Shown one piece after another: positions 1 to 64,000 of a DNA stretch of 64,000 bases (position 1 is the stretch's first letter; each line of letters begins with the position of its first letter). Made by a program: the position numbers and the translations under genes. The notes beneath the pieces were generated by a model that saw only the letters and a program-made list of their open reading frames with translations, did not search any database and was not told where the DNA came from. The stretch covers positions 1 to 64,000 of the forward strand of contig CAMNGC010000003.1 of assembly GCA_946537885.1 (NCBI GenBank), in the 5' to 3' direction. The DNA comes from an uncultured Clostridia bacterium. GTDB lineage: Bacteria; Bacillota; Clostridia; Saccharofermentanales; Saccharofermentanaceae.

Positions 1-2
1 AG

Positions 3-395
3 CGATCTTACCGTGACTTTCCGCGTTATATAACTGAAGACAGTCACATGAGACCTGAGCACCTTTACTACAAGGAAGTCAATTCCAAGGATGGAGCATA
101 TTACAGAAGATGGGCATCAGTCTTTGGTCACAGCATGTCGGAATTTATCGATCGTCTGCTCAAGTCCTCAAAGCACGAAGAGCAATCTTATAACGCTTGT
201 GCGGGAATCCTGCATTCTGTTAAGGATCTGCCTCACGGAATCGTTGAGGAAGTTGCACGTCAGTGTATTGAGATGAACTCGTGCAGATATAAAACCTTCA
301 AACAGGTGCTCGGAAAGCTGCAATCCGGTGAACCATGTTCAGAAGAACATCTTCCGCAGCATGAGAACATCAGAGGAAAGGACTTCTATAAGTAA
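3..395 (+). CDS. istA: IS21-family transposase IstA, C-terminal part (5' end outside window)
   Basis: The frame is open from the window edge, so this is the last 130 residues of a longer protein, not a gene starting at the internal ATG at 48. The segment fits the C-terminal region of IS21-type IstA transposases, ending in the typical basic tail IRGKDFYK. The catalytic DDE core would lie upstream and cannot be checked. An ATPase of the IstB type follows 12 bases downstream on the same strand, which is the standard IS21 arrangement and the main support for the call. IstA cuts and joins element ends with help from IstB. Confidence 0.8.
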   Translation, partial: RSYRDFPRYITEDSHMRPEHLYYKEVNSKDGAYYRRWASVFGHSMSEFIDRLLKSSKHEEQSYNACAGILHSVKDLPHGIVEEVARQCIEMNSCRYKTFKQVLGKLQSGEPCSEEHLPQHENIRGKDFYK

Positions 396-407
396 TGGTG
401 AATTTCT

Positions 408-1181
408 ATGGCTTACAGACAAAAAAACTACACATACAATCCACAACTGACGACGGAAGAAAACATTCTGTTGGATCGGCTGTTCAAGTTTAAGCTATCT
501 CACATGGCAGAAGCACTGGAGCAACAGTTCCTTAATCCTAACTCAGAACTTGACGATTTCCATACCAGGATAACAGCTCTGATTAACTACGAATGGGATC
601 AGCGCCAAACAACAAAGTTCAACAAATTGCTGCGCAAGGCTACCCTCAAGTATCCGCATGCAGACTTTGACGAATCTTTATATGAACCTGACAGGAAGCT
701 GGATACTCACACCATTGAGAAACTTCAGAGCTGTAATTGGATCGATGAGCCGAAGAATCTTCTGATAACCGGAAGTGCCGGTGCCGGAAAAACACACATA
801 GCAAATGCTCTCTGCATAACAGCGATGCAACAACTCAGGACGGTTAAGTACATTCGTGCAAACACATTATTACAACAGAGCGAGAAAGCTAGAACTATGA
901 ACTCGAGTTACGAGTATACGAATGAGATGTCAGCATACGATCTTCTTGTAATCGATGACTTCGGGTTGATGGAGCTGGATATGGATAAGTGCAGGGATCT
1001 CTTCGAGATTATTGAGACCCGTGACTCAAGAAAAGCTACCATGATTGTATCTCAACTACCCGTAGCGAGTTGGTGGGACTTATTCAAAGATAGCACTTAT
1101 GCGGATGCCTGCCTAAGCAGGATGACCGCTAAGGCGTATCGCCTGGAATGTAACGGCAGAGATATGCGCAAAACAGAATAA
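408..1181 (+). CDS. istB: IS21-family helper ATPase IstB
   Basis: A 257-residue AAA+ ATPase that assists IstA in target selection during transposition. A Walker A motif GSAGAGKT lies near residues 121-128 and a Walker B motif LLVIDDFG near residues 178-185. The N-terminal helical region (LDRLFKFKLSHMAEAL) is typical of IstB and distinguishes it from the related replication protein DnaC. Length matches the family. It follows istA by 12 bases and looks intact. Confidence 0.93.
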   Translation: MAYRQKNYTYNPQLTTEENILLDRLFKFKLSHMAEALEQQFLNPNSELDDFHTRITALINYEWDQRQTTKFNKLLRKATLKYPHADFDESLYEPDRKLDTHTIEKLQSCNWIDEPKNLLITGSAGAGKTHIANALCITAMQQLRTVKYIRANTLLQQSEKARTMNSSYEYTNEMSAYDLLVIDDFGLMELDMDKCRDLFEIIETRDSRKATMIVSQLPVASWWDLFKDSTYADACLSRMTAKAYRLECNGRDMRKTE

Positions 1182-1210
1182 ATCTATTTTATAGCGTCAC
1201 TCCGTGCCGC

Positions 1211-1275
1211 GTGAAGCGGAACAGCATGCCGTTCTATCGGAATCGGCATGCTGTTTTAGCGGAATTTGCACCGGC
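1211..1275. repeat. Right-end inverted and subterminal repeats of the IS21 element
   Basis: A 12-bp perfect inverted repeat AACAGCATGCCG / CGGCATGCTGTT occupies 1220-1231 and 1244-1255. The string GCGGAA recurs just before it and again after it (about 1257). It lies 40 bases downstream of istB, where IS21 elements carry repeated transposase-binding sites near the right end. It could also act as a transcription terminator for istB. The exact IS end and target duplication cannot be set from one end. Confidence 0.5.
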
Positions 1276-1382
1276 CTTAGAAGACCGGTATTGTGATGGA
1301 CTTGAGTCTCGTCCTTTAATTACAAATATTGATGTATGGATGTATACGAGTGAACGCAGTATATATCCTAGCAATTCTTATT

Positions 1383-1592
1383 CTAATCATTACTTTTATT
1401 TTTCTTTCCATTACCGCCCAAGAAAATACCACCTATAACGGCACCAGCCGTGACCACAATTCCACCCAAAATTTCAAAACGGTGTCTATTCTTCTCTTTT
1501 TTTCTTGTATAACAACTATCACAATACTTTTTCTTTGAATCAATCGGTAGTTCGCAGTTGCATTTCTTATTCTTGCACCTTCTAATCTCCAT
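1383..1592 (-). CDS. Small zinc-ribbon membrane protein, unknown function
   Basis: A 69-residue protein with a clear ribosome site (GGAGGAGTAACT then ATG). The first 30 residues hold four cysteines arranged CKNKKC...CDSC, which could bind one zinc ion. A basic stretch follows, then a hydrophobic glycine-rich segment (about residues 42-60) able to span the membrane, and a basic tail. It begins two bases after the stop codon of the upstream zinc-ribbon gene, so the two are probably one transcript. I do not recognise a named family. Confidence 0.6.
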   Translation of the reverse strand: MEIRRCKNKKCNCELPIDSKKKYCDSCYTRKKEKNRHRFEILGGIVVTAGAVIGGIFLGGNGKKNKSND

Positions 1593-1594
1593 AG

Positions 1595-2656
1595 TTACTC
1601 CTCCAAACGCGGCGCATCAGGACATGCGTTTATGCTTAATGAATTTACATAGTTCTGAAGTTTATTCACAACACTAATAAAAGTATTGGGAAGATTGTTC
1701 ATTTTACATTCTGCTGGAAGATTACTGTTCAGTTTTACTAAGGTATTTCTATCATTCAACTTGTTTTCTTTTATGAATCTTAGAAATGCGGTAAGGCATT
1801 CCTTGCTAGCATTATATTCACCAATAAAAACATAACCATCGCATTCAATGCGAACACAGTTAGTTAACGCAACCAGATCCTTGGCCGCATTTTGAGCGTT
1901 TCTTTCTTTTTCTTTAGAATTCCTGCTTTTTAATGCTGCAGAAAAAGAGATAGTGAAGTTCCTCATCAACACTCTTTTGGCATCAGTAGCCGAATTGATA
2001 GCATTTTGAATTGCAACTGTTCGTAATCGGTAATCACTGATACTTCGAGCTTGCAAAACCTTATCCCATGCGCTATCGGCCATTGCCAATCTGTCCTCTT
2101 GCATTTCTTTTTGAATATTTGCTATTCGTTCCTCAATCATCTCTAACTCATCTAAAATTTGAGCCAGGGCAGCTTGATTGGACAAATTATTCACAGCACT
2201 ACCTAACATAGGATTCGATGAAACTTCCTTCAGTCTGATTAATTCGCTTATTTTTTTTGTTTCGCCATTTTTTAACTGAGGAAGTATATTACCCGCTTTA
2301 TCAAAAGCAAATGTTAATTCACCCTTGTTGATCAATTCTTGAGTGAATTGATTGATGTCAGCTACCAATTGAGTCTTTCTGGAAAAAGCAGCCTCTATTG
2401 TTCCGGCTATACCAGGGGCTACTACTTTCAGGTTTTCATATTTTGACAGAAACCTTGCTATTTTTGAATTATCCTCTTGAGACAAAGGAACTATTTCCCA
2501 TCTGCTATCTTCTCCAGTTGCGTAGGGAATGCTTACATATACTTCTTGCTGACTAATAGGCACCAAAGCATCAAGGCTTTCATAGCCACATACCGGGCAT
2601 GTCCGTGCCTTTTCGGATATTCTAGAACCACATTCAGGACATTGAATAAGAGCCAT
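1595..2656 (-). CDS. Zinc-ribbon protein with helical body, unknown function
   Basis: A 353-residue protein. Residues 1-25 form a zinc ribbon with two CxxC knuckles (CPECG and CPVCG). The rest is mostly charged helix; the stretch around residues 165-190 (LDELEMIEERIANIQKEM) looks like a coiled coil. No signal peptide or membrane segment is visible, so it is probably cytoplasmic. It lies between the relaxase and the IS21 element and reads in the same direction as the transfer genes, so it may be element cargo. Its role is unknown. The ribosome site is GGGGTGAT. Confidence 0.6.
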   Translation of the reverse strand: MALIQCPECGSRISEKARTCPVCGYESLDALVPISQQEVYVSIPYATGEDSRWEIVPLSQEDNSKIARFLSKYENLKVVAPGIAGTIEAAFSRKTQLVADINQFTQELINKGELTFAFDKAGNILPQLKNGETKKISELIRLKEVSSNPMLGSAVNNLSNQAALAQILDELEMIEERIANIQKEMQEDRLAMADSAWDKVLQARSISDYRLRTVAIQNAINSATDAKRVLMRNFTISFSAALKSRNSKEKERNAQNAAKDLVALTNCVRIECDGYVFIGEYNASKECLTAFLRFIKENKLNDRNTLVKLNSNLPAECKMNNLPNTFISVVNKLQNYVNSLSINACPDAPRLEE

Positions 2657-2752
2657 ACTATCACCCCGAAACAGTCTATAAGATAATTATACCACGCTTT
2701 TATTTAAGCTTCTTATGCTGCAAATACTCTTAAAAAGATGTTTACAACTTTA

Positions 2753-4027
2753 TTAGGTAATTTCATGTTTAACCCCATGTGCCTGATCCTTCTCAAGGAT
2801 CTTCTGCCTCAGTTTGATATCCACCTTAGGAGCATGATTGGGATTATCTTGGAACTTGTTTCTAAAGATCCTGCCCACCTGATTTAGGAGTCTGATTACA
2901 TTACCAGCCATATACTGGTTATCGCTTTGATGATAACAAGCAATATCTTGCGTGTTATTAGCTGTTTTAGGTATATAAGATGCAACATATTGCATGTTAT
3001 GGCTTTCTTCCAGAGACATATCAATTCCAACGATATCCTCATCCTCCTTTGGGAACAATATGAGTTTGGATGAATCTTGACTGTTCCCTAAATCAGACAC
3101 GGCGTTGATTACAGCATTACGGATAGACTTGAACTCCGGATTCGCAGATAACGGGATTCTTATCGGTTTTGACTCGGAATAGATTCGATAAAGATCTTCT
3201 TGCTTCTCGTACCAGAGCTCATAGAGTTCTTTAACTGCTGGGATCTTCTCTATCTCATCTACAATTTTATCTACCAGATACTTATCGTCCTTGCTCAAGT
3301 AGCCGTATACCTTCTTGCCGTTGTGATTCTTCAGTCTGTTCTGCAGATCCACAAGTAGTGCCTGCAGCATGAGGTTATCGTCCTGACCATCGTGGATCTG
3401 GTTTATGATTGTCTCAATCTCATCCTTGCCATGGAGTCTAAGCTTGTCTCTACTGTCAGTCTTCTCGTTCTGAAGATTTAGCATTTCATCTCTGAAGATA
3501 ACATGCGCAAAGGTACTCTTAATGTTTTCGATACCGTCCTTATCAAGATATCCTCGATTCTCCTTGTCATAGACAATTAGGTGAATGTGAGGATGGTAAG
3601 ACTCGTTGTGGAAGGCTCCATACCATTGTAGTGAAGACGGGTGGATCTTGAAGTTCTTCGCCAGTTCATCACGATTAGCCCTGACCATGTTACGCCAGCG
3701 TTCCCCAGTATCGAATCCAAGCATTTCGGCATCTTCACGTCTGATGGAGACGATTACCGTCCAGATCGTACCTTTATAGTTGTTGAGTTCATCTGATACC
3801 TTGTTCAGATCCACCTCAACACCGGCATCAGTGAACAGACCGTGTGTTCCGATTTTCTCGGACCTCGGTCTCGTTGCTATGTAGTCTGCATAAGTTGTTT
3901 CTCGGTACTTGACCGAATCATCAATCTTATCAACTCCATCACGTGTACCGATATACCTGGCATATCTCCCAGGAGTTCTTTTCTTCGTGGGTTTCAGGTA
4001 CTTTACCTTCACAACAAGTCTTGCCAT
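2753..4027 (-). CDS. MobP-type (MobP3-like) HUH relaxase
   Basis: A 424-residue conjugative relaxase, expected to nick the origin of transfer, stay bound to the 5' end and lead the strand into the recipient. The two-histidine metal site is visible near residues 140-150 (HNESYHPHIHLIVY), as in the HUH superfamily and in the MobP/MobL relaxases of Clostridia. The N-terminal tyrosines (GRYARYIGTR, residues 20-30) are candidates for the nicking residue. The start is ATG at 4027 behind GAGGTG; an in-frame GTG at 4033 is less likely. It begins two bases after the stop of the upstream accessory gene, so the two are probably translationally coupled. Confidence 0.85.
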   Translation of the reverse strand: MARLVVKVKYLKPTKKRTPGRYARYIGTRDGVDKIDDSVKYRETTYADYIATRPRSEKIGTHGLFTDAGVEVDLNKVSDELNNYKGTIWTVIVSIRREDAEMLGFDTGERWRNMVRANRDELAKNFKIHPSSLQWYGAFHNESYHPHIHLIVYDKENRGYLDKDGIENIKSTFAHVIFRDEMLNLQNEKTDSRDKLRLHGKDEIETIINQIHDGQDDNLMLQALLVDLQNRLKNHNGKKVYGYLSKDDKYLVDKIVDEIEKIPAVKELYELWYEKQEDLYRIYSESKPIRIPLSANPEFKSIRNAVINAVSDLGNSQDSSKLILFPKEDEDIVGIDMSLEESHNMQYVASYIPKTANNTQDIACYHQSDNQYMAGNVIRLLNQVGRIFRNKFQDNPNHAPKVDIKLRQKILEKDQAHGVKHEIT

Positions 4028-4029
4028 AT

Positions 4030-4440
4030 TCACCTCTTCTGCCAGCGGATGGCATCATTCATGTTAAAGTCACCGTTGATCTTCCGAACTTCCTTCTCAC
4101 ATTCACGTCTCAGGATGTTGATCTGTTCTTCATCGATATTGAGGCTGGCAGCGTACAGATTATTCATCACAGCAATCTCAACTGCCAGTTTGAACAGGAT
4201 CCTTGTAACTCTTTTGGTATTTTCATCTGATACAGCCTTAAGTGAAGACATAATCATAGGAGAAAGATAGTCTGTCATACGCCCGGATCTTATGTAGCCC
4301 ATGTAATAATCCAGAGCCCGTTCCGTGAACTGGGACAGGCAGGAACATTCGTCAATGTGAAACATGCACTTGGCATCATCAAGAACTTCCGTTCTCAGAA
4401 CCAGGCCAACCTTAGTTTTAAGTGGTTTCTCTGTATTCAT
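4030..4440 (-). CDS. Mobilisation accessory protein candidate
   Basis: A 136-residue protein if it starts at ATG 4440; an in-frame TTG at 4512 would add 24 residues but lies inside a palindrome, so the ATG is preferred although neither has a strong ribosome site. It is mostly helical with no membrane segment. It sits directly upstream of the relaxase with a 2-base gap and directly downstream of a palindrome-rich stretch, the usual place for a protein that helps the relaxase bind the origin of transfer. No named family was recognised, so the role is inferred from position only. Confidence 0.55.
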   Translation of the reverse strand: MNTEKPLKTKVGLVLRTEVLDDAKCMFHIDECSCLSQFTERALDYYMGYIRSGRMTDYLSPMIMSSLKAVSDENTKRVTRILFKLAVEIAVMNNLYAASLNIDEEQINILRRECEKEVRKINGDFNMNDAIRWQKR

Positions 4441-4453
4441 AGAGCACTCGGCA

Positions 4454-4640
4454 ACCCTAAGTCGACTAATAATTGCCCATTTTACTGATTTAAAAGCAGG
4501 TTGGTCGACCAAGCTTGTAAAAACTCACAAGCTTAGTCGACTGAGCATTTGTAACATTGTTACACACTCAAATGCCCTGTCACACGGCTCTGCCGGGTGA
4601 TGTAAAAAGACGGCACTGCCTTGGCAGTCGACCGTCCTTT
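4454..4640. other. Palindrome-rich intergenic stretch, candidate origin of transfer
   Basis: GTCGAC occurs four times in about 170 bases (4461, 4504, 4536, 4627). Two of the copies are part of a near-perfect inverted repeat, GTCGACCAAGCTTGT (4504-4518) against ACAAGCTTAGTCGAC (4527-4541), one mismatch. Smaller dyads follow, including CTGCC-TT-GGCAG near 4616-4627. It lies just upstream of the relaxase operon, where origins of transfer of mobilisable elements often sit. No nick site can be named from the sequence. It may instead be an operator for the relaxase genes. Confidence 0.4.
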
Positions 4641-4683
4641 ATCCTGCTTAAAAATCGGAGCACATAATGGCCTCTTTTCAACC

Positions 4684-4893
4684 TCAGAGTACCTCAGACC
4701 TCCTCTCCTTGGATTTGTTTTCGATGTTCGAAGAGATAAAATCTCTTACTGCAGCTGGCACATTTTTGCTGTAAAGCGATTCAACATGCCGCTCGATTTC
4801 GAGTTCCAGACACGTATCTTTGCGGTCAAGATATACTCTCAAGGCATCGATCCATGCCGGCTCGGTATCGATTTCTAGTCTAACTTTCGCCAT
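4684..4893 (-). CDS. Small ICE protein (DUF6103-like)
   Basis: A 69-residue soluble protein with a good ribosome site (GAGGTGAGTAT then ATG). The pattern of a short strand, an amphipathic helix with DRKDTCLELEIERHVESLY, then a motif close to VPAAVRDFI resembles small proteins I associate with DUF6103 in clostridial conjugative elements; this assignment is from memory. It overlaps the upstream 85-residue gene by 19 bases and lies in the transfer operon. Function is unknown. Confidence 0.55.
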   Translation of the reverse strand: MAKVRLEIDTEPAWIDALRVYLDRKDTCLELEIERHVESLYSKNVPAAVRDFISSNIENKSKERRSEVL

Positions 4894-5132
4894 ATACTCA
4901 CCTCCACTTCTTCTTTGTCAGACTCTACACGCGTGACTTTGATGAACAGAATGTTCTTCTTTGGGATAAGGAGTTCCTCTCCGTTACCGTCAACAAACGA
5001 TACAAGATCATCATCCTTGGCCTTCTCAAGACTCTCAATCATCATGCCATGCTCAAAATAGTTATAAGGTTTGAAGCAGCATACTGCTGTTCCATCCCTC
5101 ATACATATCGTTAGTATTTCCTTTTTAGCCAT
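4875..5132 (-). CDS. Small transfer-operon protein, unknown function
   Basis: An 85-residue protein read from ATG 5132 (MAKKEILTICMRDG); a longer open frame upstream is only the shadow of the threonine-rich tail of the preceding gene. The start overlaps the stop of the NlpC/P60 gene by eight bases (ATGGCTAA), a sign of translational coupling. The sequence looks like a small beta-rich domain without membrane segments or metal motifs. I do not recognise the family. Confidence 0.6.
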   Translation of the reverse strand: MAKKEILTICMRDGTAVCCFKPYNYFEHGMMIESLEKAKDDDLVSFVDGNGEELLIPKKNILFIKVTRVESDKEEVEVSIWRKLD

Positions 5133-6270
5133 TTGTTGTTTCCTCCGTTTCCTCAGCGGAAGTCGTTTCCGCTGAGGTTTCAATTGTTGTTTCTGTTGTC
5201 TCAACAGTTGTTTCTACTGTTACTTCGGTCGTCTCTTCAGGCTCATCTTCCTCTTCACCAAGGTAAGTAATACCATGGATCTCAAACCAGTTAGTGAAAG
5301 TAGAACCTTCGAGTTGAGTCTTAATAACGCCTGCCTCAGTACCGGACGCCTGGATAACATAACCGTTCCCAATGTAGATTCCGACATGACCTTCATGCCA
5401 AACACCAAGACCCGGAGTCTCGGGAATGGTATCGATCGTGCCGTTAACAGTGGAATTGTTATACATGGAGTCGGCATCGAGATCAGTAAATCCGTTGCTT
5501 CCATACTCGATCTGATGGGTCTCAGGGTTGAACCATAGGTAGCCTTTGATCAGTCCAGCACAGTCTGCAGTTCGTCTTCCGACCCAATTCTCTTGAATGA
5601 AATCATGGTGATTCTCAACATTATTGGGGTATATCTCACATAAACTCTCGAAAGAATCCTGCGTCAATATAAGGCCATAAGTCCCCCAAACATAACCCCA
5701 TCCATCGTTGTATGCTTCCCACGCCCAGTAGACAAGATCGGCATTATTCTTGGTATCAGGATTCATGAAACCAAATGAGTTGATTGTCGTACTTCTGATT
5801 CCTGTGATTATCCTCAGATATTCGACTGGATCCAGATCACAATCAAACTCATCATTGACCTCATCGATCAGTTCATAATCGGTCTGGTCTTCCTCGAAAC
5901 AGCCAACGAGACGGTCAACAAAGTCATCTTCATCTTGGTATTCATAGAGACCAAACATGTATAAGACCTGTGCTTCCTCGTATCTTGAATGCATATCTGC
6001 GTCACTCATTGCCTCTTCGATCGCATCAAGTGTGTCTTGTACATCCTGAATCTTATCCATTTCATCCTCGTCAAGATTGTCGATAACTTCTTGGATCATG
6101 TCATCAGTGAACTCAATATGACCAGAGAAGACCGCCAGCATTGCTGCAATCGGCATTAGTAGTCCGACCAGAATTGACAGGATGAGTATCCCGATCTTCT
6201 GTCTGGCTTTCTTATTCGAGGCAATCGCGACGCCAACTTTCTTGAGTATTGCAGCAACGGTAGCACTCAT
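5125..6270 (-). CDS. NlpC/P60-type peptidoglycan hydrolase of the conjugation machinery
   Basis: A 381-residue membrane-anchored wall hydrolase, the Gram-positive counterpart of VirB1, which locally opens peptidoglycan for the transfer channel. One membrane segment lies near residues 25-48. The C-terminal NlpC/P60 domain has the catalytic cysteine in RTADCAGL (about residue 239) and the histidine in EGHVGIYIGNG (about residue 293). A middle acidic region (residues 50-150) links the two. The tail is a low-complexity Thr/Glu stretch (ETTVETT repeats). Its start overlaps the stop of virB4 (ATGA). Confidence 0.88.
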   Translation of the reverse strand: MSATVAAILKKVGVAIASNKKARQKIGILILSILVGLLMPIAAMLAVFSGHIEFTDDMIQEVIDNLDEDEMDKIQDVQDTLDAIEEAMSDADMHSRYEEAQVLYMFGLYEYQDEDDFVDRLVGCFEEDQTDYELIDEVNDEFDCDLDPVEYLRIITGIRSTTINSFGFMNPDTKNNADLVYWAWEAYNDGWGYVWGTYGLILTQDSFESLCEIYPNNVENHHDFIQENWVGRRTADCAGLIKGYLWFNPETHQIEYGSNGFTDLDADSMYNNSTVNGTIDTIPETPGLGVWHEGHVGIYIGNGYVIQASGTEAGVIKTQLEGSTFTNWFEIHGITYLGEEEDEPEETTEVTVETTVETTETTIETSAETTSAEETEETTNG

Positions 6271-8096
6271 CGGCCACCTGCCTTTCCGAATAGTTCTGCC
6301 TTGTAATCAGGCGCCTTGACCTGAAGCAGGTACCTCTCATTACCGCATCGATACAGGCATGTTCCTCTCTCCGGATATTTGATGAGTTCATACTCAGACG
6401 GTTCGATCTGGAGCGCATCCATGAAATCCTTCGGGTTGATCTGTCCGGGATTAAACATAAACTGGTGTGTCGGAATACTGAAGAGCGGTTTGGTTAGTTC
6501 CTTTATCCCCTGGATAAGGAAGTCCTCAATGTTCTGAGAAGCCAGGATAACTGTTGATTCCTTCTTTCGAACACGCTTCATGGCGTTACGAATATACTCG
6601 ATTGCCGTCATGTTCGTCAGGAAAAGGTAGAGCTCATCAATAGATGCTGCTGTGTATCCATCTCCCAAAAGCTTGTTGCTCATATAGGAAAGAATATTGA
6701 AAAGCATTGCATCCTTGAGCTTTTTATTGGTATCTAGTAGCCCCTTAACACCAAAAACTAAAAATTTATCATCAGAGATATTGGTATGACCGTTGAAGTA
6801 TTTGCTCTCAGCACCCTTGCACATTGAGTTGATACCGAGACAGATATCCTGCAGGATATCCATGGTGTAGAGGTACTTTCGATGCTCATCGTAGGCGTAG
6901 AATTCCTCTTCACAGATGTCATAGAAGTCTTGGACAGTGGGATAATCCGTTGGTTTAAGCCTCTTGAAGTCGGTGCTATCTTCAATACCGAATCGACTGT
7001 ACAGCTTCTTCAGTAGAATCTCGATGGTATCAATATGCTTCTGCTTGAAGTCATCATTGTAGGTCTTGAAGAAATCCTTCAAGAAAGAAATATGCTGTGA
7101 CAGGCGTGTTGCTTTACGAAAAGCTTCCGGAGAATCCTTATCGAAATCCTCGTTACCATCTGTCCATGCCTTCGGCTCTAGTGGATTAATGATGTGTTCA
7201 CCGGTAGTGAAATCGATGTAGCATCCGCCAAGGTTGTTACACAGATCCTCGTACTCATGCTCAGGGTCAAGAACGATAATGTTCTTGCCGGACTCACGGA
7301 TATTAGTAAGAATCAGCTTCATGAGGTAAGATTTGCCCTGACCTGAGTTACCAAGGATCAGGATATTGCTGGTTGTTTTGTCTTCAGCTCGACGGTCGAA
7401 ATCAACGAGAATGTTGGTCCCGTACTTGTCTCTTCCGAGATAAAGTCCCTTGGGATCCGTCTTGCCACTGAAGTTAAACGGAAAGAAGTTTGCCACGGAA
7501 CTTGCCGGAAGCACTCGTTCGAACTGATCTCCAAACTGGTTGGATCCCATAGGAACTACCGAAAGAAAGCCTTCCTTCTGCCTAAGCATGAGCTTATCCA
7601 CCTCGATATGAGACCTCTGAAGCTCCATGTCGATCTCTGACTGGAGTTCTTTAAGATTATCGATACTATTCGCCTTAAGCTCGATGAAGATAGAAGAATG
7701 GAGGAGAGGCTCCTTATTCTTACGGAGATTACTGAGCATCTCCACAACATCCTGAAGGTTCTCGCTCGCCTGTATCGTCTCGTTCACATCATTACTTGTG
7801 GACTGCATCGTATTCTTACGGGCAGCATCCTGGATGATCTTTCTCTGTTCCAATGGCTCCACGAGCCTATTAAAAAACCGGAGTGTAACTCCGGCCTTGT
7901 CAGATAACTGCGACAACAGTGCCTGTGCGTCAGTAGTGGGCGGGTAACTTTTGATCGCCCATGCACACTTATACGAGTTACCGCATATGTAGTAATCCGT
8001 ATAGAACTTAACGACCCCCGGCAGGATACAGTCGAAGAAGTCCTTTGTACGGACCTCTTCAACCTGCTCAGGAGTCATAACTCTTTGTTTTGCCAT
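6267..8096 (-). CDS. VirB4-type conjugation ATPase
   Basis: A 609-residue cytoplasmic ATPase that powers the type IV secretion channel. The Walker A motif GNSGQGKS is near residues 249-256 and the Walker B-like ASIDELYLF near residues 483-491. DPEHEYEDL after the Walker A is typical of VirB4/TraC proteins of Gram-positive elements. Length is normal to slightly short for the family. It follows a 102-base gap with palindromes and overlaps the downstream hydrolase gene by four bases. Confidence 0.92.
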   Translation of the reverse strand: MAKQRVMTPEQVEEVRTKDFFDCILPGVVKFYTDYYICGNSYKCAWAIKSYPPTTDAQALLSQLSDKAGVTLRFFNRLVEPLEQRKIIQDAARKNTMQSTSNDVNETIQASENLQDVVEMLSNLRKNKEPLLHSSIFIELKANSIDNLKELQSEIDMELQRSHIEVDKLMLRQKEGFLSVVPMGSNQFGDQFERVLPASSVANFFPFNFSGKTDPKGLYLGRDKYGTNILVDFDRRAEDKTTSNILILGNSGQGKSYLMKLILTNIRESGKNIIVLDPEHEYEDLCNNLGGCYIDFTTGEHIINPLEPKAWTDGNEDFDKDSPEAFRKATRLSQHISFLKDFFKTYNDDFKQKHIDTIEILLKKLYSRFGIEDSTDFKRLKPTDYPTVQDFYDICEEEFYAYDEHRKYLYTMDILQDICLGINSMCKGAESKYFNGHTNISDDKFLVFGVKGLLDTNKKLKDAMLFNILSYMSNKLLGDGYTAASIDELYLFLTNMTAIEYIRNAMKRVRKKESTVILASQNIEDFLIQGIKELTKPLFSIPTHQFMFNPGQINPKDFMDALQIEPSEYELIKYPERGTCLYRCGNERYLLQVKAPDYKAELFGKAGGR

Positions 8097-8125
8097 AAGA
8101 TATCACATCCTTTTTCATTGTTATC

Positions 8126-8144
8126 TGTAGGCTGACAGCCTACA
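8126..8144. promoter_or_regulatory. Palindrome TGTAG-N9-CTACA upstream of virB4
   Basis: An inverted repeat TGTAGGCT-GAC-AGCCTACA with 8-bp arms lies 30 bases upstream of the virB4 start codon. The same TGTAG-N9-CTACA layout occurs at 31554-31572 and, degenerate, at 25367-25385. It may be a repressor or activator site; the spacing to virB4 fits a 5' untranslated or promoter position. Confidence 0.4.
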
Positions 8145-8149
8145 AAAGT

Positions 8150-8196
8150 CATAACCTCAGGTTATGGGTTGCCTTAACTCATAACCTATAGTTATG
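8150..8196. repeat. Two tandem palindromes between virB4 and its upstream gene
   Basis: CATAACCT-C-AGGTTATG (8150-8166) and CATAACCTATAGTTATG (8180-8196) lie 30 bases apart, each followed by GGTT. They sit between the stop of the 195-residue gene and virB4. The layout suggests two binding sites on the same helix face or a processing/attenuation hairpin within the transfer transcript. Confidence 0.5.
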
Positions 8197-8198
8197 GG

Positions 8199-8786
8199 TT
8201 ATTCCTCGTATTCGATCTCAAGAAATTGAGCACCATCAACATCTGGGATGTGTTCTCCGTTATAAGAAGCATCGAAGTACAGGGCCAGAAAGCGTTTTAT
8301 ATCTTCCTTGGCCATGCGTTTGACCTCGAAGCCCTGCTCGGAGATCACCTTCTCGACACGGTTCATAATGCCAAAAACCTGTTCCAGCTTGAGGTTCTTG
8401 CACCTCATTACGAAAGCAAACTGTCTTGCTGTTGCCATCTCGAGTTGGATGTTGTCGAGGAATTCCTTGTCTTTCTTAAGTAGAGATCGTATCTGCGGAT
8501 TCATCTCATAGTTGGATCTTTCCGTCAGATAGATCTTGTTGTCATCGAAGCATTCCGAGGAGTCCGTGCATACAATCTCGATATTCGGGATAGTCGACAG
8601 TACATGCATCAACTGCCTGATCTTTGATTCGATCGAGACCTGCGATAGTACTGATATGTTGACGGGATTCACCTGATAGAAGAGGAGCTCCCCATTGTTA
8701 GTGAGGAGCCCATATGAGGTAAATCTCTTGATCCCGAGAAGGTCCTGCACGGATCTTCTGCTTCCCATTGCGTCAAAAATCGACAT
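8199..8786 (-). CDS. Transfer-operon protein between PrgI and VirB4, unknown function
   Basis: A 195-residue protein from ATG 8786 (MSIFDAMGSRR), placed behind GGAGGTGAAG; a longer open frame upstream is a shadow of the PrgI-like gene. It is a soluble alpha/beta protein without an ATP-binding motif. It lies between the PrgI-like gene and virB4. It resembles in tone the N-terminal domains of VirB4/TraC proteins, but VirB4 here has its own N-terminus, so it may be an accessory subunit. Assignment is positional. Confidence 0.55.
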   Translation of the reverse strand: MSIFDAMGSRRSVQDLLGIKRFTSYGLLTNNGELLFYQVNPVNISVLSQVSIESKIRQLMHVLSTIPNIEIVCTDSSECFDDNKIYLTERSNYEMNPQIRSLLKKDKEFLDNIQLEMATARQFAFVMRCKNLKLEQVFGIMNRVEKVISEQGFEVKRMAKEDIKRFLALYFDASYNGEHIPDVDGAQFLEIEYEE

Positions 8787-8790
8787 TGCT

Positions 8791-9048
8791 TCACCTCCAT
8801 CTGTAGTCCTGTTGTGTTGTAATGAAATACCTGACCGCATACTTGATGAAGTCCAATATGGTTGCATCATCAAGCCGGATGGTCAGGAATCCATAAGTGA
8901 GAACAATCGCAGCTGGAACGATCTTGTGTAGATGAATGAGAAATACAATCGATATCAGAGCTCCAATGCCGAGAATAACGAAATCCTTCAAGCTCCAGAA
9001 CCACATTGTCGGTTTTGCTTTCAAGTTTTCAGGGTATATATAATTCAT
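8791..9048 (-). CDS. PrgI-like conjugation membrane protein
   Basis: An 85-residue protein starting at ATG 9048, one base after the stop of the VirB6-like gene (TAAGATG), with its ribosome site GGAAAGGCAGG inside that gene. Two hydrophobic helices (about residues 20-60) are followed by a C-terminal helix ending in TTQQDYRWR. The size, topology and place between virB6 and virB4 match the PrgI family, small membrane partners of the channel (the VirB3 position). The longer frame starting at 9069 is less likely. Confidence 0.75.
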   Translation of the reverse strand: MNYIYPENLKAKPTMWFWSLKDFVILGIGALISIVFLIHLHKIVPAAIVLTYGFLTIRLDDATILDFIKYAVRYFITTQQDYRWR

Positions 9049-9049
9049 C

Positions 9050-9988
9050 TTATTTACCTGCCTTTCCAACTGCTTTCGCTATATTAACTGCTGTATAAGT
9101 CGTATGAACTGCACTCGAAATGCTTATTCTGTTGGGTCCTACTGAATCAAAACCGAATCTGTCTGCTATCCTTGGAACTTCGTTAGCAGCAAACATAATG
9201 CCCAGACCCAATACCAGACTGTCTGTCATAGTAAGAAGTCCCAGATACATCAGTGTTGTCTGCATAAATGCGGTCAGACAGAGCGCAATTACCTGTTTTA
9301 TCCAGTTGTTGAAACCATCTGTATAGCCTCTCGGGACGGAGAACATATACAGCGATCCGACTGCAATCTGAACCAGAAGGATACCGCCTCGTTTGATGTT
9401 CTGGAAGAACAGTTTTACTATGCAGTAACCAAAAGAAATCAGATATATCAGAGTAAGAAGACCCTGAAAACCCAGCATACTGGTGAAAACATATTCAAAC
9501 GTTTCCTTCACAAGAGTCATATAATCTCGTGAAGCCTGCGTCGTTATAAACGCATCAATAAGATCATGCGCAAACGTATTCTGAAGTGAAACGCAGAACC
9601 TGTATAATTCAACAGGTACTATGGTAAACAGGCTTACAGCAAAGAATCCTTTCAGGATATTCAGTGCTGTATTCTGGATATTGGCTCTTCCGTGTTGGTA
9701 TTCAATCGCCACATCAAATATTGCGACAACCATACCGGTTACAAACAGAGCCCAGCCAAACATCTGGAAAAGGTGTATAGCAGCCTGGATCCAACCGAGT
9801 TCAAACATATCAACTGTTAGACTGTTGATCTCTTCAAAGAAATCCGCTAATGCTCCGAAGATCGTATTATAAAGCCACCTGAGCATCGTATCCCAGATTA
9901 CTTCAGCTATTGCTTCTCCGATACCTTCGAAAGCTTCGGCAAGCAGTTCGCCAAGACCTTCCAGCAGATCTTCAAGCCAATCAAACAT
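9050..9988 (-). CDS. VirB6/TrbL-like polytopic channel protein
   Basis: A 312-residue protein. The N-terminus is acidic and amphipathic (LEDLLEGLGELLAEAFEG), then about six hydrophobic segments follow between residues 60 and 280. This is the topology of VirB6/TrbL inner-membrane channel subunits in Gram-positive conjugative elements. The start has a strong site (GGGGAGGTGATCGTAG). It is followed directly by the PrgI-like gene, as in related clostridial ICEs. Membrane protein identity rests on topology and gene order, not on a catalytic motif. Confidence 0.8.
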   Translation of the reverse strand: MFDWLEDLLEGLGELLAEAFEGIGEAIAEVIWDTMLRWLYNTIFGALADFFEEINSLTVDMFELGWIQAAIHLFQMFGWALFVTGMVVAIFDVAIEYQHGRANIQNTALNILKGFFAVSLFTIVPVELYRFCVSLQNTFAHDLIDAFITTQASRDYMTLVKETFEYVFTSMLGFQGLLTLIYLISFGYCIVKLFFQNIKRGGILLVQIAVGSLYMFSVPRGYTDGFNNWIKQVIALCLTAFMQTTLMYLGLLTMTDSLVLGLGIMFAANEVPRIADRFGFDSVGPNRISISSAVHTTYTAVNIAKAVGKAGK

Positions 9989-9994
9989 CTACGA

Positions 9995-10099
9995 TCACCT
10001 CCCCCTGAGCAACGTGAGAGTAATGATCGTAAAGATCTCAAAGCACGATATGCACGTATAAAAAACAATATCTAAGACTTCTGATATCCATTCAAACAT
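9995..10099 (-). CDS. 34-residue membrane peptide in the transfer operon
   Basis: A short ORF (MFEWISEVLDIVFYTC...LLRGR) with an excellent ribosome site AAGGAGGTGAGCGAAA before ATG 10099. Residues 8-30 are hydrophobic and could form one membrane helix; the end is basic (RGR). It ends six bases before the VirB6-like start. The site quality and tight packing between the pilin-like and VirB6 genes suggest it is real and translated. No family recognised; it could be a channel micro-subunit. Confidence 0.55.
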   Translation of the reverse strand: MFEWISEVLDIVFYTCISCFEIFTIITLTLLRGR

Positions 10100-10161
10100 T
10101 TTCGCTCACCTCCTTGTTTATTGAAAAGCGGCCCGTATGTTTCAACGAGCCGCCATTTCCG

Positions 10162-10548
10162 TCAGATAATCGTCCAAATGTACAGGGGTGCAGTGAGCGA
10201 GAATACCAAACAGGCAAAGAGTATACAAGGAGCTGCAAACTCAAACTGACCGTGCTTCCTGTACTCGAAGTAACTTGTGGCCACCTTCACGAAGAAGAGT
10301 ACCGACAGTATTACATCAATAACCGGGAATACAACATTGTTGACTATCTGCTCCACCTGAGTCCTTGCATCGTTCCAAGTACTCTCGACAGCGGAGGCTA
10401 CGTCACCGGTACCACCGCTACCACCTGATCCACCGCCGCCACTACCGGCAGCGAGACAAGGCACTGCCATGACTCCCACGATAAGAACTACCATGAGAAG
10501 AGTCACGATCCACTTGTGGGACCTTCCCACCTTAATAAGTTTGGTCAT
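10162..10548 (-). CDS. VirB2-like pilin candidate (DUF3852-like)
   Basis: A 128-residue protein from ATG 10548, behind AAGGAAGGTGG; an in-frame GTG nine bases earlier is less likely. A signal peptide or first membrane helix ends near the AGSGGGGSGG linker (about residues 35-47). Two further hydrophobic segments (about 70-90 and 105-125) follow. A leader, a short loop and two hydrophobic helices is the VirB2/TrbC pilin layout, and the gene precedes virB6. It fits DUF3852 proteins of clostridial elements as I know them. Confidence 0.68.
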   Translation of the reverse strand: MTKLIKVGRSHKWIVTLLMVVLIVGVMAVPCLAAGSGGGGSGGSGGTGDVASAVESTWNDARTQVEQIVNNVVFPVIDVILSVLFFVKVATSYFEYRKHGQFEFAAPCILFACLVFSLTAPLYIWTII

Positions 10549-10568
10549 AGAAACCACCTTCCTTTCAA

Positions 10569-13500
10569 TTATTCATTTCTTTTTCTTTTCACGACTACAA
10601 ATGCGATCGCTCCGCCGATAGCAACTGCGATCAATCCGATTACTGTACTCATAGAACCTCCTTCTTCACCTGTCGAAGGAATACCGGGAGGAGGTGTAGT
10701 GGGAACACTTACCGTCACCGTCTGTCCTTCATCATTGATATCTTCATGTGTTGTGATAAGTACTGTTTCTTCAGTTCTTTCTCCGTTAGCACCAATGATG
10801 GTCTGAACCAGATAGAGCTGCTCAAAGACAACGATTCTGTCGCCATCTCTAAGATCCTTGCCACTGAATGTGAAGGTCACATCAACTGTTCCGTCAGCAG
10901 TCTCAGGAGTAAACCTCAAGACACTGATTACGGGATTACCGTCACATGTGAACGGAACACCGGCAGAAGTCATAAGCTGGCCTCTGAGTTCGTAGTCTCT
11001 TCCGGGAACAAGGTTCTCGTAGGAGACAGTATCAGTCAGAGTTATCGTGTCAGAAGGATTGAATATCTTTTCACCATTAACTGTTGCTGTTGTTCCAATC
11101 TCAGGGAAGTAAACTGTCTGGTTTTTGTCAGTGATATCTGCATGTACTGCAACATGGACACCTTCGTAATCGATGTTCTCAAAAGCAACGACTGTCATGC
11201 CGGATAACAGAGAGGCATCGATATGGAACTCAATCTCAACGAATCCGCTGCCTGTATTAGCTGTGAATTCAGTTGTAGAAGTGATAATTTCACCTGCGGA
11301 ATCCCTCATAAACATGCCTGTATCAGCATTCATAAGAACGCCAGTTACGGTATATGTCTTACCGGGGATAAGACCTGTATAGGAGACCATATCTACAAGG
11401 ATGATCTCATCATCGATCCTTCCAACATGATCCTGCGTCTCATCTTCCTTAAGAGTTGTTCCTATCTCGGGGACTCTTACAGTCTGATTCTCATCACTAA
11501 GATCTGCATGAATAACAAGAGCAACGTTGTTGTATTCGAGAGTCTCGAAAGCAACGATATGCTTGTTTCCAAGCATTGTAAGATCAACAGTGAATTCAAC
11601 ATCAACGGTTCCGCTGGCTGTTTCAGGTACAAATGTTGTACATGCTGTGACAGGATTACCGTCCTCATCTCTCAGCACTTCACCAGTCTCCTTGATCATG
11701 AGTGTTCCGTAAACGGTATACTCAAGACCCGGAGTGATGTTCTCGTAAGAGACTTCATCAACGAGAGCAACCTCGGTGTAGCCCCTGGTCATCTCTCTCA
11801 TATCAGGATCATCGGAAAGTTCCTGATCGTAAAGTGTCGTTCCGATATCAGGAATATTGACTGTCTGATCGATATCTGTGATATCGTTATGAGTCGCGAT
11901 CCTGATGCCGTTGTACTGAAGTTCCTCAAAAGCAACCAGTGTCGTGTTATTGAGGAGTGAGCTGTCAAATGTAAAGACTACATCGACTGTTCCGTTTGCA
12001 GTCTCAGGTGTAAAGGTTACTGTGCTGCTGATAACATTACCGGATGCATCCACAATGAAGTCACCAAGATCTCTGTTCACAAGAGTTCCTGTAAGAGTAT
12101 AGGTCTTGCCGGGAAGAAGATTGCTGAAAGCAACAATATCGACAAGAGTGATACTGCCTGCCTGAGCAGCCACATGTGCATCTGTATCCAGACCAAGAAG
12201 AGTCGTATGGATATGAGGCACATATACTGTCTGATCAACATCATCAATATCCTCGTGAGCGATTATCAGAACATCACCATAGTAAAGGCTCTCAAAAGCT
12301 ACAAGAATCGTATTGTCAGCCAGTTCTCTGTCAAAGGTATATGTTACCTCGACCTGTCCGTCTTCCTCCTCAGGTGTAAAAGATACGGTTGCAGTGATGA
12401 CATTGCCATTGGCATCCTTCAGGGCTTCATTTGTGTTCTTATCCATGAGATAGCCTGTTACGGTATATTCAAGACCAGGAACAAGGTTTTCGTAGGTGAT
12501 GACATCCGCAAGTTCAACAGTAGGATAAGCTGCAACATGGTCGTCTGTACTGTTATCAGTGAGAGTAGTATGAATATCAGGTACTCTTACAGTCTGGCCT
12601 TCGTCCTCGAGGTCGAAATGTATGCCAACCCATTTTTCGCTGTCTTCATGTCTTACTCTCTCTCCGGCAACAAAGGTGCAGTTCCTTGCCACCTCAGTAT
12701 TAACTGTGAAGATAACTTCAACCGTTCCGTCAACACTCTCAGGAGTGAATGTAACTTCGGCTGTTGTTATCTCTTCTCCGCTTTCCTTATCGTAAAGCGT
12801 TCCGCACATAACATAAGTCTCACCGACATGAAGTCCGTTGTACTCGACTGTGTCTACGAGGGTGATCTCCTCACGAACAATCGTAACGTGCTCCTGTGTC
12901 TCAGCATCCGCTAGAGTTGTTCCAACGATAGGGTTATGGTTCAAGAACTCACCCTGAATGCCCTCAACTACAGGCCAGGTCATGTTATCAACCACATAAT
13001 CCCTGACTCGGGGAGAAAGACGGAATCCGTAGTAATTAGGATCTGTCTCGTAGTATTCAGGAGCTTCAGTCTCGATAACAAGATAACTGTGATCGATAGG
13101 CATTCCTTCAAGGAGATAGATACCATCACCATCGTCATCAGAGAGATCTTCGCAGTATACCGTGTCACTCTCGTCGTAGTTACCGTTGACGTTCACATCG
13201 TTGTATACGCAGAAAGTAGCTCCGGTAAGTCTTTCGCCTGTCTCAGCATCGTACTTCTCGATCCTCATGGAACCGGTTGATGTGATGGGGTTGACTACAG
13301 GAGATGTAGAGAAATCAGCATGTACGGTAGATGTGAACGTAGTTGCATCGTATGAACCGGGCACCGATATAGAATCGTCTCCACAAACAAGAACTGCAGT
13401 AATAGATCCGTCTGAAGGAGTCCATGTGATCGTGATCTTCCTTACAGAATCATCAGATGCACAGTCGATCTCGATCCATTCACCATCGAAGTAGATCTCT

Positions 13501-15722
13501 GTTGCGGGGCTTGTCTCCCTTACGTAGTAGACTTTTGTCTGCTGGGAGCTCACAGTACGGAGCTGCCTTGTGAATGAGATACCGCTATAGATATAGTGAC
13601 CATTGTTATCGGGATCGCTCATTGTGCCAACTGCATTGGTACAAGCCTCATCGGAATAAACCGTAAAGACTGCTCCTCTGGCAGCACGGCCCTGATCATC
13701 AACCTTCAGGATTGAGAAATCAGCATTCGCATAAACATAGGGAGTATTCTTCCAGGGTTTGCTCGTGAAATCAGCAGATACAGAGGAAGTTACTCCATTG
13801 TATGAGCCATTCTTGGTCACAAGTGCTGTAGCATTGCCGAAATTAGAGACAGCACCTTCATAAAGATACGCCGTGATGGATCCATCTGCAGGATTCCAAA
13901 CAACACGGACAGTCCTGATAGTTGAATCGAGCTCGCACGTAGCGCTTCTCCAAGTACCATCGACCTTGATCTCAGTAGCCGGGGATATCTCTCTTATGTA
14001 GTAGATACCGGGCTGAGCACTCGCTGTCCTGGATCTGTTACCCCATGTAATCTGAGAAGATGTGTAGATACCATCTCCGTCAGGATCTGAAAGTGTGATT
14101 TCAGAAGCTGTTGTGCAGGCAGTATTGGTGTACACACCAAACGTCGCACCTCTAGCATCGTGACCTTGCTCATCTTCCTTTTTGATCGTAAAGGTTGCGT
14201 TTGCGTTGACCTGCTGGTAGTTAACTGTATTTCCGTTCTGTCCGGAAGTACCGAAACTTATAGTACCGGAAGTTAGGTTGTTACTGTTTCTGTTTGCGGA
14301 TTGTGTTCCCGAAATACCAGTTGCTGTCCATGTCATTTTTCCTGTATCACGCGCAACTGAGATGTTAACCGAATAGACTGTATCGTTAGCTGCGAACGTT
14401 GCAGGTCTCCATGAACCATCAATACATACCTCTGAGGCTGGAGAAGTCTCTCTAATAGTGTAGTTTCTGCTAATAGCGGTGGTAATAGGATTTCCGTTAC
14501 TGTCAGCATCAAAATAGTACTGAGAACCATCATCACTGAACACTGATGCTCTTATGGAAATGGAGTAATGACCGTTGTTATCGGCATCAGACATGGTTCC
14601 AAATACAGACCCATCCTCATTGTATACTGTAAATGTTGCACCTCGAGAAGGATTGCCAAGATCATCTACTTTTATAGTATTCAGCGTAGCGTTTGCTATG
14701 TATCTTTCCTGATAGTACTCATAGATGAAGGATGCATAAACTTTTTCGGCTGTACCTGTAGCAGACACACAAAGCTGATTGCCATTTTCAGGTCTCCAGA
14801 GAATAACACCCCAGAGATTACCAGCATCGTTATCGTCAAGGTCGTAGATAACCTCGCCGCCCTGGCCAGCCTCGACACCTCCGTTATAAACCCTTTTCCA
14901 CTCGAAGGTAATAAGCTCATTAACGGTAGTTGTTGTAAGATCACTGCCATTATAATTTACAACAGGGCCCCAATGATCACGGCTATTGGCCGGAGTATAC
15001 CCATCGTACTGATAAGCAAAATGTGCTGTGCCATTTCCTTCAACAGCTGTAGGACCATTAGGATTAGCCTGAGCATCAGAGGAAGACCTGTAGAGTGAGA
15101 TATTTCCTGTAGAATCCACTCCTCTTATGGATCTGTTCCTGTAGTTACTTATCCTTCCTCTGAGGACATTAATCTCACCCTGAATGGTATCGTTTCTGGA
15201 ATAATATGTATTACCTGAAACTGCTTCCCATATGAGCGCCTGTGTAGCAACATACTTCTGATAGTTGCCATTAGCCATAAGGTCATCAGCTGAAGCATCA
15301 CGGTTATAAATGTTAGTATCCGTAACACCCCAACCATTCTCACCGTTGTATCCACAGACATAGATCATGCCGACAGCGTCTCTGACAGACATGTCATACT
15401 GATCGCACCAATCATTGTTTTCGTACATTTCAGCATTGACGGTATCTCCGGTATTAAGGGTCTTTCCCTTCTCAATGCAATAAACGGGAACCCAACTACC
15501 ATCACGCTCGACTGCCTTGGCATTACATGAGATCGTATCATTCTCGTTATTGCTGTTGAAAAGTTCAGCACTTCTGGAGCTGTCTGTCATGTGGATCGTA
15601 CCTGAAGCAATAGGGGTTCCCCAGGCATTAACCCTTACGCCTGAGGCTATAGGAGTCAGACCAATTACAGCTGCAATAGTTGCAGCCAAGATTCTTTCAA
15701 TTACTTTTTTTGTCTTTGCCAT
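10569..15722 (-). CDS. Giant sortase-anchored adhesin with thioester, SpaA and VaFE domains
   Basis: A 1717-residue surface protein. A signal peptide covers residues 1-33. A thioester adhesin domain follows, with candidate bond partners Cys82 (VYCIEKG) and Gln161 (ATQALIWE). Four SpaA/Cna-B-like domains start near 340, 510, 665 and 820, each with a (R/T)GA(T/V)F motif. About six VaFE / Thr-Gln ester-bond domains fill residues 930-1670 (LVAFESLYY, LVAFEELQY, IVAFETLEY, VVAFENIDY, IVVFEQLYL and one degenerate VAGERV). The end has an LPxTG-like sorting signal IPSTGEEGG, a membrane helix and the tail KRKRNE. It probably forms a cross-linked stalk that binds a surface or mating partner. Confidence 0.9.
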   Translation of the reverse strand: MAKTKKVIERILAATIAAVIGLTPIASGVRVNAWGTPIASGTIHMTDSSRSAELFNSNNENDTISCNAKAVERDGSWVPVYCIEKGKTLNTGDTVNAEMYENNDWCDQYDMSVRDAVGMIYVCGYNGENGWGVTDTNIYNRDASADDLMANGNYQKYVATQALIWEAVSGNTYYSRNDTIQGEINVLRGRISNYRNRSIRGVDSTGNISLYRSSSDAQANPNGPTAVEGNGTAHFAYQYDGYTPANSRDHWGPVVNYNGSDLTTTTVNELITFEWKRVYNGGVEAGQGGEVIYDLDDNDAGNLWGVILWRPENGNQLCVSATGTAEKVYASFIYEYYQERYIANATLNTIKVDDLGNPSRGATFTVYNEDGSVFGTMSDADNNGHYSISIRASVFSDDGSQYYFDADSNGNPITTAISRNYTIRETSPASEVCIDGSWRPATFAANDTVYSVNISVARDTGKMTWTATGISGTQSANRNSNNLTSGTISFGTSGQNGNTVNYQQVNANATFTIKKEDEQGHDARGATFGVYTNTACTTASEITLSDPDGDGIYTSSQITWGNRSRTASAQPGIYYIREISPATEIKVDGTWRSATCELDSTIRTVRVVWNPADGSITAYLYEGAVSNFGNATALVTKNGSYNGVTSSVSADFTSKPWKNTPYVYANADFSILKVDDQGRAARGAVFTVYSDEACTNAVGTMSDPDNNGHYIYSGISFTRQLRTVSSQQTKVYYVRETSPATEIYFDGEWIEIDCASDDSVRKITITWTPSDGSITAVLVCGDDSISVPGSYDATTFTSTVHADFSTSPVVNPITSTGSMRIEKYDAETGERLTGATFCVYNDVNVNGNYDESDTVYCEDLSDDDGDGIYLLEGMPIDHSYLVIETEAPEYYETDPNYYGFRLSPRVRDYVVDNMTWPVVEGIQGEFLNHNPIVGTTLADAETQEHVTIVREEITLVDTVEYNGLHVGETYVMCGTLYDKESGEEITTAEVTFTPESVDGTVEVIFTVNTEVARNCTFVAGERVRHEDSEKWVGIHFDLEDEGQTVRVPDIHTTLTDNSTDDHVAAYPTVELADVITYENLVPGLEYTVTGYLMDKNTNEALKDANGNVITATVSFTPEEEDGQVEVTYTFDRELADNTILVAFESLYYGDVLIIAHEDIDDVDQTVYVPHIHTTLLGLDTDAHVAAQAGSITLVDIVAFSNLLPGKTYTLTGTLVNRDLGDFIVDASGNVISSTVTFTPETANGTVDVVFTFDSSLLNNTTLVAFEELQYNGIRIATHNDITDIDQTVNIPDIGTTLYDQELSDDPDMREMTRGYTEVALVDEVSYENITPGLEYTVYGTLMIKETGEVLRDEDGNPVTACTTFVPETASGTVDVEFTVDLTMLGNKHIVAFETLEYNNVALVIHADLSDENQTVRVPEIGTTLKEDETQDHVGRIDDEIILVDMVSYTGLIPGKTYTVTGVLMNADTGMFMRDSAGEIITSTTEFTANTGSGFVEIEFHIDASLLSGMTVVAFENIDYEGVHVAVHADITDKNQTVYFPEIGTTATVNGEKIFNPSDTITLTDTVSYENLVPGRDYELRGQLMTSAGVPFTCDGNPVISVLRFTPETADGTVDVTFTFSGKDLRDGDRIVVFEQLYLVQTIIGANGERTEETVLITTHEDINDEGQTVTVSVPTTPPPGIPSTGEEGGSMSTVIGLIAVAIGGAIAFVVVKRKRNE

Positions 15723-15757
15723 TTTATTTTTCCTTTCTGAAAAATGGGCATAAGAAA

Positions 15758-15780
15758 AGCACCCTCGTAATGAAGGTGCT
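15758..15780. terminator. Hairpin between the CAP lipoprotein and adhesin genes
   Basis: AGCACCCTC-GTAA-TGAAGGTGCT forms a stem of about nine pairs, followed by TTTTCTTA on the minus strand. It lies downstream of the CAP-domain gene and upstream of the adhesin, so it may terminate or attenuate transcription between them. Confidence 0.6.
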
Positions 15781-15805
15781 CTTCAATATGCGTTTGATTA
15801 GTCTT

Positions 15806-16684
15806 TTATAGATTGTTACCTATGTACTGAACTGTTGCGCTTCCACCACCTGACCACGTGTTGGTGTCAGGATCATAAACCATCCTTCTGAACCCAACAG
15901 AGTAAATAGAAGTTGCATAATCAGCTTCCCACGCTCCTCTATGGCCATCAGAACTGAATAATCCGTTATATGCTGCAGTTGGATCAATATCACTTGCTAG
16001 ATTGGTCTCAATAGCAGCTCCACCATTGGGTCTCCAATGAGAAAACTGAACCGTACATTCAGCTGCTCTGAGTCTTAGTTCGTCAATGTGATCAGTGTCT
16101 GTTGGAAGTCTGGGAATTCCAATGCTTTCGCGATAGTCATTAACCATTGAATCCAATCCAGACATATCCACATAGTAACCGTAGATCCTCTGCGTTGTTC
16201 CATTGCCCATATCAATATCTATTATCTCGTATCCGTTATCACGGGCGGATTGGTCAATATCAAATACAACTGGCTCCGGAGTAGGAGTCGCAGTAGGGGC
16301 TGGTGTTGGTGTAGAAGTTGGATCAGGTGTTGCAGGTGGAGCTTGTGTTGCTGTGGCTACAGGAGCCGATGTTGCGGTTGGAGCAACATTTTCAGCAGAA
16401 GCTTGCTCCTGAACCTGAGTTGCTTCTGAACTTTCAGTAACTTCAGGTGTAGGAGTTGAAGTTGCCGTGGGAATAGGCATAGATGTAGGTCGCGGCGTTT
16501 CTGTCGCTTCAAATATGGTTTCTTGGGTTGTAGCTGATGATTCTTCCTGAGTCTCTACTGTAGCAGTTGTGATCTCGATATCGTCGCTATTAGATATTTC
16601 TGTAGTTTTATTATTATTGCAACCGGCGATTACGAGGATTGCAGCTACGATTAAGACTGCGGGGATAGCCCTTATAGTCTTCAT
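15806..16684 (-). CDS. CAP-domain lipoprotein
   Basis: A 292-residue secreted lipoprotein. The signal peptide ends in a lipobox IAGC (cysteine about residue 22). Residues 25-140 are a Thr/Pro/Ala-rich linker with PTPTPTP-type repeats that probably crosses the wall. The C-terminal part (about 165-292) resembles a CAP/SCP domain: helix ELRLRAAECTVQFSHWRPNG, then a SDGHRGAWE segment with the second histidine. CAP proteins of bacteria are secreted with mostly unknown roles. Its place before the adhesin suggests a surface role in mating or attachment. Confidence 0.75.
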   Translation of the reverse strand: MKTIRAIPAVLIVAAILVIAGCNNNKTTEISNSDDIEITTATVETQEESSATTQETIFEATETPRPTSMPIPTATSTPTPEVTESSEATQVQEQASAENVAPTATSAPVATATQAPPATPDPTSTPTPAPTATPTPEPVVFDIDQSARDNGYEIIDIDMGNGTTQRIYGYYVDMSGLDSMVNDYRESIGIPRLPTDTDHIDELRLRAAECTVQFSHWRPNGGAAIETNLASDIDPTAAYNGLFSSDGHRGAWEADYATSIYSVGFRRMVYDPDTNTWSGGGSATVQYIGNNL

Positions 16685-16783
16685 AACTGTGACCTCCTGT
16701 ATTTGGTTGTAATTTCAATTTACTCGCATCAAGAACAATTGTCTACAGTTTAACCTCACAAAACTATGCTTTACTACCGGAAA

Positions 16784-17266
16784 TCACATAACCTGTCCCA
16801 TTAATACACCACAACTCTCGTCCTGATCTTCAGACTCATCATCACTATCTCCACTGATGGAAGATGACTCCGGAGTATTGGAAGACTCCTCTTCAGGTTC
16901 ATCGTTGGATTCCTGAACATGTGGATTCTCATTCTTCTGCTTGTCAAACTCACGCCTGTACTGCTGCGAGATTGCCATTGTCTGAGAATAAGCCTTAAAC
17001 ACAGCATCGTGGATAGCCTTTCTCATCTCAGAAGTAACAGGGTGAGCCACCTCGTTGAACTGCTTCTCTCCGGACTTCTCGGATGTGCGCTGAGGCATCG
17101 AGATAAAGAGCCCCTTCGGACCATCCACAATGCTGATCCCATGTACCGTGAAGCAGTCAGCAATAGTGATCAGTGCGGCTGCCTTCTTGTTCTGAGTAGG
17201 ATCGTCATTGATCCAAGTGATCTTTGCCTTTACGTTAGGCGTTGTGATTGTGTTGTTTTCGCTCAT
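16784..17266 (-). CDS. spoVG: SpoVG-family regulatory protein carried by the ICE
   Basis: A 160-residue protein whose first 100 residues match SpoVG: a KAAALITIADCFTVHGISIV strand-helix core, GLFISMPQR and FNEVAHPVTSEMRKAI. SpoVG proteins are small DNA/RNA-binding regulators. A 60-residue acidic Ser/Glu/Asp-rich tail is added to the core, beyond the usual 85-100 residues. It sits in the accessory block of the element, where SpoVG-like genes are often found in clostridial ICEs. Confidence 0.88.
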   Translation of the reverse strand: MSENNTITTPNVKAKITWINDDPTQNKKAAALITIADCFTVHGISIVDGPKGLFISMPQRTSEKSGEKQFNEVAHPVTSEMRKAIHDAVFKAYSQTMAISQQYRREFDKQKNENPHVQESNDEPEEESSNTPESSSISGDSDDESEDQDESCGVLMGQVM

Positions 17267-17281
17267 AATTAAACCTCCATA

Positions 17282-17941
17282 TTAATTGAAACTGATAAAA
17301 CTGAAGCCGACATCTGCAGCTGTCTCTTCCGGTGTAATCTCCGGAGCATTGGAGTACTTAGTCTTGTACTTTTCAATCTCCTCATCTGTTAAGGATCTGC
17401 AGTCCTCCTCGCCCAAGCCAACTACAAGGAAATCTCCGGCGATAATGCCACCGCCGTCCAAATACCGATTCCCTTCCTTGTTCTTGAGCTTTGCTTCTTC
17501 ATCCCCGACTAATGCCGTCTCGTCGGAGTTGTAGACATATTCGATATATCCGCCGACTGCCTTTTGCTTTGCTTCAAGGGTGTCGGGGATCTCTGCCTCA
17601 TACGGAGCTTTTAATGGCTCAACATACAGGACTTTGATTAGATCTGAGGTGTCAACCTTTGACTCATCGAAAGGTGTCTTCACAAAGCCCATCGAATCAC
17701 AATAAAAAGCACCATCTTCAGTAACGACAACATCTGATACCGACATCGATCTGCCGTTATGAAGAGGGTGTCCCTCATCATTGAACATCCTGAAAGCTGA
17801 TTCGAGATCTTTAACATCTGCTTCTGCATCGAAGACTTTTCGATAGATCGTCGGATCTACCATATCAACCTTCTTAAAAGGCTGATAGCTCAGACCGAGT
17901 GAATCCTTATCGGGGTCGATCTGGTAAATTTTGAGCCGCAT
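17282..17941 (-). CDS. YodL/DUF3846-like ICE accessory protein
   Basis: A 219-residue soluble protein with a strong ribosome site (GGAGGTGACAAAAG). The N-terminal half (MRLKIYQIDPDKD through LHNGRSMSVSDVV) fits the YodL domain. The C-terminal half (IKVLYVEPLKAPYEAEIPDTL through AGDFLVVG) fits the DUF3846 domain. Both are common in clostridial mobile elements and have no settled function. It overlaps the upstream AbrB-like gene by 35 bases. Confidence 0.75.
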   Translation of the reverse strand: MRLKIYQIDPDKDSLGLSYQPFKKVDMVDPTIYRKVFDAEADVKDLESAFRMFNDEGHPLHNGRSMSVSDVVVTEDGAFYCDSMGFVKTPFDESKVDTSDLIKVLYVEPLKAPYEAEIPDTLEAKQKAVGGYIEYVYNSDETALVGDEEAKLKNKEGNRYLDGGGIIAGDFLVVGLGEEDCRSLTDEEIEKYKTKYSNAPEITPEETAADVGFSFISFN

Positions 17942-18230
17942 CTTTTGTCACCTCCTTGTCAACCAGCGCCTTAGAAAGCGCCGAGATCGCCTTAAGCATC
18001 TCGTCTGTACTCATCTGGGAGAGAAACTCGTCTAGCGAGATATCCTTGCTCCTGGGGACAAACTTAATGCAGTCTGTGCAGATCTTCTCCTTGGTGATAA
18101 CAACACATGTTCTGTCATTGTTCATAGCAAAGGTCAAAACATCGTTGTATCTCATATCCAGGATCTGTCTGAATTCGTAGGGGATAGTAGTTCTTCCTCT
18201 CTTACCGAGTATTCTTCTAATCATTGTCAT
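17907..18230 (-). CDS. AbrB/SpoVT-like DNA-binding protein
   Basis: A 107-residue protein, started at ATG 18230 behind AGGTGATCACCAAG; a longer frame to 18269 runs into the upstream gene. Residues 3-45 (MIRRILGKRGRTTIPYEFRQIL) form a swapped-hairpin AbrB-type DNA-binding domain. A CTDCI pair of cysteines follows, shared in form with the upstream gene product (CTDCINL). It probably regulates element genes. The overlap with neighbours implies translational coupling. Confidence 0.75.
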   Translation of the reverse strand: MTMIRRILGKRGRTTIPYEFRQILDMRYNDVLTFAMNNDRTCVVITKEKICTDCIKFVPRSKDISLDEFLSQMSTDEMLKAISALSKALVDKEVTKDAAQNLPDRPR

Positions 18231-18252
18231 CTTGGTGATCACCTCATTTCTC

Positions 18253-18645
18253 TTACGCATACTCCACAATGTGGGGTTCTATGGGACCTTCTTCAAAGCC
18301 AAATCTCAGGTAACCGATTGCATGGCATATTGTCAGGAATGCTTCATCCGGGATCGTAGCCCTATCGGATAGATCCATCAGATTGATGCAATCCGTGCAG
18401 AAGAGAATGTCGTAAGCTGCAGTTACAAGAGCATTCTCAGTCTGATTGTGTGCCTCGAACTTATCGAAAATCAGAGGACTGATACCATCCTCGCCATCGA
18501 CATGATCTTTGAACTTGTTCCAAATCTTCTTATGGCAAGTCAGCAAATATACTGCTGCCATTACCTCCTTGTCCTCTACGCTTATGCAGCAATCAACAAG
18601 GGCTTCGTAAAATCTTTCTGCGTGTTTCTTATTTCTGAATGTCAT
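18253..18645 (-). CDS. Small ICE protein (DUF6075-like)
   Basis: A 130-residue mainly helical soluble protein with a clear ribosome site (GGAGGAATTTGA). The start MTFRNKKHAERFYEAL and length resemble the DUF6075 proteins of clostridial mobile elements; this is from memory. It is the first gene of the accessory block, downstream of a hairpin, and overlaps none of its neighbours in the preferred start choice. Function unknown. Confidence 0.55.
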   Translation of the reverse strand: MTFRNKKHAERFYEALVDCCISVEDKEVMAAVYLLTCHKKIWNKFKDHVDGEDGISPLIFDKFEAHNQTENALVTAAYDILFCTDCINLMDLSDRATIPDEAFLTICHAIGYLRFGFEEGPIEPHIVEYA

Positions 18646-18688
18646 TCAAATTCCTCCAAAATGGTTGTTTTTTGATATCAAATAAAAA

Positions 18689-18733
18689 AGCCACTTTCTT
18701 TTGTTGTTACAAACAACAACTTCGAAAGTGGCT
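18689..18733. terminator. Bidirectional terminator-like hairpin
   Basis: AGCCACTTTC (18689-18698) pairs perfectly with GAAAGTGGCT (18724-18733) around a 25-base loop that has its own small dyad GTTGTT-AC-AAACAAC. A-rich and T-rich flanks give a terminator form on the minus strand for the gene upstream at 18758-19921. The arms closely resemble those of the hairpin at 19969-20007. Confidence 0.65.
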
Positions 18734-18757
18734 TAAAGATTGTTTTCATTATTATGA

Positions 18758-19921
18758 CTATCCGAGGGACTTCCTGATACCATCAAATACAGATTCGATG
18801 ATACTTTGGAAAGTCTCTTCGGAATCGTCAGGAAGGGGAATGTTATAGCAATTGTCGAAAACAGTCCCATCAGGTTCTGTTATTCGGATCATCTTGATGC
18901 CTGCGTTATAGCAAAGCCAGTTCTTGGCATTCTCATAGCGCAGTTCATTACCTTGATACTTTTTTGATAATTGGACGGTTGTTTTTTTATCCGGCAGATA
19001 AATATCGAGAGGGATCCCTATTATTTCATCACTACCCAAAACAACCGTATTCCCAAATTCTTGAGCAAGGGCAAGTATTGTACCTATTCTTGATCTTCTT
19101 TTTTTAATCCCGGCACATAACGGACAGCCCTGACCATTAACTCGATCAGATATCTTGGCTCTCCAACAGTGACCGCACGGACCCTTCCAGAATACATATT
19201 TCATTGATGTAGCAATCGTCTTCTCCGGCAGAGCTTCACCATTTTGGTTGTAATCCCAGTCCTGCGCGATCTTAGGATACTTAAACTTAAGATCGTTGAA
19301 CCCCGGATTAACAACCATACCTGAGCAAGCCGGACACTTCAGGCCTTTTACCTTGGAATCAATAACAGCTTGATACTCATAGCCGCATGCCTTGCATGTC
19401 CACCATACAAGCTCACGAGACTTAGGAAAAACGTCAGAGGGCTTCTTATTGTTCTTGTCCGACCATTCCGATATAACATCGGGATAGACGGTCTCAAGAT
19501 CATTAATCCCCCTGACTAACTTTTCGCCTGTGCACACCGGACAACCATGCCCAGAGGTTCGGTCTCCTATCCTCGCCAGCCAAATATGATGGCACGAGCG
19601 GCATTCCCAATACACGGATTGGTTCGACTTAGACATGAAATCTTCCGGTTTGAATGGGTTGTTTTTTTCAGACCACTCGTCAGCAATTACAGGGAACTTG
19701 GTCCTCAGATCATTGAATCCGGGTAGAAGTTTTCTGCTGGAACAGTAGGGGCAACCACTCCCGTTTCCACGGTTCTTAATCGTGGAAAACCAACTGTGGC
19801 CGCACTTTCCGTCCCATTGAACCTTCTGATTAGATCCATAGGAAATCTTATCCGGCATTAGGTTGTTTTTCTTGGACCACTCGGAAAGAAGTTCCGGATG
19901 GACCTCAGCAAAACTTTTCAT
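18758..19921 (-). CDS. Zinc-ribbon repeat protein with nuclease-like C-terminus
   Basis: A 387-residue protein with a strong ribosome site. Five repeats of about 60 residues (zinc-ribbon/DUF4379 type) cover residues 5-275. Each begins like HPELLSEWSKKNN and carries paired cysteines and histidine (CGHSWFSTI, CPYC; CHHIWLARI, CPVC; CGYEYQAVI, CPAC; CGHCWRAKI, CPLC). The last 110 residues (GIPLDIYLPDKKTTVQLSKKY ending in IKMIRITEP, positions roughly 295-350) resemble a Vsr/PD-(D/E)xK nuclease fold, but the expected second acidic residue is replaced by Gln. It may be element cargo with a nucleic-acid role. It is flanked by near-identical hairpins. Confidence 0.7.
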   Translation of the reverse strand: MKSFAEVHPELLSEWSKKNNLMPDKISYGSNQKVQWDGKCGHSWFSTIKNRGNGSGCPYCSSRKLLPGFNDLRTKFPVIADEWSEKNNPFKPEDFMSKSNQSVYWECRSCHHIWLARIGDRTSGHGCPVCTGEKLVRGINDLETVYPDVISEWSDKNNKKPSDVFPKSRELVWWTCKACGYEYQAVIDSKVKGLKCPACSGMVVNPGFNDLKFKYPKIAQDWDYNQNGEALPEKTIATSMKYVFWKGPCGHCWRAKISDRVNGQGCPLCAGIKKRRSRIGTILALAQEFGNTVVLGSDEIIGIPLDIYLPDKKTTVQLSKKYQGNELRYENAKNWLCYNAGIKMIRITEPDGTVFDNCYNIPLPDDSEETFQSIIESVFDGIRKSLG

Positions 19922-19968
19922 CTCGCATGTCTCCTTAAGAAAGAAGTTGACTATTGCGGAGACAAAAA

Positions 19969-20007
19969 AGACACTTTCCTTGAATTCATCATTCGTAGAA
20001 AGTGTCT
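19969..20007. terminator. Hairpin at the right end of the ICE region
   Basis: AGACACTTTC (19969-19978) pairs with GAAAGTGTCT (19998-20007) across a 19-base loop, with A-rich and T-rich flanks. It is upstream of the zinc-ribbon repeat gene on its strand. It can act as a terminator in the plus direction, or on the minus strand for transcripts coming from lysS. Confidence 0.55.
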
Positions 20008-20036
20008 TTAATAATCAAAAGACTTATTAGCGTCTC

Positions 20037-20108
20037 GGTGCAGCAAATGAACTATCGTATAAATCCATCTGTTTGAAATTTGAATATCTGCTGCACATTT
20101 GCTGCACC
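20037..20108. repeat. 13-bp perfect inverted repeat near the ICE/chromosome junction
   Basis: GGTGCAGCAAATG (20037-20049) and its exact reverse complement CATTTGCTGCACC (20096-20108) lie 46 bases apart, between the last ICE cargo gene and the lysS stop codon. Recombinase binding sites at ICE ends often have this form. No matching copy at the other end is available in the window, so the boundary is not proven. Confidence 0.4.
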
Positions 20109-20139
20109 AGATGGGTTCAAATCCTTGAAATGCCCGTAT

Positions 20140-21720
20140 TTACTGTGTTTTCTGATCTATGGTGCGCATAGTCGGGAACAACAGTACGTCCCTTATACTC
20201 GGACTGTCTGTCAGAAGCATAACGAGACGGTCGATTCCGTATCCGATGCCACCCGTCGGGGGCATGCCGATCTCGAGGGCATTCAGGAAATCTTCATCCG
20301 TGTGGTTTGCTTCTTCATCACCTGCGGCAAACGCTGCGTCCTGGGCTGCGAATCGCTCGCGCTGGTCGATCGGGTCGTTGAGCTCGGAATATGCGTTACA
20401 CATCTCCCATGTATTGATGAAGAGTTCGAATCTTTCGACCTTCTCGGGATCACTCGGCTTCTTCTTGGTAAGAGGAGAGATGGCTACGGGGTGATCCATG
20501 ATGAATGTCGGCTGGATCAGATTTTTCTCGCAATACTCTTCGAAAAAGAGATTGATGATGTCGCCCTTGGTATGCCTCTCCTCGAACTCGATGTGATGCT
20601 CGCGTGCCAGAGCCTTGGCGGCCTCGTCGCCGTCAACGGTGTCGAAGTCGATGCCGGCGTACTGCTTGATGGCGTCGTTCATGGTGAGCCTTGCGAAAGG
20701 CTTGCCGAAGTCGATCTCGATATCGCCGTACTTGATTACTGTGGTGCCGCAGACCTTCTCGGCCAGATAACGGAACATCGATTCGGTCAGCTCCATCATC
20801 CCTTCGTAGTCAGTATAAGCCTGATAAAGTTCCATCAATGTGAACTCGGGGTTGTGTCTTGTGTCTACACCCTCGTTACGGAAAACGCGGCCGATCTCAT
20901 ATACGCGCTCAAGACCTCCGACAATAAGTCTCTTCAGATAAAGTTCGAGAGAAATACGAAGCTTAACGTCCTCATCCAGGGCATTATAATGTGTCTCAAA
21001 AGGCCTTGCTGCAGCGCCGCCCGCGTTCGATACAAGGATCGGAGTCTCGACTTCCATAAAATCCCTGCCGTCGAGGAAGTTCCTGATCTCCTTGATGATC
21101 TGGGATCTCTTGACGAAAGTATCCTTTACCTCAGGGTTTACGATCAGATCCAGATATCTCTGGCGATAACGCATATCTGTATTGGTCAGGCCGTGGTGCT
21201 TCTCTGGCAGCACCTGAATGCTCTTGGAAAGAAGCACGACCTCTGTAGCATGTACGGAGATCTCGCCCGTTCTTGTTCTGAAGACATAACCCTTTACGCC
21301 CAGGATATCACCCAGATCGTATTTCTTAAATGCCTGATATTCATCAACACCGATGCTGTCTCTTGCGACATAGATCTGTATGTTGCCCTTAAGATCCATG
21401 ATGTTTGCGAAAGAGGCCTTACCCATAACTCTCTTGAGCATCATACGGCCGGCGATGGACACCTCTACCCTGTTCTCCTCCAGGAGCTTGGCAAGTACCT
21501 CTTCATCGTCGCCTGCCTTTGCCTTAAGCTGCTCCTCCAGCTCGACAAACTTAGCCTTAGCGTCTGTTGAATGGTCCTTAACATCATACTTGGTAATTAC
21601 AAAGGGATCCTTGCCCGCTGCCTGCATCTCTAAGAGCTTCTCGCGTCTGATCCTGTTCTGCTCGCTTATGTCGGGCTGCTGAGCCTGGGCCTGCGCCTTC
21701 TGTGTCTCGTTGTCTGCCAT
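20140..21720 (-). CDS. lysS: Lysyl-tRNA synthetase (class II)
   Basis: A 526-residue enzyme that charges tRNA-Lys using ATP. The N-terminal OB-fold anticodon-binding domain covers about residues 55-170 (VSIAGRMMLKRVMGKASF). Class II motifs follow: motif 2 as FRNEGVDTRHNPEFT and motif 3 as GIGYGIDRLVMLLTD near the C-terminus. Length is slightly above the usual 490-505 because of an N-terminal Gln/Ala extension. The last residues (FPTMRTIDQKTQ) are beyond the conserved end and border the ICE, so the stop may have been set by integration. It follows a greA terminator. Confidence 0.97.
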   Translation of the reverse strand: MADNETQKAQAQAQQPDISEQNRIRREKLLEMQAAGKDPFVITKYDVKDHSTDAKAKFVELEEQLKAKAGDDEEVLAKLLEENRVEVSIAGRMMLKRVMGKASFANIMDLKGNIQIYVARDSIGVDEYQAFKKYDLGDILGVKGYVFRTRTGEISVHATEVVLLSKSIQVLPEKHHGLTNTDMRYRQRYLDLIVNPEVKDTFVKRSQIIKEIRNFLDGRDFMEVETPILVSNAGGAAARPFETHYNALDEDVKLRISLELYLKRLIVGGLERVYEIGRVFRNEGVDTRHNPEFTLMELYQAYTDYEGMMELTESMFRYLAEKVCGTTVIKYGDIEIDFGKPFARLTMNDAIKQYAGIDFDTVDGDEAAKALAREHHIEFEERHTKGDIINLFFEEYCEKNLIQPTFIMDHPVAISPLTKKKPSDPEKVERFELFINTWEMCNAYSELNDPIDQRERFAAQDAAFAAGDEEANHTDEDFLNALEIGMPPTGGIGYGIDRLVMLLTDSPSIRDVLLFPTMRTIDQKTQ

Positions 21721-21762
21721 ATAACACTCCTCGTTTTTCGAAAATAATATCCTTTTACATAA

Positions 21763-21790
21763 AAAAGCGCGATGTCAGGTCGCGCTCTTT
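21763..21790. terminator. Terminator downstream of greA
   Basis: GCGCGA (21767-21772) and TCGCGC (21780-21785) form a short GC-rich stem with poly-A on one side and a T-rich run on the other, which gives terminator form on the minus strand between greA and lysS. Confidence 0.75.
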
Positions 21791-21814
21791 TAAGAAGACC
21801 GGTAAGTTGCCTTA

Positions 21815-22297
21815 TCAGCTCTTACCAATCTTCATGATCTTGTATTTGAAAGCGCCTGCGTTTGTGGAAACCTCAACGACATTTCCCTTCTTCTTGCCAA
21901 GGATAGCCTGGCCGAGAGGGGAATCCTTCGACAGTCTGTTATTGAAGATATCTTCCTCGTTGCCGTTTACGAGCTCATATGTCTCCTGCTCCTTTGTCTC
22001 CTCATCGCGGAGTACAAAAGTGGAACCGATGGAAACCTCTTTGGTAGAGATCTCATCCTCGCCCAAAACCTCGGCATCCTTCAGAAGGAGCTCGATCTCC
22101 TTGATCCTTGCTTCGTTCTGTGCCTGAGCATCCTTAGCGTCATCATACTCGGAGTTCTCCGACAAGTCACCCTGAGCTCTTGCTTCAGCCAGTCTCTGAG
22201 TAATCTCTGCTGTAACTCTGGTCTTACGATCAGCCAGCTCATCCTGCAACTGCTTATAACCATACGCGGTATAAACATTCTTCTTCTCTTCTGCCAT
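21815..22297 (-). CDS. greA: Transcription elongation factor GreA
   Basis: A 160-residue factor that rescues backtracked RNA polymerase by stimulating transcript cleavage. The N-terminal coiled coil with the acidic tip (AEARAQGDLSENSEYDDAKD) covers about residues 35-75, and the C-terminal FKBP-like domain ends in the SPLGQAILGKKKGNVVEV stretch. Length is standard. It lies between guaB and lysS; greA-lysS adjacency is common in Firmicutes. Confidence 0.97.
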   Translation of the reverse strand: MAEEKKNVYTAYGYKQLQDELADRKTRVTAEITQRLAEARAQGDLSENSEYDDAKDAQAQNEARIKEIELLLKDAEVLGEDEISTKEVSIGSTFVLRDEETKEQETYELVNGNEEDIFNNRLSKDSPLGQAILGKKKGNVVEVSTNAGAFKYKIMKIGKS

Positions 22298-22391
22298 TAT
22301 AATTACCTCGCTCTTATTTGAACTGTAACCTGTATATTTTAATGCTAAAGTCGTTAATTGGCAAATGCCGTCGACCCACCTTCAGTTTGCC

Positions 22392-23900
22392 TTATCTGGC
22401 CGTTCTGTCGTTCTCCTTCTGGATTACATCGTGAGCGCCGCCCTCGATGATGGAAGTGGAAGATACGACTACCAGTCTTGCCTTCTGCTGAAGCTCCTCG
22501 ATGGAAGAAGAACCGCAGGAACACATTGTAGCCTTAACCTTAGCCAGAGATGTATCCAGATTGTCCTTAAGCTTACCTGCGTAAGGAACATAGGAATCAA
22601 CGCCCTCTTCGAAAGCCATCTTGCCGCCCTTGCCGCCGTCGTCATATCTCTGCCAGTTGCGGGCCCTGTTGGAACCCTCGCCCCAATACTCCTTAACATA
22701 TGAACCGTTCACCAGGAGTTTTCTTGTGGGGGACTCGTCGAATCTGGCAAAATATCTTCCCAGCATCAGGAAATCTGCGCCCATGGCCAGAGCCAGCGTC
22801 ATGTGATAGTCGTGAACGATACCGCCGTCGGAGCAAAGAGGGATATAGATACCTGTCTGCTCAAAGTATTCATCTCTTGCCTTAGCGACTGCCAATACAG
22901 CGGAAGCCTGACCACAGCCGATACCTTTCTGCTCTCTTGTAATACAGATCGAACCGCCGCCGATACCGATCTTAATAAAGTCCGCACCACAGTCGGCAAG
23001 GAACTTGAAGCCCTCTGCATCGACTACATTACCTGCGCCGACGATAACGTCCGGATAGTTCTCCTTGATCCACTTAAGTGCTCTCTCCTGCCATACGGAG
23101 AAACCGTCGGAAGAATCGAGACAGAGCGCATCGGCACCTGCTTCGATGAGGGCAGGTACACGCTCGGCATAGTCTCTGGTATTGATACCGGCGCCAACGA
23201 TAAGCTTCTTCTCTGAGTCAAGCAGCTCATTGGGGTTAGCCTTATGGAATTCATAGTCCTTACGGAAAACCAGTCCTACGAGTCTTCCTTCCTTATCAAC
23301 GATGGGGAGCTGATTGATCTTATTGTCCCATATGATGTCGTTGGCAACTTTAAGAGTTGTACCCTCAGGTGCTGTAACGAGCTTCTCGATAGGGGTCATG
23401 AACTCCTTTACCTTGGTAGACAGATCCATACGGCTTACGCGATAGTCTCTTGTGGTTACCAGACCTACAAGCTTACCCTCAGCTGTGCCGTCTTCCGTAA
23501 CTGCAGCCGTGCCGTGTCCCTTCTCTTCACGAAGTCTCAGGATATCCTCGAGTGTATCCTCGGGCGAGACATTCGAGTCGGACTCAACAATGCCGGCCTT
23601 GTATTTCTTAACCTTGCGGATCATCTCACACTGGGATTCGATAGACTGTGACTGGAAAATGAAAGACATTCCGCCGCATCTTGCCAGCGCGATAGCCATT
23701 CCGTCATCGGATACAGCCTGCATAACCGCAGAAACCATGGGGATATTGATCTTGAGCTTTGACTCCTCCTGCCCCTTCCTGTATTTACAAACCGGCGCCG
23801 ACAGGTCAACCTGATCGGGAGTATTCTTTTCTGTAGTAAGGTTGGGTACCAAGAGGTACTCACTGAAGGTACGTGATTCCTGCTCAAAGATCATTGCCAT
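22392..23900 (-). CDS. guaB: IMP dehydrogenase
   Basis: A 502-residue enzyme that oxidises IMP to XMP with NAD, the committed step of GMP synthesis. The barrel core is interrupted by two CBS domains (about residues 110-225, e.g. [10 protein letters not shown] and [10 protein letters not shown]). The catalytic cysteine loop is [15 protein letters not shown] with the active-site Cys near residue 320. [13 protein letters not shown] is the phosphate-binding region. Length is within the family range. It is set apart from greA by about 95 bases. Confidence 0.96.
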
Positions 23901-24063
23901 AACGTATTATTCCCCCTATTATTAAATTTAATTGCCATCAATATTAGCACAAATGGTAATAATATAGCTACACAAATTCTTCTTTCAGCGAGAACTTCTC
24001 ATGGTCAAGTTAAACAAAAGCAGGAGCCGCCCGTCAGGAGCTTTGAGAGAGGCATCGTCTTCA

Positions 24064-24113
24064 ATTGTGACTAATTGTGTGGGATTGTGTCAAATTGTGT
24101 GCAATTGTGAGCC
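24064..24113. repeat. Five direct repeats of ATTGTG phased at exactly 10 bp
   Basis: ATTGTG occurs at 24064, 24074, 24084, 24094 and 24104, five 10-base units ATTGTGNNNN. The exact helical period puts all copies on one face of the DNA and is typical of cooperative protein binding. It lies 48 bases upstream of a small plus-strand ORF and downstream of the guaB promoter region on the other strand. Confidence 0.75.
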
Positions 24114-24160
24114 TTTTTCGATATGAAATGGTCTATTCTCATCGAAAAGGAGGCGAGATC

Positions 24161-24292
24161 ATGAAACGGGTACAGGAGCTGCCGACATCATTCTTAAAGG
24201 CAAGGCTAAGACATATAAGCAAAGAATTGGAGACAAGCCTCATCGCCTGTCTCCCCCTTCTTGTTTCCAATTATTGTCAGTTGTCCCACTGA
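24161..24292 (+). CDS. 43-residue ORF behind phased repeats, unknown
   Basis: An ORF of 43 codons (MKRVQELPTSFLKARLRHIS...) with a near-perfect ribosome site AAAAGGAGGCGAGATC before ATG 24161. The site sits in the right arm of a dyad (CTTTTTCGAT with ATCGAAAAGG, about 24112-24150) that could sequester it. The 3' part overlaps a hairpin and runs 16 bases into the 3' end of the convergent flavin reductase gene. It may encode a small peptide or a leader. Coding is not proven. Confidence 0.35.
   Translation: MKRVQELPTSFLKARLRHISKELETSLIACLPLLVSNYCQLSH
24225..24272. terminator. Hairpin with two alternative stems
   Basis: AATTGGAGACAAG (24225-24237) pairs with CTTGTTTCCAATT (24260-24272), one G-T pair. 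A competing stem GGAGACA (24229-24235) with TGTCTCC (24248-24254) cannot form at the same time. It ends the flavin reductase gene on the minus strand and lies inside the small plus-strand ORF, so it may be a terminator or an attenuator. Confidence 0.5.
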
Positions 24293-24855
24293 TTCACGGC
24301 CTTCTTGATCTTGAAGCCCTCGCTGAAAGCTGTGGCGATTACAGGGCCGACGCTGCGGTAAGCATGGATCGCCGAATCATAGATGATAGGTTTCATCTTA
24401 TCAAGGTCGATTTTGCCGTCCGTGATGATGGACTCGTCTGCCTGCTGAGCAACGATCTCGCCCACCAGGATACCCGTCTCCGGGTTCCAGTCCTTGCATC
24501 TGCACTCGAGTGTCAACGGGAACTCCTCGATGATGGGAGCATTAACATGGGCACTCTTGTGTACATGGCAACCGGCCTTCGCGATCTTGTTGACCTTTTT
24601 GCCGGACTCGACACCGAAATAGTCACTGATGGTAACAGTGTCAACTGTACCGAAAGCTACAGTAAATGCACCTGTCTTCTCGATATTCTCAGTTGTCTTA
24701 TGCTGGGACAGCGATATTGTGATCTCCGAGAAATCTGTCTGCGTTCCCCATGCCGCATTCATAGCATTGGGCACTCCGTTCTCGTCATAGGTTCCGATGA
24801 TCAACACTGCCTCGGGCGTGATTACTGTATTCTTCGCATCAAACTCAACACTCAT
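24277..24855 (-). CDS. Flavin reductase-like FMN-binding protein
   Basis: A 192-residue soluble protein, started at ATG 24855 (MSVEFDAKNTV) behind CAGGAGGTATTTACC; an open frame 14 residues longer is not favoured. It fits the flavin reductase-like split-barrel family: VLIIGTYDENGVPNAMNAAW at the start, a KTTENIEKTGAFTVAF helix and DYFGVESGKK. Family members bind FMN and reduce flavins or act as small flavoproteins. The specific substrate cannot be read from the sequence. It is convergent with the small ORF at 24161-24292. Confidence 0.85.
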   Translation of the reverse strand: MSVEFDAKNTVITPEAVLIIGTYDENGVPNAMNAAWGTQTDFSEITISLSQHKTTENIEKTGAFTVAFGTVDTVTISDYFGVESGKKVNKIAKAGCHVHKSAHVNAPIIEEFPLTLECRCKDWNPETGILVGEIVAQQADESIITDGKIDLDKMKPIIYDSAIHAYRSVGPVIATAFSEGFKIKKAVNQWDN

Positions 24856-24941
24856 GGTAAATACCTCCTGAAACATTAGCTGAATAGATTTTAACACGAG
24901 TGCGGGCTCTTTTCGATAATAAATCCGTTGCAGCTCCCGCC

Positions 24942-25271
24942 TTATGCGGCGTCGTCGCCGGAATCTTCCCAGAAATCTTCGCCTGCGTCTTCGTACTCGA
25001 TCTTCTTCTCGTCACACAGCTCGAAAAGTTCCCTCTCGGTCCTCAGCCATTCCGTGATCTTCGGCGCCACATTCATTCCGAAATCGACCGCTATATCATC
25101 CCACTCGTCATCATTCTCTGCGCTCTTGATCGCGTGAAAAAACTGGATCATGGCGTTGTAGCCGTTTACTGCCGTGATGGGGTTTCTTTCTGATAAGTGG
25201 CCGATCTCCTTTCCCAATTCCCGAACGTTTTCCTTAGCTTCTTTCTTAAAGATACTGTCGTCAAATTCCAT
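24942..25271 (-). CDS. Hypothetical acidic protein
   Basis: A 109-residue soluble acidic helical protein. Start taken at ATG 25271 (MEFDDSIFKKE), eight bases after AGGAGGAAATGCTG; upstream methionines lack a better site. The tail is strongly acidic (EDAGEDFWEDSGDDAA). No metal motif or membrane segment is visible and I recognise no family. It is unlinked to the toxin-antitoxin pair downstream on the other strand. Confidence 0.5.
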   Translation of the reverse strand: MEFDDSIFKKEAKENVRELGKEIGHLSERNPITAVNGYNAMIQFFHAIKSAENDDEWDDIAVDFGMNVAPKITEWLRTERELFELCDEKKIEYEDAGEDFWEDSGDDAA

Positions 25272-25366
25272 CAGCATTTCCTCCTGCCGGATGCATTGCC
25301 GTTCCGATTGAGTTACAACCCTCATTGAGCGATGGTTTTACATAATACACCTGATGATCGAAAATG

Positions 25367-25385
25367 TGTAGGCTGAAAGTCAACA
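25367..25385. promoter_or_regulatory. Degenerate copy of the TGTAG-N9-CTACA palindrome
   Basis: TGTAGGCTGAAAGTCAACA lies between the divergent hypothetical gene (ending upstream start at 25271) and the mazEF promoter. Its left half TGTAGGCTGA is identical to the site at 8126 and to the minus strand of the site at 31554; the right half CAACA differs by one base. Confidence 0.35.
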
Positions 25386-25412
25386 TTTCGTTTTATTTTT
25401 TATCGAAAAAGA

Positions 25413-25457
25413 TTGACACTTCACCGTCACGAAATTATACTGTTTATACATTGTATA
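25413..25457 (+). promoter_or_regulatory. mazEF promoter and dyad operator
   Basis: TTGACA at 25413-25418 and TATACT at 25436-25441 are 17 bases apart, a near-consensus sigma-A promoter. The palindrome TATACA-T-TGTATA (25445-25457) overlies the expected start of transcription and is a candidate binding site for the antitoxin or complex. Confidence 0.8.
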
Positions 25458-25487
25458 TACACTGTGAGATTGGCATGAGGTGAACAT

Positions 25488-25727
25488 ATGGTTACAACTG
25501 TTCAGAAATGGGGAAACAGCCAGGGAATCAGGATCCCGAAGGATTACCTGATGAGGTTAGATATTAAATGCGGCGACAGTATCCTGATCGAAATAGCCGA
25601 TAGCCGAACGATCACGCTTAGGAAAGCATCAGATAAATTGATAGACAAGCTTTTCGCACAGTATGACGGTGATTTTACTCCGACGGAATACCCTTGGGGT
25701 GATGACGTCGGCGAAGAGGTATGGTGA
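25488..25727 (+). CDS. mazE: MazE-like antitoxin
   Basis: A 79-residue protein with an N-terminal AbrB/MazE DNA-binding domain: TTVQKWGNSQGIRIPKDYL is the classic MazE start. The C-terminal half is acidic (DGDFTPTEYPWGDDVGEEVW) and would bind and block the toxin. It overlaps or abuts the mazF start (GAGGTATGGTGA). It sits behind a strong promoter with a dyad, which fits autoregulation. MazE/PemI-type antitoxin, with partner MazF next. Confidence 0.88.
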   Translation: MVTTVQKWGNSQGIRIPKDYLMRLDIKCGDSILIEIADSRTITLRKASDKLIDKLFAQYDGDFTPTEYPWGDDVGEEVW

Positions 25728-25735
25728 GGTGCCCC

Positions 25736-26059
25736 ATGTCAAAACAAGGTGATATCATAATGATCGACTTTAATCCAAAGGTCGGTCATGAACAGGCCGG
25801 CAAACGCCCCGCCCTTGTGGTCAGCAATGATACTTTCAATAATCATTGTAGTGTTGTTCTGGTCTGCCCCATTACGAGCACTGTCAACGGCTTCCCTTTA
25901 CATGTCGTCCTCGACTCACGGACAAAGACCCAAGGCTCGATTCTCTGCGAACAGATCAGATCTCTTGATATTAACAAATGCGGTTACCGCGCAATCGAAC
26001 AGATCCCTTCAGATCTCATGAACAAGGTCATCGAGATCATTTACGCGGAGATACAATAG
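25736..26059 (+). CDS. mazF: MazF-like mRNA endonuclease toxin
   Basis: A 107-residue toxin from ATG 25736 (MSKQGDIIMIDFNPKVGHEQAGKRP, first 20 residues of the family signature), with GGTGAGG as ribosome site; an in-frame ATG at 25721 overlapping the mazE stop is possible. The key Arg in GKRPALVVSND and Ser/Thr in VCPITSTVNG are present, and the C-terminal helix ending in YAEIQ is typical. MazF cleaves mRNA at short sequences. Only the last part is duplicated at 26860-26952. Confidence 0.9.
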   Translation: MSKQGDIIMIDFNPKVGHEQAGKRPALVVSNDTFNNHCSVVLVCPITSTVNGFPLHVVLDSRTKTQGSILCEQIRSLDINKCGYRAIEQIPSDLMNKVIEIIYAEIQ

Positions 26060-26129
26060 CCGTGATCTGTTATTAACGTCACTGCACCCAATTCTCGATC
26101 GTCAATCCCTCAACTCTCTCAAATTCACG
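25954..26129. repeat. Left copy of a ~170-bp direct repeat around vapBC
   Basis: This stretch, from the 3' part of mazF across the intergenic base pairs to the 3' end of vapC, is repeated with about 10-15 differences at 26847-27018. The match begins near CTTGATATTAAC and ends near CCTCAACTCT. The repeat brackets the vapBC operon. Confidence 0.85.
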
Positions 26130-26480
26130 CATATTATTAGTAACCAATACACACCCCAATGACAAAGCATGTCCGGCAATCATCATATCGTATGGACCAA
26201 TGGGATTCCCTCCCCTCTCCAAATCAGCTCTGATCTTGCCATATTCTTCTGCGGCGCCGGAATCAAAAGGTTCGATATCAATATTCACTAGCATCAACAA
26301 CAAGGCTAATCTGTTCCGTTCAACCGAGCTGCTTTTCTCCACACCATATGCAAGTTCAGCATAAGTAACAGATGATATACATACATCGCTGGGGTTCAAA
26401 GACTCAAGATGGTGAAGAACCATCTCAGGCTTATTCTTGATCGCATATATGCATATATTCGTGTCAAGCATATATCTCAT
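26079..26480 (-). CDS. vapC: VapC-like PIN-domain ribonuclease toxin
   Basis: A 133-residue PIN toxin. The acidic active-site residues are visible: Asp in MLDTNICIYAI, Glu in TYAELAYGVEK, Asp in GPYDMMIAGHAL and Asn/Asp region VTNNMREFERVEGL. VapC enzymes cleave RNA such as initiator tRNA. The start overlaps the vapB stop by four bases (ATGA). Its last 12 codons are duplicated at 26972-27018. Confidence 0.92.
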   Translation of the reverse strand: MRYMLDTNICIYAIKNKPEMVLHHLESLNPSDVCISSVTYAELAYGVEKSSSVERNRLALLLMLVNIDIEPFDSGAAEEYGKIRADLERGGNPIGPYDMMIAGHALSLGCVLVTNNMREFERVEGLTIENWVQ

Positions 26481-26707
26481 AACGATTCACGTGTCTGCTC
26501 GATCAATATTCCACGCCCAATATCCATATAATCCGTTGTAAACATATCAAGAGCTGCGGCAAATGAGTCCCACTTATGAGTCATCGGAAATAGAACAACT
26601 ATATCGCCTATTTTGTTGATCATAACCTCATCATCTGAGAACCTGTATTCTTTGGGAAGCCTTACAGCCTGGCTTCTTCCATTTTCAAATATCTTGGCCG
26701 TTGTCAT
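26477..26707 (-). CDS. vapB: VapB-like antitoxin
   Basis: A 76-residue antitoxin started at ATG 26707 behind GGAGGAGCTCTTT; a longer open frame to 26836 has no such site. Residues 1-22 (MTTAKIFENGRSQAVRLPKE) are the AbrB/VapB swapped-hairpin DNA-binding motif. The C-terminal half would neutralise VapC. It is followed directly by vapC. Autoregulation is expected from the family and from the dyad-rich promoter. Confidence 0.9.
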   Translation of the reverse strand: MTTAKIFENGRSQAVRLPKEYRFSDDEVMINKIGDIVVLFPMTHKWDSFAAALDMFTTDYMDIGRGILIEQTRESL

Positions 26708-26749
26708 AAAGAGCTCCTCCCGGTGGATACTTAGTATATTTGTACCAAT

Positions 26750-26778
26750 AGTATATACCGTGATATATATCATGTCAA
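26750..26778 (-). promoter_or_regulatory. vapBC promoter
   Basis: On the minus strand TTGACA (reverse complement of 26773-26778) and TATACT (26750-26755) are 17 bases apart. The spacer and downstream region are full of TATA-type dyads (GATATATATC, GTATATAC), suitable for binding by the VapB-VapC complex. Confidence 0.8.
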
Positions 26779-26859
26779 TATAAATCATGACTTTGCTGTA
26801 GCTCTTCACTCTCAGGCAAAGACAGACGTATACCAACTTCTCGAAAAATCAGGTCACTT

Positions 26860-26952
26860 GATATCAACTAATGCAGTTACCGCGTAATCGAACAGATTCC
26901 TTCAGATCTCATGAACAAGGTCATCGAGATCATTTACGCGGAGATACAATAG
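26860..26952 (+). pseudogene. mazF 3' remnant
   Basis: Translates as DIN*CSYRVIEQIPSDLMNKVIEIIYAEIQ and then stop, which is the C-terminal end of the MazF-like toxin at 25736-26059 with an AAA to TAA change making an in-frame stop. It has no promoter or start of its own. Confidence 0.8.
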
Positions 26953-26971
26953 CCGTGATCTGATATTAATG

Positions 26972-27018
26972 TCACTGCGCCCAATTCTCGATCGTCAATC
27001 CCTCAACTCTCAATTCAC
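26972..27018 (-). pseudogene. vapC 3' remnant
   Basis: Encodes LRVEGLTIENWAQ and a stop on the minus strand, matching the VapC ending VEGLTIENWVQ. It has lost the upstream part of the gene. Confidence 0.75.
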
Positions 27019-27837
27019 CAAGCAATACAACACTTCAAGTCCGTTATCCGGATGATAGGACCAGCTAATTTCGATATCACCAACAATTGCAGACTGTATT
27101 CCATCTAATGCACGTGTTCGACTCATCTGTTCAACAACAGACTCCGGTATCCCCAAGCAATCGTTTACTGACAAAATTGCATTAATTGCATCATAGTCAT
27201 CATATTCTTCTATATCATTGGGATTTGTATCTATTGAGAGATAAGAACCGTCACTTGCAACTGATGCGTACGAAGGATCACAGTATGCGTTGAATATATA
27301 CTCGAAATCAGGACCCGCCTTCTCGACAATAATCTCACAGGTATCGGTTTTTCCATTGCTTGTAGCAACAGTTATTACACAATCACCCTCATTAACCCCT
27401 GTCACATTTCCTCTGTTTACAGTAGCAATTGACTCATTAGATGAAGTCCATGTAACGGTTGTATCATCCGAATCCTCAGGATTGATCGTATATTTCAGTC
27501 TTACACTTTCGCCGACTTTTATTGTAACAGTGGTTTTATTAAGCGTAATCTCACGGGGCTTGATCGTTTTGTTGTTATTCCTATAAATCACTACGCCAAC
27601 GCTAACAGCAGCAACAACAAGAATTGCTATTATAATAATAAGCACGATGGTTTTTCCGGATAATCTCCTTTGCTTCGGCCTTGAGCCCGCCTTATATCCA
27701 CAGGATGGACAATACAACTGACCCGTTGTAAGAGGACTACCGCACTTAGCACATTTTATGGTATCTGAAGCTTCAGATTGCTCTGTTTTTACAACATCTT
27801 CAACCATGTCCAAGTTATTATTATCGTTTGTACTCAT
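27010..27837 (-). CDS. Zinc-ribbon membrane protein with BIG2 domain
   Basis: A 275-residue protein. A zinc ribbon (CAKCGSPLTTG, CPSCGYKAG) spans residues 23-45, a single membrane helix about 60-82, then an Ig-like BIG2 domain (about 95-172) with VKVGESVRLKYTI and WTSSNESIATVNRGNVTGV. The last 100 residues are unassigned. The topology puts the ribbon inside and the BIG2 domain outside the cell. It is followed upstream by two more long envelope proteins. Function unknown. Confidence 0.75.
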   Translation of the reverse strand: MSTNDNNNLDMVEDVVKTEQSEASDTIKCAKCGSPLTTGQLYCPSCGYKAGSRPKQRRLSGKTIVLIIIIAILVVAAVSVGVVIYRNNNKTIKPREITLNKTTVTIKVGESVRLKYTINPEDSDDTTVTWTSSNESIATVNRGNVTGVNEGDCVITVATSNGKTDTCEIIVEKAGPDFEYIFNAYCDPSYASVASDGSYLSIDTNPNDIEEYDDYDAINAILSVNDCLGIPESVVEQMSRTRALDGIQSAIVGDIEISWSYHPDNGLEVLYCLVN

Positions 27838-27886
27838 TGATGTTTACCTCACATTCTTTCATTATCAGCTGATTACTAAAACTCAT

Positions 27887-29836
27887 TTATGAGAATGTAT
27901 ATCTTGCGGTATACCTCTCCCTGCCGTAACTGTACGGGGTATCTTCAACTATTTCCTGCAGTGTCCATGTCCCATTTGATCGCGTAAGAGTCGTGTGATC
28001 ATCAATCTCAATACGGGTCGGGAAACTGCCGTTGGTGATAGTAAAACTATAACTGATATTACGTTGCTTTTTTTCGAGCCAATCACGTATAGAAGAATAG
28101 TTAGTAAAGTGCCAATAAGATGTGGTAACAGTTACACTTACAGAATTATCATTTTTGATCCTCGCCTCAAATTTCAGTGTTGTAGCTGTTACAGAGCTGT
28201 TTTCCCACCAGGATGAACTATAAGTAAGTATTTCCTCGGTTTTGATATATCCTGATTGACAACTGAAATATGCATTTCCTGTAACGCCAAAGCCAGCATT
28301 CTCGAGCATCGGAATGATAGTGTTCAAGCGATAATTCGTGCGTTCCCTGAGTTCACCGGCGTTTATAGTTTTATAAGTAAAATCATCCGGGATTTCCTCA
28401 AGATGATCAATTATGTAATCACATTGACTCGAACTGAGACTGCCCTCGCAATACGTCTCATACGCGATCATCAGGTTGCAATCCATCAGTTTCTCGGCGC
28501 TATCCTCATACTCGCCCGCCTTGGTGAAATAAATTTTTGCCTTGGTATAGTTTTCTTCATCAAGGAACTGAATTCCGGCCTGATAATTCGCCTGGGTGAT
28601 CAGACTCTGAGTATCCAAATAATCAGGGATCTGCTCCCAGCAATCCAGTGCTGCAAGATAATCCTCAGCTGCGCTATAGGCTTGTCCCGCTTTGTAGGTC
28701 GTATCCAGGAACCTGTCATTGGCATCAGCGTATTCCAAGCACGAACTGAAATCCTCCGATGCGGCCGCGTAGTCTTCTTTCTCCTCGGCTACTCTGCCCA
28801 TCGCATAATAAAGATATGTCTGATCATATTCCTCAGGATCATAGCCCGACAAAACCTTTACCGCCTCTTCAAACTTCTCGCCCTCTACTAAACCGATACC
28901 ACAATTGTATAACCTGTCAGATGTATCAGTACCGGCATCACGCGACAATCCGTAATACTCGACTGCATCACTATAATCCCCTGCATCCTGACACTCCACC
29001 GCGTAATCGTAATAACATGTCAGGATCATGTCGTCGGCATCTTCATAGCTGTTGGATATCTTAAATTCTTCAACGGCTTCCAGATAGGCTCCGTCATTAT
29101 ACAAGGACTCGCCGAGGCTATAGTGATAAGCTTGCTCTGCAATAGCGCCTCGTATCTCAGAATCCTGATAGTCCGAGACTTCGCTGAACATGTCGATCGC
29201 CTTCTCATAATCGGCATTATCAAAAGCCTGGATGCCGCTTTGGTAGATCGATTCTATCCGCCTGTCCTCGGCATCCCTGAAATCTCCCGCTTTATCAAAT
29301 TCATCTGCCGCGCTGTCGTATTTCTCATCATCGAAAAACCCGTCGCCCTTATGATAGTGGAACATCGGGATAAAGAACATGATCGTGCATACTGTTAAGG
29401 TGGCAACAACTACAACCGCAGCCACGATAGTTACGATCATCTTAGACTTGCTTAGTTTTTTCTTCGGAGCCTTTTCGTCAGGCTCGGAAACCGCCTCGGC
29501 CTCTTCACCGGACTCTGATTCACTTGCCGGTTCTTCTGTTTCTTCGGTTACGTCGCCTGCCGTCTCTTCAGCCTCTTCGACTGCATCATCAGCGGTCTCT
29601 TCGACTATTTCATCATCTTCCCCAACAAGCTCTACTGCTTCGTCATCACCAGCAGTAGCCTCGATTTCAGGCTCAGCATCGTTCACTTCAGATGTCTGAT
29701 CTTCCGGCTCCTGAACATTTTCGATAAGCTCCTCAGACTGCTCCAAAATGTCCGCTCGCCTGTCAAGTCTGCTCTCAGGCTGCTTCATGGCTTCGTTGTT
29801 CTCAAGCTCGTTGTTGCCATTAATGTTCTCGTTCAT
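27887..29836 (-). CDS. Acidic membrane protein with TPR-like extracellular repeats
   Basis: A 649-residue protein. The first 125 residues are highly acidic (Glu/Asp/Ala-rich) and likely disordered. A membrane helix follows near residues 133-155. The rest contains many 34-38-residue helical repeats with a pattern like YDSAADEFDKAGDFRDAEDR and CLEYADANDRFLD, similar to tetratricopeptide/Sel1-type repeats. The last 150 residues are beta-rich. No signal peptidase motif; expected as a type II membrane protein with the repeats outside. No homologue function recognised. Confidence 0.65.
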   Translation of the reverse strand: MNENINGNNELENNEAMKQPESRLDRRADILEQSEELIENVQEPEDQTSEVNDAEPEIEATAGDDEAVELVGEDDEIVEETADDAVEEAEETAGDVTEETEEPASESESGEEAEAVSEPDEKAPKKKLSKSKMIVTIVAAVVVVATLTVCTIMFFIPMFHYHKGDGFFDDEKYDSAADEFDKAGDFRDAEDRRIESIYQSGIQAFDNADYEKAIDMFSEVSDYQDSEIRGAIAEQAYHYSLGESLYNDGAYLEAVEEFKISNSYEDADDMILTCYYDYAVECQDAGDYSDAVEYYGLSRDAGTDTSDRLYNCGIGLVEGEKFEEAVKVLSGYDPEEYDQTYLYYAMGRVAEEKEDYAAASEDFSSCLEYADANDRFLDTTYKAGQAYSAAEDYLAALDCWEQIPDYLDTQSLITQANYQAGIQFLDEENYTKAKIYFTKAGEYEDSAEKLMDCNLMIAYETYCEGSLSSSQCDYIIDHLEEIPDDFTYKTINAGELRERTNYRLNTIIPMLENAGFGVTGNAYFSCQSGYIKTEEILTYSSSWWENSSVTATTLKFEARIKNDNSVSVTVTTSYWHFTNYSSIRDWLEKKQRNISYSFTITNGSFPTRIEIDDHTTLTRSNGTWTLQEIVEDTPYSYGRERYTARYTFS

Positions 29837-29860
29837 ATTGTCTCTCCCCTCTTTTTATGA

Positions 29861-31465
29861 TCAAACCGAATAACCGGCCGCGATCAGCTTCTGTGTGATC
29901 CTTCCCATAACCTCCATGTAGTAGGCATAATCCGCAGCAGACAAACTGTTATAATCAATCGCCTGGACAGCCGCCAGCATCGTCGGATAATCCTCGATCA
30001 TCTGATAGATCTGATCAAGGTTGTTTAGCATCGTAAGATAATCTGCATTGGGATCCGAATACATTTCCATAAGATCGATATAATCATCGAAAAACTCTTC
30101 ATAACTATCCATCAGAGCCTTAAACTCAGGATCGACAGCTGCATTGGAAGATGAAGACGAAGACGACGAACCCGAGGGATTCGAAGAGCTCGTGGAAGCG
30201 GAAGAATTCGACGAACTTGACGAAGAATTTACGGAATAGCTGCTGCCGCCAAGGGAGTCAATAACCATCTCCAAAAGGCCGTCGTGATTAACTTTAGGAT
30301 AACCCATAACTGAGAACACCAAAACCTCTGTATTTGGGGCATCATTCATGATAAGTATGGTCCAATATACATCCCCCGGAATATCCAATTCCGTTCCCGG
30401 AGTCAATAAAATATCAAGTCTGTAAGTACACATACCGTTGATATAATATGTATCTGATTGTATATCAACGATCGTTCCATCATCTCCAACCAAATCTTCC
30501 GGTGTCAACTCATCCAACTTTGAATCCAGATTTTCTTCAATAACACTCAAGAATACGTCTTCGTAAAGCTTAAATTCAGTATCAGCAGAATTCGCTTCAA
30601 ACGCAGAAAATGAATTCTCATAAGTATTGCCGTTCTTTATAAGTGATGATGGAATCTGAATATCATGGTGTCCCACTCTTACAGTTTGATACTCGATAGG
30701 ATAACCGACCAGCTCAGAGCACTCTTCCAAATTCATAAGAGAAGCGCTATCTGAATATCTGGTATATACTTCATCAGCCCAAGTGGCATCTCCAACTCCT
30801 GTAACTGTAAATGAATCAAGCTCATCAGCTGTGCCGTTTGGGTTAAAAGATGCTGTTACATCGTAACCCAGACCTCCCAGTGATATATCAAGATGTCCAT
30901 TGTCATAAGTCCAAGTATTATCAGTTAATACACCATAATATCCATCTTGATAAAATTCAGCTGTTCCATCAGGTAGAAAGACAAACATCCCCCCGCCTTC
31001 CCCCACATAGGTTCCGGGAATATCCTGTGCAGTTAATCTGCTGATGGTGGTCTCTGCCATAGTAGCACGCTCGGGATCAGACTTATCTGACTTCCTCTTG
31101 CCCGAACTTCCGGCCAAACAAACAGCGACCAAGACAAAAAGGCATACAACGATAATAATTACCGCAGCTTTATTGCGCCTGAGCACACTGAGGAAGCCTG
31201 ATTTCTTACGAGGGGGTTCTTCCGGAAGGTTTTCTTCCTCCGAATCGCTATAATAAGTCTCTTCTTCGCTTGTGTCTTCTTGAGCTGATACAGCAGATGT
31301 TTGCTCATAACTGTTTTCGCTCATGATATTAGCTTTTAAGGTGTCTGAGGATTTAGTCTCCTGCTGCTCACCGGGAGCAGGGCTCATGAATTCTTCGAGC
31401 CTGACACCGCATTCGCTACAAAACTTATTGCCGAAAACAACATCTGCACCACAGTTTTTACACTT
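29861..31465 (-). CDS. Zinc-ribbon membrane protein with large outer domain
   Basis: A 534-residue protein started at ATG 31465 (MKCKNCGADVVFGNKFCSEC) behind GGAGGTGGCTTAT; a longer frame to 31513 is not needed. The zinc ribbon covers residues 3-25, a membrane helix is near 105-125 after a basic stretch (PPRKKSGFLSVLRRNK). The outer part has a beta domain (about 150-235) and a Ser-rich linker (residues 415-455) before a helical tail. It shares zinc ribbon-TM-outer layout with the 27010 and 48589 genes. The palindrome at 31554-31572 lies about 90 bases upstream. Confidence 0.7.
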   Translation of the reverse strand, partial: KCKNCGADVVFGNKFCSECGVRLEEFMSPAPGEQQETKSSDTLKANIMSENSYEQTSAVSAQEDTSEEETYYSDSEEENLPEEPPRKKSGFLSVLRRNKAAVIIIVVCLFVLVAVCLAGSSGKRKSDKSDPERATMAETTISRLTAQDIPGTYVGEGGGMFVFLPDGTAEFYQDGYYGVLTDNTWTYDNGHLDISLGGLGYDVTASFNPNGTADELDSFTVTGVGDATWADEVYTRYSDSASLMNLEECSELVGYPIEYQTVRVGHHDIQIPSSLIKNGNTYENSFSAFEANSADTEFKLYEDVFLSVIEENLDSKLDELTPEDLVGDDGTIVDIQSDTYYINGMCTYRLDILLTPGTELDIPGDVYWTILIMNDAPNTEVLVFSVMGYPKVNHDGLLEMVIDSLGGSSYSVNSSSSSSNSSASTSSSNPSGSSSSSSSSNAAVDPEFKALMDSYEEFFDDYIDLMEMYSDPNADYLTMLNNLDQIYQMIEDYPTMLAAVQAIDYNSLSAADYAYYMEVMGRITQKLIAAGYSV

Positions 31466-31553
31466 CATATAAGCCACCTCCGATCCGCTGACAATCTGTC
31501 CGACAGAGTTCATTGTCTTATATGAAAATTATAATTGTTTTGGCTAAAGCGAA

Positions 31554-31572
31554 TGTAGACCGTCAGCCTACA
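31554..31572. promoter_or_regulatory. Palindrome TGTAG-N9-CTACA upstream of the 534-residue gene
   Basis: TGTAGACCGTCAGCCTACA keeps the TGTAG-N9-CTACA layout and shares TGTAGGCTGA on the minus strand with the sites at 8126 and 25367. It lies between the starts of the 29861-31465 gene and the end of the DUF805-like gene. Confidence 0.35.
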
Positions 31573-31599
31573 GCAACATATTCAATGATTCTATTCCCG

Positions 31600-32007
31600 T
31601 CAATCGTCGGCAATGATCCCGATCAGCATGCAAAGCACATTCCCGATAAACGGAATCGCCAGCAGGAAAGCCCAAATCTTGCTCCAACGGGCATCATTCA
31701 TTCGGCGGATAAAGCCCGACAACTGGAAGGGAGTTAGAAGTATCCAGACCAGTACAGGTATGGAAGTCTTGGGACTCTCCAAGATCGAATCCATGATATC
31801 TAATGCCTTTTGGATCTTGTCCATATCTTTCAGCAAGACGGGCAAAAGAAAGATAAGCCCCATTACCATGATAAGCTGGATCTCGGCGATAGCAGCCAAT
31901 GTGCAGTAATAGGTTTTGCGATCCAGACGCCCGTATTTAAGAGCAAAAAACTCACCGAAATAGGTCCCAAAATCAGCGTATTCCCATAGTAAGATTGTTC
32001 TAAGCAT
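31600..32007 (-). CDS. DUF805-like membrane protein
   Basis: A 135-residue protein from ATG 32007 (MLRTILLWEYADFG); GAGGACAGAAAT is the ribosome site. It has about three membrane segments (near 35-60, 75-95 and 105-130) and motifs GRLDRKTYYC and SGFIRRMNDARWSKIW that fit DUF805 (small polytopic membrane proteins of unknown role). It is convergent-free and lies next to the divergent phosphatase gene. Confidence 0.7.
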   Translation of the reverse strand: MLRTILLWEYADFGTYFGEFFALKYGRLDRKTYYCTLAAIAEIQLIMVMGLIFLLPVLLKDMDKIQKALDIMDSILESPKTSIPVLVWILLTPFQLSGFIRRMNDARWSKIWAFLLAIPFIGNVLCMLIGIIADD

Positions 32008-32133
32008 ATTTCTGTCCTCATAAATGCAACTCACCCTGAAATATGAAGAGCCGCCAACTATCCCTACTAACAATATTATTTTACCACTGATTTGTAATAT
32101 AATGTAAAGAGATTTTCGAGAGGGGACTTTTCG

Positions 32134-33675
32134 ATGAGTATCGAGATCAATGAACGAAGATTTAAGATAAACCAGTGGCTTGTTCTAGCGCTCCTTTTCC
32201 TGATAGCTCTGGTTACTTCGGTCCTGGTTATGAAGATGTTATATAGTGACGACATGGAGCCGAAGGCGATGTACAATGCCGGAGTTGACATTGTCGGCAC
32301 TTTTGCTTGCGCCATCTTGTGCATCGGCTGCTTCGGAGAGAAGGATAAAGAGGGGGCGCGTGCGACCTTGTGGTTCCTTGCCCTTATCGTTGCCACCAGC
32401 CTGTCATTCCACAACAACCTCGTCTGCTGGTTCATTTGGGACCAGGGCAAACTCCCCAAATTATATCTGGCTCTTAACGGTCTGACCAAGATCTTCGATT
32501 TCCTTCTGGTACTCTTTTTCTATAAATATGCCCGTAATTCACTCGGCTTCAAGGGAAAGTTCGCCAAATGTTTTGACCGCGCGGCCGTTCTTCTTCTGAT
32601 ACCGATGGTAGCTTTGATCATCTTTAACCACTTCCATCCGATATGTTTTGATGTTAATGAAGAAGGGCTTATCGAGAAGCTGGATCTCTATTCGCTCGTT
32701 GATATCTACATGATGATCATTGCCCCTGTTACCATCGTTCTCACAGTCAAGAGCGATGTTACACAAAAGCAAAAGATCTCCACTTTCTCCTTTATCGTGA
32801 TCCCGATCTTCCACTACGCTATCGCCCAAGGCGCCCACGGCTATGCGACCCAGTACGCTTCTGTCCTCTTGGCGCTTATCCTGATGTATTGCTTCATCTT
32901 CAACGAGAGGAGCAAGAAGCTGGCGGCCACTAAGGTGGAACTCGACACAGCCACGACGATCCAACAGGCCATGATGCCTCACATCTTCCCTGCTTTCCCT
33001 GATCGAAAAGAGTTTGATCTCTACGCCAGCATGGATGCGGCCAAGGAAGTCGGCGGCGATTTCTACGACTACTTCCTGATCGATGATGACCATCTCTGTC
33101 TTGTCATGGCAGATGTCTCCGGCAAAGGCGTCCCGGCAGCCCTATTTATGATGGCCTCCAAGATCATCCTCCAGAGCTGCGCGATGCTAGGCGTATCGGC
33201 AGGCGAGATCCTCACCAAGACCAACACGGCCATCTGCTCCAACAACCCCGAAGAGATGTTCGTCACAGTATGGCTCGGAATTCTTGAGATCTCCACGGGC
33301 AAGCTCACATATGCCAATGGAGGCCATGAATATCCGGCCCTTAAGATCGGCGGCGACAAATTTAAGCTCTTGAAGGGCCGACATGATCTCGTTGTCGGCG
33401 GTATTGACGGGATCCAATATAAGGAAAGTTCCATCACCCTCAAGCCCGGCGATAAGATCTTCCTCTACACCGACGGCGTTCCTGAAGCAACGGCTCCCAA
33501 GATCGGCCTTTACGGCACGGATCGAATGCTCGACACACTTAATCAGGAACCGGACGCTTCCCCTGAGAAACTTCTGTCCAATATCCGTAATTCCGTGGAC
33601 GAATATGTCGGAGCCACCGAGCAGTTCGACGACCTGACAATGCTCTGCTTCGAGTACAAGGGACCGCAGGCTTAA
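32134..33675 (+). CDS. Membrane-bound PP2C/SpoIIE-type serine phosphatase
   Basis: A 513-residue protein. The N-terminal half (about residues 14-255) has seven or more hydrophobic segments. The C-terminal half is a SpoIIE/RsbU PPM phosphatase domain with metal-binding motifs GGDFYDYF, MADVSGKGVPAALFM and KIFLYTDGVPEA, and a region TTIQQAMMPHIFPAF typical of RsbU-like proteins. These phosphatases dephosphorylate anti-anti-sigma factors. No anti-sigma partner is next to it, so its target is unknown. A TATAAT (32098-32103) sits 30 bases before the start. Confidence 0.9.
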   Translation: MSIEINERRFKINQWLVLALLFLIALVTSVLVMKMLYSDDMEPKAMYNAGVDIVGTFACAILCIGCFGEKDKEGARATLWFLALIVATSLSFHNNLVCWFIWDQGKLPKLYLALNGLTKIFDFLLVLFFYKYARNSLGFKGKFAKCFDRAAVLLLIPMVALIIFNHFHPICFDVNEEGLIEKLDLYSLVDIYMMIIAPVTIVLTVKSDVTQKQKISTFSFIVIPIFHYAIAQGAHGYATQYASVLLALILMYCFIFNERSKKLAATKVELDTATTIQQAMMPHIFPAFPDRKEFDLYASMDAAKEVGGDFYDYFLIDDDHLCLVMADVSGKGVPAALFMMASKIILQSCAMLGVSAGEILTKTNTAICSNNPEEMFVTVWLGILEISTGKLTYANGGHEYPALKIGGDKFKLLKGRHDLVVGGIDGIQYKESSITLKPGDKIFLYTDGVPEATAPKIGLYGTDRMLDTLNQEPDASPEKLLSNIRNSVDEYVGATEQFDDLTMLCFEYKGPQA

Positions 33676-33746
33676 GCCCACAGTTAACACTGGTTTGATA
33701 TAGGAGTGCAGAATCAGTATTATATGGCTTTAATAGGAATCAATTA

Positions 33747-34604
33747 TTATCTGCAGCACTCGAAACCGAACTGGGAGTTAATATGCTGCGCCAGATGCGA
33801 AGCTACTTCTGATAACAATTCCGGTGCTTTACCGCCCACAGCACGCCCGTCTACAGCATTAACCGGCGACAGCTGCGCACTCGATGATGACATGATGATC
33901 TCGTCAGCGTCGAGTAGCTCTGCGAGTGTATAGTGTCGTTCAACCACAGTAATTCCTGCCTCACGTGCTGCTCTGATCAGATTCTGTCTGGCGATGCCGG
34001 GCAATATCCAGTAATCAGTCGGTGCCGTTATAAAGCTTCCATCCTTAAGGATCGAGACATTGCTGTGGCTGCCTTCAGTAACTATATCTCCGCGGTGTAG
34101 GATCGCCTCATCGCAATCAGCTTCGGCGGCAGCTTGAGCGGCCAGACAACTGGGTATCAAGTTCAGAGTCTTAATGTCGCAATACTCAAAGCGTTTATCC
34201 TCATAGGTCACCACCTGCATAGGAGTCGTAAAATCGCGAAGCCCTGACTGTTCAGTTAACGTGATGATCAGGTTAGAAGGTGTATCAACCGGAAAAGCGT
34301 GGCGTCGCGGAGCCGTAGCACGAGTCGCCGACCAGTACAGCATGTACCAGCTGTCCTTCTCCCCCAGAGCAGCCATGCGGAGCAATTCTGCGCGCAAAGC
34401 ACGCTCATCAAGTGGAACAGGTATCCTTAGTTTGCCAAGACTTGAATAAAAACGTTCGATATGAGCATCCATGTCCAGGATCGTGCCGTTATAAGCCATG
34501 GTAGCATCGTACACACCGTCACCAAAATAGACCACCCTGTCATTAAGCGGGATCTTCACTTCATTGATCGGCGCGATCTCGCCGTTATAGTATCCGTAAT
34601 CCAT
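33747..34604 (-). CDS. dat: D-amino acid aminotransferase (class IV PLP)
   Basis: A 285-residue PLP enzyme. The start DYGYYNGEIAPINEVKIP, the PLP lysine in CDIKTLNLIPSCLA (about residue 144), and the EGSHSNVSIL phosphate-binding segment fit D-alanine aminotransferase of Firmicutes, which interconverts D-alanine and D-glutamate for the wall. The related branched-chain family is less likely because of the CDIKTLNL motif. The next gene is a D-Ala-D-Ala dipeptidase-like gene, which fits a D-amino-acid context. Confidence 0.82.
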   Translation of the reverse strand: MDYGYYNGEIAPINEVKIPLNDRVVYFGDGVYDATMAYNGTILDMDAHIERFYSSLGKLRIPVPLDERALRAELLRMAALGEKDSWYMLYWSATRATAPRRHAFPVDTPSNLIITLTEQSGLRDFTTPMQVVTYEDKRFEYCDIKTLNLIPSCLAAQAAAEADCDEAILHRGDIVTEGSHSNVSILKDGSFITAPTDYWILPGIARQNLIRAAREAGITVVERHYTLAELLDADEIIMSSSSAQLSPVNAVDGRAVGGKAPELLSEVASHLAQHINSQFGFECCR

Positions 34605-34691
34605 AAAAGTCTCCTTTTAACAATGTTAAACGTATATTAATGCTCTCGATTGCGATCCGGCGTTACCGGTCTAGGTTATTTTTCGCTCTTC

Positions 34692-35534
34692 TCACTCGAC
34701 CGAATCACTACTCACACGGAATGTAAAATAGGTGCTGGGGTATGGCTCATCCGCAAGAGTAAAATGCCACCACTCCTCCTCTAATGGCTTAAATCCATGG
34801 CGCACCATTACCTCTCGCAGGATCATCCTGTTCTCAAACTGCTCCTCGGTGATGCCGACATAATCCGGATGACTAAGCTCTCCATAATAATCAAAGGTTC
34901 CGCCCATATCGACTTCCCGTCCTGTTGCCATATCAAAGAGCGTCAGATCCACCGTGCTTCCTCGGCTGTGGCCTGAATGCTCGGCAATATAGCCTTGTGG
35001 GAAAAGAAGATCTTTCTCGAGTTCAGGATAGAAATAGGGCTTCATCCGTACATCCTCAGCGTCAAGCGCCCATTCCATGAAATGATCCACTGCCATTTGC
35101 GGCCTATACGCATCAAAGATCTTGAGACGATAACCCATAGTGTTGAGCTCGTCGCTCACCTCCAGCAGAGCCTCAGCCGCCTCAGATGTCAGGAGCGCGA
35201 CAGGCTCTTCATAACCGGCAATACGCTCGCCGACAAAATTATAACTTGAATAATAGCGGATCTCCAGAATGGCATCCGGCACAACATCACTCAGGAGTAC
35301 AAAATCCGAAGCATCGTCAGAATAAAGAACATCATCGATGCCCGAAGAAGCTCTCGCGCCATCCTCACCGGCATTTCCCTCAATCGTTGTGACTTGCGTC
35401 TGCTGTGTTTCATCTGACGAATTATCCCCCTCGTCAGATCCTCCCCCGAACGCCACAAGAAGGCCTATCAGCAAACTCATCAGGACCGCAGATATAATGA
35501 TAAAGCGCCATGTGATCTTCTCGTTATTCTTCAT
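34692..35534 (-). CDS. VanX-like D-alanyl-D-alanine dipeptidase
   Basis: A 280-residue protein. A membrane anchor covers residues 10-30, then a Ser/Asp/Thr linker. The C-terminal M15D domain has the zinc ligands in SGHSRGSTVDLTLF (His and Asp) and the EEEWWHF motif (catalytic Glu and His). The order GYRLKIFDAYRPQ is also typical. Such enzymes cleave D-Ala-D-Ala; outside the van cluster they are probably used in recycling. It is anchored outside the membrane, unlike cytoplasmic VanX. No VanHA genes are visible. Confidence 0.85.
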   Translation of the reverse strand: MKNNEKITWRFIIISAVLMSLLIGLLVAFGGGSDEGDNSSDETQQTQVTTIEGNAGEDGARASSGIDDVLYSDDASDFVLLSDVVPDAILEIRYYSSYNFVGERIAGYEEPVALLTSEAAEALLEVSDELNTMGYRLKIFDAYRPQMAVDHFMEWALDAEDVRMKPYFYPELEKDLLFPQGYIAEHSGHSRGSTVDLTLFDMATGREVDMGGTFDYYGELSHPDYVGITEEQFENRMILREVMVRHGFKPLEEEWWHFTLADEPYPSTYFTFRVSSDSVE

Positions 35535-35650
35535 AACCAGCCCTCCTCGTCTGTCTCCGATTAACTTACATAATAAATCGAAAAAGCTTCATGGACAAGC
35601 TGTCGAACCTTACTAAAAGGAAGCATACAAGCTCCACAAATTCCCGGCTC

Positions 35651-36661
35651 TCACGATGCTCTGTTCAATATATTATTAATGTAATTGTTTATTCCCTCTT
35701 CTGTGTTGATTCCATACTTTTGGTTGATCTCCACATAGTACTTCAGAATTCTTTCCTTCGATAGAATATCTCCTGTAGAATTACTGTCTCCATATCCTTT
35801 TCTTGCCTCTATCCAAGGATCTTCATTGCAACTGATCTTCTCCAAAGACTTATTCCCATAAACTCCAAAAGTCTTAACCACAAGCTCGGTTACACTCTTT
35901 TCTTTGTCTGTAAGCCCTTCCTCTGCGCCTTCCAGAATGGCAAATCTCGCATCATCCTGCGGATTAAACTTAAAGTCTCTGAACATGTTATATACTTCAG
36001 GATAGACCGGACTATTAACCCAGGCCCTGCAGTCTTCAGAAAAAATCGGCTCTCCATACAACGCGAGATTAATCCCCTGTGCGAAGTACAACATTCTTTG
36101 CAGCATGAGCGGTGTTATTTCCTCCATCTGCTTAAAGAACTCAGCTATCACGCTCAGCATCTTATCAGACACATCGAAAACATTCTCAATAGAATCAGCC
36201 GCATCCATCGCCTTTCTATTGGCTGCATCGGTCAACTTTTCTCGATTGGCAACAAGCTTACGCTTAAAATAAGCGGGAGACGATAGTGCAGCTTTGACAA
36301 CATCAGAGTATTCCTTTGACGGCAGCTGTCCTTCAAGATATCTCGTAATTGTAATCTCACCAAATCCAAGCGCCAACGAGAGCGGTGCCTTACCGATCTT
36401 ATATATCTTCATCAGCCGCTCTATGTCATCGATAGATACTAGACCTTCTCTCGTCCGGTATTGTTCATCTACCTCATGTATATTTTTATCAATCAGCCCC
36501 GGGATCGACATCTCTCCACCACACTCAGAACACACTGCAATTGTGATACTAAATGTGTAATCTTTATCTCTGATCGTTCTAACTATATCTTTCTTCTTTA
36601 GATAATATTCGGTTTCCTTCCTGCACGCTGTACAGAAATCCTTTCTTACGGTGTCTGTCAT
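35651..36661 (-). CDS. Zinc-finger/HTH protein with Panacea (DUF4065) antitoxin domain
   Basis: A 336-residue protein started at ATG 36661 behind TTGGAGGCAAGTTTT. Residues 8-50 have paired cysteines (CTACRKE, CSECGGE) of an MqsA/YgiT-type zinc finger; residues 78-110 hold a helix-turn-helix (APLSLALGFGEITITRYL). The C-terminal part (about 175-330) is a DUF4065/Panacea (SocA-like) domain with LQRMLYFAQGINLALYGEPI. Panacea domains act as antitoxins for many toxins. The gene has its own promoter and palindrome. No classic toxin is beside it; the upstream LHH nuclease lipoprotein is the closest candidate. Confidence 0.82.
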   Translation of the reverse strand: MTDTVRKDFCTACRKETEYYLKKKDIVRTIRDKDYTFSITIAVCSECGGEMSIPGLIDKNIHEVDEQYRTREGLVSIDDIERLMKIYKIGKAPLSLALGFGEITITRYLEGQLPSKEYSDVVKAALSSPAYFKRKLVANREKLTDAANRKAMDAADSIENVFDVSDKMLSVIAEFFKQMEEITPLMLQRMLYFAQGINLALYGEPIFSEDCRAWVNSPVYPEVYNMFRDFKFNPQDDARFAILEGAEEGLTDKEKSVTELVVKTFGVYGNKSLEKISCNEDPWIEARKGYGDSNSTGDILSKERILKYYVEINQKYGINTEEGINNYINNILNRAS

Positions 36662-36728
36662 AAAACTTGCCTCCAAGCATTTCCAATAAGGCTATCTTGC
36701 ATTTGTAATGATGTATATTCTTATTTTT

Positions 36729-36766
36729 CCTATCATCAGAATAGGTTAATGATAGGATTTTGTCAA
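36729..36766 (-). promoter_or_regulatory. Promoter and operator of the Panacea gene
   Basis: On the minus strand TTGACA (36761-36766) and TATTCT (36738-36743) are 17 bases apart. CCTATCAT (36729-36736) and ATGATAGG (36749-36756) form a perfect 8-bp inverted repeat flanking the -10. This suits autorepression by the zinc-finger/HTH protein. Confidence 0.78.
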
Positions 36767-36823
36767 TATTCAATCACGAGTTATAAACACCTCTTAATTG
36801 TTAGTAAGAAAACACATCTAGAT

Positions 36824-38107
36824 TTAGATTAACTTGCTCGCAAAGTTTTTCCAAAAGGCTTCACGTATACTATTCCATGCCGGATCTGAAGAAGGATTCT
36901 CTGATTCTAGTCCTAATGTATGCCATATCGTATTATTACCGCCCTCCATATGTTCTGCATGTGTAAGGATAACAAGAGGGGAATCATTCTGCTGTCCCAA
37001 GTGATGCAATTCATATCTTACATTTGTACTATCATATGGAGCTAGCCCTTGCTGCATTCTCTGCAGATTTGTTAATCCATCGGGATTATGAGTCGGATCA
37101 ATTCCTACATAATTCAGATCTATGTCTCTCACTAAGGCAGTATGATTATTAATCATTTCTGTTCTCAATCCAGTGTCACGTATTATCTCATATTGGTTAT
37201 AACTCTGAAATCTTGAAATCAGCTCAAGTGGATAATGTGTTTCTAACTGAATTCTGGCAACCTCGTTCATTGATAAACCACCACTAGTGGCTGCTTTTAA
37301 TCCGGCAAACTCTGATATACCTCCTGCAAGACATCCAGAGATGGCACCTATCATAAAGCCTTGACTACCAGCTTCAGCGAAAGCATACAACGCTTCATCA
37401 AAATCACCAGTCTGAATTCCAGTTGCTATGCCTGAAACCGCACCGGATATTAATCCACCACCGACACCCCATGAGACACCTGCTTGAGCACCAACTGCAA
37501 GCACTGCACTGACAGCAGGTGCAGCGGGGTATGCAATAGCGGCTACAGTTACACAAACAAGTATCACCCCACCGCCAATTGCTATGTTACGAAATATATC
37601 AGTATAACTATGAGATGCCTCTTCAATGATCTTGTACTCAACAACTTCTGTATTACCTTCATCATTGCAGGTAAACATATATCTTGTCCCATCAAACTGA
37701 GCATCAAGATCAGACAAACTATACCCATAGTAAAGGTTTTCTCGTGAATTGTACGCTATTTCCTCAAGAAACTCACGAGAAACATATGTAGTTCCTATAT
37801 TTTGAATTACATAATCTTCACCCATCACATCTATAAGATCTTGGTAAATCTCATCTTCAAGATAGCCAGGCAACGACGAATCATTAATAAATGTAATGTC
37901 ATTATTGAGATTGTTTATGACTTGAGAAGTTGTTTCAGTAATTTCATTCGCAACTGCTACATCGCTCTCACCGCTTCTATCAGCTACTATTTCTTGACTT
38001 TCTAAAGATTGCAATTCTGAGGTTTCGCTGGTATCATCGTTTCTTTTGACTGTACAGGCTGACATAACAAGAGCACATGATAGTATAATAGCTACTACTT
38101 TTTTCAT
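36824..38107 (-). CDS. Lipoprotein with C-terminal LHH nuclease-type domain
   Basis: A 427-residue protein started at ATG 38107 (MKKVVAIILSCALVMSACTV) behind GAGGGGAAATCGT. The signal peptide ends in a lipobox MSAC. A middle region has a long hydrophobic glycine/alanine-rich stretch (about residues 180-265) and YAFAEAGSQGFM. The C-terminal 90 residues fit an HNH/EndoVII-superfamily LHH nuclease: NPDGLTNLQRMQQGLAP, YELHHLGQ with His-His, and LVILTHAEHM with His. This is a typical module of bacterial polymorphic toxins. It may be exported and used against neighbours or on the surface. Confidence 0.72.
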   Translation of the reverse strand: MKKVVAIILSCALVMSACTVKRNDDTSETSELQSLESQEIVADRSGESDVAVANEITETTSQVINNLNNDITFINDSSLPGYLEDEIYQDLIDVMGEDYVIQNIGTTYVSREFLEEIAYNSRENLYYGYSLSDLDAQFDGTRYMFTCNDEGNTEVVEYKIIEEASHSYTDIFRNIAIGGGVILVCVTVAAIAYPAAPAVSAVLAVGAQAGVSWGVGGGLISGAVSGIATGIQTGDFDEALYAFAEAGSQGFMIGAISGCLAGGISEFAGLKAATSGGLSMNEVARIQLETHYPLELISRFQSYNQYEIIRDTGLRTEMINNHTALVRDIDLNYVGIDPTHNPDGLTNLQRMQQGLAPYDSTNVRYELHHLGQQNDSPLVILTHAEHMEGGNNTIWHTLGLESENPSSDPAWNSIREAFWKNFASKLI

Positions 38108-38164
38108 ACGATTTCCCCTCAATAACCATATTGTTTCTTAATAATAAACTTTGCTTGATTCTAT

Positions 38165-39727
38165 TTACTTCTTGTCGTTCTCAGGCAATGAATCTATTGA
38201 CTCCTCATCTTCATGTCTAGATTCATTATCAACCTCTAATGGATTATCTGTCCTGTTCCTAGATGATACAGGAAATACTATAGGGTCTTGAGCGGCTTTC
38301 TTAATCTGAGCAACTCTATAATTAGTCCAAACAAAAGAAGCAACAACAGCAACTGCTGCGACTACTATAATGATTATTGTTGTACCATTACCATTGGATT
38401 TTTTGCTTTCAGCCCTTTTCTCCTCATCTTCGTTGGAATTGGATATAACTTCAGAGTCCGTACTCGATTCATCAGTTATTAATGTATCATCTGCATTATT
38501 TGTAGTAGATTCACTATTTTCAGATGAAATCTCTGCAGGAAGCATCTCAGAAATTGGTGTAGGTGTAGGAATCGGCGTGGGGGACGGAGTCGGAGTAGCC
38601 TCAAATATTGTGCCATCAGCATTAATAGTAGCACCCTGCGATAGTAAATAATTAATTTGATCAATATCATATCCGGTTACAACATGTGCCATTAACACTA
38701 AGTTACTACCAACATAGATTTTCTTTGTTGTCTTAGCCCCCGTGTATAAATTAGTTACAGTGATTTCGTAAATCCCCTCTTCAGTAATAACCGTACCATC
38801 TCGTACTGGTTTGTTAAATCTGGTATCTTGTACAAGACCATTAGCACCTTCATTAAGAACAAAACGCTCGGCACTTGTCTGCAAATACTTTGAATTAGCT
38901 AAGTTTAGAACAAAGCCATTGGGGGTAAAGCTTCCATTTGCTAATTCGGCATTCGTCTCTGAATCAAAAAGATACATCATGCAGTTGCCATTACGAACCT
39001 TAAAGCTAAAAGTAATCTTGTAATTGGGATAATGGTATTTTGTACGCCCCAATCTAGTTTTATATTTTACTTTAAGCTCGTAATCAAGAGTGACCTCATA
39101 ATCCCCCTCTTGGAATAAATCCACCAACGTAGCCATGCCAGAATGACAAGAAGTTAAGAAATTAGTATACACTATCGGATCTGGTGATTGTTGTAGAGGA
39201 TCCGTGTACTTAATAATTACTGCACCGCGTCCAAATCCAACTTCTCCAACGCCGAAATTCTCATCATAACCATTGTCATCCTCACTTATAGATATTGATC
39301 TTCCACTAGGGGTGCAATCGTCAATATCTACGTCAAGAACAAAGTATAATTTCATTTCATCGCCAGGATTCTTTAGAAACACATTGTCATTCCTTGTATC
39401 GTCCGGTGCTCTCGAGTATCCACTAACATAAAAATGTCCCAATTCCCAACCAAAATGATAATCTTCTCCATCAATAGGATCATTTTCGGAATATCCAGTG
39501 TTGTCCGCATTATATAGTTCACCTAAGCGGTATCCGTCTTGAGGAACATCAACTACACTCATCCCGGACTCTGAAGCCATAGTTACCAAATGATCATCAA
39601 ATCCTGTAACATCAGAGGATTCTTCATCTCCAGCCTCTGTTTCTTCTTCAGCTGCATAAATAGATAATGGAAACAAGCTAAAAATAACGACTGTAATTAT
39701 CAATAAAGAAACTATAAATCTACGCAT
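38165..39727 (-). CDS. Secreted membrane-anchored surface protein, unknown
   Basis: A 520-residue protein started at ATG 39727 behind GGGGGGAGTTTTA. A signal peptide covers residues 1-25 (ends near SIYAAEEE). The bulk (about 30-390) is beta-rich without a family I recognise, including a small Ig-like part. A Pro/Thr-rich spacer (TPTPSPTPIPTPTP) leads to a Ser/Glu linker, a C-terminal membrane helix (about 460-480) and a basic then acidic tail inside. It is read with the LHH lipoprotein 58 bases downstream, so the pair may be co-transcribed. Confidence 0.68.
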   Translation of the reverse strand: MRRFIVSLLIITVVIFSLFPLSIYAAEEETEAGDEESSDVTGFDDHLVTMASESGMSVVDVPQDGYRLGELYNADNTGYSENDPIDGEDYHFGWELGHFYVSGYSRAPDDTRNDNVFLKNPGDEMKLYFVLDVDIDDCTPSGRSISISEDDNGYDENFGVGEVGFGRGAVIIKYTDPLQQSPDPIVYTNFLTSCHSGMATLVDLFQEGDYEVTLDYELKVKYKTRLGRTKYHYPNYKITFSFKVRNGNCMMYLFDSETNAELANGSFTPNGFVLNLANSKYLQTSAERFVLNEGANGLVQDTRFNKPVRDGTVITEEGIYEITVTNLYTGAKTTKKIYVGSNLVLMAHVVTGYDIDQINYLLSQGATINADGTIFEATPTPSPTPIPTPTPISEMLPAEISSENSESTTNNADDTLITDESSTDSEVISNSNEDEEKRAESKKSNGNGTTIIIIVVAAVAVVASFVWTNYRVAQIKKAAQDPIVFPVSSRNRTDNPLEVDNESRHEDEESIDSLPENDKK

Positions 39728-39946
39728 TAAAACTCCCCCCAAAAAACGTGAACCAAAAGAATAGTCCAATCGTTTTAGCTATTTATATTTTCTCATCCAA
39801 ATAAGATCACGCAGGGGACTGTTTGTCCACAGCTTTGAACAATAGATCACATTTGATGTTACCTCTCTATCTGATCGAATCTATTATTAAAGCATGTTCA
39901 ATATCCATCTTCTCTCTCCTTATAACGTTCTCATTTGATCAATAAT

Positions 39947-40029
39947 AAAAGTCGTGCCATTTTTGCAACAGTAGTCTGCAAAAGTCATATGACTTTTGTG
40001 TAGCATTCTACCAAAAACAGCACGACTTT
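39947..40029. repeat. Nested palindromic element in a gene-free stretch
   Basis: AAAGTCGTGC (39948-39957) and GCACGACTTT (40020-40029) pair around a central perfect palindrome CAAAAGTC-ATAT-GACTTTTG (39979-39998). It lies in the 396 bases between 39727 and 40124, in which no gene was seen. It may be a small non-autonomous repeat, an ncRNA or a two-sided terminator. No copy elsewhere in this window was recognised. Confidence 0.6.
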
Positions 40030-40123
40030 ATCGTTAAATGTATATACACAAAGTTTTATCGTTATAACTTGTCTTTTATCCCACAGTTTCTATCACACCT
40101 ACTAACCCGTACCTTCTCTCCCC

Positions 40124-42475
40124 TCACTCCGTTATGAGTCCGTACGCAGACACTTTCTTCATTCGGCGCGACATTATGTAGGTCAGGGCGAAGATCAGCA
40201 CTGTCGGCAGCAAGGTCGAATAGAGGATCATGGGCAGGCAGGTCTTGAGCTGGCAGTTGATGATGCCGAATCTTGAGAGTATCTGAGAGATCAGTGGATT
40301 GACAAGAAACAGGCCGATGACGCTTCCCGCCAAAGAGGCGATCAAGGCGATGGGGGCCAGGGACAAGGCCAGCTGGAGGCGGAGCTGGCGGCTGGTGAAG
40401 CCGACGGCCTTTTTGATGCCGAACTCTTTTTCGCGCTTGATGAAGACGCTCTTCAGGAGAAGCTGGATGACCAGGATCATGATGACCACATTAAATATGA
40501 CAAGCATAAAGACCAGAAGAGTGATTACATAGAGGATCGTGTTGTCGGAGCTGCGCTGGAAATCGTAATTATTCTCGATCGAGGTACACTTGTCGCCGAG
40601 GCTTTCCTGTGCGAGAGCAAGGACTTCGTCGACTCCGGAAGAACTCACATTTTCGACGCGGATCCTGAAGCCGTCAAAATCGGGCTTCAGGCCTATGGAC
40701 GAGGCAGCGTCGAGACTGCAGATAACGCTCTTTCCCAGGCTCATTATCGACTGGAAATAGCCCGTGATCAGGAACCTGCCCTTACCATCACCTGTCTCGA
40801 TCTCGATCTCGTCTCCGATGCCGACGCCGATCTCATCTGCGAGGACTTTGCCGATGACAACTTCATTTGGAGCCTCGAACTTGTCGCCCTCTACCAGAGA
40901 ATAATCAAGATATTCAGGCCTGTCAGTGAAGATAATATAGGTCTCAACGCCCTGGGCATTGATATCGCCCCACCAGCGGCCATAGACCTGGGATACACCG
41001 GGGATCGCCTCGAGTTGACTTCTTATGTCTTCCATCTCGCTCACCGGGGCCTGTATTCCGATGTAGGCATCAGGCGTATCTTCGGAGATCATTTTCTGAA
41101 GGGATGTCAGATCGACCTTGGAATTATAAAGGAGGACCGATGTGAACATGGCCATAAAACCTATCCCGGTCAAGATGCCGAGAAGTATCAGATTCTGGCC
41201 TTTATTCTGAAGGGTGTTTTTGATCGCCAGCAGGAGATTGACATTGCCTCGCGTCTCTGCCAGAGGAATATGATTGCGCTTGAAGCTGTGAGACCTTAAG
41301 CCGAATCTTAATGCTGTCGCCGGATGCAAGGAACGGAGTTTAAGCGTCGACAGCCATACGATAAGCGTCATCAAGACCGGAACCGCCAGCACAATAACAA
41401 AAGTGATCGTCGGATAGAAACGGTTATCCCAGGTATAGCCCGCGATGCTTCTTACCAGCATCCGGTCGATCATGGGCATAGTCAGATAGGATAAAATAAC
41501 ACCGACAAAGGTTCCCGCAAGGCCTATGATCAGATATTCGCAGATAAGCGCCATGCGGATCTGCTTATTCGTGTGGCCGACTGCTCTGAGAGCGCCGATA
41601 TTCTTGATATCACGGTCGATATTATTATTGATCGTAAAGATCATCATGATAAGGCAGATCGCCATCGCAACCAGTGAGAAAGCCATGACGAATCCCGCGA
41701 GGACGTTAGGGATACTAGCATAGGCTGTGCGAAGGATATCTCTGTCATAGCTGACTGACCAGATACCGTGTTCGTTCAGGCTATTACGCGCAAGCCGGTT
41801 AGCTTCGCTCGGATCCGTAGCTTCAGACAGGAAAGCGGATACATATGTACGGTGCATATATTCGCCACCCTCTTCTTCCAGTTCTCTTATCTCCCTGTCA
41901 AGTTCGTCATAAGTATGATCGTCCAGGATCATGGAAGTAAAAGCATATGTACTGCCCTGTGTCAGGTCTTCGTAGATACCTGCGATCGTGCATTCGATTT
42001 CAGGACCGCCGGAGATATCTATGATCATCGACTCGCCGACCTTATAATTATCCAGTCCCTGTGAATAGATATTGATATAGACCAGCGGGCCGTCATATGA
42101 TTCGTCGATATCGATATAGCGCGCCCTCAAGATCTCATCATCGGACTTCTTATAAATGTGCAGATTTGAAACAGCGTTCGTCACCGCCCCCGGCCTTCCG
42201 TAGTTAACATCGGACGGGGCGATCTCCCGGCACAGCTCGTAGCTGCTGAAGACATCGAGAGTCTTGAGGACCTCGTTCGTGGAATCAAGGTCTCCCCAGC
42301 TGTAGATGCTGACATCATTACAGTTCTCACGCTCGACTTTCTCGTTATAGAGTTTCTCATAGTAGGCAAAGAAAGAGCCGGTCTGCATGAGAAAAGTCGC
42401 CAATATGATTATCAGCAGAAATATGATCAGGACAACCTTGTCCTTACGTAGATTTGATCTGACTAACTTTACCAT
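40124..42475 (-). CDS. FtsX-type ABC transporter permease
   Basis: A 783-residue membrane protein with an N-terminal membrane helix (about 15-35), an outer MacB-like domain, a block of three helices near 250-370, a second outer domain, and three more near 630-770. This double FtsX layout matches peptide-sensing/exporting ABC permeases (BceB/MacB-like). The start codon overlaps the ATPase stop by seven bases (ATGGTAA). It forms a transporter with the adjacent ATPase. Substrate unknown; antimicrobial peptides are a common choice in this family. Confidence 0.9.
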   Translation of the reverse strand: MVKLVRSNLRKDKVVLIIFLLIIILATFLMQTGSFFAYYEKLYNEKVERENCNDVSIYSWGDLDSTNEVLKTLDVFSSYELCREIAPSDVNYGRPGAVTNAVSNLHIYKKSDDEILRARYIDIDESYDGPLVYINIYSQGLDNYKVGESMIIDISGGPEIECTIAGIYEDLTQGSTYAFTSMILDDHTYDELDREIRELEEEGGEYMHRTYVSAFLSEATDPSEANRLARNSLNEHGIWSVSYDRDILRTAYASIPNVLAGFVMAFSLVAMAICLIMMIFTINNNIDRDIKNIGALRAVGHTNKQIRMALICEYLIIGLAGTFVGVILSYLTMPMIDRMLVRSIAGYTWDNRFYPTITFVIVLAVPVLMTLIVWLSTLKLRSLHPATALRFGLRSHSFKRNHIPLAETRGNVNLLLAIKNTLQNKGQNLILLGILTGIGFMAMFTSVLLYNSKVDLTSLQKMISEDTPDAYIGIQAPVSEMEDIRSQLEAIPGVSQVYGRWWGDINAQGVETYIIFTDRPEYLDYSLVEGDKFEAPNEVVIGKVLADEIGVGIGDEIEIETGDGKGRFLITGYFQSIMSLGKSVICSLDAASSIGLKPDFDGFRIRVENVSSSGVDEVLALAQESLGDKCTSIENNYDFQRSSDNTILYVITLLVFMLVIFNVVIMILVIQLLLKSVFIKREKEFGIKKAVGFTSRQLRLQLALSLAPIALIASLAGSVIGLFLVNPLISQILSRFGIINCQLKTCLPMILYSTLLPTVLIFALTYIMSRRMKKVSAYGLITE

Positions 42476-43242
42476 CCCATCTCCCCCAGAAAGCTCCTGA
42501 GCTTCTCATGTCTCGCCTTATCACCCGTCACATATTGACCCAGGCGGCACTCGCCCAGAATACCGCCGTCCTGCAGATAGATGACCCTCGTCGCCCTTCT
42601 GGCAGACTTGATATCATGCGTTACCATCACCACCGACTGCCCCGCGCGATTGATATCGGTCAGCACATCGAGCACAGCCGTTACACCGGCCGAATTAAGA
42701 GCTCCCGTGGGCTCATCGGCGAAAACAACATCCGGATCATTAATGACCGCTCTAACCATCGCTGCCCTCTGGGCTTCTCCTCCCGACAGCTGCGCCGGGA
42801 ATTTGCGAGTCATATCTTCAGGGATCCCTACCCGCTCGAAAAGCTCCATCGCCTTCCCTTTCAAAGCCTTCTGCTTCTGCCCGGTCAGCATCCCCGTCGA
42901 GATCGCGTTATCCATAATACTCATGCTGTCAATAAGATGTATCTGCTGGAAAATAAAACCACAATGCTTACGTCTGAAGACCGCAAGCTGATCATCATTC
43001 ATCTTAGTGATCTCTTCGCCGGCATATTTTATACTCCCTAAAGACGGCTTATCCATCCCTGATAAGGCGTAAAGCAAAGTGGATTTGCCAGCGCCTGACG
43101 ACCCCATAATAACTGTAAAATCGCCCTCATAGATCTCCAGATCGAGATTCTTGATAATATGTTTCTGCTTCCCTCCGATCGAGAAGCTCTTGGACAATTT
43201 GTCCGTGCGGATAATCACTTTTCTTGAATTCTCACTTGTCAC
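42469..43242 (-). CDS. ABC transporter ATPase
   Basis: A 257-residue ATPase. Walker A GSSGAGKS (about residues 48-55), Q-loop FIFQQIHLID, signature LSGGEAQR and Walker B VVFADEPTG are all present. The sequence ATGGAGGTGCCAGGCGTG sits at the beginning: an ATG at 43257 overlaps its own GGAGGTG, so GTG 43242, seven bases after that site, is the preferred start. It pairs with the FtsX permease and follows the two-component genes, as in LolD/MacB-type systems. Confidence 0.93.
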   Translation of the reverse strand: MTSENSRKVIIRTDKLSKSFSIGGKQKHIIKNLDLEIYEGDFTVIMGSSGAGKSTLLYALSGMDKPSLGSIKYAGEEITKMNDDQLAVFRRKHCGFIFQQIHLIDSMSIMDNAISTGMLTGQKQKALKGKAMELFERVGIPEDMTRKFPAQLSGGEAQRAAMVRAVINDPDVVFADEPTGALNSAGVTAVLDVLTDINRAGQSVVMVTHDIKSARRATRVIYLQDGGILGECRLGQYVTGDKARHEKLRSFLGEMGW

Positions 43243-43352
43243 GCCTGGCACCTCCATGCAAACAAAAGGTCGGGTATCTCTTATTCCCGACCTCAGTATA
43301 GCTATATGTTTTTCGCTAATCTTTGCGAATTCTTTAATCGTTCTTTAAGCAT

Positions 43353-44630
43353 TCACAGCAATCTTATACTTACCCTGACCACAAACCCGCCGTCTCGATT
43401 AAAGCAGGTCAGGTCACCTCCCATCTTCCGCATCAGATATTGCGAGATGTAAAGTCCCAGCCCCGAACCGTCTTTGCCAGCGGCGTTCGAGCCGCGAGCG
43501 AATTTCTGCATGATCTTCTCGAGTTCTTCCTCGGGCACGCCGCCGCCCTTATCCGCGAATTCCAGAACGAGCAATTCCTGCTCGAAAAAGCTCGTCACAC
43601 TGATAGCTGTCCCGGCATACTTGTACGAATTTGCTATTATGTTTCCAATGACCTGCTCAAGCCTCAGAGGATCCGCGCTTATAACAGCCTCCTTGATATC
43701 GAGAACGGCAAGCTTATGAAGGTAATCTGCCTCTCTTACCATCGCGACAATCTCGGACGATGCCAGTTCGTCAGATCTGACTTCGAGCTGTTCAAGCTCC
43801 TCGAGCGTGGCATGGAAAAGGTTCGATATAAGCTTGTCTATCTGATCCGCCTTGGAATTGATCGCGGCGATCGTATCTCTCGTATTCTCATCATCTGCCG
43901 TGAGGCTCATAACATCCGCCATCGCCTTGATCGACGCTACCGGCGTCTTGATATCATGGGACAGCTCGGCTACCAGCTCTTTACGGCTTCTGACTGCATT
44001 TTCTTCCCTCTCGCGTGAGCTCTTCAGTTCCTCGCGCATGATATCGAAGGCCTCGGTAAACTCACCGAAAACGTTCTCTTTATCCATCTGAAGCGGCGTA
44101 TCCAGATCACCGGCCGCCACACGCGTCGCCATGCTCTTCATCTTGCCGAAGGGAGCTATGACACGCTTCCTCAGATAGATATAATATCCGGTCATGGCTA
44201 CTATCATTACCAAAACTACTACCGCAATAAAGATCGCGGCTCTGATATCCCTTATGTGCTCAGCCTTCTCGCTCGAGTTATTGACAATGAGCGTACCTAC
44301 AAGCTCTCCATCCTTCTCTATGTTTCTTATGATATCGTAATGGGAAGTGGCCGCAGGGATCGATCTGGCCATATCTTCATCTGTGTACAGAAGGCATTTG
44401 CTGTCGCGGTCCAGGATCACATAATCAAAAGGCTCGGAGCTGTTGCGGCTTTCTTCGCTCAACAAACTGATATCATCCCAATCCGCTTCAATCTCAAGCA
44501 GGAGGCGGTTGATCTGCGTGGTGTAAGAAGGACGCGTATCCGAGAAAGCGCCGGTTGCCATGACATAACAGCCGACGATACCCGTCAGGATCAAAAGGAT
44601 CAGGCTTATGACAAAATATCTGGTCCTCAT
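43353..44630 (-). CDS. Sensor histidine kinase
   Basis: A 425-residue membrane kinase. Two membrane helices (about 5-28 and 130-155) enclose an outer sensor of about 100 residues. A HAMP region follows, then HisKA with SHDIKTPVASIKAM (His near residue 225), and an HATPase domain with IANSYKYAG, DKGGGVPEEEL and GSGLGLYISQYL. It begins six bases after the response regulator. Its target is probably the neighbouring FtsX-type ABC transporter operon. Confidence 0.92.
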   Translation of the reverse strand: MRTRYFVISLILLILTGIVGCYVMATGAFSDTRPSYTTQINRLLLEIEADWDDISLLSEESRNSSEPFDYVILDRDSKCLLYTDEDMARSIPAATSHYDIIRNIEKDGELVGTLIVNNSSEKAEHIRDIRAAIFIAVVVLVMIVAMTGYYIYLRKRVIAPFGKMKSMATRVAAGDLDTPLQMDKENVFGEFTEAFDIMREELKSSREREENAVRSRKELVAELSHDIKTPVASIKAMADVMSLTADDENTRDTIAAINSKADQIDKLISNLFHATLEELEQLEVRSDELASSEIVAMVREADYLHKLAVLDIKEAVISADPLRLEQVIGNIIANSYKYAGTAISVTSFFEQELLVLEFADKGGGVPEEELEKIMQKFARGSNAAGKDGSGLGLYISQYLMRKMGGDLTCFNRDGGFVVRVSIRLL

Positions 44631-44635
44631 TAGAG

Positions 44636-45337
44636 TCAGGGCTCCTTTTCGAGCATGAAGCCGACGCCCCAGACGGTCTTGATGAACTTAGGGTTACCGG
44701 GATCGTCCTCGATCTTCTCCCTCAAGTGACGGATATGGACATTGAGCGTCACATCGCCGACAAATTCGGTGTCCCAGATCTGCTTGAAGAATTCCTCCTT
44801 GGGGATCACACGCTCGGAATGCCTGAGCATATAAACAAGGATCTTATATTCGGTCGCTTTAAGTGGGTATTCCTTATCGCCCTTGCTTACGACTGCTTTC
44901 TTGAGATCTATCCGAGCATCTCCCATATTGACAATATCGCTGTCTTCCTTCTCACGAGCCCCTGCATTAGCCGCTTCATAGCGCTTAAGCTCGGCCTTTA
45001 CCTTTGCCAAGAGCACTCCGAGCGAATAAGGTTTACAGATATAGTCATCTCCGCCGATGCTCAGTGCCAGGAGCATATCATCTTCGGCTGCTCTGGCGCT
45101 GATAAAAAAGATCGGGATGTCCCTGGTCCGTCTGATTTCCTGACATAGTTCAAAGCCGGAATCATCTCCGAGATTAATGTCCAAGAGCACAAGCGAGCAG
45201 CTGTTCTTCTCGAGAAAATCCCTCGCAGCCCCGGCGTCGAGCACATAATATGCACTGACACCTGACATATTGAAATAGCGTGAAGTATATTCAGACAGTT
45301 CTTTCTCGTCATCGATGATCAAGACGCTGTAGTGCAT
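44636..45337 (-). CDS. OmpR/PhoB-type response regulator
   Basis: A 233-residue regulator started at ATG 45337 (MHYSVLIIDDEKELS) behind GGGGTGAG that overlaps the stop of the TSCPD gene; an upstream GTG at 45346 is possible. Receiver domain with phospho-Asp in VLLDINLGDD (about residue 51). The C-terminal winged helix has LKATEYKILVYMLRHSERV and HIRHLREKIEDDP. It reads into the histidine kinase and transporter genes, so it is likely to control them. Confidence 0.94.
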   Translation of the reverse strand: MHYSVLIIDDEKELSEYTSRYFNMSGVSAYYVLDAGAARDFLEKNSCSLVLLDINLGDDSGFELCQEIRRTRDIPIFFISARAAEDDMLLALSIGGDDYICKPYSLGVLLAKVKAELKRYEAANAGAREKEDSDIVNMGDARIDLKKAVVSKGDKEYPLKATEYKILVYMLRHSERVIPKEEFFKQIWDTEFVGDVTLNVHIRHLREKIEDDPGNPKFIKTVWGVGFMLEKEP

Positions 45338-45342
45338 CAGGC

Positions 45343-45603
45343 TCACCCCTGCCCATTAAGGGCTGCTTCAACCGCGATCGCCAGCTGATCTGCGCAGGAT
45401 GTTCCTCGCCCGTTGCAATCATTGCCCTTCAGGATCGACACGGTCCTTGAAGCATCTGCCCCCTCAAGGAGCTTCCCGATAGCAGCGGTATTGCCCGCGC
45501 ATCCGCCTAAAAATCTGACATTATGGAGCTTACCATCCTCTATATCGAAAGTGATCCTCCGTGCGCATACCCCGCGCGTATCATATGAATAGCTTTCCAT
45601 CAT
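45343..45603 (-). CDS. TSCPD-domain protein
   Basis: An 86-residue protein started at ATG 45603 (ATGATG, second codon also possible) behind ACGGAGGAGCG. It fits the small TSCPD family (TIGR03905-like): RGVCARRITFDIEDGKLHNV, FLGGCAGNTAAIGKLLEG and a terminal GTSCADQLA. The conserved cysteines suggest metal or redox binding; the role is unknown. Five bases separate it from the response regulator, so they are probably one transcript. Confidence 0.85.
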   Translation of the reverse strand: MMESYSYDTRGVCARRITFDIEDGKLHNVRFLGGCAGNTAAIGKLLEGADASRTVSILKGNDCNGRGTSCADQLAIAVEAALNGQG

Positions 45604-45735
45604 CGCTCCTCCGTCCGTTCTCCTCATCATCGAAAAGATCTATAGTTCTTTGGATTGATTATAGCATAAGGGGGCTTTTGCAAGGGGGCAACTGTTATAT
45701 ATTACCGGACATTCGTTGCATAAAACGCTCCTTTA

Positions 45736-46074
45736 TTAAAGCGCCAACAATAAACCTACAATTGCGAAGATTAAGCCCAAGACAGCCAATACAATAAAGA
45801 CTTTGATCATAATACAGAGAAAAGCTGTGATAAAGGACAACCGACTTCGTATAACAGCCATCTCATTATTCTTCTCGATTTCCATAGAAACCCATCTGCT
45901 GATCGCGCGCGTCAACTCGTCTGCCCCTTCACCGACTGACTCAACATTATCGTTTACATTTGCCGCGGGCGCGACATAAGCATTTGCTTCTGCAGGCACG
46001 GTACGAAAATCCGTATAATCCACGCTACGTTCCGCTATTTCTTTGGCAAATCTCTCCATCTCATCACTATTCAT
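45736..46074 (-). CDS. Small single-span membrane protein
   Basis: A 112-residue protein with a good ribosome site (GGGGGAGCAGT). A soluble N-terminal helix region (residues 1-80) is followed by a hydrophobic helix (about 82-110) at the very C-terminus, a tail-anchored layout. No family recognised. Confidence 0.5.
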   Translation of the reverse strand: MNSDEMERFAKEIAERSVDYTDFRTVPAEANAYVAPAANVNDNVESVGEGADELTRAISRWVSMEIEKNNEMAVIRSRLSFITAFLCIMIKVFIVLAVLGLIFAIVGLLLAL

Positions 46075-46244
46075 ACTGCTCCCCCCCTTTGTTTTTATAT
46101 ATTGGTTAAGTTAATTGTACAGAATGTAAGATGCCATTAATCGTACAAAAGAAGGCGAATAGCCGACTCGGAGATTTTATTTTTCCGATATAATATACTC
46201 AGACTACGGGCCAAGCCCCATCCTGCAATACGAGGGAGACACAT

Positions 46245-46712
46245 ATGGATACTACTATCGAAAACACCATCATGAAGACCGTCGAGTTCAATGTCGACGA
46301 GATGAAAAAGAACCAGCTCAAGCTCCTGGCCGTAGTTGTCATTATCGGCGCACTGCTGGTGCCGGTATCAAAGCTCGCGGGTCTGCCGTTCGGTCTCGAG
46401 CTGGGCGTGATCGTTCTGATAACCGTCATCGGCTACCTGATCGTTCTGTTCTTCAACCTCAGGCGCGCCGCGAGCCGCGTCGTCTTCACCACGACAGGCT
46501 TCTACGTCAACGACGACTGGTACGCATTCGGCGACATGTACAAGATCGAGGTCAAGCCGTTCCTGCCTTTCGCCGGGCAGGCTGACAACATCTACCTCAC
46601 CGTCCGCCGCCACAACTTCAAGCGCCGCTACTGGGTCGGCATCAAGGGCGATCCCGCAGCCGACGCTTCCCGTCAGGAGATCCTCCTCGAGGTCGGCAAG
46701 CTCACCCGTTGA
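46245..46712 (+). CDS. Membrane protein with PH-like soluble domain
   Basis: A 155-residue protein with a strong ribosome site (GAGGGAGACACAT). Two hydrophobic helices (about 25-43 and 50-70) are followed by a soluble domain of about 85 residues with a YAFGDMYKIEV strand pattern like the small bacterial PH-type (YcxB-like) domains. Codons here end mostly in C or G, more than in neighbouring genes. Function unknown. Confidence 0.55.
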   Translation: MDTTIENTIMKTVEFNVDEMKKNQLKLLAVVVIIGALLVPVSKLAGLPFGLELGVIVLITVIGYLIVLFFNLRRAASRVVFTTTGFYVNDDWYAFGDMYKIEVKPFLPFAGQADNIYLTVRRHNFKRRYWVGIKGDPAADASRQEILLEVGKLTR

Positions 46713-46876
46713 GTTCGCGAGGCAGACTCACCCGGCAAGCCTACTTCGTGATCCTCACGCTGTAGCCTCACGAAGTGATCCGCCCTCACATTTGTCTCTC
46801 TTCTGATTGGCTATTGCCCGCCGCGCATGTTAAAATCTAAATGTAATCCTTATCAAAAACGCAAAGGAGATTCACT

Positions 46877-47251
46877 ATGGAAGTCAAACTGTATCGTTGT
46901 AAGCACTGTGGAAATATCATCATCAAGGTCGTCGACTCTCGCGTGCCCGTGATGTGCTGCGGAGAGAAGATGGAAGAACTCATCCCCGCCTCCGTTGACG
47001 CCGCCGTCGAAAAGCACGTTCCCGTCATCACACGCGACGGCAACCTGGTAAGCGTATCGGTCGGCTCCGTCGCTCACCCCATGATCGAGGAGCACTTCAT
47101 CCAGTTCGTCATCCTCGAGACCAACGCCGGCATCCAGATCGCCGAGCTCCACCCCGACGACGAGCCCAAGGCCGTCTTCGAGATCGTCTCCGGCGCCGAA
47201 GTCATCAAGGCCTACGCTTACTGTAACCTCCACGGGTTCTGGGCCAGCTGA
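46877..47251 (+). CDS. dfx: Desulfoferrodoxin (superoxide reductase, 2Fe type)
   Basis: A 124-residue protein that reduces superoxide to hydrogen peroxide in anaerobes. The N-terminal desulforedoxin-type site is seen as CKHCGN and CC in VMCCGEK (residues 9-29). The C-terminal centre has the His ligand in EKHVPVITRDG, then SVAHPMIEEH and the Cys-His pair YCNLHGFW. The AAAGGAGATTCACT ribosome site is strong. A terminator and a duplicated palindromic element follow. Lone gene, implying oxygen stress defence in an anaerobe. Confidence 0.95.
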   Translation: MEVKLYRCKHCGNIIIKVVDSRVPVMCCGEKMEELIPASVDAAVEKHVPVITRDGNLVSVSVGSVAHPMIEEHFIQFVILETNAGIQIAELHPDDEPKAVFEIVSGAEVIKAYAYCNLHGFWAS

Positions 47252-47272
47252 GTTATTGTAGATTGCATAAAA

Positions 47273-47306
47273 AAGCGCCGCGGGCCTCACGGGGTCTGCG
47301 GCGCTT
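47273..47306 (+). terminator. Terminator downstream of dfx
   Basis: AAGCGCCGC (47273-47281) pairs with GCGGCGCTT (47298-47306) around a 16-base loop, followed by a T-containing stretch. It lies 20 bases after the dfx stop. Confidence 0.85.
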
Positions 47307-47336
47307 GTGTGTTGTGTAAAAAGCTCTTTCCAAGTT

Positions 47337-47471
47337 CTCGGGTAACGATTCCGGTTACGATTCTCGGAAAACGTTACCACTTTCGTTACCCGACGGCGAT
47401 TTCCGGCCTCGGGTAACGATTCCGGTTACGATTCTCGAAAAACGTTACCACTTCCGTTACCCGACGGCGAT
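47337..47471. repeat. Two tandem 71-bp units, each a GTAACG palindrome
   Basis: Copies at 47337-47400 and 47408-47471 differ at three positions only. Each unit contains outer arms CGGGTAACG and CGTTACCCG and inner GGTTACG / CGTTACC arms with one mismatch. They lie between the dfx terminator and the 3' end of the lipoprotein gene at 47567. Confidence 0.8.
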
Positions 47472-47566
47472 TGATGTCACACCACAAACGCCGTAAGCTC
47501 CGCAAGCGCCCCAAAACGCCGCAGGCACCCCGGACCTCTCCCGCAGACCTCAGTCCTCCTCAGACC

Positions 47567-48463
47567 TCAGCCCTCTCCCTCGACCTGACCATCCTCGGCA
47601 ACAGCAGCGGCTGCTTCGGCAGCGTAGTATTCGTTCAGGCTCATAATGTTGTCGAACTGATACAGATCGGGAGTGGTGTCGTAGTCGTCGAACTTGCCCC
47701 AGACGATCTCGGTCGATTCATAGTCGGGGTTCCACTTGTCCGCGGCCTCGTAGAGGATGATGTCACCGTCGGCGTCAACGTTGCCGTTGGTGTAGTACTC
47801 ATGCGTGATGCCGAGCGACAGATAGAAACCGTCGAAGTGTGCGACCTCGGGCTCGATCGTCGTGATCTCAGCAGAGTCGGATCCGATACGCAGGAATTCA
47901 CCGTTCGCGAGATAGTACAGTCTGCTTCTTGCCCAGCCGGAAGCGAGCCCCTGGAGTTCGCCGTTCTCTGTGAGATAGTAACCGGTCAGGATGTAGGGTC
48001 TGTCTGAATCTTCGGCCTCGAGGTCGGCTATGATGAAGAACTCCTGGGTACCGTTGCCGTCGATGTCGGCAGTAGCAAACTTGATCTCGTCATAAGCATT
48101 CTCATCAGCAAGGACTTCCTGGATACCGCTCACACCGCATAGGTTCTCAAAATCAGTTATTCCCTCCGGCCTCTGATCCTCGGGAAGTTCCATCTTGGCG
48201 AGGTATTCATTAAACATATTGATCAGCTCGGAGTATTCGGGGTAGGTGACACTTTCGACAGGCTGGATCGCGGGCTCTGTAGGATCGCTCGGGGCGGTCT
48301 CGTCAGTTCCGTCAGTCCCGTCTGTCACATCAGTCCCATCTGTCTCAACGGCAACATCGCCCGTTGTCTCTGCGGCGGTCGTCTCATCATCCGAGGACGA
48401 GCCGCATCCTGCCAGAAGCATTGAAGCCGCCATGATCATACACATTAATCTGCTTTTTTTCAT
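47567..48463 (-). CDS. Lipoprotein with acidic Thr/Asp repeats
   Basis: A 298-residue protein started at ATG 48463 (MKKSRLMCMIMAASMLLAGC) behind AAAGGAGATAACGACA. The lipobox is LAGC. After the cysteine there is a low-complexity TDGTDVTDGTDGTDET stretch, then a beta-rich domain with TADIDGNGTQEFFII, which resembles a calcium-binding dockerin/VCBS-like loop motif DIDGNG. Role unknown; likely surface-associated. Confidence 0.7.
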   Translation of the reverse strand: MKKSRLMCMIMAASMLLAGCGSSSDDETTAAETTGDVAVETDGTDVTDGTDGTDETAPSDPTEPAIQPVESVTYPEYSELINMFNEYLAKMELPEDQRPEGITDFENLCGVSGIQEVLADENAYDEIKFATADIDGNGTQEFFIIADLEAEDSDRPYILTGYYLTENGELQGLASGWARSRLYYLANGEFLRIGSDSAEITTIEPEVAHFDGFYLSLGITHEYYTNGNVDADGDIILYEAADKWNPDYESTEIVWGKFDDYDTTPDLYQFDNIMSLNEYYAAEAAAAVAEDGQVEGEG

Positions 48464-48588
48464 TGTCGTTATCTCCTTTACAAACGCATTCATCCATAAT
48501 GACACTCATCGATGGCATTTTATTCGATGCGATTCAAAACATCAATAAACAATTACTAAAACCCTCATGATCTCGCGCCACTCAGGTC

Positions 48589-49398
48589 TCAATTCTCGGC
48601 ATCTTCCTCACCACCGAGCGTGATCACGACCTCATCACCATTAGTGTCCGATGAGAAAACATAGCTCTCTTCGTAGTCCCATGAGAAGTCAGCATCGTCT
48701 CCGAAAAGCTCTTCCATCTGCTGCATGATCTCATCATAAGCGGCGTCGGGATCACCGGAATAGATACCGGAGATGTCAATGCCGGAGAGGTCATAGGTGA
48801 TCTGATTTATTTGGTCAACATACTGGTCGAGATTTGACGTGTCGAGATCGTCGAGCATCTGGAAGATTTCCATGTACTCCTCGAGCTCGTCCTGCATTTC
48901 GGGCGGTATGTACTCGGACATGCTCTGGATCTGACCGCCGGTTATCGCATTGATGAAGGCGTCCATATCATCGATATCATCGAAATCGTAATCAAGATCC
49001 CAGTCAAAGTCGTAGCTGTTCGCCTCCTCCTCTGCGACTTTTTGGTCGTGCTCGATCGTGCGCATTTCCTGATGATGCGCTTCTATCTCTTCCCACATCT
49101 TATCGGGGATCTTGTCTTTCTTGTCATCGTCCTTTTCCTTCAGGGCAAAAAACACGATTACAGCAGCGGCTATCAAAAGCACGACAACAATGGCGATTAT
49201 CGCCACTATGTTACGTCTGATAAATCCGGGCTCTTTCTCCGGTTCAGGCTCTTCAACAGCGGGCTGCATCACGGGCTCCGCTTGAGTCGCATTATTATTT
49301 GCGAAAATACTCGCCGGCGAGATCGCCTGCTTAGCCCCGCAGGCAGGACAGAAACTGTTACTATCGTAGATTTCTTCACCGCAATTGTTACATCTCAT
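48589..49398 (-). CDS. Zinc-ribbon membrane protein with acidic outer region
   Basis: A 269-residue protein started at ATG 49398 (MRCNNCGEEIYDSNSFCPAC); a longer frame to 49566 is a shadow. Zinc ribbon residues 3-20, a linker with repeats of Pro/Glu, membrane helix about 70-95, and an acidic helical outer domain of about 170 residues (DFDWDLDYDFDD). It starts 19 bases after the small gene at 49418-49654. The layout matches 27010 and 29861. Function unknown. Confidence 0.68.
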   Translation of the reverse strand: MRCNNCGEEIYDSNSFCPACGAKQAISPASIFANNNATQAEPVMQPAVEEPEPEKEPGFIRRNIVAIIAIVVVLLIAAAVIVFFALKEKDDDKKDKIPDKMWEEIEAHHQEMRTIEHDQKVAEEEANSYDFDWDLDYDFDDIDDMDAFINAITGGQIQSMSEYIPPEMQDELEEYMEIFQMLDDLDTSNLDQYVDQINQITYDLSGIDISGIYSGDPDAAYDEIMQQMEELFGDDADFSWDYEESYVFSSDTNGDEVVITLGGEEDAEN

Positions 49399-49417
49399 AA
49401 TCTTCTCCGGTCCCTCT

Positions 49418-49654
49418 TTACGCGGCTTTGTCGCACTCCATCTCGAAAATCTTTTCGAGCATGGCATCACAGCTCTCAAGTTCGGCAGCGTAGCGGATAT
49501 GGCTCTCGGCCTCCAGGGAATCGTGCTGCACGCCCATCTCGTCGATGGATCTAAGTATGCCGTCACGGCGCGCCAGGCAGGCTAAAGTGTAGCGGAATTC
49601 GTCGGGAGTTCTCTCGGCTCTTTGTCTTATCAAACTGATCGTCTCGTAATCCAT
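49418..49654 (-). CDS. Small helical hypothetical protein
   Basis: A 78-residue soluble protein with a clear ribosome site (AGGAAGGCGGTCAAT). Predominantly helical with several Glu/Arg heptads (LIRQRAERTPDEFRYTLAC). It precedes the zinc-ribbon membrane gene by 19 bases, so they are likely co-transcribed. No known family. Confidence 0.55.
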   Translation of the reverse strand: MDYETISLIRQRAERTPDEFRYTLACLARRDGILRSIDEMGVQHDSLEAESHIRYAAELESCDAMLEKIFEMECDKAA

Positions 49655-49841
49655 ATTGACCGCCTTCCTGCACCTCGTGCGCTCTCGTAATTCATTATGT
49701 ATTCAGCATAGCACAGCATTTTCGCAGGCAAACTGCACGGAGATTAAGGTATTATTACGATTAAAAGGCAGGACATAAAATAATATGCTATAATCCTTGG
49801 GTCGCATTAAAGCGATAATCTTCAAAAGAAAAGAGACCGGT

Positions 49842-52121
49842 ATGATCAATTTATACGAGACAGGTGCTTATCTGCTGGACGGCAGAACTCTGATTCCCGA
49901 TGACGGCAAAGCGCAGGACGCGTTGGCAGCCAAGGGTATCAAGACCAATAAGGACGAAGCCGCAAAGGGCACGATGGCATATTCCATCCTGCAGGCCCAC
50001 AACACGAGCGGTGATACGGAAAATCTTAAGATCAAGTTCGACAAGATGACATCCCACGATATTACTTTCGTCGGCATCATCCAGACGGCAAGGGCTTCGG
50101 GCCTTAAGGAATTCCCCCTGCCCTATGTACTCACAAACTGCCATAACTCGCTCTGCGCTGTTGGCGGAACTATCAATGAGGACGACCATGTTTTCGGTCT
50201 TTCATGTGCTAAAAAATACGGCGGTGTCTTCGTACCTCCCCATCAGGCAGTAATCCATCAGTACGCGAGGGAGTGCCTGGCAGAGGTCGGCGGCATGATC
50301 TTAGGTTCTGACAGCCACACCCGCTACGGCGCCCTGGGAACGATGGCCATCGGCGAAGGCGGCGGCGAGCTGGCAAAGCAGCTGTTGGGCAAGACTTATG
50401 ACGTGGCACGCCCCGGCGTTGTTGCGATCTACTTAGACGGCGAACCTGTTAAGGGCGTTGGTCCTCAGGACGTGGCACTGGCTATCATCGGTGCTACTTT
50501 CGGCAACGGATATGTTAAGAACAAAGTAATGGAGTTCGTCGGTCCCGGCATCTCCAAGCTCTCAAGCGACTACAGGATCGGTATCGATGTAATGACAACC
50601 GAGACCACATGCCTGTCCTCCATCTGGGAGACAGATGAGCGCACAAAGGAATGGTACGACATCCACTTCAGACCGGAAGCATATAAGGAATTGAAGCCTT
50701 CCAAGGTGGCTTACTATGACGGAGTCGTCTATATCGATCTCTCCAAGATCCGCCCTATGATCGCGCTGCCGTTCCACCCCAGCAACACATATACCATCGA
50801 GGAGCTTAATGCCAATCTCGAAGATATCCTTCACGATGTTGAAGAGAAAGGCAGACGCCAGCTGACAGGTGATGTTCAGTTCAATCTTACAGACAAGATC
50901 ATTAACGGCAAACTCTATGTCGAGCAGGGTATCATCGCCGGTTGTGCAGGCGGCGGCTACGAGAACATATGCGACGCCGTGGATATCATCAAGGGACACT
51001 TTGTGGGTAATGACTACTTCTCACTGTCCGTATATCCTGCTAGTGTTCCGATCATGATGGAACTTTACAAGAACGGTCGTGCGGCTGAACTTCTGCACGC
51101 AGGTGCCATTGTTAAGACTGCTTTCTGCGGCCCTTGCTTCGGTGCAGGAGACACACCGGCTAACGGCGCTCTGTCAATCCGTCACTCTACACGTAACTTC
51201 CCGAACCGCGAGGGTTCCAAGATCCAGAACGGTCAGATCTCCAGCGTAGCTCTCATGGATGCACGTTCTATCGCGGCAACAGCTGTTAATAAGGGCTTCC
51301 TGACTCCCGCAACGGATATCGATGTGGAGTACACGAATCCCAAGTACTTTTTCGATAAAGCAATCTATGACAATAGGGTATATAACGGTGTCGGCAAGGC
51401 TGATCCTTCCGTCGATGTTAAATTCGGTCCTAATATCAAGGACTGGCCCGAGATGCCCGCGTTGACGGATAATCTCGTTCTCAAGGTCGCTTCCGTGATC
51501 ACCGATCCCGTAACAACAACTGACGAGCTCATTCCTTCAGGCGAGACATCATCCTTCCGTTCCAACCCCATCGGTCTGGCAGAATTCACCCTGTCTCGTA
51601 AGGATCCCGAGTATGTCGGTCGTGCCAAAGCTTTCCATGAGGTCGAGATCGCACGCGAGAAGGGCGAACATCCCTGCGAGGTCGATCCTAACCTCAAGAA
51701 TATCATGTCTGTTATTCGCGAAAAGTTCTCCGACGCAGACCGCAGCAACACCGGCTTCGGCTCCACGATCTACGCCATCAAGCCCGGCGACGGTTCTGCC
51801 CGTGAGCAGGCCGCTTCCTGCCAGAAGGTACTTGGCGGATGGGCTAATATTGCCAAGGAATACGCGACCAAGCGTTACCGTTCCAACCTTATCAACTGGG
51901 GGATGCTGCCTTTCGTTTTGGACGAGGACTTCAACTTCGATAACGACGACTATATCTTTGTTCCGGGTGTGCGCGATGCGTTGCTTAACAAGGACGAGGT
52001 CATAAAGGCCTATGTCGTCAACAAGGGCATGAAGGAACTTGACCTGAAGCTCGGAGCTTTGACAGACGACGAGCGCACGATTATCAGCAAGGGTTGCCTG
52101 ATCAACTACTACAGAGGTTGA
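49842..52121 (+). CDS. Aconitase-family hydratase (YbhJ-like)
   Basis: A 759-residue protein starting at ATG 49842 ([14 protein letters not shown]). It belongs to the aconitase superfamily: [20 protein letters not shown], cysteines in CHNSLC and [12 protein letters not shown], and [15 protein letters not shown], which together could hold the 4Fe-4S cluster. Its closest layout is E. coli YbhJ, a hydratase of unknown substrate, and differs from the TCA aconitase AcnA. An extended -10 TGCTATAAT (49787-49794) precedes it. It is alone between divergent small genes and a terminator. Confidence 0.8.
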
Positions 52122-52142
52122 CGGATAATAATCAAAAGTGTG

Positions 52143-52180
52143 AGTCCCTCGGTCGATAGACCGGGGGATTTTTGTTTTGG
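52143..52180 (+). terminator. Terminator downstream of the hydratase
   Basis: CCCTCGGTC-GATA-GACCGGGGG forms a GC stem followed by ATTTTTGTTTT. It is 21 bases after the hydratase stop. Confidence 0.85.
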
Positions 52181-52210
52181 GGGCTTGTTAGTCCGCAGAT
52201 TACCTCCACT

Positions 52211-52231
52211 GTTAACCCAAGCCGGGTTAAC
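52211..52231. repeat. GTTAACCC palindrome
   Basis: GTTAACCC (52211-52218) and GGGTTAAC (52224-52231) form a perfect inverted repeat with a 5-base loop between the two terminators. Possible regulatory site or structure. Confidence 0.5.
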
Positions 52232-52280
52232 ACGCCGGGTAATCTCGGCGAGCTTTCACAATCCCCCCAAAAAGGACAGC

Positions 52281-52318
52281 AAAAAGCCCGGGTTCACTTC
52301 AATTGCCCCGGGCTTTTC
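52281..52318. terminator. Terminator between convergent genes
   Basis: AAAAGCCCGGG (about 52281) pairs with CCCGGGCTTTT around a 14-base loop. It lies at the 3' end of the XRE-type gene (minus) and can serve both directions. Confidence 0.85.
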
Positions 52319-52322
52319 GCTC

Positions 52323-52529
52323 TTATTTCTGATATTCCAGTATGTCCCCCGGCTGGCAGTCCAGCGCCTCACATATCGCCTCCAGTGTCGAGAAACGTAT
52401 GGCGGAGATCTTGCCGTTCTTCATCTTGGAGAGGTTTACATTCGTAACGCCCACTTTGTCGGCCAGCTCGTTGAGCGACATCTTGCGGTCGGCCATTACG
52501 CGGTCGAGCCTTAATATTATCTGTCCCAT
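52323..52529 (-). CDS. XRE-family HTH regulator (YozG-like)
   Basis: A 68-residue single-domain regulator started at ATG 52529 behind TTAAGGAGGCGGCT. The helix-turn-helix is LNELADKVGVTNVNLSKMKNG. Proteins of this size are often encoded beside DUF2975 membrane proteins, as here, and likely regulate them. Confidence 0.88.
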   Translation of the reverse strand: MGQIILRLDRVMADRKMSLNELADKVGVTNVNLSKMKNGKISAIRFSTLEAICEALDCQPGDILEYQK

Positions 52530-52539
52530 AGCCGCCTCC

Positions 52540-53124
52540 TTAAAGTGTCTCGTCTGCCTGTGTCTGGAGCACCTTACCGTATTCAAGGATCGTGCGGACA
52601 AGCCATGTGAGGATAGCTCCGTAGATGACCGCAGCTCCGCCCACCATAAGGCCGATGCAGATCGTTCCGACTATCATAACAACCGTGACTTTCTTGATAA
52701 CCTTGGTCGTAAAGGGGTTGTCTTCATTCTCGATCAGCGCGAAAGTATCTCTTACCACAGTAAACACGATGCATAAGAGCAGAACTTCAACGGATACGCA
52801 GAGGATATATATACCGAAAGCCGTGCTCATAGGGTGCTCATCAAGTGCCTTCTGCAAGAAAGGTACGTCCGTATCTATCTTGGAGAAATCCTCAACGGAC
52901 ACACTCAAGAATTCCGCGTCCATCACCGCGCTGACACTCTCTCCCTTCTCTTCTGCCTTGTCCAAAGCGTCGTCGAATCTCTTGCCCATACCCAGGATCA
53001 CCGAGCCCGCAACCACTGTCAAAACGAAAGCGACAATACAGATTATCAACAGTGCAGTCGAGACCTTCCTGCCGGTCCGGGCGCTCTTCTTTACATTTGC
53101 TAACTTCTCGTTTAATTCATTCAT
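52540..53124 (-). CDS. DUF2975-like membrane protein
   Basis: A 194-residue protein with about four hydrophobic segments (near 20-45, 100-125, 145-165, 160-185) and a loop of polar residues between the first two. The order XRE regulator after a DUF2975-type gene is recurrent in Firmicutes. Start AGGAGACTAGAAAA is a good ribosome site. It ends 10 bases before the regulator, so they form one operon. Role unknown. Confidence 0.7.
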   Translation of the reverse strand: MNELNEKLANVKKSARTGRKVSTALLIICIVAFVLTVVAGSVILGMGKRFDDALDKAEEKGESVSAVMDAEFLSVSVEDFSKIDTDVPFLQKALDEHPMSTAFGIYILCVSVEVLLLCIVFTVVRDTFALIENEDNPFTTKVIKKVTVVMIVGTICIGLMVGGAAVIYGAILTWLVRTILEYGKVLQTQADETL

Positions 53125-53298
53125 TTTTCTAGTCTCCTTATTTCAACTTGATTGGATCTTTTTTCGATCTCTTGGCCATCCGATCTGTACATACTATAAT
53201 CGACGCATTATCCTTTGTCAACAACTTTTTATCGTTTTTCGATAAATTATTTTCGAAAAGAATAAAATCACCCACAACACAACATATGCCACAAAAAA

Positions 53299-53324
53299 GA
53301 ACCGTCCCAAACCTGAGACGGTCC
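53299..53324 (-). terminator. Terminator downstream of the ThiD-like gene
   Basis: GAACCGTCCC (53299) pairs with GAGACGGTCC around AAACCT, with a poly-A on the plus strand giving TTTTTT on the minus strand. It follows the 53350-54537 gene. Confidence 0.8.
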
Positions 53325-53349
53325 CTAACATCTATTCATCTTCTTCCCT

Positions 53350-54537
53350 TCAATCAGCTCTGGCGTTCACATCCAGATCTTCGGCAGATGCCGGCGCGGA
53401 CGACTCCTTAAGCTTCTTCAAGCGCGCGCTCAGAGCGGCCAGCTCATTAAGAGTGCGCTGATTGTCTGTTTCTTTCTTCAGGGAACTGGTAACCGCAGGT
53501 GACGGCGTGCGCCCCTCATTCTCAGATGAGGACGAGCCGGTTGTCAGCTCAATGCTTCTGGCGATGTCCCTAAGAGACTTGGCAGGCGATACCAAAGACC
53601 TCGTAGATGCCCCGGAAGCCGATGCCAGCACGCCAGCCCCCAGTATGGACTTCTTAACGGGAGTTACTGTAGACCCCGCGGCTGCCGTCACGGATTCAGC
53701 CTCGCCACTCTTAGGCTCAGTTGCCGCAGCTTCCTCTTGAACAGCCGAGCTTATGGGTTCAGTAGTTTTGACGGTCTCGACAGTAGCCGGCGCAGGCTTA
53801 TTTACCGTTGCCGGAGCCGCCTTGGCAACAGGTGCACTCGCCTTCTTCTCTTCCTTCTTCTCGAAGCACCGCTCAAAGGCCGATTTCACGGCCTCGTTCA
53901 TTTCTTTGCCTTCAGCCAGTTCGCAAGCGATCGCTGCCGTCAGGGAGTAATCGGTCAGCGGTCTGTCGGACGGGTCAATGAAGGCATCTACATGTTTGCC
54001 ATCGAAAAGGATATTACGCAGGGATGTGTCCCTGCAGGCAAGAACCAAAGCGCAACAGCCGTAGTCATTGAAGATCTTCTTAACAGCTCTGCTGAAGTCC
54101 GTCGGCATCACACATTCAAAGCCGGCAAGGAGTTCGGCTTCCATATGGTTGATAACCAAAAGCTTCGTTATAGGTATAAGGTTGTCAATAACTGAATTAT
54201 ATACATTCTCGTCTACCAGAATATCACCGTTCTCAGACAGCATCGAAGGTGCTGCAACTATCGGGAAATCCATAGAATTGGCATGATATCCTTCTGCAAC
54301 TGCATCGATCGTAGCGCTGTTGGTGGTATAACCGAAGGCGCCTGCATCCATATGCTCTCCGAAAGCATACTCCAAACTATCTTGAATATCCGTCGTGAGA
54401 TTATTGCCGTCAGCATCAAACAGCGCAGGGATAACCGACAGAGGGTCCATACCATAACCCTTTATCGTTCTGACACTTCTGGTAAAATCGTACTCAGTAC
54501 CTTCTACCGAATCTTGAAATATCAGTATAGACTTCAT
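53350..54537 (-). CDS. ThiD/PdxK-like protein with degenerate active site and long tail
   Basis: A 395-residue protein. The first 220 residues have the fold of phosphomethylpyrimidine/pyridoxal kinases: MKSILIFQDSVEGTEYDFTR at the start, AGAFGYTTNSATIDAVAE and NHMEAELLAG. The anion-hole and catalytic loop, normally GTGC or GTGD before the SAAIA helix, reads LTDYSLTAAIACELAEG, so the key Gly and Cys/Asp are lost. The last 170 residues are Ala/Pro/Ser/Thr-rich and likely disordered. It may be a pseudoenzyme with a binding role. The start follows GGGAGTATGTTAATCG. Confidence 0.68.
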   Translation of the reverse strand: MKSILIFQDSVEGTEYDFTRSVRTIKGYGMDPLSVIPALFDADGNNLTTDIQDSLEYAFGEHMDAGAFGYTTNSATIDAVAEGYHANSMDFPIVAAPSMLSENGDILVDENVYNSVIDNLIPITKLLVINHMEAELLAGFECVMPTDFSRAVKKIFNDYGCCALVLACRDTSLRNILFDGKHVDAFIDPSDRPLTDYSLTAAIACELAEGKEMNEAVKSAFERCFEKKEEKKASAPVAKAAPATVNKPAPATVETVKTTEPISSAVQEEAAATEPKSGEAESVTAAAGSTVTPVKKSILGAGVLASASGASTRSLVSPAKSLRDIARSIELTTGSSSSENEGRTPSPAVTSSLKKETDNQRTLNELAALSARLKKLKESSAPASAEDLDVNARAD

Positions 54538-54697
54538 CGATTAACATACTCCCTGCAGGATATCCTTATACGGACTATCCTATGTTTAGTTTTGCATAAT
54601 CGGGAAATTAAGACAACTCTGTCTCTTGTCTAATTTTACAATATAAATTTGTGGATATTACCAAATTGCAAGCTGACTGACTTATGTGCATTGCACA

Positions 54698-54720
54698 AAG
54701 GAGGCCATAAGACCTCCCTT
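54698..54720 (-). terminator. Terminator of the heat-shock operon
   Basis: AAGGAGG (54698-54704) pairs with CCTCCCTT (54713-54720) around CCATAAGA. It lies about 30 bases beyond the prmA stop on the minus strand. Confidence 0.65.
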
Positions 54721-54749
54721 AAATAGCTTGTATTTAATTATCTCTTGCC

Positions 54750-55772
54750 TTATCCGCGCTTACAAACATAGGCCATCCAGTCATTTTTCTCATGTTTCTC
54801 GACGATGACAAGCCCCGCATCCGCCAGCGCTTTCTCAACCTTATCCTTCTTGGTATTGATAATGCCGGAACAGATAAACAGACCATCTTCTGCAAGCTTG
54901 GCAGGTATATCCCCTGCTATAGAACTGATGACATCCGAGATAATATTGGCGACGATAATCGAAAAACCTTCGTCCTCAACATCCTTCAATTCACCGGTAT
55001 AACACCCGATATCAGGACAGTCGTTCTTCCTGCAGTTATCGATGGCAACATCAACAGCCAAGCGATCAATATCATAAGCGGTAACGCTGCCGGCACCCAG
55101 TTTGGACGCTATGATCGCGAGGATACCCGAACCTGTGCCCAGATCGAGCAACTTAGTCTCAGCTGTGATATATCGATCCAGCAATTCGGCGCACATGGAT
55201 GTAGTCTCATGTGTACCTGTCCCGAATGCAGAACCCGGATCGAGCATAACTACAATGTCACCCTCCTCCGCTTCCGGCTCCAGCCAGCTGGGGCAGATTA
55301 TCACGCGGTCCGAGATCCTGAAAGCCTTATAGTCAGCTTTCCAGTTGTTGGCCCAGTCCTCGTCCTTCACATATTTCCATCCGTCGAAGCCCTTACCGAC
55401 ATCCAGGAATTCTCCGATATCGGCGAGCTTATCCTTTATAAGCTGCATGGCGTCTTCCGTTGACATCACCGTGTTCACGATATTGCCGTAGATCATACCT
55501 ACACCTGCTTCGCTTATATACTCCTCGTTCTTCGGTCCCAAACGGATGCCGTCGTCAAACTCAGCGAAATATGCCTTGACCACTACATCAGTTCCCAGCG
55601 AATCAATATAACCGTCATCGGCATAGGCCAGAGACTCCGGGTCTTCGATGATCCGTCTGATCTCATAAGGATCGCTTACGGCAATACCGTCCGCGCCTAT
55701 CTGAGCCAGCATCTCGCAGATGGCATCAGACGCTTCTTCTGTTGTGACGATGGATATCTCGACCCATTGCAT
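54750..55772 (-). CDS. prmA: Ribosomal protein L11 methyltransferase
   Basis: A 340-residue S-adenosylmethionine enzyme that methylates ribosomal protein L11. The N-terminal substrate domain covers about 1-150, the methyltransferase core has the SAM motif LLDLGTGSGILAIIA (about 210-224), then DPGSAFGTGTHETT before it and IVANIISDVISSIA after it. It follows dnaJ, the usual place in Firmicutes heat-shock operons. Length is slightly above the usual 310. Strong ribosome site (GGAGGAAATGAGCT). Confidence 0.95.
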   Translation of the reverse strand: MQWVEISIVTTEEASDAICEMLAQIGADGIAVSDPYEIRRIIEDPESLAYADDGYIDSLGTDVVVKAYFAEFDDGIRLGPKNEEYISEAGVGMIYGNIVNTVMSTEDAMQLIKDKLADIGEFLDVGKGFDGWKYVKDEDWANNWKADYKAFRISDRVIICPSWLEPEAEEGDIVVMLDPGSAFGTGTHETTSMCAELLDRYITAETKLLDLGTGSGILAIIASKLGAGSVTAYDIDRLAVDVAIDNCRKNDCPDIGCYTGELKDVEDEGFSIIVANIISDVISSIAGDIPAKLAEDGLFICSGIINTKKDKVEKALADAGLVIVEKHEKNDWMAYVCKRG

Positions 55773-55790
55773 AGCTCATTTCCTCCGATA

Positions 55791-56924
55791 TCAGATATTA
55801 AAGAGTTCTTTCATTCGTTTGAAGAAGCCGGTCTTCTTGGAATAATTTCGATCCGTCAGGGACGAGTCAAAATCAACCAGCTTCCGCTTCTGCTCCTCTG
55901 TCAGGCGCGTAGGTATCTCGATGACAAACCTTACCATCTGATCTCCTCTCATGGAAGGACGATTCTTGTTGGTGATACCCTTGCCCCTGAGGATCGTCGT
56001 ATCGCCGGGCTGCGTCCCCTCCTTGACCGTATAAGATACGGGGCCGTCGATCGTCGGCACTTCGATATTGGCACCGAGTGTCGCCTGAGCCAGGGAGATC
56101 GGCACTTCACAGTAAGTGTTATATCCCTCACGAGTGAAAACATCATGCTTGCCTACGACAAACTGGATATAAAGATCACCGTATCCGCCGCCGTTCTTGC
56201 CGGGCTCGCCTTCGCCGGAGATGATCATCATCTCACCGTTATCATAACCGGCCGGAACCTTAACATGGATTGTTTTTCTGATATTCTTCCTGCCCTTGCC
56301 GTTACAAGCTGTACAAGGAGTGCGGATGACTGTGCCCCTTCCGCCGCATGCAGGACAACCCTGCTGTACCATAGTCATACCGAAAAGGGTCTGCTGCTGC
56401 TTAGTGATCGTTCCGCTACCCTTACATGTAGGACATGTCTCCGGCGATGTGCCGGGCTGCGCGCCACTGCCTCCGCAGACGGTACACTTGTCTTCCTTGG
56501 TAATCGTTATATCTCTTTCGACACCGAAAGCCGCCTCCATAAAGGACAGTTTCATATTGTACTTCAAGTTAGCGCCGCGCTGAGGCCCGTTACGCCTTCT
56601 TGAACCACCGCCGAAGCCGCCTCCGAAAAAGGACTCGAAAATATCGCTGAAATCGAATTCCTGAGAGAATCCGCCTCCGCCGAAGCCGTTGCCGTCCATG
56701 GCCGAATGACCGAACCTGTCATACTTGCTCCTCTTGGAGTCATCAGAGAGGACGCTGTAGGCCTCGTTAAGCTCCTTGAACTTGGCCTCCGCCTCCTTGT
56801 CGTTAGGGTGAAGGTCCGGGTGATACTGTTTGGCAAGCTTACGGTAAGCTTTCTTGAGTTCGTCCGCAGAAGCGTTCTTATCTACTCCCAGGACCTCATA
56901 ATAATCGCGTTTTTGATCTGCCAA
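55791..56924 (-). CDS. dnaJ: Chaperone protein DnaJ
   Basis: A 377-residue co-chaperone started at TTG 56924 (read as [13 protein letters not shown]), five bases after GGAGGAATAGC; an in-frame ATG at 56948 would overlap the site and add residues not in the family. J domain with HPDLHPN (HPD motif) in residues 4-70, Gly/Phe-rich region 70-130, four CxxCxGxG zinc repeats ([32 protein letters not shown]), then the substrate-binding domains. It is followed by prmA. Confidence 0.96.
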
Positions 56925-57039
56925 AGCTATTCCTCCGATATACCGCACAAAGCCGCCGCCTCTCCCTGCGGGGATCAGACGGCAGCCTGCACGTTAGTTA
57001 TTTATTCTTGTCTCATCTTGTAAGTCATGCAAGAGTCGA

Positions 57040-58902
57040 TTATACATCACCGCCGGCGTTCTTGAAACCGTCGGCACCTGCCTCATTTCCGCCTGCGAAG
57101 CCGCCGGCAGCATCTGCACCGGGGTTACCGTAGCCGGCAAAATCCTGAGGATTAGGCTGGCCCTGTCCGCCTGCCTGAGAATAGAACTTCTCGCCGATCT
57201 TCATGAGAGCCTGAGAAACATTCTCTGTCTCTGCCTTCATAGCCTCTGTATCATCCTTTTCGATAGCGGCCTTAAGATTTGCAATAGCGGCATTAACAGG
57301 AGCCTTATCCTCCTCTGTCACCTTGTCACCGAAGTCTGTAAGAGCCTTCTCAGCCTGATATACAGTGGACTCGGCGTGGTTCTTGATCTCGACCTTCTCC
57401 TTACGCTCCTTATCCTCGGCAGCGTGGAGTTCAGCCTCCTTGATAGCTCTATCGATCTCCTCGTCACTCATGTTAGTAGAAGATGTGATCGTGATCTTCT
57501 GCTCACGGCCTGTTCCCTTATCAACAGCCTTTACATTAACGATACCGTTAGCATCGATATCGAAAGATACTTCGATCTGCGGCACTCCGCGAGGTGCGGG
57601 AGCGATACCGTCGAGAATGAAGTTACCGAGAGACTTGTTGTAAGCAGCCATCTCACGCTCGCCCTGGAGGACATGAATGTCAACCTGTGTCTGACCGTCG
57701 GCAGCTGTAGAGAAGATCTGGCTCTTGTGAGCAGGGATCGTTGTGTTACGCTCGATCATCTTTGTGCAAACACCACCCATTGTCTCGATACCGAGGGAGA
57801 GAGGTGTGACATCCAGCAGAAGGAGACCGTCAACATCACCGGTGAGAACCGCAGCCTGGATAGCAGCACCGATAGCTACGCACTCATCAGGGTTGATACC
57901 CTTGAAAGGCTCCTTGCCGAAATAGTTCTTAACAGCATCCTGAACTGCGGGGATTCTTGTGGAACCGCCGACCAGAAGGATCTTATCGATATCGGAAGGC
58001 GTAACATCCGCATCGCTCATGGCTCTCTTAACAGGCTCCATCGTAGCCTGTACCAGGTCACGTGTAAGCTCATCGAACTTAGCTCTTGTGAGAGTAATAT
58101 CCATGTGCTTGGGGCCTGTGGCATCGGCCGTGATGTAAGCCAGGTTGATATTGGATGTTGTCATACCGGAAAGCTCGATCTTGGCCTTCTCAGCAGCCTC
58201 ACGAAGTCTCTGCATAGCCATACGGTCATTTCTTAAGTCAATTCCGTCGCTCTGCTTAAAGGACTCTACAAGGTAGTCAACGATCTTGTTATCGAAGTCA
58301 TCACCGCCGAGTCTGTTATTACCGGCAGTAGCTGCTACCTCGAATACTCCGTCAGAGATGTCGAGGATGGATACATCGAAAGTACCGCCGCCAAGGTCAA
58401 ATACCAGGATCTTCTGCTCTTCTTCCTTATCAAGACCATAAGCCAGGGAAGCTGCAGTAGGCTCGTTTACGATACGGAGAACCTCGAGACCGGCGATCTT
58501 ACCGGCATCCTTTGTAGCCTGACGCTGGGAATCCGTAAAGTAAGCAGGAACCGTAATAACAGCCTGTGTTACGGGCTGACCGAGATATGCCTCAGCATCG
58601 CTCTTGAGCTTTGTCAGGATCATCGCAGAGATCTCCTGAGGTGTGTATTGCTTACCGTCGATAGAAACCTTATAGTCGGAACCCATCTCACGCTTGATGG
58701 ACTGGATTGTCCTGTCAGGGTTTGTAACTGCCTGACGCTTAGCAACCTGTCCTACGAGTCTCTCTCCGTCCTTAGAAAAAGCTACTACGGAAGGAGTTGT
58801 TCTGTTACCTTCGGGATTAGGGATTACGACTGTCTCGGATCCCTCCATTACTGCTACGCATGAATTTGTTGTACCTAAATCAATACCAATTACTTTTGCC
58901 AT
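57040..58902 (-). CDS. dnaK: Chaperone protein DnaK (Hsp70)
   Basis: A 620-residue Hsp70. The nucleotide-binding domain starts [17 protein letters not shown] and has [13 protein letters not shown]. The linker [12 protein letters not shown] and substrate-binding domain ([13 protein letters not shown]) follow, with a Gly/Ala-rich tail. It folds proteins with DnaJ and GrpE. It is read after clpP and before dnaJ in the CIRCE operon. Length is normal. Confidence 0.98.
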
Positions 58903-58934
58903 TTTATATTACCTCCGTCATTTATTTTCGATGA

Positions 58935-59534
58935 TTATTTCTTGCTCTCAAGGATCTTATCTACGATGCCGTACTCAAGAGCTTCCTGAGCTGTCATCCA
59001 ATGATCTCTGTCCGTATCCTTGTCGAGTTCCTCAATTGTCTTGCCACATCTCTCTGCGAGGATGCCGTTCAAACGGGCTCTTGTATCCTTGATATGCTCT
59101 GCGGCGATCAGGATCTCCGTTGCCTGACCTTGTGTACCGCCCAAAGGCTGGTGGATCATAACCTCCGCATTCGGCAGGATGCATCTCTTACCCTTGGTAC
59201 CTGCTGCCAGGAGCACGGAACCCATGGAAGCAGCCATACCCATGCAGATCGTCTGTACATCAGGCTTGATGAGCTGCATTGTGTCGTAGATCATCAGACC
59301 GTCGGAAACAGATCCTCCCGGGCTGTTGATGTAGAACTGAATATCCTTGTCCGGATCCTCAGCCTCAAGGAAGAGAAGCTGAGCCGTGATAAGGCTTGCT
59401 GTTACGTGATTTACCTCCTCGGACAGGATTACGATCCTCTCCTTCAAGAGTCTGGAATAAATGTCATAAGCGCGCTCTCCGCGGCTGGATGACTCGATTA
59501 CCGTAGGAACCAGGCTTGATCTGATAATATCCAT
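58935..59534 (-). CDS. clpP: ATP-dependent Clp protease proteolytic subunit
   Basis: A 199-residue serine protease. The triad is visible: Ser in [15 protein letters not shown] (about 98), His in [12 protein letters not shown] (about 123) and Asp in [13 protein letters not shown] (about 172). The HHN-type handle and length are standard. It lies between grpE and dnaK, 29 and 32 bases from them, in one operon. This place is unusual because clpP is normally alone or beside clpX. Confidence 0.97.
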
Positions 59535-59563
59535 TTTTTGTGTCTCCTTTATCTGTATGTTTG

Positions 59564-60193
59564 TCAGTTTGCTACCTGTACGACTGCGTGTCTGATCACG
59601 CGGTCCTTATATTTGTATCCCTTTTGAAATACCGCTGCTATCTGCTGCTCACCGAGCTCGGCATCTTCTATATGCATAACCGCTTCATGCATATTCGGAT
59701 CGAAAATGTCGCCTCTTGCCGCCGCTATCTCCTCTACCCCGATCTTGCTCAGGATATCGGCTGCCTGCTTGCTCATCATATCGATGCCCTGCAGGACCTT
59801 CTCCACCGACTGCTCATCAGCACCCTCACCGGCAACTGCCGCTCTGTCGATATTATCCAATATCGGAAGCCACTTGGAAGTAACATCCGCCACTGCATCA
59901 GAGTAGAGATTCTCCTTCTCTCTTACGCTTCTCTTACGATAATTCTCATACTCAGCGAAAAGGTTCATATACCTCTTCTCGAGATCCGCCAACTTAGAAG
60001 CCTCAACAGTCTCTTCTGCGTCAGAACTATCCTCGGCATCAGTCTCTTTGTCCTCTGTCTTCTCATCCTGCTGTTCTTCAGCATTCTCCGAAGACTCGGA
60101 GAAATCATAATCGGGAATGAATTCCTCGGGGGCAGTTCCTTCATCAGAAGCTCCCTGTCCCGACGTCTCCTTCAACTCCTCGTCATCTATCAT
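59564..60193 (-). CDS. grpE: Nucleotide exchange factor GrpE
   Basis: A 209-residue co-chaperone that releases ADP from DnaK. An acidic disordered N-terminal region (about 1-75) is followed by a long coiled coil ([21 protein letters not shown]) and the C-terminal beta domain ([30 protein letters not shown]). It is 20 bases after hrcA. Length is normal for the family. Confidence 0.96.
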
Positions 60194-60213
60194 CTTGCCT
60201 TATCCTCCTTATC

Positions 60214-61269
60214 TTATTCGCTTAATTTCTTGATTCCGTCATTTAAGGTCTTCCTGACGAAATTGATCTGAGATATTACCTTGGAATACTCCATCCTCTT
60301 GGGTCCTATGATCCCGATATTACCGGACACTGTATCCCCCATCTTATAGGTGGTAGTGATAAAGCTGCAGTCCTCAAGGCCTTCCAGGGATATCTCCTGA
60401 CCTATCCTGATCATATAGCTGTCACGTCTGCCGCTGGCCACGGCATCGGCTTCGATCTCGTTTACATAACCCGCCACCATACCGTCATGGGACAAAGTTC
60501 CTAAGAGATCTCTCGCTCTGCCTAATTCGCTGAAGTCCGGAAGAGACAGCATCCTGTGTTCACCCTCCAGATAGACATCCAGTTTATCTGCCTGCTTGAT
60601 AGCCGTGTAGGCCTCGTAGAGCACCTGATTGAGAAGCGGATCCGGGATCTTACTTTCCTTAACGGACGAAGCCAGAGTAATAAGCGTGATCTCATCCAAA
60701 GGCTTGCCGGACAGACTTCTTTCAACTTCATTACTGATCTGAGCGATCTGATCCTGCGTCAGGAAGTTAGGAATCCTCACGAGCTTGTCCTTAACAACAC
60801 CTGCAGAAAGCACAACGACCACAAGAGCTTTGCCGGGCTCGATCATGAGGATCTTAAGCTGTGTAAGATAACTGCCGTGAAGTCTGGGAGTCATGGCAAG
60901 AGATACGAATCCTGTGTTCTCTGACAGTGTAGTCGTGGCATTCCTGAGAAGATCTTTTACTTCAGATACGCTGTCATTGATCCTGGAAGCGATATCTTCC
61001 CTCTCCCTCTCGCTCAGATCGTCCACATGCATAAGAGAGTCAACATACTCTCTGTAACCCTTATCCGAAGGGATCCTGCCGGCAGATGTGTGCGGCTTCT
61101 CAAGAAGACCGAGCTTCTCAAGTTCAGCCATCTCATTACGAAGTGTCGCGGAGCTGACCGTAAAATTATGCTTCTCGATCAAGGTTTTGGAGCCTACCGG
61201 TTCGTTGGTGGTGACATAGTCATCAACGATTGCCTGAAGGACCTGTTTCTTCCTGTTATCCAAAGCCAT
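60214..61269 (-). CDS. hrcA: Heat-shock repressor HrcA
   Basis: A 351-residue repressor that binds CIRCE operators. The N-terminal winged helix (MALDNRKKQVLQAIVDDYV, VSSATLRNEMAELEKLGLL) is followed by the dimerisation and regulatory domains. It is the first gene of the operon, 24 bases downstream of the CIRCE, which supports autorepression. It ends with DDGIKKLSE. Length is normal. Confidence 0.96.
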   Translation of the reverse strand: MALDNRKKQVLQAIVDDYVTTNEPVGSKTLIEKHNFTVSSATLRNEMAELEKLGLLEKPHTSAGRIPSDKGYREYVDSLMHVDDLSEREREDIASRINDSVSEVKDLLRNATTTLSENTGFVSLAMTPRLHGSYLTQLKILMIEPGKALVVVVLSAGVVKDKLVRIPNFLTQDQIAQISNEVERSLSGKPLDEITLITLASSVKESKIPDPLLNQVLYEAYTAIKQADKLDVYLEGEHRMLSLPDFSELGRARDLLGTLSHDGMVAGYVNEIEADAVASGRRDSYMIRIGQEISLEGLEDCSFITTTYKMGDTVSGNIGIIGPKRMEYSKVISQINFVRKTLNDGIKKLSE

Positions 61270-61293
61270 ACCACTAAGCTCCTTTCCGATGTT

Positions 61294-61320
61294 TTAGCAC
61301 TCATTTCTTTCGAGTGCCAA
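61294..61320. promoter_or_regulatory. CIRCE operator of the heat-shock operon
   Basis: TTAGCACTC-ATTTCTTTC-GAGTGCCAA fits TTAGCACTC-N9-GAGTGCTAA with one mismatch. It lies 25 bases before hrcA and just after the -10. Confidence 0.95.
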
Positions 61321-61324
61321 ATAC

Positions 61325-61353
61325 ACTATACAAACAAAGTCAAAAAAAGTCAA
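61325..61353 (-). promoter_or_regulatory. hrcA operon promoter
   Basis: On the minus strand TTGACT (61348-61353) and TATAGT (61325-61330) are 17 bases apart. Transcription would start near the CIRCE, so HrcA bound there would block it. Confidence 0.85.
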
Positions 61354-61482
61354 ACACTATTTGTACAAAGACCGACAGTTTTTTGGGAGCTTCTTCACGG
61401 AAGCCTTGGAAATCAACGTTTTTTCACGCAAATTATGCCTGGCAGGCTTTTCGATAAACAGGTCATGGATTAAAAAATAAGG

Positions 61483-62682
61483 TCAATAGAGAAGGAAATC
61501 AGCGAAAACACCATTGGCAAAGTCCAGGCCTTCTTTGCTAAGCCGCAGGAATGAACCTGTATCTTCGAGGAGGCCTTTTCGCTTATTCTCATCTATCGCC
61601 TGCTCGAAAACCTTCCTCGCATCAGCCCCGAACCGTGTCTTAAACTCGCGGCAGTCTATCCCCCCTGAAGTCCTCAGCATGAGCATTGCATATTCATGCA
61701 TCTTATCTTCTCCGTCAAGGCGCTCCAAAGCGATTGCCGCACCGATATCATCTCTTTCACCGTCAAGCATCTGCTCAAAGTCTGACGATGTGACCGCTTT
61801 CATAGCCTTCATATACGAATCCGCATCATCCGGGTGAGCGAACCTGACAGAATCAATATAAGCATGCGCACCGGCTCCGATAGCGAAATACTCCCCGCCT
61901 CTCCAATAGTGGCTATTATGTCTGCTCTCATATCCGGGGATGGCACAATTGGATATCTCATAAGGCATCAGTCCCCGACTTCTCAAATGCTCCCGAAGCC
62001 CGTGATACATTGCCCGCTCCGTCTCCTGAGGAACGATATCCTCCAGCGTCTTACTGTACCGCTCGTAAAAGGGCGTGCCCTCTTCAATTGTCAATGAATA
62101 CATGCTGATATGCCGCGCGCCGTGTTCTATAAGAGTATCCGCATCTTCTATTATGCCTTCTAAGCTCTGACCGGGCACGCCGATCATCAGGTCGGCCGAG
62201 ATATTTGTAAACCCTGCATCACCTGCGGTCTCGATCGCTTCGATTGCCCTATGCCTGTCGTGTAGTCTTCCGAGAGTCTTAAGCACCTTATCGTCAAGCG
62301 ACTGCACACCTATCGATATCCTGTTAAAACCGGCTTCAATATAATCCAGCGCTTTCTGTGCGGTAAAAGAGAAAGGATTGACCTCGATGGTCTTCTCGGC
62401 ATTTTCGCTTATATCAAATACTTCAGCCGTCCTTCTTAAAACATCACAGACCATCCCGCTATCAGGCACGCTTGGAGTACCTCCGCCGACATATATGCTC
62501 GGATCATCCTCGAAAAGATTCATCCCAAGATCCGGTCTTTTTTGCAAAAGATCCTCATAGATCTCTATCTCGCGCATTAGCGCCTCTTTATACCGCGGCT
62601 GAAGCCTTGTTGTGGAATAAAAACTGCAATAAGGACACTTGGCCGCGCAGAATGGGATATGAATGTAGATATGCCTTGCCAT
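61483..62682 (-). CDS. hemW: Radical SAM heme chaperone HemW
   Basis: A 399-residue radical SAM protein started at ATG 62682 (MARHIYIHIPFCAAKCPYC), where CxxxCxxC binds the iron-sulfur cluster. The heme-transfer family (formerly HemN-like) is shown by GVQSLDDKVLKTLGRLH and EVNPFSFTAQ. The neighbour hrcA operon commonly follows hemW-lepA in Firmicutes. The start has a weak AAGG and a TATAAT (62689-62694) only seven bases before it, so the message may have little or no leader. Confidence 0.93.
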   Translation of the reverse strand: MARHIYIHIPFCAAKCPYCSFYSTTRLQPRYKEALMREIEIYEDLLQKRPDLGMNLFEDDPSIYVGGGTPSVPDSGMVCDVLRRTAEVFDISENAEKTIEVNPFSFTAQKALDYIEAGFNRISIGVQSLDDKVLKTLGRLHDRHRAIEAIETAGDAGFTNISADLMIGVPGQSLEGIIEDADTLIEHGARHISMYSLTIEEGTPFYERYSKTLEDIVPQETERAMYHGLREHLRSRGLMPYEISNCAIPGYESRHNSHYWRGGEYFAIGAGAHAYIDSVRFAHPDDADSYMKAMKAVTSSDFEQMLDGERDDIGAAIALERLDGEDKMHEYAMLMLRTSGGIDCREFKTRFGADARKVFEQAIDENKRKGLLEDTGSFLRLSKEGLDFANGVFADFLLY

Positions 62683-62727
62683 GCCTTGATTATACACGAT
62701 TTCAAAAGGAGCTTAAATCGGCGGGTG

Positions 62728-63000
62728 CGTCAACAGAAATGGCGTTCAAACCGTAAATCTGTTGACGGGGGCGGCAGCTGCGTCAACAGAAATGGCCTTC
62801 AAACCGTAAATCTGTTGACGGCTGGGGTGGCTGCGTCAACAGAAATGGCCTTCAGACGGCAAATCTGTTGACGGGGCGACGGATGCGTCAACAGAAATGA
62901 CCTCCAGACTGTAAATCTGTTGACGGGAGCGGCAGGTGCGTCAACAGAAATGACCTTCAAACCGTAAATCTGTTGACGGGGGCGACGAGAGCGTCAACAG
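62728..63000. repeat. Tandem array of 53-bp palindromic repeats
   Basis: Five full units start at 62728, 62781, 62834, 62886 and 62939 and a half unit at 62992. Each has arms CGTCAACAGA and TCTGTTGACG around a conserved 20-base loop (AATGGCCTTCAAACCGTAAA type), then 12-13 variable G-rich bases. It lies between nspC and hemW. The 53-base period is not a multiple of three, so it is not coding. Confidence 0.95.
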
Positions 63001-63028
63001 CTGATACAAGCCGAAGCGCCTGCCTAAA

Positions 63029-64000
63029 CTATCTCCCGAGCCTTCCCTTAAAATCGCTGTAAGAAAATTTCGTCAGTCTCTCGATGGTCCCGTCAGTTTT
63101 AAGTCTGTAGATGTCAGGAAGAGGCATCCCGTTAAATGTATTATTCTTAACCGTCGTATAGATCGCCATATCACCGAAAATAAGCATATCTCCGATCTTC
63201 AGGTAATTTTCGAGACTGTAATCACCGATAATATCGCCTGAGAGGCAGGTAGGTCCCGCGAGCCTGTATCGCCGGAGCTCCGAAGGCTCGTCCGCCGCGT
63301 CCGCCGCATTCATAAGCGGAGGCGTGTAAGGCATCTCGATGACATCCGGCATATGGCAGGCGGCACTGCTGTCAAGTATTGCGATCTTAGTATCCCCATT
63401 CTCGACAATATCAAGAACACGGCTTAACAGATAACCGGCGTTTAAAGCCACGGCTTCTCCGGGCTCGAGATAGACCTGAAGCGCCCACTTGTCTCTTACA
63501 TACGAGATAAGCTTTATAAGCTTCTCCAGATCATAATCCGCTTTGGTGATATGATGGCCTCCCCCCATATTGATCCATTTCATATAGGGCAGGACATCGC
63601 CGAACTTTCCCTCAAAGGCCCGCAAGGTGACTTCAAGCGCATCGCTGCCCTGTTCGCAGAGCGTATGAAAGTGCAGGCCGTCAAGCAAAGAAAACAGCTC
63701 CGGCGTCATCTCACGGTCCCACACACTTCTCGTGACTCCCAGGCGGCTTCCCGGAGCACATGGATCATAGATCTCATGCCCCTCCTGAGTCGAACACTCG
63801 GGATTAATCCGTAGACCGATGCTCTTTCCCTGCGCCTTTGCCTTTGCGACGAGACAGCTCAGCTGTCTGATGGAATTAAAAACGATATGATCCGCATAAG
63901 ATAATAGTTCGTCAAACTCATCTTCCCGATAAGCAGCGCAGAAAACGTGCACCTCTCCATCAGGCATCTCCTCTTTCCCGAGCCTCGCTTCGAACAGTCC
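63029..64000 (-). CDS. nspC: Carboxynorspermidine decarboxylase, C-terminal part (5' end outside window)
   Basis: The frame is open to the window edge, giving 323 residues without a start. It matches NspC/CANSDC of the polyamine (spermidine) route: GLFEARLGKEE at the start, FHTLCEQGSDAL, INMGGGHHITKADYDLE, LEPGEAVALNAGYLLSRV and GPTCLSGDIIGDYSL with the PLP-phosphate-binding and substrate residues. It decarboxylates carboxyspermidine/carboxynorspermidine. Upstream partner carboxy(nor)spermidine dehydrogenase would lie outside the window. Confidence 0.93.
   Translation of the reverse strand, partial: GLFEARLGKEEMPDGEVHVFCAAYREDEFDELLSYADHIVFNSIRQLSCLVAKAKAQGKSIGLRINPECSTQEGHEIYDPCAPGSRLGVTRSVWDREMTPELFSLLDGLHFHTLCEQGSDALEVTLRAFEGKFGDVLPYMKWINMGGGHHITKADYDLEKLIKLISYVRDKWALQVYLEPGEAVALNAGYLLSRVLDIVENGDTKIAILDSSAACHMPDVIEMPYTPPLMNAADAADEPSELRRYRLAGPTCLSGDIIGDYSLENYLKIGDMLIFGDMAIYTTVKNNTFNGMPLPDIYRLKTDGTIERLTKFSYSDFKGRLGR

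Follow-up and report, generated by a model that had tools for sequence, protein, structure and literature searches.

Structure and location of the hairpin array

What kind of element is the array of hairpins lying between an nspC-like and a hemW-like gene in this Clostridia genome, and does its position matter for the neighbouring genes? The stretch of 64,000 nucleotides analysed here is referred to as the window, and the genome it belongs to as the host. The array occupies positions 62719–63001 (no strand assigned) and consists of five full units and a terminal half-site. In every unit, two inverted arms of 10 bp each, CGTCAACAGA and TCTGTTGACG, enclose a loop of 20 nt, and spacers of 12–13 nt separate the hairpins. 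The arms were exact in 5/5 units, and the start-to-start distances were 53, 53, 52, and 53 bp. On the plus strand, the hairpins were located at 62728–62767, 62781–62820, 62834–62873 (followed by the 12-nt spacer), 62886–62925, and 62939–62978, and a sixth half-site, CGTCAACAGC, with one mismatch, closes the array at 62992–63001 (plus strand). An earlier note, made from the sequence alone, had described an array of ~53-bp hairpin units with invariant 10-bp arms, and all five units were recovered where it had placed them. TRF reported 62719–63000 with a period of 53 and 5.3 copies. At ≤1 mismatch, CGTCAACAGA occurred 16 times in the window, compared with 3.8 expected (maximum of 10 in 100 shuffles). 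The tested hairpins folded much better than shuffled sequences (z −4.3 to −5.5, 0/200), and folding was strong on both strands (z about −4 to −5.5).

Both neighbouring genes are on the minus strand. The upstream neighbour is an nspC-like PLP decarboxylase gene (PF00278; 63029–64000, running past the window end), the stop of which is approximately 28 bp from the array. The downstream neighbour is a hemW-like gene with Radical_SAM and HemN_C matches (PF04055 and PF06969; 61571–62697, low end approximate), the start of which (62682 or 62697) is 30–46 bp away. The gap between the two genes is filled by the array, and the placing of the array after nspC and before hemW in the earlier note was borne out by these domain matches. 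The promoter for hemW that it had also proposed was not recovered: a consensus scan of the gap yielded neither a promoter nor a terminator, and only a TATAAT just outside the array was seen by eye. A regulatory role at hemW was likewise unsupported, as the family adjoins unrelated genes in both orientations. If the array acts at hemW at all, it most likely does so only as structured 3′-UTR or spacer DNA, and any local effect on hemW is the part of our interpretation held with least certainty. Among the 30 nspC loci that were read, hemW was beside nspC in the host only (0/29 others). As this gene order was not common to relatives, an empty site at nspC–hemW could not be read.

Dispersal in the host genome and conservation of the arms

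The array belongs to a family that is dispersed in the host genome. The exact arm pair occurred 47 times in the host assembly, which is 87.6% complete. When mismatches were allowed, 52 units were found, spread over many contigs in 13 arrays that hold from one to eight units each. Because contigs tend to break at such repeats, array counts in fragmented genomes are minimum values. Based on the ORF lists and our own reading, the neighbours of 12 of the 13 arrays were determined (the thirteenth, on C16, was left out, and the nearest-ORF call is uncertain at C6 and C10). All 12 arrays were intergenic, and none was between divergent genes (0/12). Most were flanked by tandem genes and at least three by convergent genes, the orientation of the arrays to the genes varied, and several were located close after stop codons. 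The check for many intergenic places in the host, suggested in the earlier note, was thus positive, and its alternative of a variable-number switch at a single locus was abandoned in view of the 13 dispersed arrays. In the C2 array, pairs of units are repeated, showing tandem copying. At one locus (L008, 8296–11612), the array was flanked by ClpX-like and trigger-factor-like genes, named by eye from their N-termini, with no listed ORF of ≥60 aa between them.

The arms were nearly invariant. Over the 52 units, 5/1040 arm positions (0.5%) were off consensus, a value obtained from units gathered by their arms at ≤5 mismatches, so that heavily decayed arms would escape detection. By comparison, the inner 13 positions of the loop diverged at 23% and the 13-nt spacers at 26%. 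The loops did vary, as the earlier note had reported, but at more places across the whole family than the few it had seen. In the C27 and C12:35374 arrays, the arms were kept around wholly different loops. The A–A mismatches just inside the arms were nearly invariant in 44 exact 40-mers. Covariation in the loop was not beyond that of shuffles, and an inner stem was rejected for lack of such support; arm changes in this family break pairs and are uncompensated. The low arm divergence could partly stem from recent copying or hairpin-templated correction instead of selection. Of 20 loop positions, 3.4 differed within arrays vs 3.9 between arrays; as loops within an array were only slightly more alike, the copying was not very recent.

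Association with ISL3-type MITEs

Several arrays are flanked by sequences that are repetitive in their own right. The elements at C1:59350 (569 bp) and C12:30147 (726 bp) carry an array between two TIRs of the GGTTCTTCACGGAAAGCTTGGGAT type, the array at C3:74684 has one TIR of this type, and on C9 a half unit is inside an element with such a TIR. In the host genome, 37 ends of this type were counted (≤3 mismatches of the 19-base core), and the terminal repeat was present in 15 of the 85 congeneric genomes, host included. In the congener G088, the same TIR, with one mismatch, bounds a complete ISL3-family IS of 1,455 bp with an ISL3 transposase (PF01610), located at 1166–2620 of locus L122 (contig C161) and flanked by the 8-bp target duplication TTAAAATT; an IS of the same kind was found in the congener G100. 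One MITE of the host shows the 8-bp target duplication TTATTTTT and is the only host copy with a clear exact one. The carrier elements are accordingly classed as ISL3-family MITEs by the TIRs of an autonomous ISL3 element, the 8-bp duplication, and the lack of coding capacity.

The host assembly (87.6% complete) gave 0 matches to the ISL3 transposase domain PF01610. Unlike such MITEs, hairpin arrays are also found where MITE ends are missing. The window array is one of them, as no TIR flanks 62719–63001 and it is therefore not classed as an ISL3-family MITE, and several further arrays are also without MITE ends. A MITE-linked spread is indicated for several copies, the window array not being among them. 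A degenerate match to the ISL3-type terminal repeat (6/24 mismatches) was seen at 61391 of the window, ~1.3 kb from the array. Among the open-licence papers searched, none on ISL3 MITEs carrying tandem palindromes was found.

Search for the family in other genomes

A covariance model of the unit was run against one genome from each of 84 other congeneric species and gave 0 matches. The exact pattern was matched only twice in the 84,980 species of genome_contigs, once each in Runella and Ardenticatenaceae, which is about the level of chance (~1.2 expected by our estimate). The hairpin family was thus seen in no other genome searched. Viral contigs gave 0 matches, plasmids gave short partial matches only (best E 0.02), and phages gave one partial match in an Enterobacter phage (E 0.007, 20% covered, inside a coding sequence). 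As the plasmid and phage matches were taken as chance, a phage or plasmid origin was rejected. A known structured RNA was also rejected, since Rfam held no family matching the unit. Separately, positions 6936–6987 of locus L009 matched the Streptococcus sRNA SpF59 (RF02440) above the gathering score. Among the literature matches listed for the exact 10-mer, none was on such repeats by title and abstract.

Comparison with known repeats and proposed architecture

The family was compared with described repeat systems. BOX elements of Streptococcus have the order boxA–boxB(n)–boxC with a variable number of boxB, and in S. suis boxE and boxF surround the same boxB (PMC3049150). The present family resembles BOX in having a variable number of tandem ~50-bp modules between differing flanks and in being dispersed, intergenic, hairpin-forming, and likely non-autonomous. 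The BOX architecture of left module, tandem central modules, and right module was found at C1:59350 and C12:30147, compared by layout only, and the central module stood alone at other loci, window included. Modules have been exchanged around the arms, as a given left module occurs with differing right modules, whether 53-bp units are present or not. In contrast to BOX, every unit of the present family carries a pair of exact inverted arms, the flanks are ISL3-type MITE ends, and several unrelated array families have one common layout.

Neisserial NIMEs combine dRS3 (ATTCCC-N8-GGGAAT) with RS units of 30–160 bp in about 700 copies (PMC3898611). In both systems, intergenic arrays are made of short, conserved inverted repeats with more variable stretches between them, but here the period is fixed at ~53 bp and the units number about 52. 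REP/BIME sequences are likewise dispersed palindromes near 3′ ends that form arrays; here, the loops are longer, the ~53-bp period is fixed, and there is an association with MITEs. The REP-associated Y1 transposase PF01797 was absent from the host assembly (87.6% complete) while controls were positive, and the arrays are not assigned to a REP/RAYT system. From the REP/BIME-like reading of the earlier note, the dispersed palindromic intergenic family was retained, but several copies proved to be internal modules of ISL3-type MITEs and the family is nearer to BOX than to REP. Its remark that the layout is unlike CRISPR was upheld, since both the 20-nt loops and the 12–13-nt spacers are related between units.

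Taken together, the window array is probably one copy of a dispersed, non-coding, non-autonomous, BOX-like repeat family that is partly borne by ISL3 MITEs, with arms putatively kept for recognition or recombination. Of this reading, we are fairly confident in the modular, BOX-like nature of the repeat and in its carriage, in part, by ISL3 MITEs. In this reading, the 53-bp module comprises arm, 20-nt loop, inverted arm, and 12/13-nt spacer and is repeated one to eight times, and arrays of it are either bare in intergenic, mostly 3′-end DNA or set between exchangeable left and right ISL3-type MITE modules. An ISL3 transposase acting in trans may move the MITE-borne copies, and slippage or unequal recombination may cause arrays to grow and shrink. 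The arms would be kept through recognition of their sequence by a factor or a recombination process, and the period of ~5 helical turns would keep the units on one face of the DNA. Short interspersed repeats are common in bacteria, and their internal geometry is rarely explained. The present family would add a well-populated BOX-like system tied to an identifiable IS family.

Unrelated arrays of similar geometry and the role of the arms

Inverted arms alternate in the same way in other arrays of the host and its congeners, the sequences of which are unrelated; their periods were mostly 50–54 bp, and some were 64–65 or 71–73 bp. In the host, the half-sites of the array with ACCACAGA arms were 27/26 apart (units of 53 or 64), those with TAATGC arms 30/23, and those with ACCAACTGA arms 26/26, and an array with GGGAA arms had 12/17/12/13 = 54. 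Among the congeners, G060 had arrays with periods of 51, 65, and 71 bp besides its 52-bp TCAGACTA array, G005 had periods of 52 and 50, and G021 had periods of 73 and 72. When five of these families were combined in a DNA query, each was recovered from one or a few species. Seven units of the TCAGACTA family, chosen from three species, all had an identical arm core but diverged in their interior, and one arm change was compensatory (G060).

The scan covered 580 kb of the host (the window, six array-holding loci, and 398 kb of stretches not picked for arrays) and 400 kb from G005, G060, and G070 on contigs already known for arrays or terminal repeats, and is thus a partly unbiased sample only. 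In these stretches, most tandem repeats with a period >40 bp outside long ORFs carry inverted arms, and some of them partly overlap ORFs. When 16 period values were tested for phase against 10.5 bp, p was about 0.003; this test was made post hoc, on families that may be interdependent and with one of them counted twice, and the fit is poor for 65 and 71 bp. To our knowledge, such sequence-unrelated families of nearly equal repeat length have no described precedent, and none was found in the open-licence literature.

Several explanations compete for the role of the arms. Because they are invariant while the loops vary freely, it is conceivable, though we would not expect it, that they are sites of a sequence-specific DNA-binding protein and that the arrays are phased platforms for nucleoid organisation, boundary formation, or regulator titration, with differing arms for differing proteins. 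The mean period of 52.6 bp (5.0 turns), the post hoc phase value over the three period classes, and the TCAGACTA arm core retained in three congeners with its compensatory change are consistent with such platforms. Against this, there is no candidate protein, the arrays are not biased towards promoters, 65 and 71 bp cannot be divided cleanly by 10.5, and the clustering of periods may instead have arisen from a common origin of the layout or from the mode of hairpin-array expansion. That the arms are instead recombination or integration sites, where modules, loops, and foreign elements are exchanged, is doubtful. The dRS3 of neisserial NIMEs provides a precedent (PMC3898611), whole loops were swapped between intact arms, and in C27 and both C12 arrays the junction of a foreign ~105-bp element with CGTCAACAGA is exact, two arm copies flanking the element in C12; yet plain homologous recombination between repeats would yield the same junctions.

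It is unlikely that the arrays act as RNA, in the form of 3′-UTR hairpin trains with a stabilising or attenuating effect on transcripts, like that of some BIMEs. The hairpins are strong on both strands, several arrays come just after stop codons, and none is between divergent genes, but the units face either way relative to genes, the loop shows no covariation, the arm changes break pairs uncompensated, and Rfam gave no match. An assembly artefact or chance repeat was refuted and is extremely improbable: such repeats do break assemblies, and contigs of relatives end in the terminal repeats, but the copies are dispersed over 13 separate places and individually distinct in loops and spacers.

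Beyond the BOX-like family itself, we consider it a rather unlikely, speculative extension that there is a genus-wide class of helically phased dyad arrays, in which unrelated, species-restricted arms would have a common geometry (inverted half-sites in alternation, with a period of ~5, sometimes 6 or 7 turns) kept by selection as platforms for fast-diversifying proteins that bind or recombine DNA, and ISL3 MITEs would serve as their vehicles. As similar periods and layout recur in unrelated arrays, their cause, whether protein phasing, hairpin-driven expansion, or module exchange, is testable by comparing families.

Further repeats were observed during the scan. A perfect 70-bp tandem repeat of 2.5 copies (100% match), mostly outside long ORFs, was found on contig C1 of the host (G000; locus L169, 6516–6691), and no inverted arms were detected in it. 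In the window, a tandem array of unrelated sequence with a period of 71 bp and TCGGGTAACG arms is located at 47337–47472, where it partly overlaps an ORF. Imperfect or short inverted repeats are present at 20037–20108 and 52197–52245, the latter resembling, by eye only, the GGATTACC..GGTTAACCC module inside the MITEs.
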